This document shows, piece by piece, positions 1 through 64,000 of a stretch of DNA of 64,000 nucleotides (positions are counted from its first letter, which is position 1; the number at the start of each line of letters is the position of its first letter). The stretch covers positions 2,439,501 to 2,503,500 of the forward strand of contig NZ_CP014213.1 of NCBI RefSeq assembly GCF_003268005.1, in the 5' to 3' direction. Under the pieces are notes generated by a model that saw only the letters and a program-made list of their open reading frames with translations, did not search any database and had not been told where the DNA came from. The position numbers and the translations under genes are program-made. This stretch comes from Methanosphaera sp. BMS (lineage in GTDB: Archaea > Methanobacteriota > Methanobacteria > Methanobacteriales > Methanobacteriaceae).

Positions 1-160
1 TATAATATTAATTGATATTTTGTTTCTATGGAAATATGGTTTTTTTGTGTAGCTGATTCTCTTTTTGTTTGCTCTTTTTCTGTAATATATTGTCTCCTTG
101 TTCGTTGGTAAATCCTGTTCCATCAAGGGCTATGATTTCAGGTTCTAAATTATAAAAACT
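1..160 (-). pseudogene. transposase fragment (DGTGF type), cut by the window edge
   Basis: Reading the minus strand from about 160 to 1 gives an open stretch containing FYNLEPEIIALDGTGFTNE, followed by a lysine-rich stretch. The NLxPExxALDGTGF pattern, with an Asp followed by Gly-Thr-Gly-Phe, is typical of a DDE transposase core. The same signature occurs in the decayed transposase near 52800, so both belong to one IS family of this genome. No start codon or N-terminal half is present on the right side, so this is a truncated remnant or the end of an element that continues outside the window. Confidence 0.5.
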
Positions 161-277
161 TAATATCTTAGAATTAAGTTTTACTAATTATTATGATGAA
201 TATTATTATATAACTATAATGTGACATTAATGCCACTTTATTTAAAGTTTTTAACAAAAAGAAACATATTAATAACT

Positions 278-688
278 ATGACTTTAGAACCAGAACGACT
301 TGAATATTTTGAAAGAAAATATGAAAGAAACCCTGTAGAAGAAGTAAGTAAATATTTATCAAATAAGTGGACATTACACATATTAAGGGATCTTTTCTTA
401 GGAAAGAAACATTTCAATGAGTTCAAAGAGAATAGGAAAACATTAGATAATAAATCATTAGCAAGGTGTCTTAAAAACATGGAAAACAATGGTCTAATAA
501 CTAAAGAAAAAGATGAAGAAGATTCAAATAATACTGAGTACTACTTAACACAAAAAGGAAGATCAATGAATAAAATATTCTATGAATTAATACTCTTTGC
601 AATAAAAAATGATGAAGAAAACGAATATTACTCCGAAAAACATAAAAAAGAACTTAAAGAAATGTATAAAGAAATATTGAATATATAA
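278..688 (+). CDS. HxlR-family winged-helix transcriptional regulator
   Basis: A 136-residue protein. After a short N-terminus it has the HxlR pattern: PVEEVSKYLSNKWTLHILRDL, then F-NEF, then a recognition helix region KSLARCLKNMENNGLI and a wing ending in YYLTQKG. HxlR proteins bind DNA as dimers and often sense redox or aldehydes through a Cys before PVE; here that position is Asn, so a Cys switch at this site is absent. I start at the ATG at 278 rather than the upstream one at 221, because residues before it do not look like the family. No target gene is obvious; the nearest downstream gene is the ATPase at 917, more than 200 bp away. Confidence 0.82.
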   Translation: MTLEPERLEYFERKYERNPVEEVSKYLSNKWTLHILRDLFLGKKHFNEFKENRKTLDNKSLARCLKNMENNGLITKEKDEEDSNNTEYYLTQKGRSMNKIFYELILFAIKNDEENEYYSEKHKKELKEMYKEILNI

Positions 689-760
689 TATGTATTATTT
701 TTTTTCTCTTTTTTTTTAGATTTTTAATGTGTAAATATCCTCTAGTGTATATTGTCAATA

Positions 761-857
761 TGATTTTATAGGAATCACTTACATATTTTTTTTATTATAT
801 GATTTCTACATAAATCATTTACATATTTTTTTTATACTTTGATTTCTTTAGAAAGCA
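761..857. repeat. three operator-like palindromes spaced about 40 bp
   Basis: Three related blocks start at 761, 800 and 840. Each begins with TGATTT and ends about 17 bases later with an AATCA or AGCA arm, so each block is an imperfect palindrome. Blocks one and two are followed by the same TTACATATTTTTTTTAT spacer, giving a direct repeat with a 39-40 bp period. The array lies 60 to 155 bp before the ATPase gene and downstream of the HxlR gene, a position suited to operator sites, but function is inference. Confidence 0.5.
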
Positions 858-916
858 TTAAATATTTGTATTAATATATTATATTTTAGGATTAGTATTT
901 TTCATGGTTGATATAA

Positions 917-2137
917 ATGATTAAAAGAGAGTTATACTTAAAACAAATTAGGTCTTTATTTGATACGGATTTTGTAAAGGTTATAATTGGTATGCACAGA
1001 TGTGGTAAAACATCATTTTTAAAAAGTATAATAGAAGAATTAGAAGAAAATAATGTAAACAAAGAAAATATAATATATATTTCATTTGAATCAATTAAAT
1101 ATAAAAATATATTTACTTCAGAACAATTAGATGAAATTATTCTTGACTTAACAAAAAATCTTGATGGAAAAATTTATCTTCTTTTTGATGAAATACAACA
1201 AGTTCAGGGTTGGGAGAAATCTATTAACGCATATAGAGTAGATTTTGATTCAGATATTTACATTACCGGTTCTAATTCAAAGTTATTATCCTCTGAATTA
1301 GCAACATTACTCTCTGGTAGGTACATTAAAATTAATTTATATCCGTTTTCGTTTAAAGAAATATTACAGTACAAAAAAGAATACTTTAATATGGAATTAA
1401 CTCATGAAATTAAAAAAAATCTATTTAAAGAATATATTCAATATGGTGGAATGCCCGGTTTACAAAGTATAACTGATGAAAACAATAAAATAAATGCATT
1501 AAGAGATATTTATGATTCAATAATTATTCATGATGTATTATCAAGGTATACTATTAAAGATGTAGATTTATTTAAACGTTTTACACATTACTTAATGAAT
1601 TCAACAGGCCAAACATTTTCTAAAACAAGTATAACCAATTATCTAAAAAATGAGAATAGAAAAACAACCAGAAATACGATATTAAATTTTACAAATTATT
1701 TAGAAGATGCATTATTTTGTAAGAGGGTTAGACGACAGGATATTCTTGGAAAAAAAATATTAAAAGTCGAAGAAAAATATTATCTTACAGATATTGGATT
1801 TCATCATGCATTAATTGATAACAATAATAAATGGATTCCTAGAATCTTAGAAAATATAGTTTTTAATGAGTTAATTCGACGAGATTATGATGTTAAAATA
1901 GGTAAGTTAAATAAAAAAGAAATAGATTTTTTATGCCAAAAACATGATAAAAAAGTTTACATACAAGTTAGTTATCTGTTAGACTCTGAAGAAACAATTG
2001 AACGAGAATTCACACCATTACTTAAAGTTCCAGATAATTATGATAAATATGTTTTAAGTATGGATGAATTTGACATGTCCCATGATGGGATCAAACATGT
2101 GAATATTATTGATTTCTTGTTAAGTGATGAAATATAG
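917..2137 (+). CDS. AAA_14 / DUF4143 family ATPase
   Basis: A 406-residue ATPase of the widespread archaeal and bacterial family with an N-terminal AAA_14 domain and a C-terminal DUF4143 domain. Visible are a Walker A GMHRCGKTS at residues 25-33, a Walker B ending in LLFDEIQQV near residues 88-96, the family sensor ITGSNSKLLSSELATLLSGR, and a C-terminal part with a PD-(D/E)xK-like stretch (KIGKLNKKEIDFLCQ, then VYIQVSY). The family's cellular role is not settled; links to toxin-antitoxin or defence functions have been suggested. It stands alone behind the palindrome array at 761-857, which may control it. Length is normal and the frame intact. Confidence 0.85.
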   Translation: MIKRELYLKQIRSLFDTDFVKVIIGMHRCGKTSFLKSIIEELEENNVNKENIIYISFESIKYKNIFTSEQLDEIILDLTKNLDGKIYLLFDEIQQVQGWEKSINAYRVDFDSDIYITGSNSKLLSSELATLLSGRYIKINLYPFSFKEILQYKKEYFNMELTHEIKKNLFKEYIQYGGMPGLQSITDENNKINALRDIYDSIIIHDVLSRYTIKDVDLFKRFTHYLMNSTGQTFSKTSITNYLKNENRKTTRNTILNFTNYLEDALFCKRVRRQDILGKKILKVEEKYYLTDIGFHHALIDNNNKWIPRILENIVFNELIRRDYDVKIGKLNKKEIDFLCQKHDKKVYIQVSYLLDSEETIEREFTPLLKVPDNYDKYVLSMDEFDMSHDGIKHVNIIDFLLSDEI

Positions 2138-2177
2138 TTTTCAAAAGATTAAAACTAAAATTTTAGTAAGGATATAG

Positions 2178-2750
2178 TTAAAAAATTATTAAAACTTCAA
2201 CTTCTTTTATGCTTTTAAATTTTTTAGGTGGTTTGCAAACAGGATTAATATATTTCCTAGTCCAAATACAATCATACCATTTATTGAATTTGTAACCCCA
2301 ATTTTCAAGGTATGAAACCTCTTCAAAACCTTGTTTTTTATGGAAATTTTTAGATTTATTATCTAAAAATTCATCATCTTTTTTATTAATACTAATATAA
2401 GCATTAATGGATATTACATTTTGTATTATTAGAATCTCTTCTAATTTAGAATATAAAACACTACCAATACCTTTATTCACATGATTTACATCTAAATATA
2501 TGCTCGATTCAACAGTATAATCATATGCTTTAGAATTATAAATTCTTTTTGCATATGTATAACCAACTAATTTATTATCAATTTCAGCAACTAAAACAGG
2601 ATAATCCTCCTTAATCTTATTTATATAATCATCAAATTCTTTTAGATTAGGAATAATATCTGTAAACAATACGGCTGTATTAATAATATAATAAGAATAT
2701 ATTTGATGCATCTTTTTAATATCATCAGTTGTTGCAAAACGTATTTTCAT
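2178..2750 (-). CDS. GNAT-family N-acetyltransferase (phosphinothricin acetyltransferase-like)
   Basis: A 190-residue protein when started at the ATG at 2750, where MKIRFATTDDIKKMHQIY matches the usual GNAT beginning; the upstream ATG at 2777 adds nine unlikely residues. The acetyl-CoA loop region is VNHVNKGIGSVLYSKLEEIL, and the C-terminal FHKKQGFEEVSYLENWGYKFNKW resembles the Pat/YncA subgroup (GF-ev..l...G.k.g.w.d). The substrate cannot be deduced. The insertion sequence left end lies only 62 bp upstream of this start, so the gene's promoter was probably disturbed or replaced when the element landed. Confidence 0.8.
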   Translation of the reverse strand: MKIRFATTDDIKKMHQIYSYYIINTAVLFTDIIPNLKEFDDYINKIKEDYPVLVAEIDNKLVGYTYAKRIYNSKAYDYTVESSIYLDVNHVNKGIGSVLYSKLEEILIIQNVISINAYISINKKDDEFLDNKSKNFHKKQGFEEVSYLENWGYKFNKWYDCIWTRKYINPVCKPPKKFKSIKEVEVLIIF

Positions 2751-2812
2751 ATAATTATACCTCATTTGGAGCTTCAAATATTTAAATATTATTTAATTTT
2801 TATTTTTAACAT

Positions 2813-4590
2813 GGGTGTCCGCCAAAATTAATTTTACACTGGAAATGGTACAACTTCAAATTTTTTAAATTCAATTATTTTTATAATTACCTTATTTTTA
2901 AGAGTTATACCTATATGTGAAGATATACTTTTAATTATTTTTCATATAAATATTTATTTTATTCTTATTATTGTTAATAATCCCTAATTATTTAGTTAAG
3001 TTTATATAGTAGGTTATACATAATTATTATTATAAAATGAATTAAATGGATTGTTTATTTATGGTTATGAAAAATATGGATAAGAAACAAGCTAAACTAA
3101 TTATTAGAACTAATGATTACAATGTTCCAAGTGATCATATTTCTCGTTTTGTTGTTGATTTTATCGAAGATGCTTATGAAAAATTAGACATTAAAGTAAA
3201 TGAAAATAATAAAGGTAGACCTTCTTATAACCTTTGTTCAATGATTAAATTACTTGTTTGGGCTAAATTAGAACATATGGATAGTGCGAAAATTATTGAA
3301 GAGATGGCAAAATACCATGATATATTTAAGTTTGTTTGTGATGGAATTACTCCTTCAGAACGAACAATACAAAGATATCGGGATGAATACGGAGAATATT
3401 ATGAGTTATTTCTACAAATGACACTGAAAAAAGCATCAGAAGAAAAATATACAGAATTTAATCACGTTGCTATCGATGGAACCGTGAAAAAAGCATGTAA
3501 TTCCAACCACAATACAATCTCAAAAAAAGAAACCCAACTATTACTTCAATACTACAAAGAAGTTCAAATTGATGAAAATAAACTGGAAAACCTTCATAAA
3601 CCTGCTAAAAAATTATATGAAAATCCAAATTTAAGTAACGAAGAAAAATTAGAAATATTATACGACATAGAAACAGAATTCACACTCACCGGACAAGATA
3701 AAATACCAATGAACGATAAACAAGCACGTAAAATGAAAGGAAAAAAAGGAAACTTCTTAATAGCTTATAATATACAATCAGCAGTTGATTATGAAACAAA
3801 ATTAATTTGTGCAATAAATGTCACACAAAGTCCAACAGACCATTACCAACTACCAGCAATAGCAGATAAAGCAATAAAAAATATAGAAAAAATACCAGAA
3901 CATATGAGCGCAGATACAATCTATTTAAATCCCACAAGCTTATCTTACTTTAAAAATAAGAATATTGATGGATTAATACCAACAAGAAAACAATCCAAAG
4001 AAATAATAGGAAAATTAAACAAAAATCCATTTCATAAAGATCATTTCGAATATATCGGAGAAAAAGATGTATTTAAATGTCCATCAGGACAATATTTAAC
4101 ATTTTACAATCAATACACAATACCAGACAAAGACCCAGAAAAACCAGCAAAAATAAAACGATTATACAACAATTACACAGCATGCAAAAACTGCAAATAT
4201 CAAAAAGACTGCATATCACAAAAACAAACACACAGAACCATCACAGAAAACGGTAACAGATTACAAATAGAAATGTACTTTAAAATGGAAAAAGAAGAAT
4301 ATCAAGAAGAATATAGTAAAAGACCATGTGTTGAAGGACCATTCGGAACATTCAAAGAATTTTATCATATAGAACAAGAAGTTGTAATAGGAAAAACAAA
4401 AACAGAAGAAAGAATCTACTTAGATGCATTAGCATATAACATAAAAAGATTATACAACTTAAAATACAATAAAAACAATCAAAAAGAAGATATAATGAAT
4501 TTTTGCGAAAATATATCCGTTACACACCAATTAGCACTTGATGTAAATATATTTTAAAAAAAATCAAAAAATCATTTTTGGCGAACACCC
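2813..4590. mobile_element. IS1182-like insertion sequence, apparently complete
   Basis: The transposase gene at 3046 is framed by terminal inverted repeats. The left end at 2813 reads GGGTGTCCGCCAAAA and the complement of the right end at 4590 reads GGGTGTTCGCCAAAA, one mismatch in 15. That gives an element of 1778 bp. The right end touches the left end of the next element with no base between them. A target duplication is not seen. Confidence 0.8.
3046..4557 (+). CDS. IS1182-family DDE transposase
   Basis: A 503-residue transposase that cuts and joins the ends of the element at 2813-4590. The N-terminal part has the IS1182-type helical domain (GRPSYNLCSMIKLLVWA, then ITPSERTIQRYRDEYG). The catalytic core shows FNHVAIDGTVKKA with the first Asp, HMSADTIYLNPTSL with the second Asp, and a region RPCVEGPFGTFKEFY with the Glu. 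A cysteine set CKNCKYQKDC lies before the last motif and may bind zinc. Length fits the family. The frame is intact, so the element may still be active. The start at 3046 is not backed by a clear ribosome site; ATG 3061 is an alternative. Confidence 0.88.
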   Translation: MDCLFMVMKNMDKKQAKLIIRTNDYNVPSDHISRFVVDFIEDAYEKLDIKVNENNKGRPSYNLCSMIKLLVWAKLEHMDSAKIIEEMAKYHDIFKFVCDGITPSERTIQRYRDEYGEYYELFLQMTLKKASEEKYTEFNHVAIDGTVKKACNSNHNTISKKETQLLLQYYKEVQIDENKLENLHKPAKKLYENPNLSNEEKLEILYDIETEFTLTGQDKIPMNDKQARKMKGKKGNFLIAYNIQSAVDYETKLICAINVTQSPTDHYQLPAIADKAIKNIEKIPEHMSADTIYLNPTSLSYFKNKNIDGLIPTRKQSKEIIGKLNKNPFHKDHFEYIGEKDVFKCPSGQYLTFYNQYTIPDKDPEKPAKIKRLYNNYTACKNCKYQKDCISQKQTHRTITENGNRLQIEMYFKMEKEEYQEEYSKRPCVEGPFGTFKEFYHIEQEVVIGKTKTEERIYLDALAYNIKRLYNLKYNKNNQKEDIMNFCENISVTHQLALDVNIF

Positions 4591-6373
4591 GAGTGTTGGC
4601 AAAAAAGATTTTTCCTATTTTTTGAGTAATACTTTTTTTTAAAATTCAATTTTTTCTTTGATAAAATCACTTATTTTTTTAAAATATTTTATATTTAATT
4701 TTATTTTATGATTATAATAATTATTATAGCATAACATTTAAATACTAGTAATTATATATATTTATATAGGAAATTAAAAATAATCTGGTGTTTATATATG
4801 GGAGTAAAAGTTGTGGATTTGAAACAGAGCAAATGGTATTATGGTTGTTTAGATGATGAGATTCCAAGTGATGATATCGTGTTTTTGGTAACATATTTTG
4901 TGTTATCCAATAAAGATAAGATATATGAAGTTGTGGATATTAAAGAGAAGGGTAGGCCTGTTAATCCTCCAGAATATCTTGTATCTCTTTTAATTTACGG
5001 GGCATTACGTCATATTGATGGAACTGATGAATTAGCTGAAATGGCTAGGTTTCATCAGAAATTCAGATATGCATGTGGTGATTTACAACCTTCTGGAAGA
5101 GTTTTACGTAAATTTATGCAGGATTATGGTAATTTATTTAAGCAAATGTTAGCTCTTACATTAAATTTAGCATATAATTTAGGATTAACTGATTTTGATT
5201 TTGTTTGTGTCGATGGAACCATAATTAAAGCAATTAACTCCCCATTTAATGTAATTTACTATGAAGATGCGTTAGTTTTGATAAAAAACTTGAAATCTGA
5301 TTCACCATCAAGTTAAGCGATTGATGATCTTCGTTGTCTAGCAAAAAAATTCTATTATAATTCCGTTATGACTACTGAACGTAAACTAGAGTTATTAAAG
5401 AAAATGATTGAAATTATGGACAATAATGGAAAAAATAAGATTCGTGCATTTGATATTGATTCACGAAGTATGCAGACTAAAAAAGGTCATAAAGAGCCAT
5501 CATATAACATGCAATTAGTAACAGACACACAATCAAAGTTAATTTGTGCTGTACACATATCACAACATCCCACAGATCATCATGAATTACCACCAACAAT
5601 GAATAAAGCAGTAGAGAATTTACCGACAAAACCCCACAAAGTAAGTGTAGATACAATCTATAAACAATAATCCACTCTTCAATATCTTGAAAAAGAAGGT
5701 TATGATGGAATAATACCAGATTAAGGACAAAATAGAATAAATCAAGGTAAAATACCAGACAATCTATTCCATAAAGACAATTTCACATACAATTTTGAAA
5801 AAGACACATTTCAATGTCCATCAGGAGAAACATTAAATCATAAATCCACCACATATGAAGAATCTAAAGATGATAAAAACACAAAAATACGAGTAAAATC
5901 ATATTATAACTATAATGCATGTAAAAACTGTAAATATCAAGACCCATGCACTTCACCTTCCCAATCACACCGAGTTATACAAGAACGAGGTTCAGACCTA
6001 AGTTTGGAAATGAAAAACAAAATGAACACCAAAGAATACCAAGAAGAATACAAAAAAAGAGGATCTACTGCAGAATCACCTAACGGAACACTCAAAGATC
6101 AATACCACATTAACCAAATAATAAGCAGAGGACAAGAAGACAAAGAAAACAAAATAACACTAAGAGCCGTAGCATACAACTTAAGAGTAATATTCAACAA
6201 AATATTAGAAGCAGATGACACAATAAACTTCAAAAACTTAGTAAAATACCATATAGATGACTACATGTTAGAAATAATACAAGAATTTGATGACATCAAA
6301 TTCAAACTAACAGAACTAAAAAAATCAAAAAGTATTACAAAAGAGTGAAAAAACAGACTTTATGCCAACACTC
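4591..6373. mobile_element. IS1182-like insertion sequence with dead transposase
   Basis: The left end at 4591 reads GAGTGTTGGCA and the complement of the right end at 6373 also reads GAGTGTTGGCA. The element is 1783 bp, nearly the same size as its neighbour at 2813-4590, and carries a related but clearly different transposase. Its inverted repeats are also related to those of the neighbour in layout (GNGTGTYSGCMAAAA) but are a distinct type. It starts at the base directly after the neighbour ends. Confidence 0.75.
4798..6348 (+). pseudogene. IS1182-family transposase with at least three in-frame stops
   Basis: One reading frame from 4798 to 6348 aligns along its length with the intact transposase next door, including VCVDGTIIKAINSP, VSVDTIY, CKNCKYQDPC and STAESPNGTLKDQYH. 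The frame is never shifted, but TAA codons stop it at 5314, 5668 and 5722. The gene is therefore inactive through point mutations. The ends of the element may still be movable by a related transposase. The codon bias toward A-rich codons in the second half is like that of the neighbour. Confidence 0.85.
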
Positions 6374-6400
6374 ATAGCATAAAAAAAAGTTTCTTGGTGA

Positions 6401-7060
6401 TTAGTATAACTTATCACCACTATACTCATTTTCTTCAGAATATATTCTAATTAATGTGTCTATATTGTCATCATACATTAATCTGTAACCTATGGCTCCA
6501 CCATCTATAGTTTCAACATTGTTTATTGACTTATCGCTGGATTTGCTTGAATTGTTGATGATGTACCACATTCCATGAGGTGTGTATATAAATAGACTCC
6601 CATCACCATCTTTTCTACCATTTTTATATCCATCTTCAGGGTCATATATCTTTGTTGAATGGATGACTAGTCGACTTAGCTTTTGCTGGGGTCTTGTTCC
6701 TCCCTTTTTAAATAGGGTTACGAGCCAATTAAGGGATTGATCTTTCAGTTTTCTTTTTTCATCCGGATTTTCGAAGGCCTTTCTTATTTTATTTTGTCTT
6801 TTTTCAAGGGTATTGGTTATGCCGAGTATTTCCTCTACCTTTGCCACGTCCTTTTCCAGGCAACGATAGCCTTCAGGTCTACCGGTGACCTTGATTATTC
6901 CATCCGCGAAGTCCTTTCTTCTAAAATCCTTCATGTACTTTTTTACCTTTTCGAAATCCTCATCAGGTATTTTCTGGTTTAATCCATATAAATATCCATA
7001 ATCTACTGCATCATAACATTTTGTTTCTAATCTTAATTCTTTGCTGTTCATTTTCATCAT
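6401..7060 (-). CDS. hypothetical protein
   Basis: A 219-residue soluble protein that I do not recognise. It has a lysine- and glutamate-rich first half (PDEDFEKVKKYMKDFRRKDFADGI, residues about 33-56) and a second half with VIHSTKIYDPEDGYKNGRKDGDGSL followed by FIYTPHGMWYIINNSS, which looks like a compact beta domain. No signal peptide, membrane segment or known catalytic motif is visible. Two adjacent ATGs (7060, 7057) and a third at 7051 are possible starts. The stop lies 27 bp from the end of the insertion sequence, so the C-terminus could have been changed by the insertion. Base composition is less AT-rich than the neighbouring elements. Confidence 0.55.
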   Translation of the reverse strand: MMKMNSKELRLETKCYDAVDYGYLYGLNQKIPDEDFEKVKKYMKDFRRKDFADGIIKVTGRPEGYRCLEKDVAKVEEILGITNTLEKRQNKIRKAFENPDEKRKLKDQSLNWLVTLFKKGGTRPQQKLSRLVIHSTKIYDPEDGYKNGRKDGDGSLFIYTPHGMWYIINNSSKSSDKSINNVETIDGGAIGYRLMYDDNIDTLIRIYSEENEYSGDKLY

Positions 7061-7424
7061 CAATAATAATATATTATATTAATACATATAAATATATCGA
7101 TATGTTTTCTGTGGGACACTTTCCTTGTCAAGACAACCTGCAACAATTCCGTTTCAGGGTCTTATTAGCATGATTTTAATAACGCTATGTTTATATTGTC
7201 ATAATTGATGTTATATTCTGTTTGGAATATGTGGTTATGTGATATACAATTCACATGGCAATATAATTGTCGCACACAATCTCTAACTCAAAAAAAATAG
7301 AACAAATAATTTAAATAAAAAAATAAGCATCAAAAAATCAGTATACTATATGCTCATAATTGTTTCACACGCTCTCAAATAATCGAAAAAAAATTAAAAA
7401 TGTCAAAAAAATAAAAAAAGAGTA
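7061..7424. other. intergenic stretch between hypothetical gene and frhB
   Basis: About 360 bp without an open frame of note. It includes a moderately GC-rich patch near 7100-7165 that does not fold into a tRNA by eye. The part at 7380-7424 is rich in A runs on the plus strand, that is, T runs behind frhB on the minus strand, which suits an archaeal oligo-T terminator. Confidence 0.4.
7385..7424 (-). terminator. oligo-T terminator behind the frh operon
   Basis: Directly after the frhB stop the minus strand shows runs of seven, seven, five and eight T residues without a strong hairpin. Archaeal RNA polymerase commonly terminates in such T tracts. Confidence 0.45.
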
Positions 7425-8327
7425 TTATCTGTTTTCTAATACGTCTTCTTTTTTGCTTGAATGGCTAAATGGCATGTTAAGACCCATGTCCACTTTTTTA
7501 TCTATTCGTTTTTGATTTTTCTTTTTCTTGTTCGTAGCCAGTTTTCTAAGCATTTCCAATCCAAATTTACCCTCGTTTGTTTCAGTTACTTCAAGAACAC
7601 CTTCTTTTATGGCATCATCAATCAGTGTGGAACCTTTCTCGGTTCTTTTTATGATTGTGGACCATCCTGGTTTAGCTCCAACCGATCCGCATGAAAAGTC
7701 GGATAACTCTGCAACGTAATCCATGCAATAGTTACATCCTGTTTGTTCATATCCGTGTGTTTCTTTTAGTGGAATTGGATATGCATCTTTGCTATCGGAG
7801 TGTTTGATGAAGAGTTTTCCCTTTGTAATGTTCATCTTGGTTACCTTCTGTGGTGTGGTTCTGGCTTTGTCACACACAAATGTTCGCAGAGATTCATAGG
7901 GGAAGTTTTCCATACAGTATATTCCAATTGACAATGCTATTTTATCACTCACATTTCTGATTCCCATAGGGTATGCCTGCATCTTACGAAGACCCATTAC
8001 CTGGCATGGTGTACCCACAGCAGCTATCTTTTCAAGTCCATATGATCTGGTTGCTTCCTTTATAAGCGACAGGTTAGGACACATTGTGTATTTTGTTCCT
8101 GCAGCCTTAAGAATATCCTTTTTGGTAGTTGCTACTTTAGGCTCTACCTTTAACGCCTCATTTGATTCAACCGCTACTATGGTTCCATCAATAATGTTTT
8201 CCTCCAAGGCATAGATAAGTAATGCAGATACGATTCCACCATCCTGTGATTTGGATGTAATCTTTTTATCCGATGCCTTTGCAGTTATTATCTCCTGGTA
8301 TGGTCCCAGTACAGAATCTTGTATCAT
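7425..8327 (-). CDS. frhB: coenzyme F420-reducing hydrogenase, beta subunit
   Basis: FrhB carries FAD and a [4Fe-4S] cluster and is the site where F420 is reduced with electrons from H2. The 300-residue sequence begins VLGPYQEIITAKASD and contains the family blocks SQDGGIVSALLIYALE, the AAGTKYTMCPNLSLI cysteine, VGTPCQVMGLRKM, GIYCMENFPYESLR and GCNYCMDYVAELSDFSCGSVGA. These cysteines serve cluster binding. The C-terminus has a lysine-rich extension of about 35 residues. The ATG at 8327 follows a strong GGAGGAAT site. It is the last gene of frhADGB, three bases after frhG. Confidence 0.95.
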   Translation of the reverse strand: MIQDSVLGPYQEIITAKASDKKITSKSQDGGIVSALLIYALEENIIDGTIVAVESNEALKVEPKVATTKKDILKAAGTKYTMCPNLSLIKEATRSYGLEKIAAVGTPCQVMGLRKMQAYPMGIRNVSDKIALSIGIYCMENFPYESLRTFVCDKARTTPQKVTKMNITKGKLFIKHSDSKDAYPIPLKETHGYEQTGCNYCMDYVAELSDFSCGSVGAKPGWSTIIKRTEKGSTLIDDAIKEGVLEVTETNEGKFGLEMLRKLATNKKKKNQKRIDKKVDMGLNMPFSHSSKKEDVLENR

Positions 8328-8330
8328 AGA

Positions 8331-9119
8331 TTATTCCTCCCATAGTCCTAATTCTTTTTTGATTTCATCTATCGGCCACCAGCTACGTGTACATTGATAG
8401 TAGCATAGTCCACACTTTACACATCTGTCACAGTTAAAGCTTGGTCTTCCCTCTTTCATGGTCATCGCCCTTGTAGGACAGGCAGCTGCACATGCTCCAC
8501 ATCCTATACATATTGACTGGTTGATGATTTTCTTTTGCAAGTCACATCCGCATGCTTCCTCATTCTTTGCAAAGTCCATGAATGGTGCCAGGTAGTCCAT
8601 GTCGTTGTTGACGGCGGCAAGCAGTATCTTCTTAATTATCTCCGGTGATGGTGGACATCCTGGAATGGCCATATCCACCTTTACCAAATGTTGGAGTGCC
8701 AAGAATGATGAGTGTTGGGGTTGTGCCTGCTGTCCTCCTTTGGCATAGACGGTAAATCCGCCGGTAGCTGCACATGAACCAAGTGCCACTAACAGTTTTG
8801 ATTTTTCTCTTGCCTCTTTCAGTTCCTTTATTGAATGTTCATCTTCCAAACATACTGACCCTTCTATAAGTACTATGTCCATCTCGGGCATCTGCCAGTT
8901 ATCCACCAAAGTTTGCCCATATACTATGTCAACTGCATGAAGAATGTCTACAAAGTCATCATAGTTTTCACTAAGTGACATCAAATCTCCTGTACATCCG
9001 GACAGATGAATATAACCAATTTTTAACTTTTTACCATTGGATAGGCTGCTTCTACTTTTATTTGGTGATTTCTCATCACCTTTTACCATGTTCTTAAGTT
9101 TTTCAAACAATCTTATCAC
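8331..9119 (-). CDS. frhG: coenzyme F420-reducing hydrogenase, gamma subunit
   Basis: The small electron-transfer subunit of the F420-reducing hydrogenase. After an N-terminal tail it has [16 protein letters not shown]: in FrhG one cysteine of the proximal [4Fe-4S] cluster is replaced by aspartate, and the Asp of CTGD (residue 45) fits that known feature. GSCAATGG and PGCPPSPE carry further proximal-cluster cysteines. The C-terminal ferredoxin part has [12 protein letters not shown] and [14 protein letters not shown] for two more clusters. The reading frame opens with GTG at 9119; the tail of about 30 residues before the core makes this start plausible, with ATG 9089 as alternative. Confidence 0.95.
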
Positions 9120-9193
9120 CTTGTTATGAAATTCCTTTTTTTAATAATTTTTGTTCCACTATTTTTATAACCTGAATTCAAATGTATGATGTT

Positions 9194-9685
9194 CTACTTT
9201 GTTTCATGACTTAAATCTAATAACTCAAGAAGTACTTCTCTTGTCTTGGATACTGCCAGTGGTATGCTTTTTTCAACGCTGTCTGTCAAACCAATCTCCA
9301 TTTGGCTGGGAATGCTTTCTTTTTGGCATGCTATGATTTTGATGTTTAATTTGTCCTTTAGCTTGTGTAGGGGGTATGTTACGGATATTCCATGAACATC
9401 CATGTAACGGTAATCCTCGGCAACCTCATCAAGCTCAAGTACTTCGATGCATCCGGCTTTCTTATTCAGTTCTGCTATGTCTATTATGATTATGTTTTTC
9501 CATTTGGGTTCTGGTAGTGTGAATATATAATGGGGAGCACTTGTTCCACCATCAATCAGCACGGTATCACCGGGAAATTCTATGTTGTTTTCCTTCATGT
9601 ACTTTATTACTTCCACTCCAAAGCCGTCATCACCATATAGGATATTTCCACATCCCACTATTAGATTTTCATGATTGTATGACAT
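9194..9685 (-). CDS. frhD: F420-reducing hydrogenase maturation protease
   Basis: FrhD belongs to the HyaD/HycI endopeptidases that cut the C-terminal tail from the nickel-loaded large subunit, here FrhA. The 163-residue sequence begins with the family signature VGCGNILYGDDGFGVEVIKYM (residues about 9-29), where Glu and Asp contact nickel, and continues with DGGTSAPHYIFTL and IIIDIAELNKKAG. A histidine in MDVHGISVTYPL fits the third metal ligand. The gene sits 11 bp behind frhA and 74 bp before frhG in the same operon. A GGGATT site precedes the ATG. Confidence 0.93.
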   Translation of the reverse strand: MSYNHENLIVGCGNILYGDDGFGVEVIKYMKENNIEFPGDTVLIDGGTSAPHYIFTLPEPKWKNIIIIDIAELNKKAGCIEVLELDEVAEDYRYMDVHGISVTYPLHKLKDKLNIKIIACQKESIPSQMEIGLTDSVEKSIPLAVSKTREVLLELLDLSHETK

Positions 9686-9696
9686 TTTAATCCCTT

Positions 9697-10917
9697 TTAT
9701 AGTTGAACAAATTTGTCCTCCAATACCTCTTTTGTCTGTTCATCCTTTACGGTCATATGGGTAGCACAGGATAGGCATGGATCATATGCCCTTATGACGT
9801 GCGGTGCATATTCATGATGGAAGCCCTCCGTTGCTATTCCCATTGTAGGTATGTTCCATGTTGTCGGAACAATTGCCCTGTAGTCTGTTATGTATCCTTC
9901 AGGGGATATTTTCACTGTATGGATATTTGTTCCACGTGGTCCTTCTATTACTCCCACTCCCAGTTTGTCCGTACCTTCAATCGTGTATTTTGCAATTGTC
10001 TGGGCTGACGGATCCACTTTGTCTATAAGTTCTATGATTCTATTGGCTGATGTTATCATCTCGTTGGCTCGTGCTATGTGTTGTGCTTTAACTCCTTTTT
10101 CCTTATAGTTACGGAATTTATTGGCTCTTGCACGCGGACCTGTTTCCACGACGTTTCCTTTGTAAAGGGGTATCTGTGAACATGCACGCTGGCCTATGCT
10201 TTCTTCATCATACCAGCTTGTCGGCATTATCTCTTCCACTTCATGCATCGATAGGTTTGATGAAGAGCCATAAGTGTTGCTGGTTGCAAATACAGGTTGT
10301 GTGTGTACTCCAAGGTTATCAGGGAAGTCTTTGTCCTGTACCAGTCCTATTATCTGTTCAACATGTTCCTCCAATAGGGGTAGTATTCCCTTCATTCTTG
10401 TTTTTATCTTGTTTATTGAGTTTCTGGTTAGGTTGTGTGCCATTCCACCTATTCTTATGTCTGATGGATGGATACCTTCTCCGCCTACAACGTCTTCAAT
10501 GTATTGTGCGGTCTTTCTTATTTTTGAAACATTTCTAACTACGCTGTCATAGTCGTCCGGACTAACAAAGTCTGGTGCTATCAGGAACTGATGTATTGCA
10601 TGACTATTTATCATATGTGCCTCAAGACATATCTCCCTTAATATACGTCCGACCTTAGGCACATCTATTTTCAATGAATCATCAATGGCTTCGACCGATG
10701 CCAGTGTATGCGTAACAGGACATACTCCACAAATTCTCTGAACTATTACCGGTGCTGATTCAGGTCTTCTGCCTATGACCATCTTTTCAATTCCACGTAC
10801 TGGTGTTATACTGAAATATCTTCCTGTTGTAACTATTCCATCCTCATCAACTTCCATTGATAATTCTGCATGTCCCTCTTGACGACTCGTAGGGGAGATT
10901 ACTACAGTTTCGCTCAT
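9697..10917 (-). CDS. frhA: coenzyme F420-reducing hydrogenase, alpha (NiFe) subunit
   Basis: The catalytic subunit that splits H2 at a NiFe centre. The 406-residue protein has the L1 motif RICGVCPVTH with C63 and C66, and the L2 motif DPCLSCATH near residues 379-387. Nineteen residues follow the final His and should be removed by FrhD. Both L2 metal ligands are ordinary cysteines, not selenocysteine. I choose the ATG at 10917 because AGGTGA lies at the right distance; the GTG at 10926 overlaps that site. It opens the operon frhA-frhD-frhG-frhB. Confidence 0.96.
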   Translation of the reverse strand: MSETVVISPTSRQEGHAELSMEVDEDGIVTTGRYFSITPVRGIEKMVIGRRPESAPVIVQRICGVCPVTHTLASVEAIDDSLKIDVPKVGRILREICLEAHMINSHAIHQFLIAPDFVSPDDYDSVVRNVSKIRKTAQYIEDVVGGEGIHPSDIRIGGMAHNLTRNSINKIKTRMKGILPLLEEHVEQIIGLVQDKDFPDNLGVHTQPVFATSNTYGSSSNLSMHEVEEIMPTSWYDEESIGQRACSQIPLYKGNVVETGPRARANKFRNYKEKGVKAQHIARANEMITSANRIIELIDKVDPSAQTIAKYTIEGTDKLGVGVIEGPRGTNIHTVKISPEGYITDYRAIVPTTWNIPTMGIATEGFHHEYAPHVIRAYDPCLSCATHMTVKDEQTKEVLEDKFVQL

Positions 10918-11336
10918 ATTAATCACCTATTGATTTTTATTTTCATTTAAAAAATAATTGTTGATTACACTTATTTTTTTTAATAGTATTGTCTTATTCT
11001 ATTAAAATATATATTTATATAATTCATTTTTGTTTCTCATGAATTATATATGTTTTTTTATTAATTATTTTAATGGTTATTGAATTTTTTTTATTATTTT
11101 CGGATATTCTTATGATGTTTTTGGTGTTTTTTCCCGATTTTTTGCTTTCTTTCCAGATATCATCCGGTTATGATAAAGGAAGTTTATTTCCTTTAGTATA
11201 CTTCCGACTCACTTGCTAGTATCTGACAAATAGTATTATTGGGAAAATATTTTTATTTTTTTCCAACGTTGACTAAATATAATTGGAGGTAATGTTCAAT
11301 AGTAGGGGGTGGCAACATTAATGATATACTAGGTGA
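10918..11336. other. leader and promoter region upstream of frhA, plus a hairpin
   Basis: No gene is supported here. The minus strand before frhA has an AT-rich TATA-like stretch near 10985-11025. At 11175-11194 the plus strand holds a perfect 7-bp stem, AAAGGAA and TTCCTTT, with a 6-base loop. An 86-codon minus-strand frame at 11253-11513 looks like chance: it is rich in Pro, His and Phe and overlaps the plus-strand remnant at 11337. Confidence 0.4.
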
Positions 11337-11574
11337 AAAGCTATTGAGGAAATCCAAAGGGAAACGATAAAGCAAAACAATTGGAACCCTGAAGTTGGGG
11401 ATAAAATGGGGAACATTATTGTCCCTAACCAAATCAGAGGGAAACTTTTTAATAAATATATATGATGTTGACAAATGAAAACAAAAAGGGTAAAGGTATT
11501 CGGATGCAGGCACCTTGATGAACTGATGGATGAAGTGGAAATAGGTGATTATATACGAATAACCTACAATTGAC
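11337..11574 (+). pseudogene. broken copy of the small protein gene at 11635
   Basis: One frame (codons in phase from 11337) reads KAIEEIQRETIKQNNWNPEV, then a Gly-rich segment with NIIVPNQIRGKLFNKYI, two TGA stops at 11463 and 11469, and then KVFGCRHLDELMDEVEIGDY and IRITYN up to a TGA at 11572. The blocks W-P-G, G-IV, RGK-Y, V-L-D-VE-D-I-Y follow in the same order in the intact gene directly downstream. This is best explained as a tandem sister copy that has decayed through stop codons. The start codon is lost or unclear. Confidence 0.5.
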
Positions 11575-11634
11575 TTAAAAAAACAAACAATGGATATAAT
11601 ATGAAAATATTCAATATAGAAAGGAGGATAAACG

Positions 11635-11901
11635 ATGAAGAATAAGGAAGAATTTTGGAAACCCTTGGAAAATGAATCAATAGGGGGAGTACTTGTTGAA
11701 GTAAATGAAAATGCAGGAAAATATGATGATACTCTCTATAAGATAAGAAGTGATGATAAGACATATTGCGTATGGGAAAGCGTCGAACTGAAGGTACTGT
11801 TTGATAATGTGGAGGTGGATGACAGAATCTATCTGAAGTATGTGGGAATAACAAAAAGTGGTGAGTATTACAAGAAGATATACGAATTGGAAATATTGTG
11901 A
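11635..11901 (+). CDS. small OB-like protein of mobile-element type
   Basis: An 88-residue protein starting at an ATG after GAAAGGAGGATAAACG, a strong ribosome site. The sequence pattern FWKPLENESIGGVLVEV, then GKYDDTLYKIRSDDKTYCVW and VEVDDRIYLKYVG, suggests an all-beta OB-type fold. Proteins of this appearance occur in archaeal viruses and plasmids and in accessory regions, where a nucleic-acid binding role is often guessed; that is inference. The left neighbour is a decayed copy of the same gene and the right neighbour another broken small gene, so this looks like the remains of an integrated element. Confidence 0.5.
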   Translation: MKNKEEFWKPLENESIGGVLVEVNENAGKYDDTLYKIRSDDKTYCVWESVELKVLFDNVEVDDRIYLKYVGITKSGEYYKKIYELEIL

Positions 11902-11957
11902 GTTAAATGGATGCTTGCATAATCTGAAAACAAAGAGGATATAATTATATATAAAAT

Positions 11958-12181
11958 ATGATAGAGCAAATCAACAAACAACTGCAAAAACATAATAATG
12001 TACTGCTTTACAATGAAGATTTGTATAGGTACTACAAAAAACATGAAAATAACCTGAAGGATATCTATATCTCAACACCTAAAAAATGAAAAACGGCATT
12101 TGAAGCTATGCTAAAAAAGTGGATAGAAAAGCCATAGTAAAAAACAAGACCATAAACAAACTCATAGAGCAGATAAAATGA
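11958..12181 (+). pseudogene. broken small gene
   Basis: An ATG at 11958 opens MIEQINKQLQKHNNVLLYNE and continues to a TGA at 12087. After the stop the frame continues with KTAFEAMLKK, and a shift of frame then gives VDRKAIVKNKTINKLIEQIK before TGA at 12179. The pieces have a consistent basic, helical character and together would make a protein of about 74 residues. No family is recognised. It follows the OB-like gene and shares its decayed surroundings. Confidence 0.35.
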
Positions 12182-12345
12182 AAAATTCCCATTACATTAC
12201 AATAGATGCTGAAAAACTGTAGAAATAGGAATATCGCAACAAAAACAGAAAATGACACAACAACTAGCATAATGGATTTTACTGCCAGATAGTTTAAAAG
12301 TAGGCTTTAAAAAAATAAAAGGAGGTTATGTGTAAGAATAAAAGA

Positions 12346-12380
12346 GGAATGTTTGATTATTCCTATTTTTTATCTTTTTT
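12346..12380. terminator. hairpin with T run between small-gene remnants and the glmU-like gene
   Basis: GGAAT at 12346 and ATTCC at 12358 form a short stem followed by TATTTTTTATCTTTTTTTTT on the plus strand. It overlaps the end of the minus-strand gene, so it would serve plus-strand transcripts. An orphan AAGGAGG at about 12319-12325 before an ATG has no convincing gene behind it. Confidence 0.3.
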
Positions 12381-13659
12381 TTTCAAATTTTTCAACAGAG
12401 ACCTCTGCAGTTGATGTGACTGTGGATTTGCATGGAACATCATGGTAAATCACACATCCTGCATTAATGTATGAGCCATTACCTATTTTAACACCTGGAT
12501 TTACGCTGGTGTTAATTCCTGTTTTTACACCATCACCGAATATTGCTCCTAACTTTCTAAGTCCTGAGTCTACCCTTTCACCTTTAATGATAACTTTCAC
12601 ATTTTTATCATCAAAACGTAGATTGGCTATATTTGTACCGGCTCCAAGGTTACAGTCAACACCAATAACTGAGTCGCCTACATAAGACAGGTGATTAACA
12701 TTTGTATTGTCCATGATTATGCTGTTTTTAATCTCCACGGCATTGCCCACATTAACATTGTTGCATAGGCATGTGTATGGTCTAATGTAAGTATTTGGTC
12801 CCACATCACAGTTATCTCCAATGAATACGGGACCCTGAATGTAACAACCGGAGCGTATTATACTATTTTTACCAAGATGTATTGGTCCGTGTATTGTTAC
12901 GTAGTCTTCGATTTCACCTTTAATGTCTTCTTCCATTTTTTCTAAAAAGTCACTGTTGGAACTTAACAATTCCCATGGTCTTCCCACGTCCATCCAATGT
13001 TCATTGGATATTAATCCAAGTATTTCCCATCCTTCATTTAATTCAATGGCAAGTGAATCGGTTATTTCATATTCACCACGTTCGGACAGTTCGGTTTTTC
13101 TAATGGCATCGAATATTTCCGTGCTGAACAGGTATATTCCCGCATTGGCAAGGTTACTTGGTTCTTCACCTTTTGCCGGTTTTTCAACAATCTCTTTAAT
13201 CTTATCATTTTCCATGGATACGATACCATAGTTTGATGGATTGTCCACAGTAATAAGGGTCATTACACTTTTAACATCATTGCTTGTTCTTGTAGCATAT
13301 TTTTCAATTAGGTTTCGGATAAGATCGTAACTTACGATTATGTCTCCATTGAGTACAATAAAGCTTTCATCGATGTATTTTTCCGCACTGGCAATGGCAT
13401 GTGCTGTTCCAAGCTGACCATCCTGGACGGCGTAGTTAATTTTCACGCCAAATTCTGATCCATCACCGAAGTAGTCTTTTATTACTTCCTTCTTATATCC
13501 AACAACTAACGTTATGTCTTTAATTCCAGCATCTCTCAGTGATTCTATATTGTATTGAATTAATGGTTTTCCACCGGTAATAAGCATGGTTTTCGGTCTT
13601 GTAGTGGTTAAAGGACGCATTCTTGTTCCTTCACCTGCTGTAAGTATAATTGCTTTCAT
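12370..13659 (-). CDS. glmU: bifunctional sugar-1-phosphate nucleotidylyltransferase / acetyltransferase (GlmU-like)
   Basis: A 429-residue two-domain protein. The N-terminal nucleotidyltransferase begins MKAIILTAGEGTRMRPLT with the GxGTRM signature, followed by KPLIQYNIESL and the metal-binding VLNGDIIVSYD. From about residue 250 on, hexapeptide repeats of a left-handed beta-helix follow (IHGPIHLGKNSIIRSGC, GPNTYIRPYTCL, GAGTNIANL), typical for an acetyltransferase. Known archaeal relatives make UDP-GlcNAc from GlcN-1-P with CTP or UTP and acetyl-CoA. The ATG at 13659 has AGGTGA at proper spacing; the ATG at 13665 overlaps it. The glmM-like gene lies 200 bp upstream on the same strand and would supply its substrate. 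Confidence 0.88.
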   Translation of the reverse strand: MKAIILTAGEGTRMRPLTTTRPKTMLITGGKPLIQYNIESLRDAGIKDITLVVGYKKEVIKDYFGDGSEFGVKINYAVQDGQLGTAHAIASAEKYIDESFIVLNGDIIVSYDLIRNLIEKYATRTSNDVKSVMTLITVDNPSNYGIVSMENDKIKEIVEKPAKGEEPSNLANAGIYLFSTEIFDAIRKTELSERGEYEITDSLAIELNEGWEILGLISNEHWMDVGRPWELLSSNSDFLEKMEEDIKGEIEDYVTIHGPIHLGKNSIIRSGCYIQGPVFIGDNCDVGPNTYIRPYTCLCNNVNVGNAVEIKNSIIMDNTNVNHLSYVGDSVIGVDCNLGAGTNIANLRFDDKNVKVIIKGERVDSGLRKLGAIFGDGVKTGINTSVNPGVKIGNGSYINAGCVIYHDVPCKSTVTSTAEVSVEKFEKKR

Positions 13660-13857
13660 TAACATTCACCTAAAATTATTATTAATTTTTTTTAATTTAT
13701 TGGTATATAATATGTTTTTCAATCTATTTATTATATTTAGTTTTTTGAATGTCTTAATTAATTTGTTTTGCCCTATGGCATCAATCAATCTAATAAAAAA
13801 AAGGAGTATTTGGGGAGGTAAATCTTGTGGATAATTGTTTTTAAAGCATAATTGATA

Positions 13858-15219
13858 TTATATCAATTTTTTCAAGAAGTTTTGTGATATTTCATTGATT
13901 TTATCGAGATTTTCTTCTGTTCTTGCCTCGGCGGTTATTCTGATGTATGGTTCGGTACCGGATGGTCTTATAAGTACCCAACTGTTATCTTCAAAGCTTA
14001 ACCTTACGCCGTCAATAGCTAAAACTTCTGTTTTTTCATTGAACTCATTTTTAAAGTCACGTTCAACATTTTTCATGACTTCTTCCTTCTTGTCATTATC
14101 ACATGTGATTTTTTCACGTATTGTCGGATAGTTTTCGATGGCGTCCAATTGTTCTGATAGTTTTCCATGTACCTGTATTGCCCTTACAATACGAAGTCCT
14201 GATAATAACCCGTCAGGACACATACAGAAGTCCGGATGAAGCCATGTACCTGATGGTTCACCGCCGAATGTTGCATTGTTTTTTATCATGGTTTCTGCTA
14301 CATGGACATCTCCGACGGGTGTTCTAAGTACATTTCCGCCTATCTTTTCCATTGCAGTGTCAAGACATGCGGATGCATCTACGGTTGTAACTACGGTTCC
14401 ACCAAATTCCAGGGCCATGATGGTAAGTAGTTTATCAAAGTCGGATATGTTACCTTTTTCATCTACTGCTATCATCCTGTCGGCATCACCATCATGTGCA
14501 AGTCCCACATCTGCCTTCAATGCCTTAACAGCCTTCATAAGTTCCTGTAAGTTGGCACTGTTAGGTTCGGGGTTACGTCCTGGGAAGAATCCGTCCGGCT
14601 GTGCGTTCATGGTGATAACATTCATACCTGCCTTACGTAATGCTTCAGGTGATAAGTATGAGCCTGCTCCACTTGCACAGTCAACAATTACCTTAAGTGG
14701 TTTTGACGGATCAATTTCTGATATTTTTACAATATCCTTCACGTATTCGTCCTTGAATGGTGTTATGTCATATTCTTTACCTAATCTGTCCCATCCTGCC
14801 TTATGGAAGTCTTTTTCATAGACCATTTTTTCGATTTGTCTTTCCTGTTCCTGTTTATATGCCAGTCCGTCATTGTTCCATAGTTTTATTCCCGTGTAAG
14901 GTGAAGGATTATGGGAAGCGGTTATCATTATGCCCGCATCTGCCTGTTTTTTGAGGGTGGCGTATCCAACAACAGGGGTTGGCACTACTCCCAATAGCAG
15001 AACATCACAGCCTGACTCCTGTAATCCTGCGGACATGATATTTTCCATTATTTTGCCGGTAGTTCGGGTATCCCTTCCTATGACTACCTTTTTACCTTCT
15101 CCTCCGATGTATTGGGCTAATGCTCTAGCCACATCCAATGCTAATTCGGGTGTAACTTCTTCTTGGTATTTTCCACGTATTCCTGATGTTCCAAATAATC
15201 TTGGTATATCTTTTGTCAT
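13858..15219 (-). CDS. glmM: phosphoglucosamine mutase (phosphohexomutase family)
   Basis: A 453-residue alpha-D-phosphohexomutase that interconverts sugar 6- and 1-phosphates; neighbourhood with a GlmU-like gene favours glucosamine phosphate. It starts RLFGTSGIRGKY, has the phosphoserine loop ITASHNPSPYTGIKLWN with S102, the magnesium loop HDGDADRM, the sugar-binding GGEPSGTWLHPD, and the phosphate-binding RPSGTEPYIRITAEA at the C-terminus. All four expected regions are present and the length is normal. AAGGAG precedes the ATG. A phosphomannomutase role cannot be excluded from sequence alone. Confidence 0.9.
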   Translation of the reverse strand: MTKDIPRLFGTSGIRGKYQEEVTPELALDVARALAQYIGGEGKKVVIGRDTRTTGKIMENIMSAGLQESGCDVLLLGVVPTPVVGYATLKKQADAGIMITASHNPSPYTGIKLWNNDGLAYKQEQERQIEKMVYEKDFHKAGWDRLGKEYDITPFKDEYVKDIVKISEIDPSKPLKVIVDCASGAGSYLSPEALRKAGMNVITMNAQPDGFFPGRNPEPNSANLQELMKAVKALKADVGLAHDGDADRMIAVDEKGNISDFDKLLTIMALEFGGTVVTTVDASACLDTAMEKIGGNVLRTPVGDVHVAETMIKNNATFGGEPSGTWLHPDFCMCPDGLLSGLRIVRAIQVHGKLSEQLDAIENYPTIREKITCDNDKKEEVMKNVERDFKNEFNEKTEVLAIDGVRLSFEDNSWVLIRPSGTEPYIRITAEARTEENLDKINEISQNFLKKLI

Positions 15220-15340
15220 CTATTCAAACTCCTTTTTTTAATGGATGATTCTAATTATATTCATCATTTGCTGCTTGTCATGATATAACTTTAAAAAAAT
15301 AATTGATGGGAGGTTAAGTATTAAAAGATTTTTTCCAATT

Positions 15341-16573
15341 TTATGCTCCAAACTTGCTGATTACATTCATTAGGTCTCTGATGATGTACATTACATCAGT
15401 ACCTCTTATACGGCAAAGTCCACCTTTTGCGGCAGCTCTTTCACCGTACTCTGTAATGTCGTCTACACGTAGGCCGTCTGCTTTGATGAATACAGGTACT
15501 GGATCTCCTGAATGATCCATTACACCTACAGGGGTAGAGTGGTCTGCTGTTACAAAGAGAACTATGTCATCTATTTCATATAATTCTTTCATTATGAGTG
15601 CGTCTACTTTTTCTATAAAGTCTCTTTTATCAAATGCTGCACCATCGTGTCCGCATTCGTCTGCTCCATCCACATTTACCAGCATGAAGTCATAGTTGTC
15701 ATCTTTAGCATATTTGACTATGTAGTCACGTACGCTTTCAAGGTCTGTGTTGATTCCACCTGTGGCTCCAGGAATGTCTACTATGTCCATTCCTGCAATT
15801 TTTGCTATACCTTTTATAATACCGGTTTCTGCTACACATACTCCTTTTAGGCCGTATTTATCTTCAAATGCTTCTACACATGGTACTTCTCCTCCACCTC
15901 TTGGAAGAACAATATTTGCAGGATTTTTACCTTCTTTTATTCTTTCAAGGTTCACAGGGTGTTCTTTAAGCATTTCGTATGATTTTGTTACGAATTTGTT
16001 TACTAATTCCGCAGTATATTTTGCCTCTTCTGAGTCATCTGTTGCTTTAACGCATTTTGGTTTGTTGCCTTCATGTTTTGGATCTGCATCAGTGATTTTA
16101 TCTGATAATCCTTCTCCTCTTAAAACAAGTACTGCTCTGTGTGCATCTGATTCTTTGAATATGATTTCCACATTGTCGTCAAGTTTCATTTCATTGATTG
16201 TTTCGGCTATTTTATCCGTACCGCTACTTATTCTACCTGCACGACGGTCTGTTACTGTCAAATCATCTTCTGCTGTTGCAAAGTTGCATCTGAATGCAAT
16301 GTCTCCAGGTTCTACATCTACATGTATTCCGGCGGCTTCGAATGGGCCACGTCCTGTGTATACTTCGTATGGGTTGTACCCGAGAAGTGTAAGGTGTGCC
16401 GTATCACTTCCCGGCCTTACTCCAGGTCTTATGGTGTCCATAATTCCGGTTATTCCTTCTTCAACCATTTTGTCCATATATATGGTTCTTGCACTTTCTA
16501 ATGGTGTTTTGTTTCCTAATTCTTTAACAGGACGATCTCCCATCCCATCTATTACAAATATAATTCCTTTCAT
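15341..16573 (-). CDS. apgM: 2,3-bisphosphoglycerate-independent phosphoglycerate mutase, archaeal type
   Basis: A 410-residue member of the alkaline phosphatase superfamily that interconverts 3- and 2-phosphoglycerate in gluconeogenesis and glycolysis. The start MKGIIFVIDGMGDRPVKELG carries the first metal Asp; RPGVRPGSDTAHLTLLGYNP holds the catalytic serine region; the C-terminal metal motifs are VNVDGADECGHDGA and VTADHSTPVGVMDHSGD. The length fits the ApgM type rather than the larger bacterial iPGM. The gene ends 120 bp before glmM and begins five bases after the DUF92 gene stop, so the two are probably co-transcribed. Confidence 0.93.
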   Translation of the reverse strand: MKGIIFVIDGMGDRPVKELGNKTPLESARTIYMDKMVEEGITGIMDTIRPGVRPGSDTAHLTLLGYNPYEVYTGRGPFEAAGIHVDVEPGDIAFRCNFATAEDDLTVTDRRAGRISSGTDKIAETINEMKLDDNVEIIFKESDAHRAVLVLRGEGLSDKITDADPKHEGNKPKCVKATDDSEEAKYTAELVNKFVTKSYEMLKEHPVNLERIKEGKNPANIVLPRGGGEVPCVEAFEDKYGLKGVCVAETGIIKGIAKIAGMDIVDIPGATGGINTDLESVRDYIVKYAKDDNYDFMLVNVDGADECGHDGAAFDKRDFIEKVDALIMKELYEIDDIVLFVTADHSTPVGVMDHSGDPVPVFIKADGLRVDDITEYGERAAAKGGLCRIRGTDVMYIIRDLMNVISKFGA

Positions 16574-16578
16574 TTTTT

Positions 16579-17256
16579 TTATACTCCAATTGTTGTTAAG
16601 ATGATACCAACTAATGCTCCAATTATTGTGGCAGTTAAATTAACGTGTTCATTGTTGAAAAGTCCATTACGTTCTAGTGTTGCTCCTAAAAGACTATCTG
16701 CAAAGCATCCGATCATACCGGCAAATAATGCTATTGCGATACTGTGGGTAACGTCTGGGGATACATTTACAATAAACGCTGAAACTCCTATTATTAAAGC
16801 TCCAATCAATCCTGCTACAGTTCCAAGAACGGATATTCCTCCATCTGTTCCAGGTTTTACTTTTTCTTGGCTTGTAATTAATATGGGTTTACTTAATACT
16901 CCTATTTCACTTGCCATGGTATCTGCAGTTGCCGTGGCTATTGATCCAATAAATCCACCATAATTTCCGAGTATTGCCATTACTACTGGCACAATTCCAT
17001 TGGAAATAACATTTTTTATGGTACGTTTTTCATGGGTTAAGCCTATGCGTTTTTTATAGTCTGACTTAAATTTGGTAAATACAGTACCTAACAGTAGAAA
17101 TAGTAATAGTATTGCTAACCAGTTAATACCTCTGGTTATAATAATAAATATTCCAATAATTGTAACAAAAGATGAGCCCAGTAAATCAAGTGCACCACTA
17201 TAGTATACTATGATTCCAAGTATTACACAAATTATAAGGAATATTAATTGTATCAT
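16579..17256 (-). CDS. DUF92 family membrane protein
   Basis: A 225-residue integral membrane protein with about six hydrophobic segments (first IQLIFLIICVILGIIVYYSG). The conserved DUF92 features are visible: GNYGGFIGSIATATADTMASEIG, KPGTDGGISVLGTVAGLIGA and a final GCFADSLLGATLERNG. Related proteins in plants and bacteria include phytyl-phosphate and polyprenol-phosphate kinases (VTE6-like), and a CTP-dependent lipid kinase role in archaeal lipid recycling is possible but inferred. It directly precedes apgM with a five-base gap. Confidence 0.85.
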   Translation of the reverse strand: MIQLIFLIICVILGIIVYYSGALDLLGSSFVTIIGIFIIITRGINWLAILLLFLLLGTVFTKFKSDYKKRIGLTHEKRTIKNVISNGIVPVVMAILGNYGGFIGSIATATADTMASEIGVLSKPILITSQEKVKPGTDGGISVLGTVAGLIGALIIGVSAFIVNVSPDVTHSIAIALFAGMIGCFADSLLGATLERNGLFNNEHVNLTATIIGALVGIILTTIGV

Positions 17257-17395
17257 ATTATAATATTTTGTGTTTTATTAATTATATATTTTAATAACAT
17301 TTTATGTAAAAAATATTTCTAAAAAAATAAAAAATAATTTAAGGGGGTTAGGATATATTTGATATTTCGCATTATATCGTAGTATTATACTAAAT

Positions 17396-17968
17396 TTATA
17401 ATACTTTTGTTTTGATTGTTTCCACTTTTTTGAGTGGGTAAATTTTCTTAGCTTCATGGTAGATGTTGGAAGCGAATTTACCTGTGATGATTTCGTTTAC
17501 CAGTTCATCAAGAGTTTTTTCTGCAGCACTTTCTAAAATCATGTTTTGCATGGTTTCTCTGATGTATCTTTGTTGTGAAGCTTTTGCTCTTTTTACAGTA
17601 ATTGCTAACATGTGTACATTGAGTTTTTTGCCGTCTTTTGTAGTTGCATCAGTTATTGTGTCTATACGACTGGTTCCGCGTCTGATCATACTACGTACGT
17701 AATCTGTTGTTACTTTGTGTCCTTTAAATACTGTGTGGGCTACTTCTCCACTTACATGGTCGACTTCAAAGAATAGTTTAACGTATTGTCTGCTGAAGTC
17801 ACCTGTAATTTCACGCATTGATGTTTCTATTTTACGACCTACTAACATATCCGGTTCTTTTGCAGGACTTGTTCCAAGACTTGCTTCCTTGAATTCTTCA
17901 GGTGCTAATACTTCATACCATACTTTTTCTTTCCATGTGTCACGTACTCGTCTTCTTGCTTTTGCCAT
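17396..17968 (-). CDS. rps3ae: 30S ribosomal protein S3Ae (eS1)
   Basis: A 190-residue ribosomal protein of the small subunit found in archaea and eukaryotes. The beginning MAKARRRVRDTWKEKVWYEV is basic, and the middle has the conserved ISREI-like region REITGDFSRQYVKLFFEV and GHKVTTDYVRSMIRRGTSRID. A GGAGAG site precedes the ATG. The gene stands alone, with a long leader of its own, and the leader contains a hairpin noted separately. Confidence 0.95.
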   Translation of the reverse strand: MAKARRRVRDTWKEKVWYEVLAPEEFKEASLGTSPAKEPDMLVGRKIETSMREITGDFSRQYVKLFFEVDHVSGEVAHTVFKGHKVTTDYVRSMIRRGTSRIDTITDATTKDGKKLNVHMLAITVKRAKASQQRYIRETMQNMILESAAEKTLDELVNEIITGKFASNIYHEAKKIYPLKKVETIKTKVL

Positions 17969-18429
17969 TATATCATACTCTCCTATTGTTTTAATTAATT
18001 TATTTTATTAGTTTTATGCAAAATTTTTTACAGCATACTGTCTAGTCCATGCTGTTTTCATATGTTTTGTAACAATTTGTCACGTTTTAAAATGTTTTAG
18101 TAAAAATAAGATTCTATCTATCTTATGCTTTTTAATTTACTATTAGTTTTTATAGTTAAAAATTATTTCAAGTCTATTAAGGTTGAAAAGATCCGTCAGG
18201 TTTATAATAAATAAGACACTCGTCTTTTATAGGGAATTTAGATACTCATGACTTTTGTCATATTCCTCTACAATAATATTTCAGCTATTATAAATTATTA
18301 TAAGCCTAGTCTATATTCTATTATTATATTATATTTTAAGTATAATATAAATGTGTTGTTTTATTATTGTGTGGATTGGAATTTATTGAAAATTAGTTTG
18401 AAAAAGTTGGAGAGTATAGATATTTCAAT
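17969..18429. other. S3Ae leader and intergenic region
   Basis: About 460 bp without a supported gene; a 61-codon plus-strand frame at 18248-18433 is Ile/Tyr rich and looks like chance. At 18031-18054 CAGCAT and ATGCTG form a stem with a 12-base loop in the S3Ae leader. Near 18068-18083 an imperfect palindrome GTGACAAATTGTTAC-like sequence lies on the minus strand's upstream side. Confidence 0.4.
18211..18236 (-). terminator. possible terminator hairpin
   Basis: AAGAC at 18213 and GTCTT at 18222 form a stem with loop ACTC; on the minus strand it is followed by ATTTATTATAAA. It lies 190 bp behind the stop of the gene at 18430, so the match to that gene is loose. Confidence 0.25.
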
Positions 18430-19275
18430 TTAAATATTGTCAATATCTATTTCAAGGAGACTTTTTCCTTGAGCTTTTGTTTTAGTGATTCCAGCATCTA
18501 TGGTTTCAAGTAATTTGTTTAGCTTTGTCACATCCTGGGTTTTATCAGGTAATATGTAATTCGTATTTTTATCTGTACTGTTTTGGATTATTTCTTTATA
18601 TTCTGAGTTTATGTCATAGGATTTGACGTATAATTTTGAATCTTTATTTTGACTTCCGAGTAATGTGATAATCTGTGAGAATGGTTCAATTTCTGCATAA
18701 GTGATTGTCTTAAGATTCAAAGTCTTTTCCAGGAATGTGTAGAAGTAATATAATGTTTCTGTAGGATTTTCAAATTCTTCTTCATCAAAGAATAGGTATA
18801 ATGAACATTCATTAATCCCATTAAACACACTGTATCCTTTAACATTTAATTTATCTTCAAGATAATCGTATGTTTTTTTACATTCTTCTACAATCTCTTC
18901 ATTGAATCCAAGGTTAATTGTTCTCCTGATGAACATGAATTTTTGAATATCAGTAAGGTCTCTAACTTCTTCCTTAAGTATTTCGGAATTTTTTCTAAAT
19001 CTGATTACAAGCGAATTTTTTACGGATGTACTTATAAACTTATTTAAATCCGTTTTCATCCATCGGGTAACATCTTCATCTGTATTGTAATCATAAAAGC
19101 TTATGTATATCTCATCTTCTAAGTTAGTTTTGTTGATAGCCGCTTTTAATTCATCAATGTTGTGTATTGAAAAAGTAGAAAATCCTTTTTTCATGGAACC
19201 GGTAAGTAGTGTTCTGTTGAATTCTTGACCATACATAGCTTCATATAGTTTTTCTAAATTTTTATCTACTTGCAT
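18430..19275 (-). CDS. uncharacterised protein with weak primase-like (AEP) features
   Basis: A 281-residue soluble, acidic protein. I cannot place it firmly. The order of blocks resembles the archaeo-eukaryotic primase fold: an acidic segment ISFYDYNTDEDVTRW (residues about 54-68), then ECSLYLFFDEEEFENPTETL where primases have their S-G-H region, and EIEPFSQIITLLGSQNKD, which looks like the rlPGSxxxK strand before the last acidic position. The classical DxD and GxH residues are not clearly present, so it may be a non-catalytic relative or something else. A good GGGAGAG site precedes the ATG. It stands alone. Confidence 0.55.
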   Translation of the reverse strand: MQVDKNLEKLYEAMYGQEFNRTLLTGSMKKGFSTFSIHNIDELKAAINKTNLEDEIYISFYDYNTDEDVTRWMKTDLNKFISTSVKNSLVIRFRKNSEILKEEVRDLTDIQKFMFIRRTINLGFNEEIVEECKKTYDYLEDKLNVKGYSVFNGINECSLYLFFDEEEFENPTETLYYFYTFLEKTLNLKTITYAEIEPFSQIITLLGSQNKDSKLYVKSYDINSEYKEIIQNSTDKNTNYILPDKTQDVTKLNKLLETIDAGITKTKAQGKSLLEIDIDNI

Positions 19276-19582
19276 TTAACAACTCTCCCTTTTTGAAGTA
19301 TAATCTTCAAGGTTCTTTATCATATCCGTTAATTAAATATCTCTTTAATAATATGATTATGTTATTTTATTTCTATTTTATATATAAATAATATTTAACT
19401 ATAATTTGTTAAATTTCATTTTAATTTCTGTCCATCAAAATTAACTCAAGTGTTTTGCTGGAGATTTTGCCGATAAATAAAGAGCTTCGTTATGTAACAA
19501 ATTAATAATAAATTAAGGGGGGTAGATTTTTTTTTAAATCAAATATGTCAAATTGATTTTGAAAAAAAGAATGTTTCTTTTT
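19276..19582. other. intergenic, nothing recognised
   Basis: About 300 bp of AT-rich sequence between two minus-strand genes. A run of nine T at 19530-19538 and AT-rich stretches may hold the promoter of the downstream gene at 18430. No frame, hairpin or repeat stands out. Confidence 0.3.
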
Positions 19583-19924
19583 CTAAAGGATGTTATCCTT
19601 GTTTTTTTCAACTAGAATGAACTTGTCGAGGATGTCTTCAACAGCCCCCTCTTCTTCAATAACTTTTATGTCCATCATTTCAACTTCTGCTTTTGCAATC
19701 GGTCCAATTTTTTCACATATGACAATATCACAGTTTTTTATTGAATCGGCGGATTTTTCCCACTCTTCACTATCCTGTTTATGGTTTTTGGATGAGAAGA
19801 TAATATTGTCATATTCTATGCTATGGTTGTCCTCATCATAATTATAAACAAGGAAATATTCGCATATCCCAAAATGTTCCACTTTTTTACCTGTATCCTT
19901 AACAGCAACTGCAATTTTTTTCAT
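19583..19924 (-). CDS. dinitrogenase iron-molybdenum cofactor (NifX/NifB-like) domain protein
   Basis: A 113-residue single-domain protein of the NifX/NafY/NifB C-terminal fold. It begins MKKIAVAVKDTGKKVEHFGI, the usual first strand plus V-HFG loop, followed by YFLVYNYDED and a central DIVICEKIGPIAKAEVEM, and ends with an I-V strand and DILDKFI. Such small proteins are common in methanogens and are thought to carry iron-sulfur or iron-molybdenum precursors; no nitrogenase genes are visible here, so the exact cargo is unknown. A GAGGAT site precedes the ATG. Confidence 0.85.
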   Translation of the reverse strand: MKKIAVAVKDTGKKVEHFGICEYFLVYNYDEDNHSIEYDNIIFSSKNHKQDSEEWEKSADSIKNCDIVICEKIGPIAKAEVEMMDIKVIEEEGAVEDILDKFILVEKNKDNIL

Positions 19925-20041
19925 ACATAAATCCTCTAAAAATATAAGTATTATAATATTTGTATTTTATCCATTAATAATTTTGTTTGTTTTTTCGATA
20001 AAATATTCAATACTTATATCACCGACGATAGATATTATTTC

Positions 20042-20656
20042 ATGACACGAAATACAAAAGTTCACATAGTTTACTGTCATCCGGATAACAATAGCATGAC
20101 AAACGAAATTAAAAAAGCATATGTCCATGGATTAAAAGCCAAGAATATTGATTATACGATAAGTGATCTGTATAAGCAACATTTCAAATCAGATATTACT
20201 CGAAGTGAATATCAAAGAGAGTCAAATATTATCTCTTCGAATTTATCGGGAGATGTATTGACTCAACAAAGATTAATCAATGATGCGGACATATTGACAT
20301 TCATATTTCCATTATTTTGGATGGATGCACCTTCAAAATTGGTGGGTTATTTTTCACGAGTTTTCACTGTGGGTTTTAGATATAGCAATGATGATACGCC
20401 TGCAACTATGAATAGATTAAAAGAGGTGAATTTTCTTATAGTGACAGGTTCTAGCTATGATGATTTATTGAATGATGGAAAAATAGATGCACTAAAAACT
20501 ATATTTGTAAATGACCGTATAGCGGACAAATCAGAACGTACAAAAATGTATTTCTTCTCCAACACTGCCGTACACAAAAAAGAGAGATTATTGAATAAAC
20601 AACGATATATCCAAAGGGCTAAAAAAATAGGGATGATAACACCAAAACGAATTTAA
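20042..20656 (+). CDS. NAD(P)H dehydrogenase (quinone)-type flavodoxin-fold protein
   Basis: A 204-residue Flavodoxin_2 protein. It opens with the beta-strand KVHIVYCHPDNNSMTNEIK, where the P-loop-like HPDNNS binds the FMN or FAD phosphate. The central DADILTFIFPLFWMDAPSKL is the family's fold signature (fP-wW-.-Pa-lk), followed by VGYFSRVFTVGFRY. It should reduce quinone-like or flavin acceptors at the cost of NAD(P)H or F420H2. The ribosome site is weak. Its stop codon overlaps the stop of the convergent gene at 20653. Confidence 0.85.
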   Translation: MTRNTKVHIVYCHPDNNSMTNEIKKAYVHGLKAKNIDYTISDLYKQHFKSDITRSEYQRESNIISSNLSGDVLTQQRLINDADILTFIFPLFWMDAPSKLVGYFSRVFTVGFRYSNDDTPATMNRLKEVNFLIVTGSSYDDLLNDGKIDALKTIFVNDRIADKSERTKMYFFSNTAVHKKERLLNKQRYIQRAKKIGMITPKRI

Positions 20657-21333
20657 TCGGGGTTATCTTCAGGTTCATCGATGCGGTAATCGGTGGTGGG
20701 AAGTGTTTTGTTTATTAACTCAATGACTTCATCTACATTGACCGTGGTGTTTATACATCCATCTGTAAGCAGATAAACTCCTTGTGGTGTAAAATCATGT
20801 AACGATGTCATTGCCAGATTCAAATCCACTGGACAAGCAACTCCTATAACCGCCTTGAATTTTCTTTGTTTTACTATGTTTTTGATAAACGATGAGCCCG
20901 GAACGATGTATAAATCGATACTCTTTTTATCGCTGATATTTTTTATCTTACCGATGGAACATTTTCCACATTTGACGCATTCCAGTCCTGATTTACCTAA
21001 CTTTGCAGGACAACTTGTGTCACGAAGACAGTGAGGCAGGACAATTATAACATCTTTTGCGTCGGTTTTTTCAAATTTCAACTTGTTGATTCTATTTCTT
21101 AAGTCAATGCTAATCCTATCAATCATAAGATCATCCAGTTGTAAAAATCTAGAAATATTTTTGAGGATAGGGTAAGTCAAATTTAATGTAAATAACAATA
21201 GTTTCGGAAATACTAGCTTATCTTTCTTCAAAAGGTATAAACCAAGGATTACTGTTATGATACAGAGTATGACCAATATTACGAGGAAGATAACTACTAT
21301 CTGACCTATGGTTGTGTATATGTTCAGATTCAT
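20653..21333 (-). CDS. DUF116 family membrane protein
   Basis: A 226-residue protein with one N-terminal membrane segment (IGQIVVIFLVILVILCIITV, residues about 8-27) and a cytoplasmic C-terminal DUF116 domain. Conserved cysteines occur in LPHCLRDTSCPA, then GLECVKCGKCSIGKIK and IGVACPVDLNLAM, a pattern that suggests an iron-sulfur or zinc site. The DUF116 function is unknown; it is common in methanogens and anaerobic bacteria. The 3' end overlaps the neighbour's stop by four bases, convergently. Confidence 0.82.
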   Translation of the reverse strand: MNLNIYTTIGQIVVIFLVILVILCIITVILGLYLLKKDKLVFPKLLLFTLNLTYPILKNISRFLQLDDLMIDRISIDLRNRINKLKFEKTDAKDVIIVLPHCLRDTSCPAKLGKSGLECVKCGKCSIGKIKNISDKKSIDLYIVPGSSFIKNIVKQRKFKAVIGVACPVDLNLAMTSLHDFTPQGVYLLTDGCINTTVNVDEVIELINKTLPTTDYRIDEPEDNPD

Positions 21334-21612
21334 CTTTACATCCTTAAGAAATTTTAATTTTATTATGATGTTGATATACTTTTTTTTATTTGTTTGTATT
21401 TATATCTATCTATTGGGTAGGTATTTTTCTATTTTGATACTCTGTTGTTGATTTTTTTAGTTTGTGTTTTCAATGATATTTTCATGTCATGACAATAGTA
21501 ATCTTTTTATTATTTGAAGTATATAGATAATATATACTATTCTAATAATACATATTATTCTAGGAAAAATTTCACAGAATAATTACTCATAATAAATTAT
21601 TGGTTTAATAAG

Positions 21613-22125
21613 ATGAAAATTGTAATTTATCACTCAAGAGAATGTGATCCGAAAAAATGCACATCAGTAAAACTTGAAAAACAGAATAAGGTTGAAATAA
21701 CACACAATATGCGTAAAATACCTTATAATGCTATAGTTTTAGATGCAGAAGCGGAGAAAGCAGTGTCTTTGGAGGATAAGGATAGAATTACAAAGTATGG
21801 ATTGTCTGCTTTGGATTGTTCTTGGAAGAAATTAAAAAAATCATCTTTCAATTTTAAATCTAAAAAAAATCATAGATTGCTTCCTTTTTTAGTAGCAGCA
21901 AATCCAGTTAATTATGGAAAACCCTGTATATTGTCTACAGCTGAAGCTTTAAGTGCTACATTATACATTGTAGGATATAAGGATGAGGCTCGTGATTTAA
22001 TGAATCAATTCAAATGGGGACCACATTTCATAAAACTTAATGAGCATTTATTAGAAGCCTATAGTGAGGCAGAAAACAGTACTGAAATTGTTAAAGTACA
22101 GAATGAATTTTTAGGAGGAGAATGA
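21613..22125 (+). CDS. tsr3: 16S rRNA aminocarboxypropyltransferase Tsr3 (DUF367)
   Basis: Tsr3 transfers an aminocarboxypropyl group from S-adenosylmethionine to a uridine of small-subunit rRNA. The 170-residue archaeal form starts [20 protein letters not shown], matching the RLI-like N-terminal domain, and contains LDCSWKK, followed by [20 protein letters not shown] and [15 protein letters not shown], the SAM-binding core of the family. The stop TGA is one base before the L40e start, so both are translated as a unit. Confidence 0.9.
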
Positions 22126-22126
22126 T

Positions 22127-22273
22127 ATGGCAAAATTTGAAGAAGCAGAAAACAGAATGTTCAATATTAAAATCTGTTTAAAATGTAACGCAAGAAACCC
22201 AGCTTCTGCAAAAACCTGCAGAAAATGCGGATACAAAGGTTTAAGATACAAAGCAAAAGAACCAAGAGGATAA
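22127..22273 (+). CDS. rpl40e: 50S ribosomal protein L40e
   Basis: A 48-residue gene easily missed because of its size. The ATG at 22127 follows GGAGGAG inside the end of tsr3, and the stop is TAA at 22271. The protein begins [20 protein letters not shown] and has a zinc ribbon with C17, C20, C31 and C34 ([20 protein letters not shown]), then the basic tail RYKAKEPRG. This matches archaeal L40e throughout. Pairing with tsr3 makes sense: both act in ribosome formation. Confidence 0.93.
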
Positions 22274-22441
22274 TCTTATCCCTTTTTTTCATAACTTTTT
22301 TTATAATTTTTTTTTGAATTGTTTACATATTTTCTTATTTTGATTTAGACTCCTTTTTAACTATTTCCTTAATCTATTAATATCTTGAAAATTAGAAATA
22401 TAATATAATTAAATTCAATCATTATTAGTGAGCAGGTAATT

Positions 22442-23173
22442 ATGAATGTCGAGAAATATTTAAATGATACATTGGAAAATCATAAAATACACATGACCTT
22501 AATCGATCCAGATGAACAATCACCACAAGAAGCAGTACAAATGGCTGTTGATGCTCAAAAAGCGGGTTCTGATGCAATAATGCTTGGAGGTTCCATTACC
22601 GATCAAGAAGTACTTAACCTAACGGCAAAAGCTCTCAAAGAAAATGTGGATATACCAATCATCCTATTTCCGGGAAATGTAACGGGTGTATCCAAATATG
22701 CTGACGCAGTACTATTCATGAGTTTATTAAATTCAACAAATCCCTACTGGATAACCGGTGCTCAAGCACTGGCAGCACCATCCATTAAGAAGATGGGATT
22801 GGAAACTATTCCTATGGGATATTTGATAGTGGAACCGGGAGGTACCGTTGGTTGGGTTGGAGATGCAAAGCCAGTGCCACGTAACAAATCGGATTTGGCC
22901 GTCGCATATTCATTGGCCGCTGAATTTTTTGGAATGCGTATAATTTATCTTGAAGCGGGTTCTGGTGCAGACTCTCATATACCTCTAGATTTTATCATGA
23001 AGGTTAAAAAATTAACCAACCTGATGGTTATAGTTGGTGGGGGTATCAGAACTGCAGAAGACGCTCGTGAAGTACGTGATGCAGGTGCAGATATCATAAT
23101 AACCGGTACAGTTGTTGAAGAAACAGAGGACACCTACAAAAAAATAAAGGAATTAACCGATGCTATACATTAA
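22442..23173 (+). CDS. geranylgeranylglyceryl phosphate synthase
   Basis: Makes the first ether bond of archaeal membrane lipids, joining geranylgeranyl diphosphate to sn-glycerol-1-phosphate. The 243-residue TIM barrel shows HMTLIDPDEQSPQEAVQMA with the G1P-binding region, SDAIMLGGS, ILFPGN, YLIVEPGGTVGWVGDAKPVPR, IYLEAGSGAD and the phosphate loop VGGGIRTAEDAREVRDAGAD with IITGTVVEE. These are all hallmarks of the PcrB/GGGPS family in its group II form. Start and length are normal; the gene is monocistronic. Confidence 0.94.
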   Translation: MNVEKYLNDTLENHKIHMTLIDPDEQSPQEAVQMAVDAQKAGSDAIMLGGSITDQEVLNLTAKALKENVDIPIILFPGNVTGVSKYADAVLFMSLLNSTNPYWITGAQALAAPSIKKMGLETIPMGYLIVEPGGTVGWVGDAKPVPRNKSDLAVAYSLAAEFFGMRIIYLEAGSGADSHIPLDFIMKVKKLTNLMVIVGGGIRTAEDAREVRDAGADIIITGTVVEETEDTYKKIKELTDAIH

Positions 23174-23401
23174 TCATTCTTTTATTAACCTTTTTTTACA
23201 TATTCTATTTTTTTGGCTTGAACTTTTTAATTAATCAATAATCATTATCTCTTTTCATATATTCAATATCCCTGTTGTTTGAGTCTTTTTTTCAAATAAT
23301 GTTAAATTAACATTGTTATATTCTCATTTCATAATAAAAGATATTAATTATTAATAATATATGATAGAATGTAAACAGAAATTATTTAGGGAGTAATACT
23401 A

Positions 23402-23986
23402 ATGGATAATAATGAATTATCACAAAAACTCAATGAACAAGTAGGAATGGAAAAAGAACCCGTTGCAATAAAGGTATATGATGACGCAGCCTGTGCAGAG
23501 GCAGAACTAACAAAATATGACGGTCAGGCAAGGCATTGTCAATTGACATTCGAATCATCAACAGAGGGAAAATCATTCTATGCAACGGCCAATGAGATGA
23601 ACTGTCCAAACGGTGCATTGGCATTAGGTTTTACAGACAAACAGGTTGATGCATTTCCACAGATACCACCTATAAAACAAGCATTGGGTTATGCACCTTT
23701 AAAAGATGCCACATTTGAACCGGATGTAATAATAATTTATGCAACACCAGTACAGGCTCTTAAAATAGCAAAATTATACAAGGCAACATTTAAAAAACGA
23801 TTTGAAGCAAACTTCAATGGAACTGCATCGTTATGTGCGGATGCAGTATCATCACCTTATGTGTCCGGTCAATCAAACATGACTTTAGGGTGTACCGGTT
23901 CCCGTAAATTTTCAGATATAAAGGATGAAGAAATGGTTATCGGATTAACATATGCCGATGCGGTAGATATGTTACAAGATAAATAA
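23402..23986 (+). CDS. DUF169 family protein
   Basis: A 194-residue protein of the DUF169 family, frequent in methanogens and anaerobes and still without a proven function. Family features are the EKEPVAIKVY start, the RHCQLTF cysteine, NEMNCPNGALALGF, the central DVIIIYATPVQALKIAKLY and the C-terminal LCADAVSSPYVSGQSNMTLGC followed by GSRKFSDI. The conserved cysteines hint at metal or cluster binding. A GGGAG site precedes the ATG at 23402. It stands alone. Confidence 0.88.
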   Translation: MDNNELSQKLNEQVGMEKEPVAIKVYDDAACAEAELTKYDGQARHCQLTFESSTEGKSFYATANEMNCPNGALALGFTDKQVDAFPQIPPIKQALGYAPLKDATFEPDVIIIYATPVQALKIAKLYKATFKKRFEANFNGTASLCADAVSSPYVSGQSNMTLGCTGSRKFSDIKDEEMVIGLTYADAVDMLQDK

Positions 23987-24047
23987 TTTCTTTTTTCTAC
24001 TTTTTTAACATACCTCTTTTTTTATTCAATTATATTCATCTAAAAAC

Positions 24048-24713
24048 TCATGTTTCTTCAATTTCTTCCTTTATCTTTAAATATTCGCTATAACAGTTAA
24101 TATTTAGAAGTTCAAGATCATTTTCAGCTTTAACTCCATAAAATTCAACGTTATCCTTAATCATTTTACGTAGAATAGGGTTGAGATTATCATTTTCATC
24201 TTTAAGATATCCGTATAATAAGTCTCCATAACAGCAAAACGGCATACCTAATCCTTCTGCACTATCAAGCCACCCTGTTTTTCGTCTAGCCAGTATACTG
24301 ATTGTATTGTCTGGATTTGGCGAGCTTTCCAGTTTTTCAATCATGTTATTAATTGTATTTGCAGTAACCGTTGGTTGATCTGCAGCGGCAAAAAGATAAT
24401 AACTGTTTTTACAACCCTCTAAAGCAGTGGTAATTGTTTGGGATAATCCCACATCATTATCTTTGTTATATTTAACAGAAATCTTCTTTGTTAATCCATA
24501 ATCTTCCAGCAAACCATAGATTTCATCCCTAAAGTTTCCAAGTACTATGGTAATGTTCTCAATATCAGATTCCAGTATATGATCTATGGTATGAATTAAT
24601 ATTTCTTTATCCTCTATTTTTAGCTTTAATTTATGAACAGGCGTTTTATCCATTCTTTTAAAGTCATTAATCATTCTGGAATTTTTTCCGGCAGCCGTAA
24701 TTATTGCATCCAT
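24048..24713 (-). CDS. MobA-like NTP transferase domain protein
   Basis: A 221-residue nucleotidyltransferase fold protein. MDAIITAAGKNSRM is the nucleotide-binding start (variant of LAGGxSxRMG), DKTPVHKLKLKIEDKEILIHTI is the KxLL region, ITIVLGNFRDEI follows, and YYLFAAADQPTVTANTI has the metal-binding D-P motif of MobA/MocA relatives. It could be a molybdopterin cytidylyl- or guanylyltransferase or a cofactor guanylyltransferase of methanogens; no molybdenum genes are nearby to decide. Confidence 0.78.
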   Translation of the reverse strand: MDAIITAAGKNSRMINDFKRMDKTPVHKLKLKIEDKEILIHTIDHILESDIENITIVLGNFRDEIYGLLEDYGLTKKISVKYNKDNDVGLSQTITTALEGCKNSYYLFAAADQPTVTANTINNMIEKLESSPNPDNTISILARRKTGWLDSAEGLGMPFCCYGDLLYGYLKDENDNLNPILRKMIKDNVEFYGVKAENDLELLNINCYSEYLKIKEEIEET

Positions 24714-24820
24714 ATTATCACTTCTTAAGTAATTCTATGTTAATATAATTGATTTAAATATTTTTATCTAAAAAAAGAAAAATGGTTTTGGGGGGTGAAT
24801 TATTTTTTTTTAATAGGAAG

Positions 24821-26035
24821 TTATTCCTCCTCCGTTGAATTGGATGTATCAGGGTATGTGCTGTTATCTCTTAATTCATAGATTGTGGTATAGATGTGCG
24901 TGTCTCCACTTTCACCCTCTGTCCACATGACTATTTGAATTGGATAATCTCCCTCGTTTGATACAAGAACATCGATGGTTGGACGATATTCATAGAGAAT
25001 TGATTCTTCCGCTCCGGACATACCTACTGGTAATGGGTATCCTAAGGATAGGATTGCATCTCTTAGTGATCTGCCCGGTGGACATACTCCATGAGTAGCA
25101 CTTCCGGATGCAGCTTCCGCTTCGGCAATGGATGTAAACGTCACATTTTCTTTACCGTGAGCAGATTCATGTGGTGGTATAATTGTATTATTCCATCCAT
25201 TAGCAAATTCTTTTGCATTTTGAGCACGAATCTCTGTAGGATACTCTGGAAGATATTCAACGACACTAACGGCACTACTTACATTTACTTTGGAAGCATT
25301 ATGGTCATAAACCATTACGGGTGCACCTGGTGTGTAGTTTCTCATATAATTATACGGTTCTTCACCAAAGGCATGTATGATTTTTTCCTTGCCGTAAATT
25401 CCAGTACGGTTATCATTAAATCCACCTAAATAGTAATCCAATGTTATGTTGCTGCCATCTTTTGCAGTTTCAAACCATTCCTTAAGGCTGGCTGCACTTA
25501 CAAAGTCTGTAGGTACTGTGTCATTACTAATTTCTGATTCCTTTAAAGTTTTAACGGTCTTATTATTTTCGATAACTTTAATTGAATCTCCTTCCTTAAC
25601 CGCATAAGTATATGGTAATTTGTAACCCCATACAATGCTATCTGCTTGTTTAATTGAGATTTTACCATTTTTATCAGTTACTATGTAACCAGGACCTTTT
25701 AAATCATTGGAGATTTTACCGTCGTTAGTCATGAATTTGCTGTTGTTTATGACATCCTTAGGTATTGTCCCTGTGGTTAAAGCAGTATATACTGTCATTA
25801 CATCTCCACTTAACAGAGGCCTGATTAGATTTTGTGGTGCTGAAAATATAGGCACTTTCTGCATTTCAGCAACATTAATAACCTGATCTCCGTTAACTAC
25901 AGTTGAACCATTTTTATTCATTAATTGTGCCGTGGTTATGTCTGTAGATGATGCATGTTGACTGCACATAACTCCAGAAGCTAATGCTAGAAGTATTAAT
26001 ATTCCTATTAATAAGTAAGGATTATTTCTATCCAT
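24821..26035 (-). CDS. secreted or membrane-anchored hypothetical protein
   Basis: A 404-residue protein with an N-terminal hydrophobic segment NPYLLIGILILLALASGVMC that looks like a signal peptide or anchor. The rest is extracellular in character: many Asn and Thr, several N-glycosylation sequons (NNS, NKT, NIT, NDT, NRT), and an acidic end. The part GSATHGVCPPGRSLRDAILS and the late strand region (VLVSNEGDYPIQIVMWTEGE, HIYTTIYEL) look like ordered domains, but no family is recognised. A GGAGGA site lies just before the ATG. No partner gene is apparent. Confidence 0.72.
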   Translation of the reverse strand: MDRNNPYLLIGILILLALASGVMCSQHASSTDITTAQLMNKNGSTVVNGDQVINVAEMQKVPIFSAPQNLIRPLLSGDVMTVYTALTTGTIPKDVINNSKFMTNDGKISNDLKGPGYIVTDKNGKISIKQADSIVWGYKLPYTYAVKEGDSIKVIENNKTVKTLKESEISNDTVPTDFVSAASLKEWFETAKDGSNITLDYYLGGFNDNRTGIYGKEKIIHAFGEEPYNYMRNYTPGAPVMVYDHNASKVNVSSAVSVVEYLPEYPTEIRAQNAKEFANGWNNTIIPPHESAHGKENVTFTSIAEAEAASGSATHGVCPPGRSLRDAILSLGYPLPVGMSGAEESILYEYRPTIDVLVSNEGDYPIQIVMWTEGESGDTHIYTTIYELRDNSTYPDTSNSTEEE

Positions 26036-26258
26036 ATTTTATTATATCCTCCTTTCTTATGGATTTCTTAATAAAAAATATTATAATAAGAATTATATTT
26101 TATTCAGTATTTTATAATATATTTTAATATGTAGTTTATTCTTTAAAATGTTGTGTATTAAAAAATCCATTCTAAGTAATATATTTAATAATGTGATTTT
26201 ATTTATTTGGGATTATTAAGGGTATTTGTAATAATAAAAAAGAGGGGTCTATGATGAG

Positions 26259-27494
26259 TTAATCATCATCAAGTAATATGTTGGTAATTTCAGTAATTTT
26301 TGATTGTCCGTTACCGCCTATAAATATTTTCCCAAGTTCCTGCGTGTTCAAATATCTGATAATGTCGCAGATATTTTTTATGACCATGACATCTCTGGTA
26401 TAATTGAGTTTATTCAGGTATTCGACATAATCATATGTTGTATCCTCAAGACCTGGGAATATTATGAGTCTGTCCGCTTTATATTTGCTGATGTAATCAA
26501 GAATATTATATCTGCACGTTTCATTCTTTCTGGGTGTTCCAATAATTAACGTATTAAAATGTTCTTCATCCAAAACAGCTTTAAGTGCATCGACATTGTC
26601 GGTCTTACCAATCACTATTTCCTTATTCCTATAATTTATCTTAAGGGTTCTTCCTTCAACTGTTTTAAATGTTTTAAGGGAGTGTTTGATAATCTCCTCA
26701 TTAATGTTTAAAATTTTTCCTGCCTGATAGGCCGCATGTGCATTTTGCAAGTTAAAATTTCCAAAGAGGTTAATTTTTTCAGGATATTCATCGAAAAATA
26801 TTGCATTTTCAGTATTGGCTGCAACTATCTGCAGGTTTTCATCATTTTTATTAAGAATACATGCTTTATCGCCTATGAAATCTATAACTTCTTGAGTGTA
26901 GTGTTCAATAGATTTATGAACATCCATGTGGTCATATCCAATGTTGGTAACGACAATCAAATCGATATCAAACACATACTTGCAAAATTCAAGGGTCATA
27001 TCACATACTTCTATGACCATGAATTCGTAGTCGTCACTGTTTGCCTCTAATAGAAGATCAATATATCCCTTAAATCCTCCACCACCATTTCCACCGATAA
27101 CTACCTTGTGGCCATTATTTACCAACATGTCATATATCATATGGCTGGTGGTGGTTTTACCGTTTGTACCCGTTACAGCGATTGTCGTAATCTCTTTATG
27201 ATTGTTAAACACGTCTGATATGAATATGTTTCTATCAATGATATCCTTCGATATCTGTTTATTAAATAAACTGGGACTAACTGCTACTGCATCAGATTTA
27301 TATATCTTATCCAGATTATGACTACCTATCTCTAAATCCAGTTTATCCCTTAAATCTTTGGATAATCTTTCGTTAAGCAATGATAAGTCAATTTTTCTGT
27401 TAATATCTGATGAATAAACGTCATGTCCTCTATACAATAAGGATAGCGTGGCCTGTTGGCCTTCAACACCTAATCCTACAACACTAATATTCAT
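26259..27494 (-). CDS. Mur ligase family protein, probably pseudomurein peptide synthesis
   Basis: A 411-residue ATP-dependent amide ligase. An N-terminal Rossmann-like domain (MNISVVGLGVEGQQATLSLL) is followed by the ATP-binding loop VTGTNGKTTTSH at residues 108-118, the central VVTNIGYDHMDVH magnesium region, NLQNAHAAYQAGKI and a C-terminal domain. Bacterial MurC-F add amino acids to UDP-MurNAc; methanogens of this order have homologues thought to build the peptide of pseudomurein. Which residue this one adds cannot be told. It is monocistronic and divergent from hypD. Confidence 0.88.
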   Translation of the reverse strand: MNISVVGLGVEGQQATLSLLYRGHDVYSSDINRKIDLSLLNERLSKDLRDKLDLEIGSHNLDKIYKSDAVAVSPSLFNKQISKDIIDRNIFISDVFNNHKEITTIAVTGTNGKTTTSHMIYDMLVNNGHKVVIGGNGGGGFKGYIDLLLEANSDDYEFMVIEVCDMTLEFCKYVFDIDLIVVTNIGYDHMDVHKSIEHYTQEVIDFIGDKACILNKNDENLQIVAANTENAIFFDEYPEKINLFGNFNLQNAHAAYQAGKILNINEEIIKHSLKTFKTVEGRTLKINYRNKEIVIGKTDNVDALKAVLDEEHFNTLIIGTPRKNETCRYNILDYISKYKADRLIIFPGLEDTTYDYVEYLNKLNYTRDVMVIKNICDIIRYLNTQELGKIFIGGNGQSKITEITNILLDDD

Positions 27495-27740
27495 AATATG
27501 ACAGCCTGTTAATTAATAGATATTCATATATTAATTTCTCTTAGTATTTATTATTTAATATTTATAGAAATTTAATCTTATTTGTGATTTTGATGCAACG
27601 ACATGTGGTAGTTTAATCAATTCAAATAATTTTCTACCTGAAGAAAATTAACAATAATAATAAATATTTTAATTGGTAAATAATTACTCATAATAAAAAA
27701 TGAATTTTTTTAAATTACATGACCATTATTTAATATAACA

Positions 27741-28814
27741 ATGAATCTATGGGAGTTTTTTAAATTGAAAGATTTAACAAAAGACATTATTAGGAAAATT
27801 AATGAAATAAAACAACCAATAAAAATCATGCACGTATGTGGATCACATGAACATACCATCATGTACAACGGTATACGCTCAATGTTGCCTCCAGAGGTTG
27901 AAATCGTTGCAGGGCCTGGTTGTCCAGTATGTGTAGTGCCTGCACAGGAAATAGATGAATGTGTGGCATTGGCCGAACAGGGAGTGACTGTTACCATATT
28001 CGGGGACATGCTAAGAGTACCAGGTACAGAAAAGTCATTGGCAGATGCCAAAGCCGAAGGGGCTGATGTAAGAATTGTTTATGGTATCGGTAATGCAGTG
28101 GATTTGGCAAATGAGTTGGACAATGATGTGGTATTTATGTCAGCAGGATTTGAAACGACAGCACCAACAACAGCATCAGAAATGTTGAATAATCCGCCGG
28201 AAAATTTCTCAGTATTATCAAGTCACAGGTTAATTCCTCCTGCATTGGACTTCTTAATACATGATGAAGTAAAACTTGATGCACTGATAGAACCGGGACA
28301 TGTATGTACAATCATAGGTACAAAACCTTTCGAATACCTTTCAACTGAGTATGGAATACCTCAGGCAGTAGCGGGATTCAATCCACTGGATATCTTATAT
28401 TCAATTTATCTTATTCTAAAACAGAAAAAAGAGGGTAATCCTAGAATACAAAATGAATATAAACGCGCAGTACGGGATGAAGGTAATGTCATAGCACAGG
28501 AAGCAATGGAACAAGTATTCAGAGTAACTAGTAAGGAATGGAGAGGTTTTCCAGAAATACCAAATTCGGTATATGACCTCAAGAAAGAATTTGATGACAA
28601 CAATGCAAGAAAATTATATGATATGGATTTGCCTGATTCTGAAAATGTACCTAAAGGATGTATTTGCGGTCCTATATTAAGGGGTATGGCAAGACCGGAG
28701 GATTGTGGCTTGTTCCGTGGAGAATGTAATCCATTACATCCAATAGGTGCATGTATGGTAAGTAAGGAAGGAACATGTAACATTGCATACAGATACTCTA
28801 AAATGGATGATTAA
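27741..28814 (+). CDS. hypD: hydrogenase maturation protein HypD
   Basis: HypD, with HypC, carries the Fe(CN)2CO unit for the NiFe site. The protein has IMHVCGSHEHT, then VAGPGCPVCVVPAQEI with the CN-binding cysteines, MSAGFETTAPT, and the C-terminal cluster region GCICGPILRGMARPEDCGL followed by GACMVSKEGTCNIAY. The long frame opens at ATG 27741, which has no ribosome site; a TTG at 27765 has GGGAG eight to ten bases before it and would begin LKDLTKDIIR, where relatives start. The TTG start is therefore more likely. The pmbA-like gene follows after 11 bp. Confidence 0.95.
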   Translation: MNLWEFFKLKDLTKDIIRKINEIKQPIKIMHVCGSHEHTIMYNGIRSMLPPEVEIVAGPGCPVCVVPAQEIDECVALAEQGVTVTIFGDMLRVPGTEKSLADAKAEGADVRIVYGIGNAVDLANELDNDVVFMSAGFETTAPTTASEMLNNPPENFSVLSSHRLIPPALDFLIHDEVKLDALIEPGHVCTIIGTKPFEYLSTEYGIPQAVAGFNPLDILYSIYLILKQKKEGNPRIQNEYKRAVRDEGNVIAQEAMEQVFRVTSKEWRGFPEIPNSVYDLKKEFDDNNARKLYDMDLPDSENVPKGCICGPILRGMARPEDCGLFRGECNPLHPIGACMVSKEGTCNIAYRYSKMDD

Positions 28815-28825
28815 TTCAGGTAGAT

Positions 28826-30139
28826 ATGATGAATATTGATGCAATTATTAATGATTTGGCAAAAAAAGTAGACTGTGCAGAATTATATATTCAGGAAGAG
28901 GAATCAACGGATGTTGAAATATTAAATGACAGTGTAAACACGGCAAAAGAAGAAAGTATAAAAGGTGTGGGAATAAGAGTCATTAATGATAATAAGCAAG
29001 GATTTGCATATACAACAAACCTTGATAAAATAGATGTCACTGCAAATCAAGCAATAATGAATGCTAAATTAAATGCTGCTGATGAAAATCTTGCAATGAT
29101 AGATAATAATCATGAATACAATGAAGTGAAAGGATTATATGATAAAAAACTGGAGAATTTCCAACTGAAGGATGCAATAGACTTTTCAAAAAATCTCATT
29201 GATTTGGTAAAAGAAAAACAATGCAATCCTACCTCTGGGGGAATAGGGGTAGCAAATGGTACAATAACAATTGCAAATTCAAATGGTGTTTACGTATCCG
29301 AGTCAACCACATCCTGTGCTGCTTCGATTGAAGTGAATGTGGATGATGGGGATGTTGTATCAAGTGCTTATTACTTTGATGCCAGTCATGGATATGATAT
29401 AGATTCTCAGTTAATCGTGGATAATGCCACATCATTGGCATTAAATTCAAGAAATGCCCAGGCTACCCATACAAGAGATAGTGAAGTAATACTTGACTAC
29501 AATGCTGCAAGAGCACTTCTTTCAACATTCTTTTCAGCATTAAATAGTGAAAATAAGCAAAGAGGAAGGTCCTGCTTCAAGGATAAGTTAAACCAACAGG
29601 TTGCATCTGAACACTTCACATTAATTGATGATGGAACGATACCTGGAGCATTATGCTCTTCAATATGTGATGATGAAGCAACACCTTCTCAAAAAACAAC
29701 CCTGATTGAAGAGGGAATTCTAAAAAGTTTCATATATGACATATATCATGCGAATAAGGATGAAGATGATGTGACTTCAACTGCAAATGCCGTAAGGAGT
29801 GGATATACGTCAGTGCCTTCAATAAGTTTTTCCAATTTAAAACTTGAATTTGATGATTTGAATACCGTAAGTGATATAACTAATGGTGTAATTGTGGATA
29901 GTGTTATGGGGGCACATACTGCTAATCCAATAACCGGTGACTTTTCAGTAGAGGCAAGAAATGCATTTGAAATTAAGAATGGTGAAATAACCACTCCAAT
30001 TAAAAAAGCCATGCTTTCTGGGAATATATTTAAGATTATGGAAGAAGCAACCGCTGCAAGTAATAAGACTCGTCAATTAGGTTCATGTATCATTCCACCA
30101 TTATATGTCAAATCCCTACGGGTAATTGGTAGTATATAA
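28826..30139 (+). CDS. TldD/PmbA family protein (metalloprotease-related)
   Basis: A 437-residue member of the TldD/PmbA (TldE) family. Bacterial TldD/TldE form a heterodimeric protease that trims microcins and CcdA; archaeal roles are unknown. Features include CAELYIQEEESTDVEI, GVGIRVINDNKQGFAYT, the central TSGGIGVANG, IPGALCSSICDDEATPSQKT and a closing GDFSVEARNAFEIKNGE. The HExxxH zinc motif of TldD is not present, so this is the PmbA/TldE-like partner. It follows hypD closely and shares its transcript; two ATGs (28826, 28829) stand in tandem after AGGTAG. Confidence 0.86.
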   Translation: MMNIDAIINDLAKKVDCAELYIQEEESTDVEILNDSVNTAKEESIKGVGIRVINDNKQGFAYTTNLDKIDVTANQAIMNAKLNAADENLAMIDNNHEYNEVKGLYDKKLENFQLKDAIDFSKNLIDLVKEKQCNPTSGGIGVANGTITIANSNGVYVSESTTSCAASIEVNVDDGDVVSSAYYFDASHGYDIDSQLIVDNATSLALNSRNAQATHTRDSEVILDYNAARALLSTFFSALNSENKQRGRSCFKDKLNQQVASEHFTLIDDGTIPGALCSSICDDEATPSQKTTLIEEGILKSFIYDIYHANKDEDDVTSTANAVRSGYTSVPSISFSNLKLEFDDLNTVSDITNGVIVDSVMGAHTANPITGDFSVEARNAFEIKNGEITTPIKKAMLSGNIFKIMEEATAASNKTRQLGSCIIPPLYVKSLRVIGSI

Positions 30140-30464
30140 CTACCATAAAAAACTATTTTTTTTAATTATTAAATGTACTCTTTTAAACGTCAGTACCATT
30201 TAAATTGAAATGGATTAGAGGGTTGTTTTTCAATTTGGACATTTGTCAACTGTTTTTTTCCGGTTATTTTCACAGTTAAACCAATAACATACATGCCTAA
30301 AACATTTCATGAAATAGATTATTTTTATATATTATAAAAAATATACTTAAACATAATAGATAAGATTATTATTCTAAATAAAAATCTAGTAAATATACGA
30401 AATATAATTACTTGAGTTATTTAACTTAATTTTATTATTCAAATTGAACAATTGGAGTATAAAA
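30140..30464. other. intergenic, promoter of the zinc-ribbon gene
   Basis: About 325 bp without a gene. The last 130 bases are extremely AT-rich, with TATA-like stretches near 30320-30345, and lead into an ATTGGAG ribosome site. A T run at 30150-30160 may end the hypD-pmbA transcript. Confidence 0.35.
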
Positions 30465-31625
30465 ATGTTTTGTAAAAAATGTGGGACAGAATTAGGGGAC
30501 AAAGATAACTTTTGTTTTAATTGCGGAACTCCTGTTGAAAAGAAAACCGAGCAAGTAGTTGAAACAGAAAATAAAGTTGAAGAAGCAGTAGTAGAAGATG
30601 AATTCTTGGATTTGGATGAAGAACTTGTAACTGATGATGTTGTTTGGGAAGAAGCACCAATCGAAGAAGTAGTATTGGATGCTGATACTCAACCGGTTGA
30701 AGAAGAATCTTCAGAATCTGAACAGGTTAAAGGTGTAGAAACAGTTGACATTGAAGAAATGGAAACCATTTCTATTGATGATAATTCAGATGAAGAAACA
30801 ATAGTATTGGATGAAGATGAACTATTGGTTGATGATTTAATTACTGATGACGTGGTAGTTGAAGATATAGTATTTGATGATCCATTAGTACTTGATGAAA
30901 GTGAAGAAAAAATTGTTGATGAAACAATTCCTGATGAAGATATTATCATTGATGATGTTGCTGCCGATGAAGAGGTAATAGTTGACAGTGAAGTCAAAGA
31001 AGAAGTTATCACAGAAAAAGTAGCTGATGAAACAATTGAAGAAGTACCTGAAGAAGTACCTGAAGAAGTACCTGAAGAAGTACCTGAAGAAGTACCTGAA
31101 GAAGTACCTGAAGAAGTACCTGAAGAAGTACCTGAAGAAGTACCTGAAGAAGTACCTGAAGAAGTACCTGAAGAAGTACCTGAAGAAGAAATTATGGAAG
31201 AAGCATCATTGGAAACAGAGGATGTAATATTAACAGCTCCCGAAACAAAAAAATCTGTAAAATTGGATGAAGATGATTTGGTAGAAGAAAAAAGGGTATT
31301 TGAACCAGCTGAAGAGGAATTTGAGGAAATCATACCAGAAACTCCTGCAGCAGCTGCAGCAGAAAAAACCAAATCTGATTCAAAAATAAAAAGTTCAATT
31401 TCATCAGCATTATCCAGAAAAGAGGAATATGTTGAGGATGACTCATTTGATGAAAAATTAGAATCAAAATTAAATGTTTCCCATGATGAATTAGAAGAAT
31501 TTGATTATGACATACAAGAAAACGTAAACAATTTCACAAGCAAATTAGTTACTGTATTGATTATCCTGTTAATTATAATAATTGCAGTAGTCGTCGGAAC
31601 ATTTTTATATCAAAACTTAATGTAA
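30465..31625 (+). CDS. zinc-ribbon protein with acidic EEVP repeats and C-terminal membrane anchor
   Basis: A 386-residue protein starting at ATG 30465, which has TTGGAG upstream; the earlier ATG at 30444 would place seven residues before the zinc ribbon. MFCKKCGTELGDKDNFCFNC is a double-CxxC zinc ribbon. A long Glu/Asp/Val-rich region follows, including 12 perfect EEVP units (31038-31181). The C-terminus has an amphipathic stretch and a membrane helix (LVTVLIILLIIIIAVVVGTF). The layout suggests a tail-anchored protein with a cytoplasmic acidic arm; partner and role are unknown. The RDD protein at 44180 has a similar acidic arm. Confidence 0.75.
   Translation: MFCKKCGTELGDKDNFCFNCGTPVEKKTEQVVETENKVEEAVVEDEFLDLDEELVTDDVVWEEAPIEEVVLDADTQPVEEESSESEQVKGVETVDIEEMETISIDDNSDEETIVLDEDELLVDDLITDDVVVEDIVFDDPLVLDESEEKIVDETIPDEDIIIDDVAADEEVIVDSEVKEEVITEKVADETIEEVPEEVPEEVPEEVPEEVPEEVPEEVPEEVPEEVPEEVPEEVPEEVPEEEIMEEASLETEDVILTAPETKKSVKLDEDDLVEEKRVFEPAEEEFEEIIPETPAAAAAEKTKSDSKIKSSISSALSRKEEYVEDDSFDEKLESKLNVSHDELEEFDYDIQENVNNFTSKLVTVLIILLIIIIAVVVGTFLYQNLM
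31038..31181 (+). repeat. 12-bp tandem repeat coding for EEVP, 12 units
   Basis: Twelve consecutive identical units of GAAGAAGTACCT, 144 bp in total, inside the zinc-ribbon protein gene. All copies are identical at the DNA level, including silent positions, which points to recent slippage or unequal exchange. Copy number changes keep the frame. Confidence 0.95.
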
Positions 31626-31678
31626 ACATATAAAATCTTCACCTTTTTTTTAAATTTTTTTTTAACACTTAAAATATA

Positions 31679-33346
31679 GTGAGTATCATGGTATTATCAA
31701 CTCAACGTAAAAATATAGCTAGAATGAATGAAATAGCACGCGTTCTTATTAAATATGGATTCAATGTACTTGTAAGTAGACTGGGTTTAAGTTATAATAT
31801 ACTGCTTAGAAATAAGGATATCCATGATGATATGAGTGAGGATACTAATGTACGTATTAGAATGGTACTCCAGGAGTTGGGAACTACATTTATCAAGCTA
31901 GGACAAACATTAAGTACATATCCGAACTTAATCGGTTTCGATCTGGCCGATGAATTATCAAAATTACAGGAAGACAATTCCGTAACAGATTATGAATTGA
32001 TAAAAACCACAATCGAAGAAGAACTTGGTAAACCGGTGGATGAAATATTTGAGGAATTTTCAAAGGAACCTATAGCATCTGCAAGTATTGGACAAGTACA
32101 TACTGCATTTTTAAATAATAAATTAGTTGCAGTTAAAGTTCAGCATTATGGTATAGAAGAGAAGGTAAAGAGTGATTTAAAAATAATGCACGCATTAGCT
32201 GATAGAATCCATAAAAATGTTAGTGCATTGACTCCATATAATATTCCCGGACTTATCGATGTATTTCAAAGGGATATGCATAAGGAATTGGATTATACAT
32301 TTGAAGCTATGAATATGCTTCATTTAGGTTCTTTACTAAAGGATGATGAAGTATATGTTCCTGAAGTATACTCAGATTACACGACAAAAAGAGTACTTAT
32401 CATGGAATATTTGGAGGGTGTAAGCTTAAACAAGGTAATAGCAGCTCCAGATGATGAATATGACAAAGAAAAAATTGCAACTGTAGGTGTGGATTCATTT
32501 ATTAAACAGATATTGGTGCATGGTTTTTTCCATGCCGATCCTCATCCTGGAAATATATTCGTACTTGACGATGATCGTCTGGCATTTGTGGATTTCGGTA
32601 TGGTAGGGCATTTGAATGATGATTTAAAGGGAGACATTGCTAAGCTATTCGTATTTTTATCTCAGCGTGATGCAAGGTTAATTTCCAAACAACTGTTTTA
32701 TATGGGAATTGTAAAGGATGATTCAAACCTTAAAGAGGTTGAGTATGAAATAATTGATATAATGGATCGATATTACGGTATGGAATTCAATGACTTGACC
32801 GCGATAATGCGTGGGATAATGGAGGATGGCTTATTGAAGAAGTATGAAATAGTAATCCCCCGTGATATCATGATGCTTGTAAGGGCATTGAGTATGGTTA
32901 ATGATGTTGGAAAACAGTTATGTCCCGATTTCAACACTACTGATATCATACGGCCATACGCATTAAGGATGGTTGGTCAAAACTTTAAACCCGGAAGATT
33001 GGCTGCCATGACAACTGAAACATATGTTGATATTGAAAATATGGCTAGAAAATTACCAACTTCATTAAACAACATATTTGAAGTATTTGAAAACGGTAAT
33101 GTCAAGTTATCATTGGATTATGATGATTTTCAAATGTTAGTGGGGTTGGTCTCAAGAATAGTTAATGAGATAGTGCTTGCAATTATAATTGCCGCATTGC
33201 TTGTCGGTTCATCATTGATAATGAATACCCAAAGTACCATTAGTTTCTATGGTTATCCAATTCTAGGATTTATTGGATTTTCATTCAGTGCTGTTTTAGG
33301 TATTATACTGGTCATATTAATTCTTATGCGTGGAAATTATCTGTAG
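31679..33346 (+). CDS. ABC1/UbiB (AarF) family atypical kinase
   Basis: A 555-residue protein of the ABC1/ADCK/UbiB family. The KxGQ motif is FIKLGQTLSTYPNLIGFDLADELSKLQEDN without the exact family lettering split over residues about 79-108; then the A-rich loop SASIGQVHTAFL, VAVKVQHYGI with the lysine, the HGFFHADPHPGNIFVLDDDR catalytic and LAFVDFGMVGHL metal motifs. Two membrane helices close the protein (IVLAIIIAALLVGSSLIM, ILGFIGFSFSAVLGIILVIL). In bacteria the family supports quinone synthesis; methanogens here lack ubiquinone, so an isoprenoid-lipid role is a guess. It begins with GTG 31679 or ATG 31688. Confidence 0.88.
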   Translation: MSIMVLSTQRKNIARMNEIARVLIKYGFNVLVSRLGLSYNILLRNKDIHDDMSEDTNVRIRMVLQELGTTFIKLGQTLSTYPNLIGFDLADELSKLQEDNSVTDYELIKTTIEEELGKPVDEIFEEFSKEPIASASIGQVHTAFLNNKLVAVKVQHYGIEEKVKSDLKIMHALADRIHKNVSALTPYNIPGLIDVFQRDMHKELDYTFEAMNMLHLGSLLKDDEVYVPEVYSDYTTKRVLIMEYLEGVSLNKVIAAPDDEYDKEKIATVGVDSFIKQILVHGFFHADPHPGNIFVLDDDRLAFVDFGMVGHLNDDLKGDIAKLFVFLSQRDARLISKQLFYMGIVKDDSNLKEVEYEIIDIMDRYYGMEFNDLTAIMRGIMEDGLLKKYEIVIPRDIMMLVRALSMVNDVGKQLCPDFNTTDIIRPYALRMVGQNFKPGRLAAMTTETYVDIENMARKLPTSLNNIFEVFENGNVKLSLDYDDFQMLVGLVSRIVNEIVLAIIIAALLVGSSLIMNTQSTISFYGYPILGFIGFSFSAVLGIILVILILMRGNYL

Positions 33347-33550
33347 ATGTCTGTTTATAATAACTAATCAGATAACTCATTTTGCTATTTTTTTTGATTA
33401 TGCTTTTGCACTGATTTTTAAACTCTATCCTATTTTTTAAAATAAAGAAATATTTAACAGAATTCTATTTTTTCATTATAATGATACGTATTATATGATA
33501 AATAGTAAAATAAGTAATGATTTAATTAAATTTTAAAAAAAGAGTAATGA

Positions 33551-34201
33551 TTAAAAGAAACTATCTAAGCTTGTTTGTTTTTCATTATTCATAATCTGTT
33601 CTTCAGAATAACCAATAGCTTCCAATATTCGTAGTGTTGCCGGTAAAACTTGATGTTCAATATAATACTCCGGATCGTATTCTTTATTTCCCATCAGTTC
33701 AACAGGTTGAGCACGTCTACTTATGGGTTCATTGCCTTTGGTTATAACATATTGAATAATTGAACCGCTTGTTACTTTTATACCATGCATTCTAAGTTTT
33801 TCAGCAGCAATTACATGCGGTGCTATTTGTTTATAATTTTCTGGTTTTTTAGTAAGCTTAGTATGTATAATAAGATCTGATACATCTACACTACCGCTAT
33901 TAAGACGTTTGATAACATCCTTAACTATCTTTTTAGCCTTGTTAGGTGATGCATCCTTTAAAATAGCCTCTAGAATGTCATGTTGTGTGTTCTTGGCAAC
34001 AGGTGCCCAGTCACGACGAACAAGTTCTAGACCTTTAACAACAATGGTGCCCTCTTCTATAAGAGCATACCTTTTTTTGGTTACGAAGAAACCTCTGTCA
34101 TAATAACCTTCCAGTTCTAACTCCATATCCTCCGGAAGGTTTTGGTTAATGGAGCTAAGAAGCTCCGTTACCTGTTCTTCGATTTTTGCTGGAATACTCA
34201 T
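33551..34201 (-). CDS. polB2: family B DNA polymerase, split small subunit (PolB2)
   Basis: In Methanobacteriales the replicative-type PolB is encoded as two separate genes; this 216-residue protein is the C-terminal thumb part. It opens with SIPAKIEEQVTELLSSINQN, then GFFVTKKRYALI and VVKGLELVRRDWAPVAKNTQ, which in one-piece PolB enzymes follow the palm motif C. The last eight residues QTSLDSFF form a PCNA-binding PIP box. The first residues expected before the split are absent, so it is not a truncated full gene. Its ATG overlaps the stop of rps8e by four bases, tying replication and ribosome genes in one transcript. The large subunit is not in the window. Confidence 0.93.
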   Translation of the reverse strand: MSIPAKIEEQVTELLSSINQNLPEDMELELEGYYDRGFFVTKKRYALIEEGTIVVKGLELVRRDWAPVAKNTQHDILEAILKDASPNKAKKIVKDVIKRLNSGSVDVSDLIIHTKLTKKPENYKQIAPHVIAAEKLRMHGIKVTSGSIIQYVITKGNEPISRRAQPVELMGNKEYDPEYYIEHQVLPATLRILEAIGYSEEQIMNNEKQTSLDSFF

Positions 34202-34578
34202 TCGATTAATACGCCGTTAACTATTCCATTTTGTCCTGGTCTTGAAGTAATTCTTACTTGACCAAGTTCGGTTTCTACAATAGCCCCTTTTGTAACGATG
34301 TTTCTTCTGATAAAGTGGCTGTTTGCACTGTTATCGAGTACAGTTTTAATTTCAACGCTTTTACTGGAGTTATCTTTAGGATCGATTACGTTGATTTTGT
34401 TAGCAACAGTTGCTCTGATTTTTTTACCGTTTCCTCTTACAACTATTTCTTTTTTAACTTCGTCTCCTATTCTTGTTTCTGCTGCTACTCTACCGAATTC
34501 AGCGTTTCTTTTATTTCTGTTTCTTCTGGATCTTGCACCAGTAGGTTTTCTTAATGAACTACCTTGCCAAATTGCCAT
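34198..34578 (-). CDS. rps8e: 30S ribosomal protein S8e
   Basis: A 126-residue archaeal/eukaryotic small-subunit protein. It starts MAIWQGSSLRKPTGARSRRN, the S8e signature, and ends with RRNIVTKGAIVETELGQVRI and TSRPGQNGIVNGVLIE. Length fits archaeal S8e. AGGTGAATAAAC precedes the ATG. It is followed by polB2 with a 4-base overlap. Confidence 0.96.
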   Translation of the reverse strand: MAIWQGSSLRKPTGARSRRNRNKRNAEFGRVAAETRIGDEVKKEIVVRGNGKKIRATVANKINVIDPKDNSSKSVEIKTVLDNSANSHFIRRNIVTKGAIVETELGQVRITSRPGQNGIVNGVLIE

Positions 34579-34849
34579 GTTTATTCACCTCATTTTTTTT
34601 CTTATATTACATGTACATGTTTATTATTTTAAGTTAACTTTTTTGAATGAATAGTATAATTAAATAAACTCGTAATGCTCATATTTTATAAGAAAATTCA
34701 AGAGCATTATTCATCTAATGACTTAATCAGATTAAAAAACAAGTATTAAATACTATACTATTTTTACAATAATACTATAATATATGATGTTACTCATTAT
34801 ATATAATTTTTGCATGTTCAACATCGCGACTCTTTAAAAAATTATGGGA

Positions 34850-35970
34850 GATGGGGTTTTTCAATGATACTTTCTTCATTTAAGTGTATTCTTGCTAATA
34901 TTCCTTTGTTTATTCTATACTTTCTTTTATATTTCTTAGACATTGTTTTGGAGAAAAAATTTCGATTTTATTGTTTGTAGGGGCTATTTTTGGCTCTTTT
35001 GTGTATAATTTAAAGTTTCTGAATTGGTCTCGTAATCTGTTTTTGATGAATGTTTTGATTTATCTTGTATACTCGTTTAATTCTGACATTAATGTAGTTA
35101 GTAGTTCAAATGATTAAGTATAATCATCATTATCGAGTATTTCATATAATTTATATTTTAAATTAGTGTATTTCTGTTTTATGGTGGTTGTATCGTTCGT
35201 ATGTTTTTGATAAGTTTTCTAAATCTCAATAGAAGAAATATTTTACAATAATTTTCCCTTGTTTTCTTGTATTTTTTTTCATTCGTTTTATTTTTCTTCC
35301 AATATATGTATTGATTGTTTTTTTAGTATGAAACACACAGTATTGATGGTTAAATCCTAATTTAGCTATTATTGGCCTGTATTTTTTATCTAAATCGGTA
35401 GTTATGCATTTGACACTTATATTCTTAGCGTATTTTCTTAAGAACACTTCAACATTTTCATGATTATATCTTTTATCAGCTATGATTTAATCTTGGTATA
35501 ACTCATATAATGCAAAACGGTATTTCCATTTTTTCTTCAGTTTAATCCATTGAACATCAAATAATAAATAACCTCTGGAAGCTAACGGAGTATATTTTAA
35601 CTCTTTAGATAATTCTAAAATGTAATTTTCGATTGATTGATGTGATATAACGTGTTTATATCTTCTTTCCATATCTTATTTTGCTTGAAATAAAGTAATG
35701 TCCGTTTCTATAAATTTATTCAGTAGGCCTTCTTTAAAATTATTGGTAAAATTAGCTGATTTATCCACAATTGATGTTAAATCAGCCATAAATGTTCGAC
35801 TACATCTTGCACACTCATATCTTGGTACTTTAACCCTTACATTTTGGATATCATAAAAATGAAGTGTTTTTCCATTCCATTCATGTACATATATTTTTCG
35901 TCTATTACAATAAGGGCATTGACGTTTAATATTCTCTACAATTATCCCCTCATTTGTATATTTGTATAAA
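34850..35970 (-). pseudogene. ISL3/ISNCY-like transposase, several in-frame stops
   Basis: Reading the minus strand from about 35970 gives EGIIVENIKRQCPYCNRRKI, a zinc-binding start, then VRVKVPRYECARCSRTFMAD and a helical region; a stop at 35673 interrupts; the frame goes on with LELSKELKYTPLASRGYLLF, DVQWIKLKKKWKYRFALYEL, a further stop near 35487, and KCITTDLDKKYRPIIAKLGF with VFHTKKTINTYIGRKIKRM. The two long pieces are in the same frame. DVQW and TTDLDKKY are the two Asp positions of the DDE core. The C-terminal part left of 35226 has decayed. No clear terminal repeats were found. Confidence 0.7.
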
Positions 35971-36630
35971 CATTAACAGAGTCCTTATTAAGCAGTGTAA
36001 GAATCTTATTAATTTTAGAATGCATAGATACTAAGTTACCGAAGACTTCACAAATTTGTATTGTCCTGTTGACAATTCACTTATTGTATTTTCTTTCCCT
36101 GAGCTACACATGAAAATATATTGTAAGAATCAATATATACACTTATATGCTCTTGAAATTATTATTAAAATTTAATTCAGGTATTTTATGTCATATTGAA
36201 TTTATATGAAAAATTTTGATTTAAAATAAGCTCTGAAAATCTTTATTTTTGGTAATGGTTATTTTTATTTTTGAAAAATTTTTTTGAAAAATTTAAAGCT
36301 CTCAGAAAGAGTTATTCCTTCAATAAATAATGGTAAATGGCATATATTTTAAGAAAAAACTATTAAAGGATTCACCGGGTATCCATATTAGATAGGAAAA
36401 AGCAGTAATACTTTTTTGCAAAGTACACCCCCTAAATTAATACAACCCCCACAATTTTTTAAAGTCTCATTGTTTATTTTAATAGTTATGTTTATTAATA
36501 ACTTAAGACATAACGTTTGATGTTGTTAATCGATTTAGATGTGAAGATATTTAAATTGATTTATACATTTAACAACAAATTAACTGTTTTAATAATTAAT
36601 TAATCAATAAAAGAATAAAATAGGAGGCTA
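35971..36630. other. intergenic region upstream of the large surface protein
   Basis: About 660 bp with no supported gene. The part to about 36190 probably still belongs to the decayed transposase element. A short C-rich patch with ACACCCCCTAAATT and ACAACCCCCACAA lies at 36422-36455 and is unusual for this AT-rich DNA. The last 60 bases are strongly AT-rich and carry an AGGAGG ribosome site at 36622. Confidence 0.35.
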
Positions 36631-36636
36631 ATATTT

Positions 36637-39600
36637 ATTAATTATAAGAAGATTATCTTGTTTTTGTTTATTATTCTCTCTTGTATTAGTGTAGTATGTG
36701 CTATGGATGTCAGCAAATCAAGTAATGCAGACATTAGCACTACGGCAAGTGCAAGTTATGATAATAATATAAAACAGGACATTGATGAAGAGTTATATGA
36801 TGATGAAATTATTCCTGATAATAATTTCGAGGATGGATATGAAAATTCCGAGATAATAGAATTAAACGATACGACAATTGATGATGAGGAGGAAGAATTT
36901 ATCGAAGATGATAAATCCACAGATTCAGCCCGTCATAACCCAGATAATATTAAGGGAAGTGGAGATACTAGTGCTATTGTAAGTAACACCACCACGGCTT
37001 TAAGTGTAAAGGTAGTTCTAAGTAAACTCACATCCACTACATATAATACTACTTTTAGTGGTGTAAACAACTGTACGGTTTATTATACTTTAAATGGTGC
37101 TAATCCAACAACCGGCAGTACCAAATACACAAAGGCATTTGTTTATGATACGAGTAAGACTTTGAAGTATTTTGCCGTTAAAGAAAACGGTGAATGTGGT
37201 GCAGTTCTATCCATGAAGCTTAGTGAAGGCTCAACGCCATACATTGTATACAAGACGCCGATAACTAATCAGGCACAAGACGTATACATTTCATATACCT
37301 TGCCCACAACCAGCATATATTATACAATCGACGGCAGCACGCCAACAACAAGCAGTACCAAGTATAATGCACCCATAAAGATAAATAACTATACTGACCT
37401 ACGATTTATCTCAGTATACGGATCAATAACCAGCAACGTCTATAGTTATCGTATGAATGCGGTTAAACCCGTGCTAACAATCAAAAACATTACCGATGTA
37501 CGTGACAACTATCAGAACATAACGGTAAAAATAAACAAGGCAGGTACAATTTATTATACGAGAAACGGATCAACACCCAATACCAGCTGCAACACATGGA
37601 CTAACAACACCAAGGTAATGATATCAATAAAAACACAGGTAAGAGCAATACTAATAGATAACGAAGGATTCACATCAACTGTAACATTTTACCAGCCACC
37701 GAAGGTAATCACACCACCGATAACGGCAATAAGACCACTGACAACACTGGAAAACAACAAACAAAGAATACAATTCAGCATAAACAAACTAAACTGCACA
37801 GTATACTATACAACAGACGGTACAACTCCAAACAATAGTACAACAGTAAAAACAGCCAAAAACAATGATAAAATATACCTAAACAAAAACACACGACTAA
37901 AATACTACACACAAGATGACATACAACTTTACAAATCAAAAGTATACAATTACACACCAGTACAGCACCAGGACGAACGACCAACAATCACCATCATAAA
38001 CGTAACTAACATCTGGAGCAACGGACAGCAAAAAATAATCATACAATCCAATCAGCCAGGAAAATTCAACATAACAAAATACAACCAGACACAAGCACCA
38101 ACAGAAACACTAAACAACTACGGAAGCTACACAACAGATACCAATACTAAAATAGAAATATACACACAGTATAACACTAAATACTCCAAGACAATCGAGT
38201 ATCATCCAATTAATGGGTCTAAAACTGTTATGAGATATAATTATACTGTGAATTTTTCAAATATTACTCAGTATGAGTATATTTTCTTTACAGTAGGAAA
38301 TACTGAATATAAATATCATATGTATAACTCTAATTTAAATAATTATATATTTTTAAGTTTTTCTAATTATACTGTTACAACTAGTACTGTAGACTTTGCT
38401 AATGTTGAAGGTTGCATCATACATAAATCAGACATCTTAAGTGTTAAATTTAAGGTAAAAGAGTACGGAGAAATAAATTATGTTAATGTAATCTTTAAAT
38501 CTTTTACTTCTAAATATGAGAATATAATATTATATTCAAATGATTTAAAATTATTTACAATTACATTAGAGAAAAAACGAATTAAAAAGGAACAAGTAGA
38601 AACCATATTCCAAACAAACTCAAACCTGTTTATTAAAAATGAAACATTAACATTTAAACCAAAAGAAGTATATGGATGTGGACAATATGATGTACTACAA
38701 ACATATTTATTAACAAATCAAGCGATGACTACAGAATACGTTAACCAATCAATAAATTATTTTAAAAATCGTGACCCTAACCTAGATTTATTTAGGATAA
38801 CACCCCAGGACAGAACAATACTCACAGCAATAATGACATTATGGCAATATGATCAATATGCAAACTACTTGACATATGTATATAACCTAACAGCCATTAG
38901 AAGTGATGAAACATTAATCATCACAGGAATAAACTATGACCGGGTAAACTATATACAATATAATGACTTGAAAATGGGATTAGTAACGACGGGAAATGCT
39001 ACGAATAAATATTTGTTTAATATGCAATCCACGGCAAGATTACCTGAAATAGCAAGAATATCATTAAATTTAATAAAGGAAAAATTAGGAAGAACCGTTG
39101 CATCAATGTTTTTAAATTTAGATAAAAACTCAAAAGTATATCGAATTATTAACAATCAAACGAAAACAATAAAGATATGTTCTGAAGATTTGGAGAACAT
39201 ATATGTATTATTTAATGTAGAAACAGGAATAGTGGAGACGATAATCTCTTTAGATAATTGTATTTATAATGGTGCAATATCATATCCTTTAATAGAATAT
39301 AATGATACAGAAAACAACAGTAAAAACATTAAAAAATCATCAACGATGGAATGTTTTGAAGATAATTGTAATAATAATATGCTAAATAATTCTCATTCAT
39401 TAATAGGATTCTCTTCAGATAGTGGATGGGCAATAATAGAAAATGCTGTGGGTGGATTTTTAGCAGGAGCAGGTGTATCGATTCTAATAGGAGTAACTTC
39501 ACCTGAATCTGAAATATTGATTGCTGCAGGTGTTTTAATTGGTTCTGGAATATTTATATTAGCTGATTCTCATGGATTATTCTCTGGACATGCTACTTCT

Positions 39601-39867
39601 GAAGATATTCTTAATTTTCAGATTGATCTTACTATATTAGCTGTTGACCCAGCAATTACTGGTGTGTGTAATATTGTTGTAAGGAACGCATTTCTTAAAG
39701 TTACTGGTGAAGAATTATTCAAAATTAGTGAATTGGAAACATCACAGGAGATTAGAAACTTTTTAACGACAATGGATGAAATTAGAAATGGACTTATGGA
39801 CTGGGTTAGAGACAAGATTGAAGGATATATATTTGAAAAAACATATGACAACTTAACTAGTTTGTGA
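36637..39867 (+). CDS. large surface protein with chitobiase C-terminal-like (CHB_HEX_C) repeats
   Basis: About 1075 residues. A signal peptide NYKKIILFLFIILSCISVVCA is followed by an acidic Asp/Glu/Asn-rich linker. From roughly residue 115 to 520 there are five related domains with YYTLNGANPTTGSTKY-type signatures (also YYTIDGSTPTTSSTKY, YYTRNGSTPNTSC, YYTTDGTTPNNST), as in CHB_HEX_C/Fn3-like domains of glycan-active or adhesive proteins. The second half is unrelated and ends with hydrophobic Gly-rich segments (GGFLAGAGVSILIGVT, ILIAAGVLIGSGIFILAD). The signal peptide charges lie before the first usual start codon (TTG 36658), so translation probably begins at ATT 36637 or ATA 36631 behind AGGAGG. 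The next gene overlaps its stop. Confidence 0.72.
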   Translation: MNYKKIILFLFIILSCISVVCAMDVSKSSNADISTTASASYDNNIKQDIDEELYDDEIIPDNNFEDGYENSEIIELNDTTIDDEEEEFIEDDKSTDSARHNPDNIKGSGDTSAIVSNTTTALSVKVVLSKLTSTTYNTTFSGVNNCTVYYTLNGANPTTGSTKYTKAFVYDTSKTLKYFAVKENGECGAVLSMKLSEGSTPYIVYKTPITNQAQDVYISYTLPTTSIYYTIDGSTPTTSSTKYNAPIKINNYTDLRFISVYGSITSNVYSYRMNAVKPVLTIKNITDVRDNYQNITVKINKAGTIYYTRNGSTPNTSCNTWTNNTKVMISIKTQVRAILIDNEGFTSTVTFYQPPKVITPPITAIRPLTTLENNKQRIQFSINKLNCTVYYTTDGTTPNNSTTVKTAKNNDKIYLNKNTRLKYYTQDDIQLYKSKVYNYTPVQHQDERPTITIINVTNIWSNGQQKIIIQSNQPGKFNITKYNQTQAPTETLNNYGSYTTDTNTKIEIYTQYNTKYSKTIEYHPINGSKTVMRYNYTVNFSNITQYEYIFFTVGNTEYKYHMYNSNLNNYIFLSFSNYTVTTSTVDFANVEGCIIHKSDILSVKFKVKEYGEINYVNVIFKSFTSKYENIILYSNDLKLFTITLEKKRIKKEQVETIFQTNSNLFIKNETLTFKPKEVYGCGQYDVLQTYLLTNQAMTTEYVNQSINYFKNRDPNLDLFRITPQDRTILTAIMTLWQYDQYANYLTYVYNLTAIRSDETLIITGINYDRVNYIQYNDLKMGLVTTGNATNKYLFNMQSTARLPEIARISLNLIKEKLGRTVASMFLNLDKNSKVYRIINNQTKTIKICSEDLENIYVLFNVETGIVETIISLDNCIYNGAISYPLIEYNDTENNSKNIKKSSTMECFEDNCNNNMLNNSHSLIGFSSDSGWAIIENAVGGFLAGAGVSILIGVTSPESEILIAAGVLIGSGIFILADSHGLFSGHATSEDILNFQIDLTILAVDPAITGVCNIVVRNAFLKVTGEELFKISELETSQEIRNFLTTMDEIRNGLMDWVRDKIEGYIFEKTYDNLTSL

Positions 39868-39872
39868 TTATA

Positions 39873-40580
39873 ATGAATTGGATACTCTTATTTCTATTTA
39901 ACATTTTGTTCTGGGGAATAATATTCATATTACTTATTGAAAAAGGCATAGTATATAAGTTACCTTTATTTAATAGTGGATATACTATAGTTAACAGGAA
40001 AGATTTGGAAAATGATGATGTTGATTTTATGATTTATCATAAAAATAACTCATTATCTTTTCTTAGAAAAAGACAATTTGATGAAAATGGGTATATGAAA
40101 TTGTTAAATGATAAGGGAATAATCTTTTTTAAATTTATTGAAGCGTTATTCTATTTTTTAATATTTGCACCATGCATAATATTGTTTCCCAATATCTTCT
40201 TGACTAATGCATTTATTGCTTTTATTCTAATAATAGTATACGATGCTTTCATGATTTTACTTCGATTTAGATTATCTGATGAATCAATAAGTAACATTAA
40301 AACACCAAAGAAATTTAGTTATATAGGATATATGGTTTATTTTAATAGAATAAATGAGATTGCTAGTTTATTCATATTAATCCCATGTTGTAAAGGTAAT
40401 TATTTGGCTATTATCTTATTTATAGTGGTACTAACAAAAATGCATTTTAATTTATTTGCAGATATATTTGATAAGCATTTCAATTTGAAACTATTGAATG
40501 AAAAACTTATTAAGAAACTAATTCAAATAGAGAAATATTTTACATTATTAACGTTGCTATTATCATTCAATTTAATATGA
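39873..40580 (+). CDS. polytopic membrane protein coupled to the surface protein gene
   Basis: A 235-residue integral membrane protein with about five or six hydrophobic segments (MNWILLFLFNILFWGIIFIL, FIEALFYFLIFAPCIILFPN, AFIAFILIIVYDAFMILLRF, then two more near the end). No known family is recognised. The frame can also open at GTG 39864, which overlaps the upstream stop as GTGA. Tight coupling suggests it works with the surface protein, for example in export or anchoring; this is inference. Its surroundings are rich in mobile elements, so the pair may be acquired. Confidence 0.6.
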   Translation: MNWILLFLFNILFWGIIFILLIEKGIVYKLPLFNSGYTIVNRKDLENDDVDFMIYHKNNSLSFLRKRQFDENGYMKLLNDKGIIFFKFIEALFYFLIFAPCIILFPNIFLTNAFIAFILIIVYDAFMILLRFRLSDESISNIKTPKKFSYIGYMVYFNRINEIASLFILIPCCKGNYLAIILFIVVLTKMHFNLFADIFDKHFNLKLLNEKLIKKLIQIEKYFTLLTLLLSFNLI

Positions 40581-40837
40581 TTGGATATAATTGTATCATT
40601 TAATCAATAAAAAAGTTTCATTTAATTCAATAATTGGGTTGAAAGGATTAACATGGGTTTTTTAATAGGGGTAATCTGATTATGGGGAGCATAATCTTTT
40701 ATGTTTTCTAAAAAGAAGTTGGAAGGGGGTTATATGGAGTTACTATTAAGCAGAGAATATAATAAATTGTTAAAATCAAGGGATTATGGGCATAGAATAA
40801 AAATTCCAGAAATATAAGAGATAAAAATATCATTTAA

Positions 40838-41079
40838 GTGGAAATTATTCCAATTAAAAATGGGCAAATGTTTAAGGCAAATTTCACTTATGAAGCACAA
40901 AAATATCCACTGGATTTAGATAAAGACAAAGTTATGGGTATTGATCTTGGAGTAAATAATTTTACAACAATAGTTACAACCGAAGACGCCATACATCGTG
41001 TACAGGAAAAAATTAAAAAATCAAATGGCAGTGTCCCAAATGCAGTCGGACTTCCTATAAATTTAATATTTTTTCAGTG
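40838..41079 (+). pseudogene. tnpB fragment, cut by an insertion sequence
   Basis: An open stretch with VEIIPIKNGQMFKANFTYEA, then PLDLDKDKVMGIDLGVNNFT, shows the beta-barrel and the first RuvC strand with the catalytic Asp (GIDLG) of TnpB. Neither the earlier N-terminal part nor the later RuvC parts and zinc finger are present. The frame runs into the left end of the ISNCY-like element near 41080. Sequence from 40737 may hold further degraded N-terminal parts. Confidence 0.65.
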
Positions 41080-42506
41080 GGTTGTATTACAAAGACTGGT
41101 AGGATAAAATCTTTTTTTCCTAAATATACTCTATAACTCCATCTGGATCTATTAGCCCTCATTTTTCTATCAACACTCTTATCTGTTCTATAATGTTTCT
41201 TTAACTTATTACCACATGTAACATTGAAAAATAATTCGACTAAATTATTTGTACTGGGTATTTCATTATTTTCAATGTGTTTAGTTAATTTATCAAATTT
41301 TTTATCTATTTTGTCAAGGGCATTGACTATAGAATCGGGTAATTTATCTTTCTCTTCTTTTAATCTGTTTAATCTATTTTTGGCTGTTTTAAGAGTTTTT
41401 GATTTGAATATTAAGGATATCTTATCCATATATTTATTTAGTTCTTTATCTTCCTTATTTAACGTTCGGATTTCTTGATTTGGTGTGGAGATCTGTCTGT
41501 TTTTGGATCGTATTTTTTCATATAATTTACGCTGTTTAGTCTCGTTTTTTTCGAAATCTACCTCGTTTATGAATGTATTGATTATTCAATTCTGTTAATT
41601 TTTCTTCAATAGTCTTAATTTTCTTTGATTTATTTTTCCTTTTCGTATTATTTCTATTTATTATCTTATATGGTTTATCACGCACATTCTGGATAGCATG
41701 AAAAGTACATAATGCCTGTTCTATTTCAAATTCTTTACAAATTGATGGATACATTGTATGACCATCAGTAATCATACATTCTCTAGGTAAATTTGATAAA
41801 ATCATATTCCAGTACTTTAAAGTAGTGTTAGAATCAAATTTATCGTGACTAATAATCATGGCAGATGCATATTTTGTGTTAGCATCAAGCAATTGTAATT
41901 TTGCTTTTTTATTTTTGGATACTTTCATAAACTGTTCATCATAATTATAGTTTCCACATGCTCTATTTCTTCTTTTTCAATTTCGGCATCAATTTCTTTT
42001 TCAACGGCAGTTAATATTTCATCACTAGTTTGGTCTTGGTTATTATACACAATAGACTTTGGTATTCTTATTCCAAAAATAGCTTCAAAAATTTCACTCA
42101 TTTTACGATAAGATATCTTTTCAATAAATTGAAGTCTAGAACCCAATTGTTTCATATTATTAGTATAATTAGAACCATCATCAATAAATTTATCTAATTT
42201 AGCCCTGTGTTTCTTACCACATTCCTTATCAAGACACCTATAAACAATTCTATAATCATTTGATAATTTATTAGGATAAAATTCTTCAACGGTACTCTCA
42301 ACCAATTCTAATCCACAATCAGGACGAATTGGATTTGATTTAAAATACAAAACGCTATCAATATCGGAGTTAAAGAATTCTAAAAACGTTATAACATCAG
42401 GTGAAACAGTATCTGGTAACATGACCAATAGTTTTTCTTCTTCACCGAAAAATTTAACTACTTCAAAATTAATACATATATCTGTAGGGGTTATTTTGCT
42501 TAACAT
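41055..42506 (-). pseudogene. ISNCY-like transposase with frameshifts
   Basis: Three minus-strand pieces follow each other. The first (42506-41925) holds ICINFEVVKFFGEEEKLLVM, a zinc-like segment and RKMSEIFEAIFGIRIPKS. A shift near 41940 breaks it; the other frame gives NYDEQFMKVSKNKKAKLQLL, which is the first Asp motif, then MITDGHTMYPSICKEFE and CTFHAIQNVRDKPYKII. A second shift near 41530 leads to the last piece with NNEIPSTNNLVELFFNVT, the Glu motif. The order equals the intact gene at 53417, although the sequences are far apart. The element ends appear to be 41080 and 42549 (GGTTGTA- and its complement -TAACC). Confidence 0.75.
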
Positions 42507-42549
42507 AATATTATATAACTCCCTACACCTATAAACTTATTTTATAACC

Positions 42550-43132
42550 CTAAACTAACTATAACAAATTTAATAAACCAATATAAATAAACAACGACAT
42601 ATATCAACCATATGTCTAAATACTAATAAAATGGGTCTATTAATTAAATAACATTAAATACATGATTTAATTGAATATTACATAATTGTGTGGCATCATG
42701 TTCTATTTTAACATAAATTTAATTAATGAAAAAATAAAATGATTTATCAGATAATGTTATATGGTTTACAGACATCAAAACTCAGACTGTATTTTGGATA
42801 CTGCCCATGTTTGTCATTATTTGTTTTGAACAAAGGTGAAAATTTAGTATTCAATGCAATATGGATTTGGCCCGGGTTTTAATTCTTAGTAATAAGAAGA
42901 AAGGGTGGCTGTATTGTTTATTGTTTTACTTGCTTTAGGATGAAAATTGAGTATTTATCCGTTACATGTTTTTATGGAAGTTTTTTTCCTTCTTAACTTT
43001 ATATGGGTAATACTTTTTTTGTCTTATAATTATTTTTGCCAAGTCTCTGCATAGAAAAGGGATAAAATAAAATATTACCTTAAACATATCTATAAATTAA
43101 TATATAATTTAACATAATGGAAGGATTTATTA
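42550..43132. other. intergenic region upstream of hypE
   Basis: About 580 bp without a supported gene. It is AT-rich up to 42760, then slightly richer in GC with a GGCCCGGGTT patch near 42870. No frame of coding quality was found on either strand. The last 60 bases are AT-rich and contain the hypE ribosome site GGAAGG. Confidence 0.35.
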
Positions 43133-44161
43133 ATGGCATATAATGATGATAAAATTAATATGGTTCATGGAGCTGGTGGAGAAGTAATGCAAGATATGAT
43201 ATCAGACATCATATTGGGAAATATTTCAAAAACCAGTGTAAATGGCGGAATAGGCTTAGAATCTTTGGATGATAGTGCAACAATACCACTTGATGATGAA
43301 CATGTTGTAGTAACAACCATTGACAGCCATACTGTACAACCATTATTTTTCCCGGGAGGGGATATTGGTCGTATTTCAGCTGCAGGAACATTGAATGACA
43401 TATCTGTAATGGGAGTAAAACCCGTATCTTTAAGTAATGCAATGGTAATAAGTGAAGGATTTGAAAGAGAAGACTTGGAAAAAATAATCAAATCCATGAA
43501 TGAAACCTGTGAAGAAGTGGATGCCGCAATAATCACGGGAGATACCAAAGTAATAGACAGTGATAAGTTAGACAGTATGATAATCACAACTGCCGGTATA
43601 GGAATAGGACGTAAGGATGAAGTCGTACGGGACTCTGGACTGGAAGTTGGAGATAAAATAATCCTGACAGGTAGTGTAGGGGATCATGGAATGGCAATCA
43701 TGTCCAAACGTGAAGGATTCGGTTATGAAACAGAACTAAAATCAGATGTAGCACCTGTATGGAGTATGGTCGAGGCAGCCAAAGAAGTTGGAACGATAAC
43801 TGCAATGAAGGATCCAACACGTGGTGGAATAGCAAATGCATTAAACGAAATGGCAACCAAGGCTTCTGTAGGAATGTATCTTGATGAAGAAAGAATTCCA
43901 GTAAAACCCGAAGTGGAAGCAGTTTCCGATATGCTCGGTATTGATCCTTTTGAAGTAGCAAATGAAGGTAAAATAGTGATGGGTGTAAAGGCAGACACTG
44001 CCGAAGATGCACTTCAAGCAATACAAAAAACAAAATATGGAAAAGATGCACAAATTATAGGTGAAGTTGTTGAAGGTAAACGTGTAATAATGGAAACCGT
44101 TATAGGCGGTGAAAGATTAATCGAACCGCCAATTGCAGATCCTGTGCCTAGGGTATGTTAA
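43133..44161 (+). CDS. hypE: hydrogenase maturation protein HypE
   Basis: HypE dehydrates carbamoyl-thiocarboxamide on its C-terminal cysteine to make the cyanide ligand for the NiFe site. The 342-residue protein starts with the INMVHGAGGEVMQDMISDII region, has LDDSATIPLD, PGGDIGRISAAGTLNDISVM, ATP-site blocks TGDTKVI and KDPTRGGIANALNEMA, and ends with PRVC, the functional cysteine C342. Together with hypD and frhADGB it makes three hydrogenase loci in one window. The RDD gene follows after 18 bp. Confidence 0.96.
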   Translation: MAYNDDKINMVHGAGGEVMQDMISDIILGNISKTSVNGGIGLESLDDSATIPLDDEHVVVTTIDSHTVQPLFFPGGDIGRISAAGTLNDISVMGVKPVSLSNAMVISEGFEREDLEKIIKSMNETCEEVDAAIITGDTKVIDSDKLDSMIITTAGIGIGRKDEVVRDSGLEVGDKIILTGSVGDHGMAIMSKREGFGYETELKSDVAPVWSMVEAAKEVGTITAMKDPTRGGIANALNEMATKASVGMYLDEERIPVKPEVEAVSDMLGIDPFEVANEGKIVMGVKADTAEDALQAIQKTKYGKDAQIIGEVVEGKRVIMETVIGGERLIEPPIADPVPRVC

Positions 44162-44179
44162 TTAGAAGGAGGTATACTA

Positions 44180-45145
44180 ATGGAACATTTTACAAAAAGA
44201 TTATCTGCATGTATAATCGATTTTATCGTGGTATTTTTATTAATTTCAATAGTTAATAACCTTTTGTTTGTTCCAATATCATTACTTAAAGTTCCATTCA
44301 TATCTGCATATTATCCTTATGCAGTAACGATTATAGTAACAATTGCTTATTTTACTATAATGGAAGCTAAAACAAATAAAACAATCGGTAAAAAGGTAAT
44401 GAAATTATATGTATCTGATGAAGAGGGATATATTTCATACTATTCAGCATTCATAAGAAATATAACCAAATGTTTTTGGATACCATTAATATTCGATGTT
44501 ATTATTGGTAAAGTGTTAGGTTTCCCATCAAGGTTATTTGATAAACTAGCCGGAACTGATGTCTATGCAGATTCCGAATTGGAATTATATGACGAAAACA
44601 GTATTGGTGAAAACAATCTAACACAATATGAAGATAAATCCGCAATGGAAGATACTAAAGAAGGTGCTGACAAATCAACATCTTTAAACAAAAAAACAGA
44701 ACCTGTAGGGGAATATAAAACAGCCATAGAAGAAGTTGATGATGATGCCGATGAAGTAATCATTGATAACTCTAACGAAGTAACTAAAGAATCAACAGGC
44801 TTCTCAGAGGAAGATACAACACTTTCGGAAGAAGTTTCAGAAGTAGCCCCTGAAGAAGTTTCAGAGGACGTTTCCAAAGAAGAAGTTTCAGAAGAAAAAC
44901 AGGTGGATGAAGCAGAATTTATCTTTGCAGATGATACTGATATTCACAAAACCTATGACAAGAAAAGAGAAAACAAGGAAAAGAAAGCTAAAAAAGTTAC
45001 CAGCGTCAGTACCGATGTTATAGAAGAATCTAAAATTAAAGCGGCTAATAAAGAAACATCATACGAAGACGAAATATTGGATTTAATAATTGAAGAAGAA
45101 GAGGAATCTGATTCATTTGTTGAATTAACAAGAGATGATTTTTAA
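44180..45145 (+). CDS. RDD family membrane protein with acidic C-terminal arm
   Basis: A 321-residue protein. The first 135 residues form an RDD domain: RLSACIIDFIVVFLLISIVN (Arg and Asp of the family name), a second membrane segment YAVTIIVTIAYFTIMEA, KTIGKKVMKLYV and IRNITKCFWIPLIFDVIIGK. The remaining part is an acidic, Ser/Glu/Val-rich cytoplasmic arm with repeated EEVSE-type units, similar in style to the EEVP region of the zinc-ribbon protein at 30465. RDD proteins have been connected to transport and membrane homeostasis. GAAGGAGG precedes the ATG; it sits between hypE and serS and is probably co-transcribed. Confidence 0.82.
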   Translation: MEHFTKRLSACIIDFIVVFLLISIVNNLLFVPISLLKVPFISAYYPYAVTIIVTIAYFTIMEAKTNKTIGKKVMKLYVSDEEGYISYYSAFIRNITKCFWIPLIFDVIIGKVLGFPSRLFDKLAGTDVYADSELELYDENSIGENNLTQYEDKSAMEDTKEGADKSTSLNKKTEPVGEYKTAIEEVDDDADEVIIDNSNEVTKESTGFSEEDTTLSEEVSEVAPEEVSEDVSKEEVSEEKQVDEAEFIFADDTDIHKTYDKKRENKEKKAKKVTSVSTDVIEESKIKAANKETSYEDEILDLIIEEEEESDSFVELTRDDF

Positions 45146-45179
45146 ATCTTCAATAAACTAAATTATAGGAGTATATACA

Positions 45180-46457
45180 TTGTTAGACATAAAACTATTC
45201 AGAGATAACCCAGAAAAAGTGTTGGAATCTGAGAAAAAAAGATTTAGAAGTACTGAAAATGTAGAAAAAGTTATTGAATATGATAATTTATGGAGGGACG
45301 GTTTACAAACACTAAACAATCTTCGTTCAGAAAAGAATAAATTATCCAAATCTTTCAAACAAGCCAAAAAGGATGGTAATATCCAAGAGGTTGTTGAAAA
45401 ATCAAAACAGGTAGCTAATGACATAAAAGAGTTACAGCCAAAAATAGCAGAATATGAACAGATACGTGATGAATACCGATATAAGGTAGGAAACATCATT
45501 GATGAGAAGGTACCTGTATCCGATACTGAAGACGATAATAAGATTATCCGAACATACGGAACAAAAAAGGAATTTGACTTCACTCCATTAAACCATGTTG
45601 ACATCATGGAATTAATTGACGGGGCAGATACACAGACTGCAGCACAGGTATCCGGTTCAAGATTCTACTATTTAAAAGAGGACATTCTCTTTTTAAATTT
45701 AGCATTGATTCAATTTGCATTAAACGAATTAACAATTCAAGGATACACACCTCTTCAGACACCATTCTTCATCAAAAGTCAGGTAGCTAAGGAAACATCA
45801 GAGCTGGGTGAATTTGAAGAAACACTTTACAAAGTAGAAAATGAGGATTTATTCCTAATAGCAACGGCAGAACAAACATTAGCAGCACTTCATAGGGATG
45901 AAATAATAGATTCTGAAGAATTACCTAAAAGATACTGTGCATTATCAACATGTTTCAGAAAAGAAGCAGGTTCTCATGGAAAAGATACCTTGGGAATTTT
46001 CCGTGTACATCAATTCGAAAAGATAGAGCAATTTATTTATTCAGCCCCAGAAGAATCTTCCAATGAACATGAAAAACTACTTGAAGTAACCGAACAGATA
46101 TATCAAAAGTTAGGTTTAAGCTATCAGATAGTTGCCATTGTGTCCTCAGCCTTAAATGACAATGCCGCAATAAAATATGACCTTGAAGCATGGTTCCCGG
46201 GATCCGGTGCATATAGGGAATTGGTCTCATGTACAAACTGTACTGATTATCAGGCAAGAAAAACAAAAACAAGAGTTGGAAAAGCAGGTGCTAGTGATTC
46301 ACAGATATTACACACATTAAACAGTACAGCCATAGCTACCGAAAGAACAATATGTTGTATTATAGAAAATTATCAGCAGGAAAATGGGGATGTATTAATA
46401 CCTGAAGTGTTACAGCCATACATGAATGGTAAAACTGTTATTAAAGCTAAAAAATAG
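45180..46457 (+). CDS. serS: seryl-tRNA synthetase
   Basis: Charges tRNA-Ser with serine. The 425-residue protein is the common class II type and not the rare methanogenic SerRS. An N-terminal coiled-coil arm (about residues 28-105, KKRFRST to KIAEYEQIRDEYR) is followed by the catalytic domain: TETSELGEFEETLYKVE-like substrate region, motif 2 CFRKEAGSHGKDTLGIFRVHQFEK in two overlapping parts, the serine-binding SCTNCTDYQARK and motif 3 LNSTAIATERTICCIIENYQ. The start is TTG at 45180 with ATAGGAG at the right distance; no upstream ATG fits. Confidence 0.95.
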   Translation: MLDIKLFRDNPEKVLESEKKRFRSTENVEKVIEYDNLWRDGLQTLNNLRSEKNKLSKSFKQAKKDGNIQEVVEKSKQVANDIKELQPKIAEYEQIRDEYRYKVGNIIDEKVPVSDTEDDNKIIRTYGTKKEFDFTPLNHVDIMELIDGADTQTAAQVSGSRFYYLKEDILFLNLALIQFALNELTIQGYTPLQTPFFIKSQVAKETSELGEFEETLYKVENEDLFLIATAEQTLAALHRDEIIDSEELPKRYCALSTCFRKEAGSHGKDTLGIFRVHQFEKIEQFIYSAPEESSNEHEKLLEVTEQIYQKLGLSYQIVAIVSSALNDNAAIKYDLEAWFPGSGAYRELVSCTNCTDYQARKTKTRVGKAGASDSQILHTLNSTAIATERTICCIIENYQQENGDVLIPEVLQPYMNGKTVIKAKK

Positions 46458-46678
46458 TTTATAATAGACTCCTTTTTATTTTTTTTAAAAAGACTTAAAA
46501 AAGTTCACACTAACTAAAAAAATTTTTTATCAGAGCATGTCTTATCTTAAATTTCATTTAAGCTTTTATATTACTTTAAACAAAATAGTAATTATAAATA
46601 ATAATTTTCATATTTAATTACTAATTAGATAGTCATGCATTATTTGAAAAATCATTAATTTACAACGAGGCGATAATT

Positions 46679-47515
46679 ATGGAAATAAGCGAAATAATGA
46701 CTGAAAAAGTTCAAGCAGGATCAGTGCCAGGTACAATAAGTTCTATCTATGAAATTTTAAGGGAAGAAAATTTATCTGGAGTTCCTATTGTTAAAAAACA
46801 AACAGGTGAATTGGCAGGAATAATCACACGTTCCGATTTAATTAAAAATCCTGATGAAGATCAGGTTGCAATGGTTATGACAAGAAATCCTATAACTGCA
46901 GCTCCAGATGAAGATGTGAAATCTGTTGTTAGAAAGATGATTAATAATAATATAAGAAGAATACCTATAACTGTCGATAATATGTTGGTGGGTATCGTAA
47001 CCTCATCGGATATTACAAACAAGGCTTTGTGGAAAATTGAAAACAACGAGCCTGTTGAAAAGTATATGGTGCATAATGTTCCAACAGTATGGGATAAAAC
47101 TCCACTTCCAGTTGCATATTCAATATCCAACTTCTTTAACTTTAAATCAGTTATAGCATTAAATGATGATAGTAAAGCATCAGGTATACTAACAGAAACA
47201 GACTTCATACATGAAAGTAGGGTTGTTGAAGAACAAACGGTTCATAATAGTTCTGTAAGTACTGAAGGGGATAAATGGACCTGGAATAGTCAAAGCGTAA
47301 TGTACATACTTAAAAATAAATTAAAATTCTCTGATAAATTGGTCAAAGATGTATATGGGGATAAATTAGTATCAGTTACACGTAAAACATCAGTTAAGGA
47401 ATGTGCAAACTTACTAAAAAAACATAATATTGAACAGGTTCCTGTATTAAACATGTCTGATGAACCTATTGGACTTGTAAGAAGTAGTGATTTAATGCGC
47501 GCAATGATTGAATAA
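46679..47515 (+). CDS. protein with four CBS domains
   Basis: A 278-residue protein made of two CBS pairs. Each domain shows the pattern of an IM-T region, a helix and G-I-T-SDL: domain 1 GELAGIITRSDLI, domain 2 MTRNPITAAPDEDVKSVVRK and LVGIVTSSDIT, domain 3 YMVHNVPTVWDKTPLPVAYS with SGILTETDF, domain 4 LVSVTRKTSVKECANLLKKH with PIGLVRSSDLM. CBS proteins sense adenosyl compounds such as AMP, ATP or SAM. The target is unknown; the gene stands alone after serS. Confidence 0.9.
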   Translation: MEISEIMTEKVQAGSVPGTISSIYEILREENLSGVPIVKKQTGELAGIITRSDLIKNPDEDQVAMVMTRNPITAAPDEDVKSVVRKMINNNIRRIPITVDNMLVGIVTSSDITNKALWKIENNEPVEKYMVHNVPTVWDKTPLPVAYSISNFFNFKSVIALNDDSKASGILTETDFIHESRVVEEQTVHNSSVSTEGDKWTWNSQSVMYILKNKLKFSDKLVKDVYGDKLVSVTRKTSVKECANLLKKHNIEQVPVLNMSDEPIGLVRSSDLMRAMIE

Positions 47516-47559
47516 CCATCGGTGGTTTATTTCAATCATCTTTTTTTTTAATTTTAAAT

Positions 47560-48213
47560 TTAACTTTGATTTTCAGCTATTTTTTTAATGTATTCAAGAA
47601 CAGCTTTGGCATCATCATGCTTGACGTCAAACTTATTCTTTTTAAGATATTCATTTAGATTAACCTTTTTCTCATTGTTTATGGATGATTTGGATATCAC
47701 ATATTCAAAGCTACGTTTAGGATAGTATATGTTTTTTGACGTTAAAAGCAGTTCGTTCATTTCCTCTTGATTTATGATATCATCTTTGCATGCTTTGTTG
47801 AAGTTATATTTCATGTTAATCCAGGAATCGGACAGTTGTTCATATGTTTCGGGATTCAAGCTTACTGCTACGTCATCATCTGACTCAATTACTCCGTTTT
47901 TGTAATCCTCAAATATGTTTCCGACTCCTATCATCCCGTAGGGGTATAATTCACAGGCCCTTAAGGCACCCATACTTGCACCACCCACAACTGTTATGTT
48001 ATTGTCGAGTGCCTTAAGTATTTCCTTATGGGCTACTGCCGGACTTTGATGAAATACGCCGTCTATTATTCCTATAATGTCTATGTCATCTTCATTTTCA
48101 AGCAGTGCAGATAGGTCTCCCCTTTTTATTGGAGGTTTATACTCTGCCTTTAGAATTTTTTCTGCTTCGCTAAATGAAATGGATAAACCGGTGTATACAA
48201 TTATTTTTTTCAT
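47560..48213 (-). CDS. tfuA: TfuA-like protein
   Basis: TfuA works with YcaO in ribosome-independent thioamidation; in methanogens the pair makes the thioglycine of methyl-coenzyme M reductase. The 217-residue protein has the TfuA core: IIVYTGLSISFSEAEKIL, IIGIIDGVFHQSPAVAHKEI and VVGGASMGALRACELYPYGM, then GVGNIFEDYKNGVIESDDDV. No ycaO gene is nearby in the window. It overlaps the HD-domain gene by four bases and is the last gene of a tfe-HD-tfuA transcript. Confidence 0.9.
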   Translation of the reverse strand: MKKIIVYTGLSISFSEAEKILKAEYKPPIKRGDLSALLENEDDIDIIGIIDGVFHQSPAVAHKEILKALDNNITVVGGASMGALRACELYPYGMIGVGNIFEDYKNGVIESDDDVAVSLNPETYEQLSDSWINMKYNFNKACKDDIINQEEMNELLLTSKNIYYPKRSFEYVISKSSINNEKKVNLNEYLKKNKFDVKHDDAKAVLEYIKKIAENQS

Positions 48214-48713
48214 TTTTTTCTACCTAATAATTCTTCATCAAGTTTGATTAGACGTTCTATGGATTCTTGATTCATATTCTTGTCGGTCCATTTTTTGATT
48301 ACAAAGTCCAAATCAACCTTTGTTACTCCGTGAACAAGGTTATCCGCATGTGCCACAATCTTTTCTTCCAGTGTTTGAGGTATGTAATTTCTTTCTGGTA
48401 GCTTCAATTGTGCGGCTTCCTGTGGTGTTATTCCGGCTCCTATATGTCTTTCAGTTATTTTACATATTTTTTCATCTATGTTTATCTTTCTGAGCAGGTC
48501 TGCACCAAGATAGGCATGTCTTATGTCATTTGTAATTGTTCTTCCAACATCATGTAACATTGCCCCACATTTGATTAGCTCTAAATCAACATCCTCATAA
48601 TATTGGGTAATGTCTTTTGTTCTTTCATAGACTGTTTTACTATGGTCTATAATATAATCACTACATCCTAGTTTTTCATAGGCATATTCGATTATTTCAT
48701 CTGCATTATTCAT
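48210..48713 (-). CDS. HD-domain phosphohydrolase (TIGR00295 type)
   Basis: A 167-residue metal-dependent hydrolase. DHSKTVYERTKDI gives the first His, CGAMLHDVGRTITNDIRHAY the HD pair, and ERHIGAGITPQEAAQLKL a further His, as in the archaeal TIGR00295 group. Its substrate, perhaps a nucleotide or RNA end, is unknown. I start at ATG 48713 because AAGGAGC stands just before it; the longer frame from 48788 runs into the end of tfe and adds a non-family tail. Confidence 0.88.
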   Translation of the reverse strand: MNNADEIIEYAYEKLGCSDYIIDHSKTVYERTKDITQYYEDVDLELIKCGAMLHDVGRTITNDIRHAYLGADLLRKINIDEKICKITERHIGAGITPQEAAQLKLPERNYIPQTLEEKIVAHADNLVHGVTKVDLDFVIKKWTDKNMNQESIERLIKLDEELLGRKK

Positions 48714-48777
48714 GTTTAGCTCCTTAAATAATGTTTTCAAACAGTAAAAAAATTTAAAATAAGTAAGTTTAAGGGGG

Positions 48778-49320
48778 TTATTCTTCATTTATTATGTAGG
48801 ATGATTTCCATTGTTTTATGTCATTGATGATGCTTTCATTATCTTCATAGTCTAGTTTTTCATTACATCTTGGACATATGAATTGGAAATCGCTTGCTTC
48901 ATCAAATGCATATCTACATCCATTTGGACATACAAAGAACATGTTTGTTTCTTCATATTTTAGTGATTCTTTTATTTCTTCGTTATGCTTATTATATTCC
49001 TTTTCGATTAATCTTGCAGCTTTTCTTGAGTCAAATTTCCAGTAATATGTGAACCATTGGGTTTCCGGATCTTTTACTCTGGTATAATTTGATATTCCTG
49101 CATCGAAGAATTTGTATAATATTTTTCTAACGAAGTTTAGTTTGATACCTGTAGCTTCTGCTATTTGTTCATCAGTTACTTCGGCAGTAAATAGGCAGTC
49201 TAATATTTTTGCACTGGTATCTGAATCATTTGTAAGATCATATGCTAATTTTTTTACATTATGTTCATTTAAGAATTTAGAATCATAATCAAAGTTATAT
49301 ACTATTTTTTTTCTAGCCAT
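48778..49320 (-). CDS. tfe: transcription initiation factor TFE, alpha subunit
   Basis: TFE helps TBP and TFB open promoters at the archaeal RNA polymerase. The 180-residue protein has an N-terminal winged helix (TDEQIAEATGIKLNFVRKIL, then YYWKFDSRKAARLIEKEY), a linker helix and a C-terminal zinc ribbon with FFVCPNGCRYAF and FICPRCNEKLD. Length and order fit the family. It opens the operon tfe-HD-tfuA, joining basal transcription with an enzyme for MCR modification. Confidence 0.94.
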   Translation of the reverse strand: MARKKIVYNFDYDSKFLNEHNVKKLAYDLTNDSDTSAKILDCLFTAEVTDEQIAEATGIKLNFVRKILYKFFDAGISNYTRVKDPETQWFTYYWKFDSRKAARLIEKEYNKHNEEIKESLKYEETNMFFVCPNGCRYAFDEASDFQFICPRCNEKLDYEDNESIINDIKQWKSSYIINEE

Positions 49321-49664
49321 TATCTTATCTCACTTTTACTTTTATTCTCTACATTATTGTTTTATTTTGGGATTGGCGAGTACAAAATCATATTTAAAAA
49401 TACATTCTTTTTAAGTATTTGTATTGTGTATTATCAATAAAAAATCTGGTTAAATCTTTAATTTGTAGAGTTTAATCTTTAGATTTGTTTTATGTATGGA
49501 TTATGTTATCATACATAAATTACTAATATATTACTTTATAGTTAATTATATAAATAGTTATTTAATCCGAAATATAACTGCCGTATATGTTGGATATACT
49601 GTTAAATCATGTCGATAACATCGATTTTAGGGTATCGAATTTTCTTATATGGAAGTGGTAGTAT
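49321..49664. other. intergenic, promoter side of tfe
   Basis: About 340 bp without a supported gene. Strongly AT-rich near 49370-49560. A short inverted element TCGATAACATCGA lies at 49608-49622. No further structure recognised. Confidence 0.3.
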
Positions 49665-49890
49665 TCAAAAATCACTTCTTTTTGATTGAAGTTTTTCATA
49701 AGCATATGCAATCTCAATCAGTTCATCACATTTTGGTGGATGGTGGAAGTAATATTGTTGGCCCGGTTTTTTTTGATATACTTTTCAACAAATACTGAAT
49801 ATATTCCAAGACCTTTTTTACTGTTTCAGATTGGAAGAAGTGCTTACTTATCCTTATCATTTCATAAGAACATCCATCGATAATCAAATG
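49665..49890 (-). pseudogene. possible frameshifted gene remnant
   Basis: On the minus strand NHLIIDGCSYEMIRISKHFF, continuing with SETVKKVLEYIQYLLKSISK, looks protein-like; a one-base shift at about 49760 then gives YYFHHPPKCDELIEIAYAYE and KLQSKRSDF before a stop at 49665. Together these would be the C-terminal end of an unknown protein. No start codon is visible upstream, because a TGA closes the frame. The family is unknown. Confidence 0.3.
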
Positions 49891-49922
49891 ATTTCAGTTT
49901 AAAAAAAAGTTAATTCTTGGTA

Positions 49923-50681
49923 TTATAACTTACCAAGAGTATCTCCTCTAAGACCACGTCTAAGTGTTTCAAGGGAGATTATGTCATTGAAGTTGATATT
50001 TCCAAGGTTAACATCATTTCCGAGTTTTAATATTAATTCGACCTGCTGGTTTTTATTTGGAGCTTCCCACATAACTTTTTTATTGTCAGTATTTTCATGT
50101 ATATGATTTAACTCCTCATTTTTAATGTTTCCTTTATCGTCATAGATACCTATATTTTTACCGCTTTCTCTGCCTTCAATTATGACCAAATCTGATCCAT
50201 GCTCCAAATCCCTATTAATCAAATCAATTCTTTGCTGTGTTGAATACTGATGATCCATTTCTGGATTTTTCTTACCAATCTCACTTAACGTATAAAAACC
50301 GGAATCTTTTGCCATTTGTATGGCTTCATATCTTGCGGTATCATCTATTGTTGTAGATCCATCAGATATTTCCACGGCATCAAAACCAAGTTTGTCCAGC
50401 TGTTCAAGGAATTCCTCCACTTTGTTGTAACTATTTGCAAGTTCAAATAATGTTCCGCCCGTATATGTTTTAATGTCATATGATTGGTATAACTGATTTT
50501 TGTCTTTGATTAATTCCTCCTCATATAATATGGATGTTCCCCACCCAAATTTCAATAAGTTAAAGTATTCTCCAGTTAATTTTAAGGAGTCTTCCACATA
50601 TTTATATCCGAATCCTTTATCCAAAACCATGGTATTGGTAGCGACGCTTTGGATTTTATCTAAAAATGAAAATGCCTTCAT
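49923..50681 (-). CDS. comA: phosphosulfolactate synthase
   Basis: ComA adds sulfite to phosphoenolpyruvate, the first step of coenzyme M synthesis in many methanogens. The 252-residue TIM barrel has the family blocks TNTMVLDKGFGYKYVEDSLK, YFNLLKFGWGTSILY, TYTGGTLFELANSYNKVEEF, GFDAVEISDGSTTID, GSDLVIIEGRESGKNIGIYD and MWEAPNKNQQVELILKLG. All are intact and the length is normal. It is monocistronic; its upstream region borders the nested mobile elements at 50805. Confidence 0.94.
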   Translation of the reverse strand: MKAFSFLDKIQSVATNTMVLDKGFGYKYVEDSLKLTGEYFNLLKFGWGTSILYEEELIKDKNQLYQSYDIKTYTGGTLFELANSYNKVEEFLEQLDKLGFDAVEISDGSTTIDDTARYEAIQMAKDSGFYTLSEIGKKNPEMDHQYSTQQRIDLINRDLEHGSDLVIIEGRESGKNIGIYDDKGNIKNEELNHIHENTDNKKVMWEAPNKNQQVELILKLGNDVNLGNINFNDIISLETLRRGLRGDTLGKL

Positions 50682-50912
50682 GTATCTTTCCCCATTATTT
50701 TGTCATTAATAAAAAATCATTTCTTAATCTATATTTTTAATAATTTGATTATTAATTTTATCTACTAAGTCAAAGTATTTAAATCATGACATAATAAATA
50801 TATCATTTTAAGGGCTCTGTAGAAAACCTTGCTTTGAGTGAAGTATGAGTAATAACTCAAATATAATTTTTTACAGAGGGAAATATTCTATTTCAATATT
50901 ATCCTTTCTTCA

Positions 50913-50948
50913 TCAATATACAATTCTCACTCATATTGAGTAATTGTA
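50913..50948. repeat. long hairpin near the right end of the tnpB element
   Basis: ATACAATTCTCA and TGAGTAATTGTAT form a nearly perfect inverted repeat around CTCATAT, at about 50917-50948. It lies about 100 bp behind tnpB, after the GC-rich RNA-like block. IS200/IS605-type elements carry such end hairpins for the TnpA transposase; here tnpA is absent. Confidence 0.4.
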
Positions 50949-50949
50949 T

Positions 50950-51035
50950 TTGTCATTTGATTCCTGCCTAATTGCCGCCAACGCAGCATAGTAAATGGTA
51001 CAGGCGATCCCCGGGAAACCCTCGGTTCATATAAA
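50950..51035 (-). ncRNA. putative omega RNA (reRNA) of the tnpB element
   Basis: Directly behind the tnpB stop on the minus strand lies a GC-rich block that differs sharply from its AT-rich surroundings. From 51028 leftward it reads CCGAGGGTTTCCCGGGGATC, which can fold with a GGG-TTT-CCC stem; further on GCTGCGTTGGCGGC folds into a 5-bp stem with a GTTG loop, and GCCT and AGGC at the two sides close a longer stem. TnpB proteins use a guide RNA made from the region overlapping or following the 3' end of tnpB. Position and structure fit; its true end and guide cannot be read. Confidence 0.45.
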
Positions 51036-51047
51036 TAAATATAATAA

Positions 51048-52160
51048 TCAATATTGTATTTGATTAATTATTTTTAATCCTTCCTGATGTATATTTTTAG
51101 CAGCATTAATGTCCCTATCATGTCTATTACCACAATGGGGGCATGTCCATGTTCGGTTGTTTAGTGTTAGGTCTTCTTTGTGGTATTTACAGTTGTTGCA
51201 TGTTTTGCTGGAGGGGTACCATTGGTCTATGTGTATTAGTTTTCGTCCGTGTTCGTATGCTTTTTGTTCTAGTATTCTGATGAACATGTGCCAGGATTTT
51301 TCTTGTATACTTCGTGATAGTCTGCTGTTTTTTAGCATGCCATTAATGTTTAGTGTTTCCATAGAGATTACGTGATATTTTTCTGTTAATCGTTGTGCTA
51401 TCTTATAGAAATGATAGTCTAGTATGTTATGTCTTTTTTCATATGCTAAGGCTATCTTCTTTTTGATTTTATTGCAGTTTTTGCTGCCAATTTCTTTTTT
51501 GGATAGTTTTCTTTGAAATCTTCGTATTTTCTTGTCTAATTGTATGATCTTGTTTTGTTGTGGGAAATGTATTATTTCGCCCGTGTTTATTGTGACAAAA
51601 CGTGATATTCCCAAATCTATACCACAACTACGATCATTACTCTTAAAAACATTCCTTGTGACATCTTTACATAAAATAGAAACAAAATACTTACCGGATG
51701 CTTTTTGTTTAACAGTGACAGATTGTATTTTGCCGGATATCTTTTGATGTGTACGAAATCGAATCCAACCCACCTTAGGAAGACGAATCCATTTATCCAT
51801 AATTCTGATGTTGTTATTGATATTATTGGTTTTATAAGATTGTACCGGATTATACTTACTTTTATAGCGTGGATACTTGCTAAGGTGTTTAAAAAATCTG
51901 TCAAAAGCATTTTCTAAATTTTTCAACGATTCAATCAAAGCTTGTGAATCAACTCGTTTTAACCAAGTCTTAGACTTCTTCAACTCAGTCAACATAGCCG
52001 AACAATCATAAAAAGACAAATACTTTCCACTATCTGAGTATAAAGTCTTTTTAGCATCCAGAAAAGTGTTAAAAACAAAACGGCAACAACCAAACTGATT
52101 AATAAAAAAACTCTCCTGAACCTCATCAGGATAAATACGAACAACAAAACTCTTATACAT
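51048..52160 (-). CDS. tnpB: RNA-guided endonuclease TnpB
   Basis: A complete 370-residue TnpB, the ancestor group of Cas12. The N-terminal domain starts MYKSFVVRIYPDEVQESFFI and includes the helical part FVFNTFLDAKKTLYSDSG. The RuvC nuclease residues are all present: D182 in CGIDLGISRFV, E268 in VISMETLNINGM, and D350 in NRHDRDINAAKNI. The zinc ribbon has C321, C324, C340 and C343. No tnpA transposase is near, so the element would depend on help from elsewhere or has only its nuclease left. A GC-rich RNA-like block follows it. Confidence 0.93.
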   Translation of the reverse strand: MYKSFVVRIYPDEVQESFFINQFGCCRFVFNTFLDAKKTLYSDSGKYLSFYDCSAMLTELKKSKTWLKRVDSQALIESLKNLENAFDRFFKHLSKYPRYKSKYNPVQSYKTNNINNNIRIMDKWIRLPKVGWIRFRTHQKISGKIQSVTVKQKASGKYFVSILCKDVTRNVFKSNDRSCGIDLGISRFVTINTGEIIHFPQQNKIIQLDKKIRRFQRKLSKKEIGSKNCNKIKKKIALAYEKRHNILDYHFYKIAQRLTEKYHVISMETLNINGMLKNSRLSRSIQEKSWHMFIRILEQKAYEHGRKLIHIDQWYPSSKTCNNCKYHKEDLTLNNRTWTCPHCGNRHDRDINAAKNIHQEGLKIINQIQY

Positions 52161-52298
52161 AACAACTATCTACACACCAATAATAATAAAATATTAAATT
52201 TATATAATAAAATATTATTAATGGTATAGTTAATAATTTTATTTAAAGTAATATATAAATATTTTGATAAAAGTATTACTTTTAATTGTTTTTTTTTC

Positions 52299-53244
52299 GA
52301 CTCTGTAGAAATCCCTATTTTTGTACAATTTGAATAGGATCGGTAAATATTATAAGATATATTTTTTTAGTTTTGTTTCTTTTATTTGTAAATTAGTACT
52401 TCTACTGCTGTTTATTCCACTAAATTTTCTTTTTTTCAACACTATTTACTCCTTCAACTTGGTTTCTGAATCTGTATATTTGAGGTCTGAATATTGCTCT
52501 ACATTTGCTTCTATAGGTACCGCTTTTTTTGTCTTGTTTTTATAGGTATCTAGGGGTAATGCGGTTGTTTCTTCAGTTATTGTTTGTTTAATAACTTCAG
52601 TATCATATACTTTGTCTACAATATGTATGTTGGTTTATAACATCCTATTGCCAGTATTGCACTTATTGCAAAGTTTGTATCGTATTTTTGGTCCTTTTAT
52701 AGCATTGTGGTGTCTTATTAACATATATTGTGAATCCACAGTGATATGATTTTTTGATATAACTTCGGCGTGTTTTTTTTAGTTCTGTTGTTGTAATATA
52801 TGTCGGAATATGAATTAGTGAATCCTGTTCCATCTAAACTGAAGTAACATTCAGATACGGGGTAAGTGTTGTAAAAGTAATGTTTTTATTTGATTTAATT
52901 TTTTAACGGGTAATTTTTTAACGGGTAATTTTTTTGAAGAATTTTTGGATAGTTGTATAATGGGGGATTGTTTTAAGCTTTAAAGCCTTTTGTAATTTAG
53001 TAGATATCTTTAAATTTTCTATTGTATTCCTATAATCGTATTTATTGTATGTTTTGTATGCTAAAATTGCAAATAATTGGGGTTGTGTGTATTTTTGTTT
53101 AGAATATTGTGAAGAATACTTTTTAAATGTTAATTTAGCATAATTATATGCAGTTAAAACAAAATCTAACATCATGTTGCCAGTTAAATCAACTTTTTCA
53201 ATTTTTGATAATTGATATAAAGAAGGGGTTTCATGTCTTGGCAT
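52299..53244 (-). pseudogene. decayed DGTGF-type transposase
   Basis: The N-terminal part is open from 53244: MPRHETPSLYQLSKIEKVDL, then a helical domain with KYTQPQLFAILAYKTYNKYD and IPHYTTIQKFFKKITR. After 52918 the gene is broken by stops and shifts; at about 52850-52800 the core motif ECYFSLDGTGFTNSYSDIYY is still readable. The end region near 52320 has no long frame. The motif equals the one in the fragment at 1-160. The decay suggests an old copy whose outer ends are those at 50813 and 55342. Confidence 0.7.
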
Positions 53245-53291
53245 TCCAAAAATCGAAAAGTTTAAGTTGTCTAGAATGCATATAATTATTT

Positions 53292-53334
53292 ATAGAATAG
53301 ATATTTCTGGTTTGCATAATAATACCTATTCTAT
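53292..53334. repeat. inverted repeat between the two transposase genes
   Basis: ATAGAATAGATATT and AATACCTATTCTAT form a 14-bp inverted repeat with one mismatch around a 15-base loop. It lies about 110 bp outside the end of the ISNCY-like gene. It could be a terminator, a transposon end or a regulatory site. Confidence 0.4.
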
Positions 53335-53416
53335 TTTTATTATAAATACTTGTTTTTTCATGTATTACTTTTTAAACTATAATTATGTTGCTGTTGAATA
53401 TGAGGTTGTTTTTTTT

Positions 53417-54841
53417 TTAGTTGTATGTGGTTTGGTAGTTGAGTGGTGTGTTTTGGTTTAGTATGTTTCTGTGTGTCCATCGTATTTGTTGTTCTCGTAT
53501 TCTTCTTTTTAGTCCTTCTAGTGTTCTGTATATTCTTTTTTGACATCTTGGTAGGGTTGTTCTGTAGTAGTTTTCTACTCTGTTGTTTGTTGCTGGTATT
53601 GATTCGTTTTCTAGGTGATTTAGCATTACGTCTAATTTGGATTCTATTTTATCTAAGAATGATGCTATTATGGGGTTTAGTTGGTCTTTTTGGTTGTGTA
53701 TTGTGTCGTATCTTCTTTTTGCTTGTTTGAATGTTTTGGATTCCCATATTTTATGTACTCGTTCTTTTTGTTTGTCAATTTTTTTGAGTTCCTTTTCTAT
53801 TTCTTTGATTTCTTTTTTGTAGTCTTTTATTTTGTTTTCGTATTTTTTTATTCTTTTTTCTTGTCTTATTGTTTTTTTGTCTGAATATGGTGTTCTTCCT
53901 GTATAAATCTTTTTTACTGCCTTGATATTTGCTATTTTTTCTTTATTATCTTTGATTTTTCCTTCTAGTGTTTTGATTTGTCTGTTTTTTCTGTTTATGT
54001 ATTTGGTTAGTGGTGTCATGAGGTTTTGCATTATGTGGAAGAAGCATCGATGTTGTATTGCTCCTACTGCTTCTATTATGCTTTTGTATCCTTTACGTCC
54101 GTCAGTAACTATGACTTCAACTGGTTGATCTTTCAATGATTCTTCTAGGAATTCTTGTATGGTTTGGTTATTGTAATCTTCTTCACATACAAGAAAATCG
54201 CCTATAATAAGTTTATTATGGTAATCTATCAATGTAAGTCTTAAATATAGTTTTTTATTTACAAAGACGTACTGTTCGTCAAAGCAATATATGCCGGAAG
54301 CTTTTATATCGAGTTCTTTTATTCTTTTGAATTGTAGGTGTTCTAAATATTCGAAGAGTTCTGTTGAGTATTTTTTATGATAATAGAACAAGGTAGATCT
54401 GTGGGGTTTTGCACCCATTTGATTGGCTATTTCCTCTGATTTTTTCTCATATGATTCATAATTAACCAAATTAATCAATACGCTCTTTTCTTGTACTGAT
54501 TTAGTATACGTACAATTTTTTTCTTTAATAGATTTTGCTGAAGCCATACAACTACTGTTTTCACATTTTCTATGGTTATATTTTTGTAAATGTATTTCAT
54601 CTGTATTGTTGATATAATCAGACTTATATCCATTACGTGTAAGAGGTTTATTACATACATGACAAATAGTTTCTCTTTTTATGATACGTAATTTTTTATT
54701 ACATATTTTACAGATAACTAAGAGGTGTTCAATTAATTCGGGATTGATATCTTCGTAAACTTCTACATCACCAGAGGGACCACAAAAAATAAATGGAAGT
54801 TCACTCAAACATTTATATGTGGAGTTTGTATTTTTCTTCAT
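53417..54841 (-). CDS. ISNCY-like DDE transposase, intact
   Basis: A 474-residue transposase. Two N-terminal CxxC pairs (LLVICKICNKKLRIIKRETI, CHVCNKPLTR) suggest zinc binding; the core has IYCFDEQYVFVNKKLYLRLT with the first Asp, VEVIVTDGRKGYKSIIEAVG with the second, the HRCFFHIMQNL stretch, a long Lys/Glu coiled coil (about residues 275-365), and SIPATNNRVENYYRTTLPRC with the Glu. The start is ATG 54841, just inside a promoter-like TAATAATATATATTA. The pseudogenes at 41055 and 34850 share this order. Element ends are probably 53404 and 54886 (GGTTG and CAACC). Confidence 0.85.
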   Translation of the reverse strand: MKKNTNSTYKCLSELPFIFCGPSGDVEVYEDINPELIEHLLVICKICNKKLRIIKRETICHVCNKPLTRNGYKSDYINNTDEIHLQKYNHRKCENSSCMASAKSIKEKNCTYTKSVQEKSVLINLVNYESYEKKSEEIANQMGAKPHRSTLFYYHKKYSTELFEYLEHLQFKRIKELDIKASGIYCFDEQYVFVNKKLYLRLTLIDYHNKLIIGDFLVCEEDYNNQTIQEFLEESLKDQPVEVIVTDGRKGYKSIIEAVGAIQHRCFFHIMQNLMTPLTKYINRKNRQIKTLEGKIKDNKEKIANIKAVKKIYTGRTPYSDKKTIRQEKRIKKYENKIKDYKKEIKEIEKELKKIDKQKERVHKIWESKTFKQAKRRYDTIHNQKDQLNPIIASFLDKIESKLDVMLNHLENESIPATNNRVENYYRTTLPRCQKRIYRTLEGLKRRIREQQIRWTHRNILNQNTPLNYQTTYN

Positions 54842-54886
54842 AATAATATATATTACTCCACACATTATATAAACATTTATACAACC

Positions 54887-55717
54887 TTATTTTCAAAAAT
54901 AACATTCTAAACAATATTAATATTTATAATAGACTTAATATTTATCACAATATTAATAAATAATGATATAAATCACTGTTTTAATAATTTAAACAAAGCC
55001 CTAATTAAATATTATAAAAACTTACCTAAAACTATTAAAATAATGAATAACAAATATATAATTATCAATTCAAAATAAAAAGAGTTTGTTATTTTTAGAT
55101 TAAAAAATAAAGATTAATTTATGCAATAATTTCTAATTAAAGTTTTAATAATACTTTAATTTCTGATTTAAGCAACCTGATTTTCAACAGCAACTAATTA
55201 TTCTTTAAAATCATGTTTACACTTGCTTCAAGTGTAACATGTAAATTTCAAGTGTAAAATTTATGTATTTTAGTATTTTAATTATTTAAAAAAGAGTTTT
55301 AAAAATATTTTTTTCATTTCAGTATAGGTTTTCTACAAAGCCATTTTAAGAATAAAAATGAAAAATATTAAATGTTGCTACTGGAAATATGTTTACTCAT
55401 ATAACTCAACTTTATATATTTCCAAGAACAAATAAATATAATAATATAAGATTAATTATTTTAAAATAATTATGTATCTAATAATTAATATTGACAAATA
55501 TTATAAACTATAATATCATAATAATAGGTATAAAATGAATTAACAAATTCATTATGGAAATAAAAATAGTTTTATCTGTTTTTTTCAAGTATCTATTATA
55601 ATAACTATTAAAAATAGTTTTTAACGATGGTGTTAACGTAATTATTTATAAAATAATTAAATAATACCAAAGTATTAAAAACTATATATTAATTTATAAT
55701 TATTGTGAGGGTGTTAA
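54887..55717. other. intergenic region with transposon end and ftsZ leader
   Basis: About 830 bp without a gene. It holds the right inverted repeat of the nested island at 55324-55342, its target duplication at 55343-55350, a palindrome at 55217-55237, and the AT-rich leader of ftsZ. The leader has a TATA-like stretch TATATATTAATTTATAA near 55683-55699, close to the start codon. Confidence 0.45.
55217..55258. promoter_or_regulatory. perfect palindrome plus third half-site
   Basis: TTACACTTG and CAAGTGTAA form a perfect 9-bp inverted repeat with a CTT centre (55217-55237), and CAAGTGTAA appears a third time at 55249-55257, 20 bases after the second. This looks like a transcription factor operator, or a part of the old IS end 65-85 bases away. 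No regulated gene is directly next to it; ftsZ starts about 460 bp downstream. Confidence 0.4.
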
Positions 55718-56866
55718 GTGAAATCTCTAATAAAAGATAGCTTAAATGATACAAAAGCTAAAACTACAGAAAGACCAAATATCGCTAGTTCAGGTCTAGA
55801 TGATGTAAACCAAAAATTAGTTGATATTATAAACAGAAGCAGAGCAAAAATATTTGTTATAGGAGCTGGTGGAGCAGGAAACAATACTATATCCCGTCTT
55901 GGTGAAATAGGTATTGAAGGAGCAGAAACTATTTCTATAAATACCGATGCACAAGATTTATTCTTCAGTAAATCCAATGAAAAAATATTAATCGGTGAAG
56001 AAACCTGTGGTGGATTAGGTGCAGGTGGAATTCCAGATGTTGGAGAAGCAAGTGCTGAAGAAAGTGAAGAAGAAATAAAAAGAATGATTGATGGAGCAGA
56101 CATGGTATTTGTTACTTGTGGACTCGGTGGTGGAACAGGAACAGGATCAGCACCAGTTATAAGTAGAATAGCACAAAAATGTGGAGCATTAACCATAGCT
56201 GTAGTTACAATGCCATTCAGTGCAGAAGGTTTAAGAAGAAGAGAAAATGCTGAAAAAGGACTTGAAAAATTACAAGCAGCAGCTGACACAGTATTGGTTA
56301 TTCCTAATGATAAATTATTGGAAGTAGCTCCAAGTCTACCAATAAATAAAGCATTCATGGTTTCAGATGAATTATTAGGAAGAGCCGTAAAAGGCATAAC
56401 AGAATTGATTACAAAACCAGGACTTGTAAGTTTAGACTTCGCAGACATAAAAAGCGTAATGAAAGACAGTGGAATGGCAATGATTGGTATGGGTGAATCA
56501 GATACCGGTGATAGAGCTATTGAATCAGTACATGAAGCTCTCAACAGTCCATTACTTGACTTAGACATATCCAACGCTAAAAGTGCACTTATTAACATAA
56601 CAGGTAGTAACGATCTAACATTAAATGAAGCTGAGAAAATAGTACAAATCGTAGCTGATGAATTAGACCCAGAAGCAAACATCATTTGGGGTACACAGAT
56701 ACAAGATGATCTTGCAAGCACTGTAAGAACAACTATTGTAGTAGCAGGTGTAAACTCTCCATCAATCCTTGGTTCATCAAATGATGGATATAAGGAAAAA
56801 CCACGTGGAGAAGAAAAATCAACATCAGATACGGACTTAGAAGGATTTATTGATGACGTATTCTAA
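55718..56866 (+). CDS. ftsZ: cell division GTPase FtsZ
   Basis: FtsZ builds the division ring. The 382-residue archaeal protein has [20 protein letters not shown] at the GTP site, the tubulin signature GGGTGTGS at residues 137-144, [20 protein letters not shown], and [17 protein letters not shown]. The C-terminal GTPase-activating NLDFAD-type region is [20 protein letters not shown]. The end [10 protein letters not shown] is the conserved C-terminal peptide for partner binding. The start is GTG at 55718 with GAGGGTG upstream. It leads the secE-spt5-ribosomal cluster. Confidence 0.96.
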
Positions 56867-57269
56867 ATATGAGTTTCATATTTAATACCTCATTTTTTTT
56901 CTTGTAGGTAATACTATTTTTTATAGTTTTCTATTTTTCGTATTTTATTCATGCATAGCTTTTTAAGCACAGGGGCATGTTAAAAAAAATTTATGAATAT
57001 CAAAAAATATCATTAAAATTTTTAAAAAAATTCATTTGATCAAAACTCCTATAAATGTATGTAGTTTAACGTTAGGAGAATGAAAATAATTTTAAAAATT
57101 ATTTCATGGATGGATCATATGGTTATGTTTAAAAAACCCGATGATAAACTTATTTTCTACTTCTATAAAATAAAAAGATTTATTAATAGTTAGAAGTATA
57201 TATTATATATGATCCCTATCTTAGGTTTTAAATTTCTCATTTTATGAATTTTTAATGCAGGTAGTTATA
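56867..57269. other. intergenic between ftsZ and secE
   Basis: About 400 bp without a gene. T-rich stretches at 56890-56935 can end ftsZ. ATGAAAATAATTTT and AAAAATTATTTCAT at 57080-57107 form an inverted repeat of A/T pairs. A promoter for the secE operon is expected near 57190-57220, where TATATATTATATATG occurs. Confidence 0.4.
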
Positions 57270-57455
57270 ATGAATATAAACAAAGAATCAATAAGTAGTT
57301 TTTTAAAACAGTGTGAAAGAGTTTTACGAGTGTCCAAAAAACCTGATATGGATGAATACAAAACCGTAGCAAAAGTTACAGGTTTAGGTATTATAATTAT
57401 TGGGGTAATTGGATTCATAGTATCAATACTATCTCAAGTAATATTCTATTCATAA
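57270..57455 (+). CDS. secE: preprotein translocase subunit SecE (Sec61 gamma)
   Basis: A 61-residue single-span membrane protein of the Sec channel. An amphipathic helix (SISSFLKQCERVLRVSKKPD) with the family's R-KP-M-E pattern is followed by the membrane helix GLGIIIIGVIGFIVSILSQV. The ATG at 57270 is preferred over 57255 because AGGT lies before it. It stands just before spt5, the usual archaeal order. Confidence 0.93.
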   Translation: MNINKESISSFLKQCERVLRVSKKPDMDEYKTVAKVTGLGIIIIGVIGFIVSILSQVIFYS

Positions 57456-57537
57456 GCAAAATAATAGTAAAATAAGAGTATTCGTATACTCTTTATTCAA
57501 AATGAAGAAAGTTATCTCAAAGAGGAAAAGTGAAAAA

Positions 57538-57981
57538 ATGATATATGCAATGAGAGCAATAATGGGTCGTGAACAAGCGGCCGTAGATTTATTAGCACAA
57601 AGTGTTAAACATGAAGACTTAGGAATAACAGCAATTTTATTACCGGAAGGTATGAAAGGTTACTTCTTTGTTGAATCTACCAAAGTATTAGATATTAGGC
57701 ATCATGCATTAAAAGTTCCTAATTTGAGAGGTATAATCGAAGGCGAAGTATCTTTTGATGAAATTACTCAATATTTAAACCCAGAACCTGCTATGAGCAA
57801 TATAGTCAAAGGCAGTATTGTTGAATTAACTTCTGGTCCGTTTAAAGATGAAAAAGCAAAAGTTGTTCGTGTCGATGAAGCCAGAGAAGACGTGGTATTG
57901 GAGTTAATTGAAGCAGCAGTCCCAATACCAGTTACCGTCAAGGGTGACCAAATCAGATTAATACAAAAGGAGGCTGAATAG
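57538..57981 (+). CDS. spt5: transcription elongation factor Spt5 (NusG-like)
   Basis: Spt5 with Spt4 holds RNA polymerase on the template. The 147-residue protein starts [20 protein letters not shown], the NGN domain, followed by [10 protein letters not shown] and [20 protein letters not shown] with the KOW domain and its continuation [21 protein letters not shown] start at ATG 57538 where the family begins; the ATG at 57502 adds a basic tail and has no ribosome site. The rpl11 GTG overlaps its stop. Confidence 0.94.
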
Positions 57982-58463
57982 TGGCTAGTCAAACTATTGA
58001 AATCCTAGTGGATGGTGGAAAAGCCACACCGGGACCACCATTAGGTCCAGCTATAGGTCCATTAGGTATTAATATGATGCAAGTTGTTGAAGAAATCAAC
58101 AAAAAAACTGCTGATTTCAGTGGTATGAAAGTACCAGTAAAAATAACTGCTGATATGGATACTAAAGAATTTGAAGTATCTGTAGGAACACCACCTACAA
58201 CAGCTCTAGTTCTTGAAGAATTAGGTATACAAAGTGGTTCACATGAACCAGGTACTGAAGTAGCAGCTGATTTCACAGTTGAACAAGCATTTAAAGTTGC
58301 AAGAATGAAATTCGATGACTTACTTGCAAACGATTACAAACACGCAGTTAAAGAAGTAATCGGTACATGTGTAAGTATGGGTATAAACGTTGAAGGTAAA
58401 GACGGACGTGAAACTCAAAAAGACATCGATAATGGAGATTATGACGATGTATTTGCACAGTAA
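57981..58463 (+). CDS. rpl11: 50S ribosomal protein L11
   Basis: Part of the GTPase-associated centre of the large subunit. The 160-residue archaeal L11 starts [20 protein letters not shown] and continues [20 protein letters not shown], the family signature, with [19 protein letters not shown] and a C-terminal rRNA-binding part. The start is GTG 57981, which overlaps the spt5 stop by one base and has AGGAGG upstream. Confidence 0.97.
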
Positions 58464-58621
58464 ATACTTCGTTAGGTTTTTGTAACTAATATTATTATTT
58501 AATGATATATTAATCTAAATGATTAGACTTTAAATATAAAAATTTTATACAATGTACGTGGTACATATTTTATACACGTTGGACTCGATGATTGATTCAT
58601 CGGTTCATTGGAGGAAATTGA
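58464..58621 (+). promoter_or_regulatory. leader before rpl1
   Basis: A 158-bp gap breaks the otherwise tight ribosomal cluster. It holds TGTACGTGGTACA (58553-58565), a 5-bp palindrome with a 3-base centre, and GATGATTGATTCATC near 58587-58601, a 5-bp stem. Methanococcus L1 is known to repress its own operon by binding mRNA near the start of rpl1; whether these stems form such a site is inference. A separate promoter is equally possible. Confidence 0.35.
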
Positions 58622-59260
58622 ATGTCACAAGAAATTGAAGAAGCAGTGAAGAAGGTTTTAGAAGAATCAAAACCGAGAAACTTCACACAGTCTATTGATG
58701 TGGTCATAACCATCAACGATTTAGACGTAAACAAACCAGAAAACCGTTTAGATGAAGAAGTGCTTCTCCCTAATGGACGTGGAAAAGATGTAACAGTTGC
58801 ATTTATTGCTGAAGGTGAATTAGCATACCAGGCTGAAAAAGCTGGTGCAGACATTGTAATTGACAAAGAAAAATTAGAAGAATTAGGTAAAAACAGACCT
58901 GAAGCTAAAAAATTAGCAAACACCTATGATTTCTTTGTTGCACAAGCAGATTTAATGCCAACAGTTGGTAGATTCTTAGGACCAGTTTTAGGGCCTAGGA
59001 AAAAAATGCCTAAACCAATTCCAGCAAGTGCAAATCCAGAAGTTATATTAGGAAGACTCAAAAGCACAGTTAAAATAAGAGTGAAAGACCAACCATTAAT
59101 ACAATCTATTGTAGGATCAGAAGATATGACTGAAGCTCAAATAGCTGAAAATATTGATGCTGTAATAGATGTTCTTGATAGAAATCTAGAACAAGGTTCC
59201 AAACAAATTAAGGCAATGTACTTAAAAACAACAATGGGACCTGTAACGAGGGTGATTTAG
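58622..59260 (+). CDS. rpl1: 50S ribosomal protein L1
   Basis: L1 forms the movable stalk at the tRNA exit side and in methanogens also regulates its own operon. The 212-residue protein begins [20 protein letters not shown], has the RNA-binding [40 protein letters not shown] and [20 protein letters not shown], and ends [15 protein letters not shown] precedes the ATG. The rpl10 start follows the stop directly. Confidence 0.97.
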
Positions 59261-60259
<999 letters not shown>

Positions 60260-60299
60260 TTTGGCTTTGATTTAAGGAATTAATTGTAATCTTTTTGTA

Positions 60300-60398
60300 G
60301 TTAGGGGTTACTTTTAATATATATATAAAAAAAGATTAAAAAAATAAAAAATTTAAAACTACAAAAAACATATATATAAATTAAAAAGGTGTATTAAC
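60300..60398 (+). promoter_or_regulatory. probable separate promoter for rpl12
   Basis: Between rpl10 and rpl12 lies 139 bp with TTTTAATATATATATAAAA (60312-60330) and a further TATATATAAATT near 60369. These fit archaeal TATA boxes. L12 is needed in several copies per ribosome, so its own promoter would make sense; this is inference. Confidence 0.4.
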
Positions 60399-60707
60399 AT
60401 GGAATACGTATACGCAGCATTATTATTAAACGCAGCAGACAAAGATATTAATGAAGAAAACGTAGCAGCTATTTTATCAGCAGCTGGAGTAGATGCAGAC
60501 GATGCTAGAATCAAAGCTTTAATCGCAGCATTAGAAGATGTTGACATTGAAGAAGCTATCGCAACAGCAGCAGTAGCAGCACCTGCAGCAGGAGCAGCAG
60601 CACCTGCAGCAGCAGCAGAAGCTGAAGAAGAAGTAGTTGAAGAAGAAGAAGATGAAGAAGACGAAGAAGAAGTAGCAGCAGCAGGTCTTGGTGCTTTATT
60701 CGGATAA
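60399..60707 (+). CDS. rpl12: 50S ribosomal protein L12 (P1 type)
   Basis: The multi-copy stalk protein that recruits translation factors. The 102-residue archaeal form starts [20 protein letters not shown] and has the dimerisation helices [20 protein letters not shown] and [16 protein letters not shown], an Ala-rich hinge, an acidic stretch, and the factor-binding tail [17 protein letters not shown] precedes the ATG. It ends the cluster. Confidence 0.97.
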
Positions 60708-61247
60708 GTTCATTATCCATCTTCTTTTTAATCTTTTTTTCTTATGTTAATTAATCAGTTCTATTTTTATTTTTAACTTGTCAGATCTATTTTTTACTTA
60801 TCTTATCCCAAATTCAATTTATAATTATTTGTATTATGGATTTTCCTTTTAAACCATTAACGTTTATATTATCTAACTGTCCTTTTTTACAGAAAATAAT
60901 CATGTCCCAATATATGTCTATACCTAACTGATTTTTCATTTACTTGTTATGTGAAAAATTTTTCAGAATAAGACCTCATCATTACCCATCGTAAATTTTC
61001 AGTTTTTTCAACGATTATTCAAATCATTATATTCAAAAACATCTTTAATATAACGCTAAGTTATGGTGAATGTAATTGATATAATTAAACATGTGACGAA
61101 TATAACTAATTACATCATCATTTTTATTATTATGATACTTGAACATATACATCATGCAACACAATAATTGAAAAATAATAACAGATAACTGTCAATGCTT
61201 AAAAAATCATCCGACCACGTCGGTTAAAAAAAGGGAAAAGTGGGTGG
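60708..61247. other. intergenic between rpl12 and the adhesin-like gene
   Basis: About 540 bp. T-rich stretches after 60715 suit termination of rpl12. No gene or repeat was seen in 60800-61190. A GC stem at 61211-61223 belongs to the end of the adhesin-like gene. Confidence 0.4.
61195..61247 (-). terminator. hairpin terminator of the adhesin-like gene
   Basis: On the minus strand, 24 bases after the stop codon, CCGAC and GTCGG form a stem with loop GTG, followed by ATGATTTTTTAAG. The GC stem stands out in AT-rich DNA and the T run follows directly. Confidence 0.5.
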
Positions 61248-64000
61248 TTAGTTTGTTATCTTAATTTTTGTCGTACTATTTCTTTGTGACTCGTAGGCCA
61301 GTCTGTCCTGTGTTATGACTTCAATCGTGGCGTAGTTCTTGGATGCCGGTACGGGGATATTTTTAAGGTTTAATATTCCATCGGTTGTGTAGAAGTACTG
61401 TACATGGGTACCGTTTTTGAGTGTTACCCCATTAACTTTTATTATGAGTTTATTCGGTCCAGTAACCACATTGCCAAGGTAGTCTTTGATGGTAATCTTC
61501 ATGGATAAAGTGTGTGTCTTGTTGTTTATCGTAGCATTGACTAGGTTGATTGTTATGTCGGATCTTTCTAGTTGGAATGTTGTCGTGTTTTTGATGTTAT
61601 CTGCGTAGTTTTTGTTGTAGTATACTGCTAGTATTGTATGGTTCTTTGGTGTCATGGTCTTGGTGTCGGTTACGCATGATAATCCTAGGGGTACGGTGTA
61701 GTTTATCGTTGCCACGCCGTTTACTACTTTGACTTTAAGCATTTGGCCATTCGCATCTTTGAGTGTTACTCCGTTTATCTTGAAGTATACGAAGTCATCA
61801 CCTGAAGATATTAAGTTGGTTGTTTTTTTACCACCAGTGGTGTCATATATTTTAGCGGTTATTGTCAGGTTCTGTCCCTGCTTAATTTTTTTCGTATTTG
61901 TTGTTACTGTTATCGTTGCTGTTCTAGGTTTTGGTGTTATTTTAGTGGTTGTGCTGTTTGATGCTGTGTAGTCCGTGTTTTCTATGTAGTGTGCTGTGAT
62001 TTGATTTGCATTTCTCATACTGGAATCGGCCGTTATAGTTGCAGTTGCAACACCGTTTACTACTTTTATCTTGAGTGGGTTGTCACTACCGGATAGTTTA
62101 CAGTTATCCTTGATTGTCACACCGTTTAGTTTAAAGATTACATTTCCATTATTGACTGCTATTGCATTTGATGCAGTTACTTTTGCTGTAAGTGTGATTT
62201 CATCTCCAAGATATGCCGTAACAGTATTTATCGTAGTCTTTGTCGTAATCTTTTTGACATCAATCGTATTGCTTTTGGATGTATTACTATAAGTTTTTGA
62301 GCCGATATATGTCACATTTAATATGTTTTTGCCCGCCGGCAAAGTCAGTGATTGTATCAACATTCCTTTGCTGTCAGTAGTTGCATTTATTGTCGTTTTG
62401 TTTGGTAAGATTATTCTTATCTGTGCATTTGCTATTTTTTTACCACTTGTCTTATCGCTAACTGTTATGTTTACAGCTGTATTGTTTACAGTGTTGTTTA
62501 TTGTCGTTAGGGTTAATGTTACTGCACGTTTCTGAACGTTGACATTGTTTAAGGTACATTGGCTGGTGTTATATATCTCGGTTTCCATGAATTTTACCGT
62601 CAGATTATATGAACCACTTTCATTTAAGCTTGTTATGATGGTGGTGTTTGCTCCGGTAATTACAGCATTTGCAACCTTTTTCTTGGTTTTCATGTTTATT
62701 ACTTCAATGTTTCCTCTTGTTATAGGTTGTTTTGTTATCTTATCAGTCACATTCACAGTTAAAGTGACGTTTCCAGCAGTATTATTCGTTAATGCTGCAG
62801 TTGTAGTGCTTTCTTGTTTTTTAACAGCTATTGTAATGTTCTTTGTTGCAGATTTTGTTGTGGCGGTTTCATTAATTTTCACTGTTATTGGGTTTTTGCC
62901 TGCTTGTACAGGAGCTTGTACTTCATAGTTACCTTTATCATCTGTAGTTGTTTCATAGATTCCATTGCCTATTTCTACTCTTACAGGTGTGTTTGCTACT
63001 GGGTTATCATCTTCATCTGTTACAGTTCCATTTATTGTGGTGTTCTGTCCAGCTTTAGCATCAGTTGTTTCAATTGATATGGTAGGTGTCTGTTTTACTA
63101 CTTCAAATTCTGCGTCTTCACTTGCATCTTCATATAATTCTGAATCTGCTATTTCAACTGTTATGTTGTTTGTTCCACCAATTTCTGTAGGTATTTTTAA
63201 TGTGAATTTACCTTCATAATCTGTTGTTACTGGGTATTCAGCACAGTTTACACTTACAGTTAGGTCTTCATTTGCTACTGGTACTTCTGTGTTGTTGTTG
63301 TTTGTTATTGTACCAGTTATGGTTACATTGTTACCTACTTTGACTGGATCAATTTCATCGATTTCGATGCTTACTTCTGCTTTGACTACTTCGAATTCAT
63401 CTACTTCAGAGTTGTAACCGTTATAGACAGCTACTACTGTGAATTCTCCAGTTGTTTCTGGTGTGTAGTCTAAGCTGAATTGACCTTCATCATCTAGGAC
63501 TGCTTTTCCAACTAGTTCATCGTTGACGTATATTTCAACTTCTCCATCGGTTACTGGTTCTTCGTCTTTTGTCACGTCACCAGTAAAGCTTACAGTTTCA
63601 CCATATACGAATGTGTTTTCTGCTTGTTCGTTTAGGTTTACAATATATCCTTCATCTGGCTCGATTACTACCCATATATAACCTTGTTCTAACTCTTCAG
63701 AGTATAATTCGGATGGGTTATATTTGTTGTTACCATAGAATGTAGCATATCCATAGTAATCTAAATCTTCACCAGTTTCGTTTGCTACGATTGTGGTTGC
63801 TTTGAAGTATCCGTTATCGTTTGTTCTTACGTTTTCTTCTACTAGAAGACGACCTTCACTTGATTCAATAAGTACGTGTACTGTTGCACCAGCTACTGGT
63901 TTACCATCAACATCTACTAATGTAGCGTTGAATGTGAATGGCTGTCCACTTATTACTGTTACAACGTATTCATCGTTGGCTACTAAGAATTTTGTATCAA
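61248..64000 (-). CDS. adhesin-like surface protein with Ig-type repeats, 5' end outside window
   Basis: The minus-strand frame is open from the right edge to the stop at 61248, more than 917 residues; the apparent start at 63575 is only an internal GTG. It consists of repeated Ig-like beta domains of about 80-95 residues: several with DGKPVAGATVHVLIE or PVTDGEVEIYVNDELVGKAV motifs, then a series with TTINTVTAYLGDEITLTAKV and NGVATATITADSSMR. Asn/Thr-rich composition with many glycosylation sequons fits the large surface proteins of gut methanogens. The end KIKITN lacks a membrane anchor, so attachment is unclear. Confidence 0.85.
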   Translation of the reverse strand, partial: DTKFLVANDEYVVTVISGQPFTFNATLVDVDGKPVAGATVHVLIESSEGRLLVEENVRTNDNGYFKATTIVANETGEDLDYYGYATFYGNNKYNPSELYSEELEQGYIWVVIEPDEGYIVNLNEQAENTFVYGETVSFTGDVTKDEEPVTDGEVEIYVNDELVGKAVLDDEGQFSLDYTPETTGEFTVVAVYNGYNSEVDEFEVVKAEVSIEIDEIDPVKVGNNVTITGTITNNNNTEVPVANEDLTVSVNCAEYPVTTDYEGKFTLKIPTEIGGTNNITVEIADSELYEDASEDAEFEVVKQTPTISIETTDAKAGQNTTINGTVTDEDDNPVANTPVRVEIGNGIYETTTDDKGNYEVQAPVQAGKNPITVKINETATTKSATKNITIAVKKQESTTTAALTNNTAGNVTLTVNVTDKITKQPITRGNIEVINMKTKKKVANAVITGANTTIITSLNESGSYNLTVKFMETEIYNTSQCTLNNVNVQKRAVTLTLTTINNTVNNTAVNITVSDKTSGKKIANAQIRIILPNKTTINATTDSKGMLIQSLTLPAGKNILNVTYIGSKTYSNTSKSNTIDVKKITTKTTINTVTAYLGDEITLTAKVTASNAIAVNNGNVIFKLNGVTIKDNCKLSGSDNPLKIKVVNGVATATITADSSMRNANQITAHYIENTDYTASNSTTTKITPKPRTATITVTTNTKKIKQGQNLTITAKIYDTTGGKKTTNLISSGDDFVYFKINGVTLKDANGQMLKVKVVNGVATINYTVPLGLSCVTDTKTMTPKNHTILAVYYNKNYADNIKNTTTFQLERSDITINLVNATINNKTHTLSMKITIKDYLGNVVTGPNKLIIKVNGVTLKNGTHVQYFYTTDGILNLKNIPVPASKNYATIEVITQDRLAYESQRNSTTKIKITN

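Follow-up and report, generated by a model that had tools for sequence, protein, structure and literature searches.

The window, a stretch of 64,000 nucleotides of the Methanosphaera sp. BMS genome (2,868,093 bases; here G000), carries a gene for a large protein with a hydrophobic N-terminus and a Ser/Thr/Asn-rich body (Table 1). Pfam recognizes four CHB_HEX_C_1 and four Fn3_assoc stretches in it, repeated domains that meet our criterion for an adhesin-like protein. No relative was found by sequence in the PDB. Between the gene and its orthologue in the close relative G013, 55 synonymous and 21 nonsynonymous differences were counted over 1064 codons (dN/dS = 0.096); a ratio of about 0.10 against another species indicates that the protein is kept. 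By its predicted features the product is like the adhesin-like proteins of gut methanogens, and its surface location and partner binding are without experimental data. A 238-amino-acid frame with a GTG start (39864 to 40580) shares 4 bases with the end of the surface gene; it has no Pfam match and possibly encodes a membrane protein made together with the surface protein. At 40838 to 42506, downstream of the surface gene, transposase-like frame pieces were recognized by eye on both strands.

Table 1. Features of the surface protein gene and of its start region, in window coordinates
Feature	Position	Strand	Basis
In-frame stop TAA, closes frame upstream	36616..36618	+	Read from sequence
Shine-Dalgarno sequence AGGAGG	36622..36627	+	Read from sequence; GGAGG kept in 8/8 copies
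ATA, other candidate start, 3 bases from Shine-Dalgarno sequence, judged unlikely	36631..36633	+	Spacing distribution; invariant in 8/8
ATT, proposed start codon, 9 bases from Shine-Dalgarno sequence	36637..36639	+	Invariant in 8/8; aligned with TTG of G006:C20 and G006:C24
Proposed signal peptide (M)NYKKIILFLFIILSCISVVCA	36637..36702	+	Translation; hydrophobic segment criterion; cleavage point by eye
Coding sequence, adhesin-like surface protein, 1076 codons and stop	36637..39867	+	Translation; dN/dS 0.096 versus G013
TTG, first usual start in frame; proposed Leu codon 8, not start	36658..36660	+	Frame reading; alignment of copies
Best Fn3_assoc stretch, one of four	37063..37215	+	Pfam PF13287
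Best CHB_HEX_C_1 stretch, one of four	37267..37431	+	Pfam PF13290

The original prediction held that AGGAGG, the Shine-Dalgarno (SD) sequence of this gene, is followed by no ATG, GTG, or TTG at normal distance, and direct reading of the letters bore this out. We likewise confirmed that the first usual start in frame is TTG 36658, 30 bases after the SD, and that the frame is open upstream of this codon, opening at 36619. After AGGAGG the frame reads CTA ATA TTT ATT AAT TAT AAG AAG ATT ATC and then TTG 36658; an in-frame TAA stands just upstream, and from this stop to TTG 36658 the frame contains no usual start. In the sampled genome, most usual starts are 6 to 10 bases from the SD; ATT 36637 lies at 9 and ATA 36631 at 3.

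This arrangement is common to the sister copies of the gene. Five intact paralogues in G000 and three copies in G013 all read GGAGGCTA-ATA-TTT-ATT-AA (8/8). The 19-mer GGAGGCTAATATTTATTAA has five mismatch-free occurrences in G000, each heading a long family member and none elsewhere in that genome, and three more in G013, with 19/19 positions invariant over the eight copies. The five full-length G000 members have open frames of 971 to 1091 codons without inner stops, and all satisfy our script criteria for an adhesin-like protein (long, Ser/Thr/Asn-rich, hydrophobic N-terminal segment). One of the three G013 copies (L074:4183-4581, in G013:C93) is open for only 128 codons and is either a truncated gene or an assembly fault. 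The paralogue pairs compared gave dS values of 0.64 to 1.07 and dN/dS values of 0.32 to 0.51, and ATT was kept in all. It had been proposed that homologues might read ATG at 36631 and that the gene had lost its start there by one base change. That idea had to be abandoned: 0/8 close copies read ATG at this place, and since none of the eight has a usual start, a recent loss does not hold. Loss of ATG in this single gene is likewise ruled out, ATA and ATT being common to 8/8 copies.

Over codons 2 to 7 after ATT, five alignment columns vary; each is a third codon position, and no change alters the amino acid (Asn AAT/AAC, Tyr TAT/TAC, Lys AAG/AAA twice, Ile ATT/ATA). Random placement would put 5/5 variable columns at third positions with a probability of 0.0007, which is only a guide because the copies are related; for the same reason the eight may share ATT by gene conversion and are therefore not independent. 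An AUU start calls for the absence of a usual start within SD reach in the coding frame, for an ATT at normal SD spacing that orthologues conserve, and for coding constraint that begins at or just after this ATT. All of this was met: the absence is the same in 8/8 copies, ATT 36637 at its spacing of 9 is conserved in 8/8 copies, and codons 2 to 7 vary only synonymously.

A separate observation concerns the copies L018 (G000:C1:122499-125729) and L050 (G013:C174), which show 0 synonymous and 2 nonsynonymous differences over 1082 codons; in contrast, dS between the window gene and its orthologue is 0.087. The near-identity of this pair across genomes reflects one of three things: recent transfer, conversion, or a mix-up in a draft genome.

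We also read the N-termini of 12 distant family members, all from Methanosphaera genomes. In four (G001:C131, G006:C4, G003:C4, and G002:C17), ATT is the only candidate between the SD and the hydrophobic segment. A usual start is present in five, namely TTG in G006:C24 and G006:C20 and ATG in G016:C38, G008:C2, and G016:C28. The start of G016:C121 is ambiguous, with an ATG that overlaps the SD, and the remaining two give no N-terminus (G015:C11, frame broken; G013:C174b, a fragment). Both TTG starts stand in the place of the window ATT. G006:C24 reads AGGAGG-N9-TTG-AAT-TAT-AAG, with the same 9-base spacer, and G006:C20 reads GGAGG-N10-TTG-AAG-TAT-AAT-AAA, its N-terminus aligning without gaps.

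To look beyond this family, we surveyed sampled stretches of four Methanosphaera genomes, G000 (502 kb, with the window and targeted regions included), G014 (400 kb), G007 (396 kb), and G008 (400 kb), and of G022 (240 kb), a genome of another genus and the only outgroup control. A plain codon survey mixes in intragenic positions; surveys for orphan SDs, in which a strong SD leads into an open frame that has no usual start nearby, were used instead. These returned 13 rows for G000, 2 for G014, 4 for G007, 10 for G008, and 8 for G022, and many of the Methanosphaera rows were spurious frames, transposon pieces, or intragenic positions. Genes with ATT, ATC, or ATA at the right spacing were judged credible by hand. 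Besides the window family, these were RNase Z (G014), QueE (G000 and G008), AzlC (G007), an adhesin-like gene (L271:2575, G008), and a secreted protein (L094, G000). None of the G022 rows (204 frames examined) was judged credible. By this rough, hand-read estimate, AUN starts amount to a few cases per 400 kb, or about 1 gene in 100. Of the 38 adhesin-like frames with 300 codons or more in the four Methanosphaera genomes, 6 combine ATT and an SD with the absence of a usual start, and 5 of these make up the window family; one more, L255 (G007), offers ATT behind GGGGG.

Two candidates from the survey were not counted. The case of NrpR in G014 (L107) is ambiguous, as translation could begin at an ATG eight codons further on, and a DUF4013 gene, the fourth to be flagged, speaks against a general pattern: ATG is present in the six homologues shown and lacking only in G007. 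The DUF4013 gene reads ATT-ATA-GAC in G007 (L258:14537) versus AAT-ATG-GAC in the sister genome G018 (L351); we read this as a recent ATG-to-ATA change confined to G007. Other frames were recorded as observations in their own right. A hydrogenase-maturation-protease-like frame of G014 (by eye; L119:1055-1232, minus strand) runs for 57 codons without a usual start, and its first part looks coding in a coding-potential survey that was otherwise too noisy to be used. In two transporter-like frames, MATE-like by eye (L091:8952 in G000 and L272:8569 in G008), more than 20 codons of a coding-looking stretch pass before the first usual start, with GTT and ATA among the codons on offer.

For RNase Z, QueE, and AzlC, we determined the start codon implied by homology across 20 Methanosphaera genomes. 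RNase Z with its N-terminus was present in 17/20, with ATT (10), ATA (6), or TTG (1) as codon 1, and in 15/17 ATG, GTG, and TTG are absent from codons −20 to +2. In G014 the NCBIfam TIGR02651 match begins with model position 1 at residue 3, and a usual start is first reached 30 codons into this protein. In other genera of this family, the codon immediately preceding a conserved GAA/GAG is ATG in 20/20 loci read (46 genomes matched, 26 left unread). This ATG aligns with codon 2 of the Methanosphaera genes, which leaves codon 1 (ATT/ATA/TTG) and codon 2 (ATA/ATT) as possible starts; except for the one TTG, both candidates are noncanonical. QueE was found in 20/20 genomes. The codon at the aligned start is ATT (13), ATC (4), GTT then ATT (2), or ACG (1), and 17/20 genes lack a usual start from −20 to +2. 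ATG stands at the aligned codon, or one codon earlier (2 loci), in 21/21 outgroup QueE loci assessed; of the 23 loci, L326 (misplaced by the script) and L332 (contig end) were left out. QueE provides the clearest replacement of ATG by ATT: ATG-AAA-GCT-CCA-ATA-ATT-GAA in the outgroup versus ATT-AAC-TCT-AAA-ATT-ATT-GAA in Methanosphaera. In some RNase Z (L138, L140) and QueE (L172, L184, L185) loci a stop codon directly precedes ATT, so that no upstream start is possible. AzlC matched in 10 genomes, and a distant match in G003 (24% identity) was left out; the aligned codon in the other nine is ATA (4), ATC (2), or ATT (3), and 5/9 lack a usual start from −20 to +2. Pooled over the three genes, ATT, ATC, or ATA occupies the aligned start in 42/46 cases, and 37/46 have no usual start from −20 to +2. 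These genes were selected on the strength of the survey hits, so their fractions do not represent the genome as a whole.

Could the surface protein start elsewhere? Translation from TTG 36658, with the shorter N-terminus MFLFIILSCISVVCA still acting as a signal, has in its favor that this TTG is invariant in 8/8 copies and the first usual start in frame. We nevertheless regard it as improbable. Upstream of it, codons 2 to 7 change only synonymously, which makes it most likely that NYKKII is translated. The SD lies 30 bases away; before this TTG the 122k copy of G000 has AAAAAAATAATC, without an SD; G006:C20 has GTT at the same position; and the signal peptide would lose its positive charges. 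The original prediction had left the choice between ATT 36637 and ATA 36631 undecided, and here one half of it gains and the other loses. ATA 36631 and TTT 36634 are as invariant as ATT (8/8), and ATA is the apparent start elsewhere in the genus (RNase Z, 6/17; AzlC, 4/9). A start at ATA 36631 (or at TTT 36634) nonetheless seems to us a shade less probable even than one at TTG 36658: few usual starts lie as close to the SD as 3 bases, and in two homologues the usual start falls at ATT 36637 in the alignment, not at ATA 36631. These aligned TTGs and the spacing of 9 versus 3 thus point to ATT 36637, with further support from the synonymous-only change and from the other genes of the genus.

Alternatively, the copies might lack a start altogether and persist as silent cassettes from which an expressed copy receives sequence by gene conversion. 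Several similar paralogues do lie within one genome, and in some pairs the first 110 codons are closer than the whole gene (dS of 0.26 versus 1.07 for the window gene and the 372k copy), as gene conversion predicts. Yet all five full-length G000 copies read ATT, a copy with a usual start was not found in that genome, a good SD is present in each, and purifying selection acts on the orthologue pair from end to end; we consider such cassettes very unlikely. Least credible, to the point of being nearly negligible, is a start in another frame upstream followed by a programmed frameshift. Nothing beyond the missing in-frame usual start speaks for it, whereas a stop at 36616 closes the frame just ahead of the SD, and the SD itself has the position and conservation expected for a start at ATT.

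We therefore return to AUU 36637, which we hold with considerable confidence to be the real start, set by the strong SD with the third-base mismatch tolerated; there are no peptide, ribosome, or transcript data. What the sequences themselves establish is the absence of a usual start, the conservation of AUU, the coding constraint right after it, and the alignment with usual starts of homologues. The AGGAGG 9 bases upstream would place the small subunit at AUU 36637, where initiator Met-tRNA would accept the codon despite the mismatch. The product would begin Met-Asn-Tyr-Lys-Lys and carry a complete signal peptide. That Met is the first residue and that initiation is weaker than at AUG are inferences only; weaker initiation would imply an output that is low or dependent on initiation factors. 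The AUU would be an old, kept feature of the surface gene family, and the family one case of a wider Methanosphaera habit of starting a minority of genes, housekeeping genes included, at AUU, AUC, or AUA. Points against the AUU reading are the usual start in 5/12 distant family members, the possible sharing of ATT among the close copies by gene conversion, the single outgroup genome that served as control in the survey, and the presence, with an unchanged loop, of aIF1, which is held to discriminate against such starts.

In Sulfolobus, aIF1 discriminates against noncanonical starts, as far as the portions of the two reports available to us go (PMC6237735, PMC8211752). We found aIF1 in 15/20 Methanosphaera genomes, the misses being draft genomes, and this presence rules out its loss as the cause. 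The aIF1 loop reads RRRFGK, as in outgroups (12/13 rows readable by script). The initiator tRNA showed no change in its anticodon arm, which is the same in the 16/20 genomes where the pattern was found. Strong SDs together with AT-rich leaders may cause the tolerance of AUN, which is a guess.

Together, these results lead us to favor, with some reservation, relaxed start selection in Methanosphaera, such that any AUN near an SD starts a gene, in about 1 gene in 100, RNase Z and QueE included. The apparent genus-wide use of AUU, AUC, and AUA would be a larger find than the single gene; peptide or ribosome-profiling proof is lacking. If true, it amounts to a lineage-wide change of initiation rules in an archaeon, and the genus, one of human and animal gut archaea, would be a natural system for the acceptance of third-base mismatches in archaea and for the role of aIF1 and its partners. 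In the surface protein family, AUU is perhaps kept as a low or adjustable translation setting, and surface proteins with an AUU-dependent signal peptide may be tuned by initiation fidelity. With the sister copies, and some everyday genes of the genus too, apparently following this pattern, ATG, GTG, and TTG may not suffice to read Methanosphaera genomes; gene finders that accept no other starts would truncate or miss genes of this kind, including RNase Z and QueE.

We searched the literature for AUU/ATT and noncanonical starts, archaea, methanogens, Methanosphaera, translation initiation, and aIF1; the Methanosphaera stadtmanae genome paper was not covered. No paper on AUU starts in Methanosphaera was found among the matches listed (titles and abstract openings, with most subscription papers outside the scope). 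The window protein resembles the adhesin-like proteins of M. stadtmanae and Methanobrevibacter smithii, which are long, N-terminally membrane-targeted, repetitive, and at the surface of gut methanogens, according to the part of the report accessible to us (PMC11532034). That report differs from the present analysis in that its main text, to the extent available, does not contain "start codon," "start site," or "signal peptide" (PMC11532034). Bacterial precedents for a noncanonical start are infC (ATT) and sigR (GTC), per the available sections of one source (PMC5472188). In those sections, sigR of Streptomyces is like the window gene in having a conserved noncanonical start behind an extensive SD, and its start was misplaced by annotation; it differs in that the codon is GTC, not AUN, and in that repression by IF3 was shown for sigR, with nothing comparable for the window gene (PMC5472188). 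The likeness to infC, within the same limits of the source, is a conserved noncanonical AUN start in a needed gene (PMC5472188). The infC case, by contrast, is bacterial and autoregulated by IF3. To our knowledge, archaea lack IF3, and the starts described here belong to surface protein genes and to several unrelated genes of an archaeal genus.
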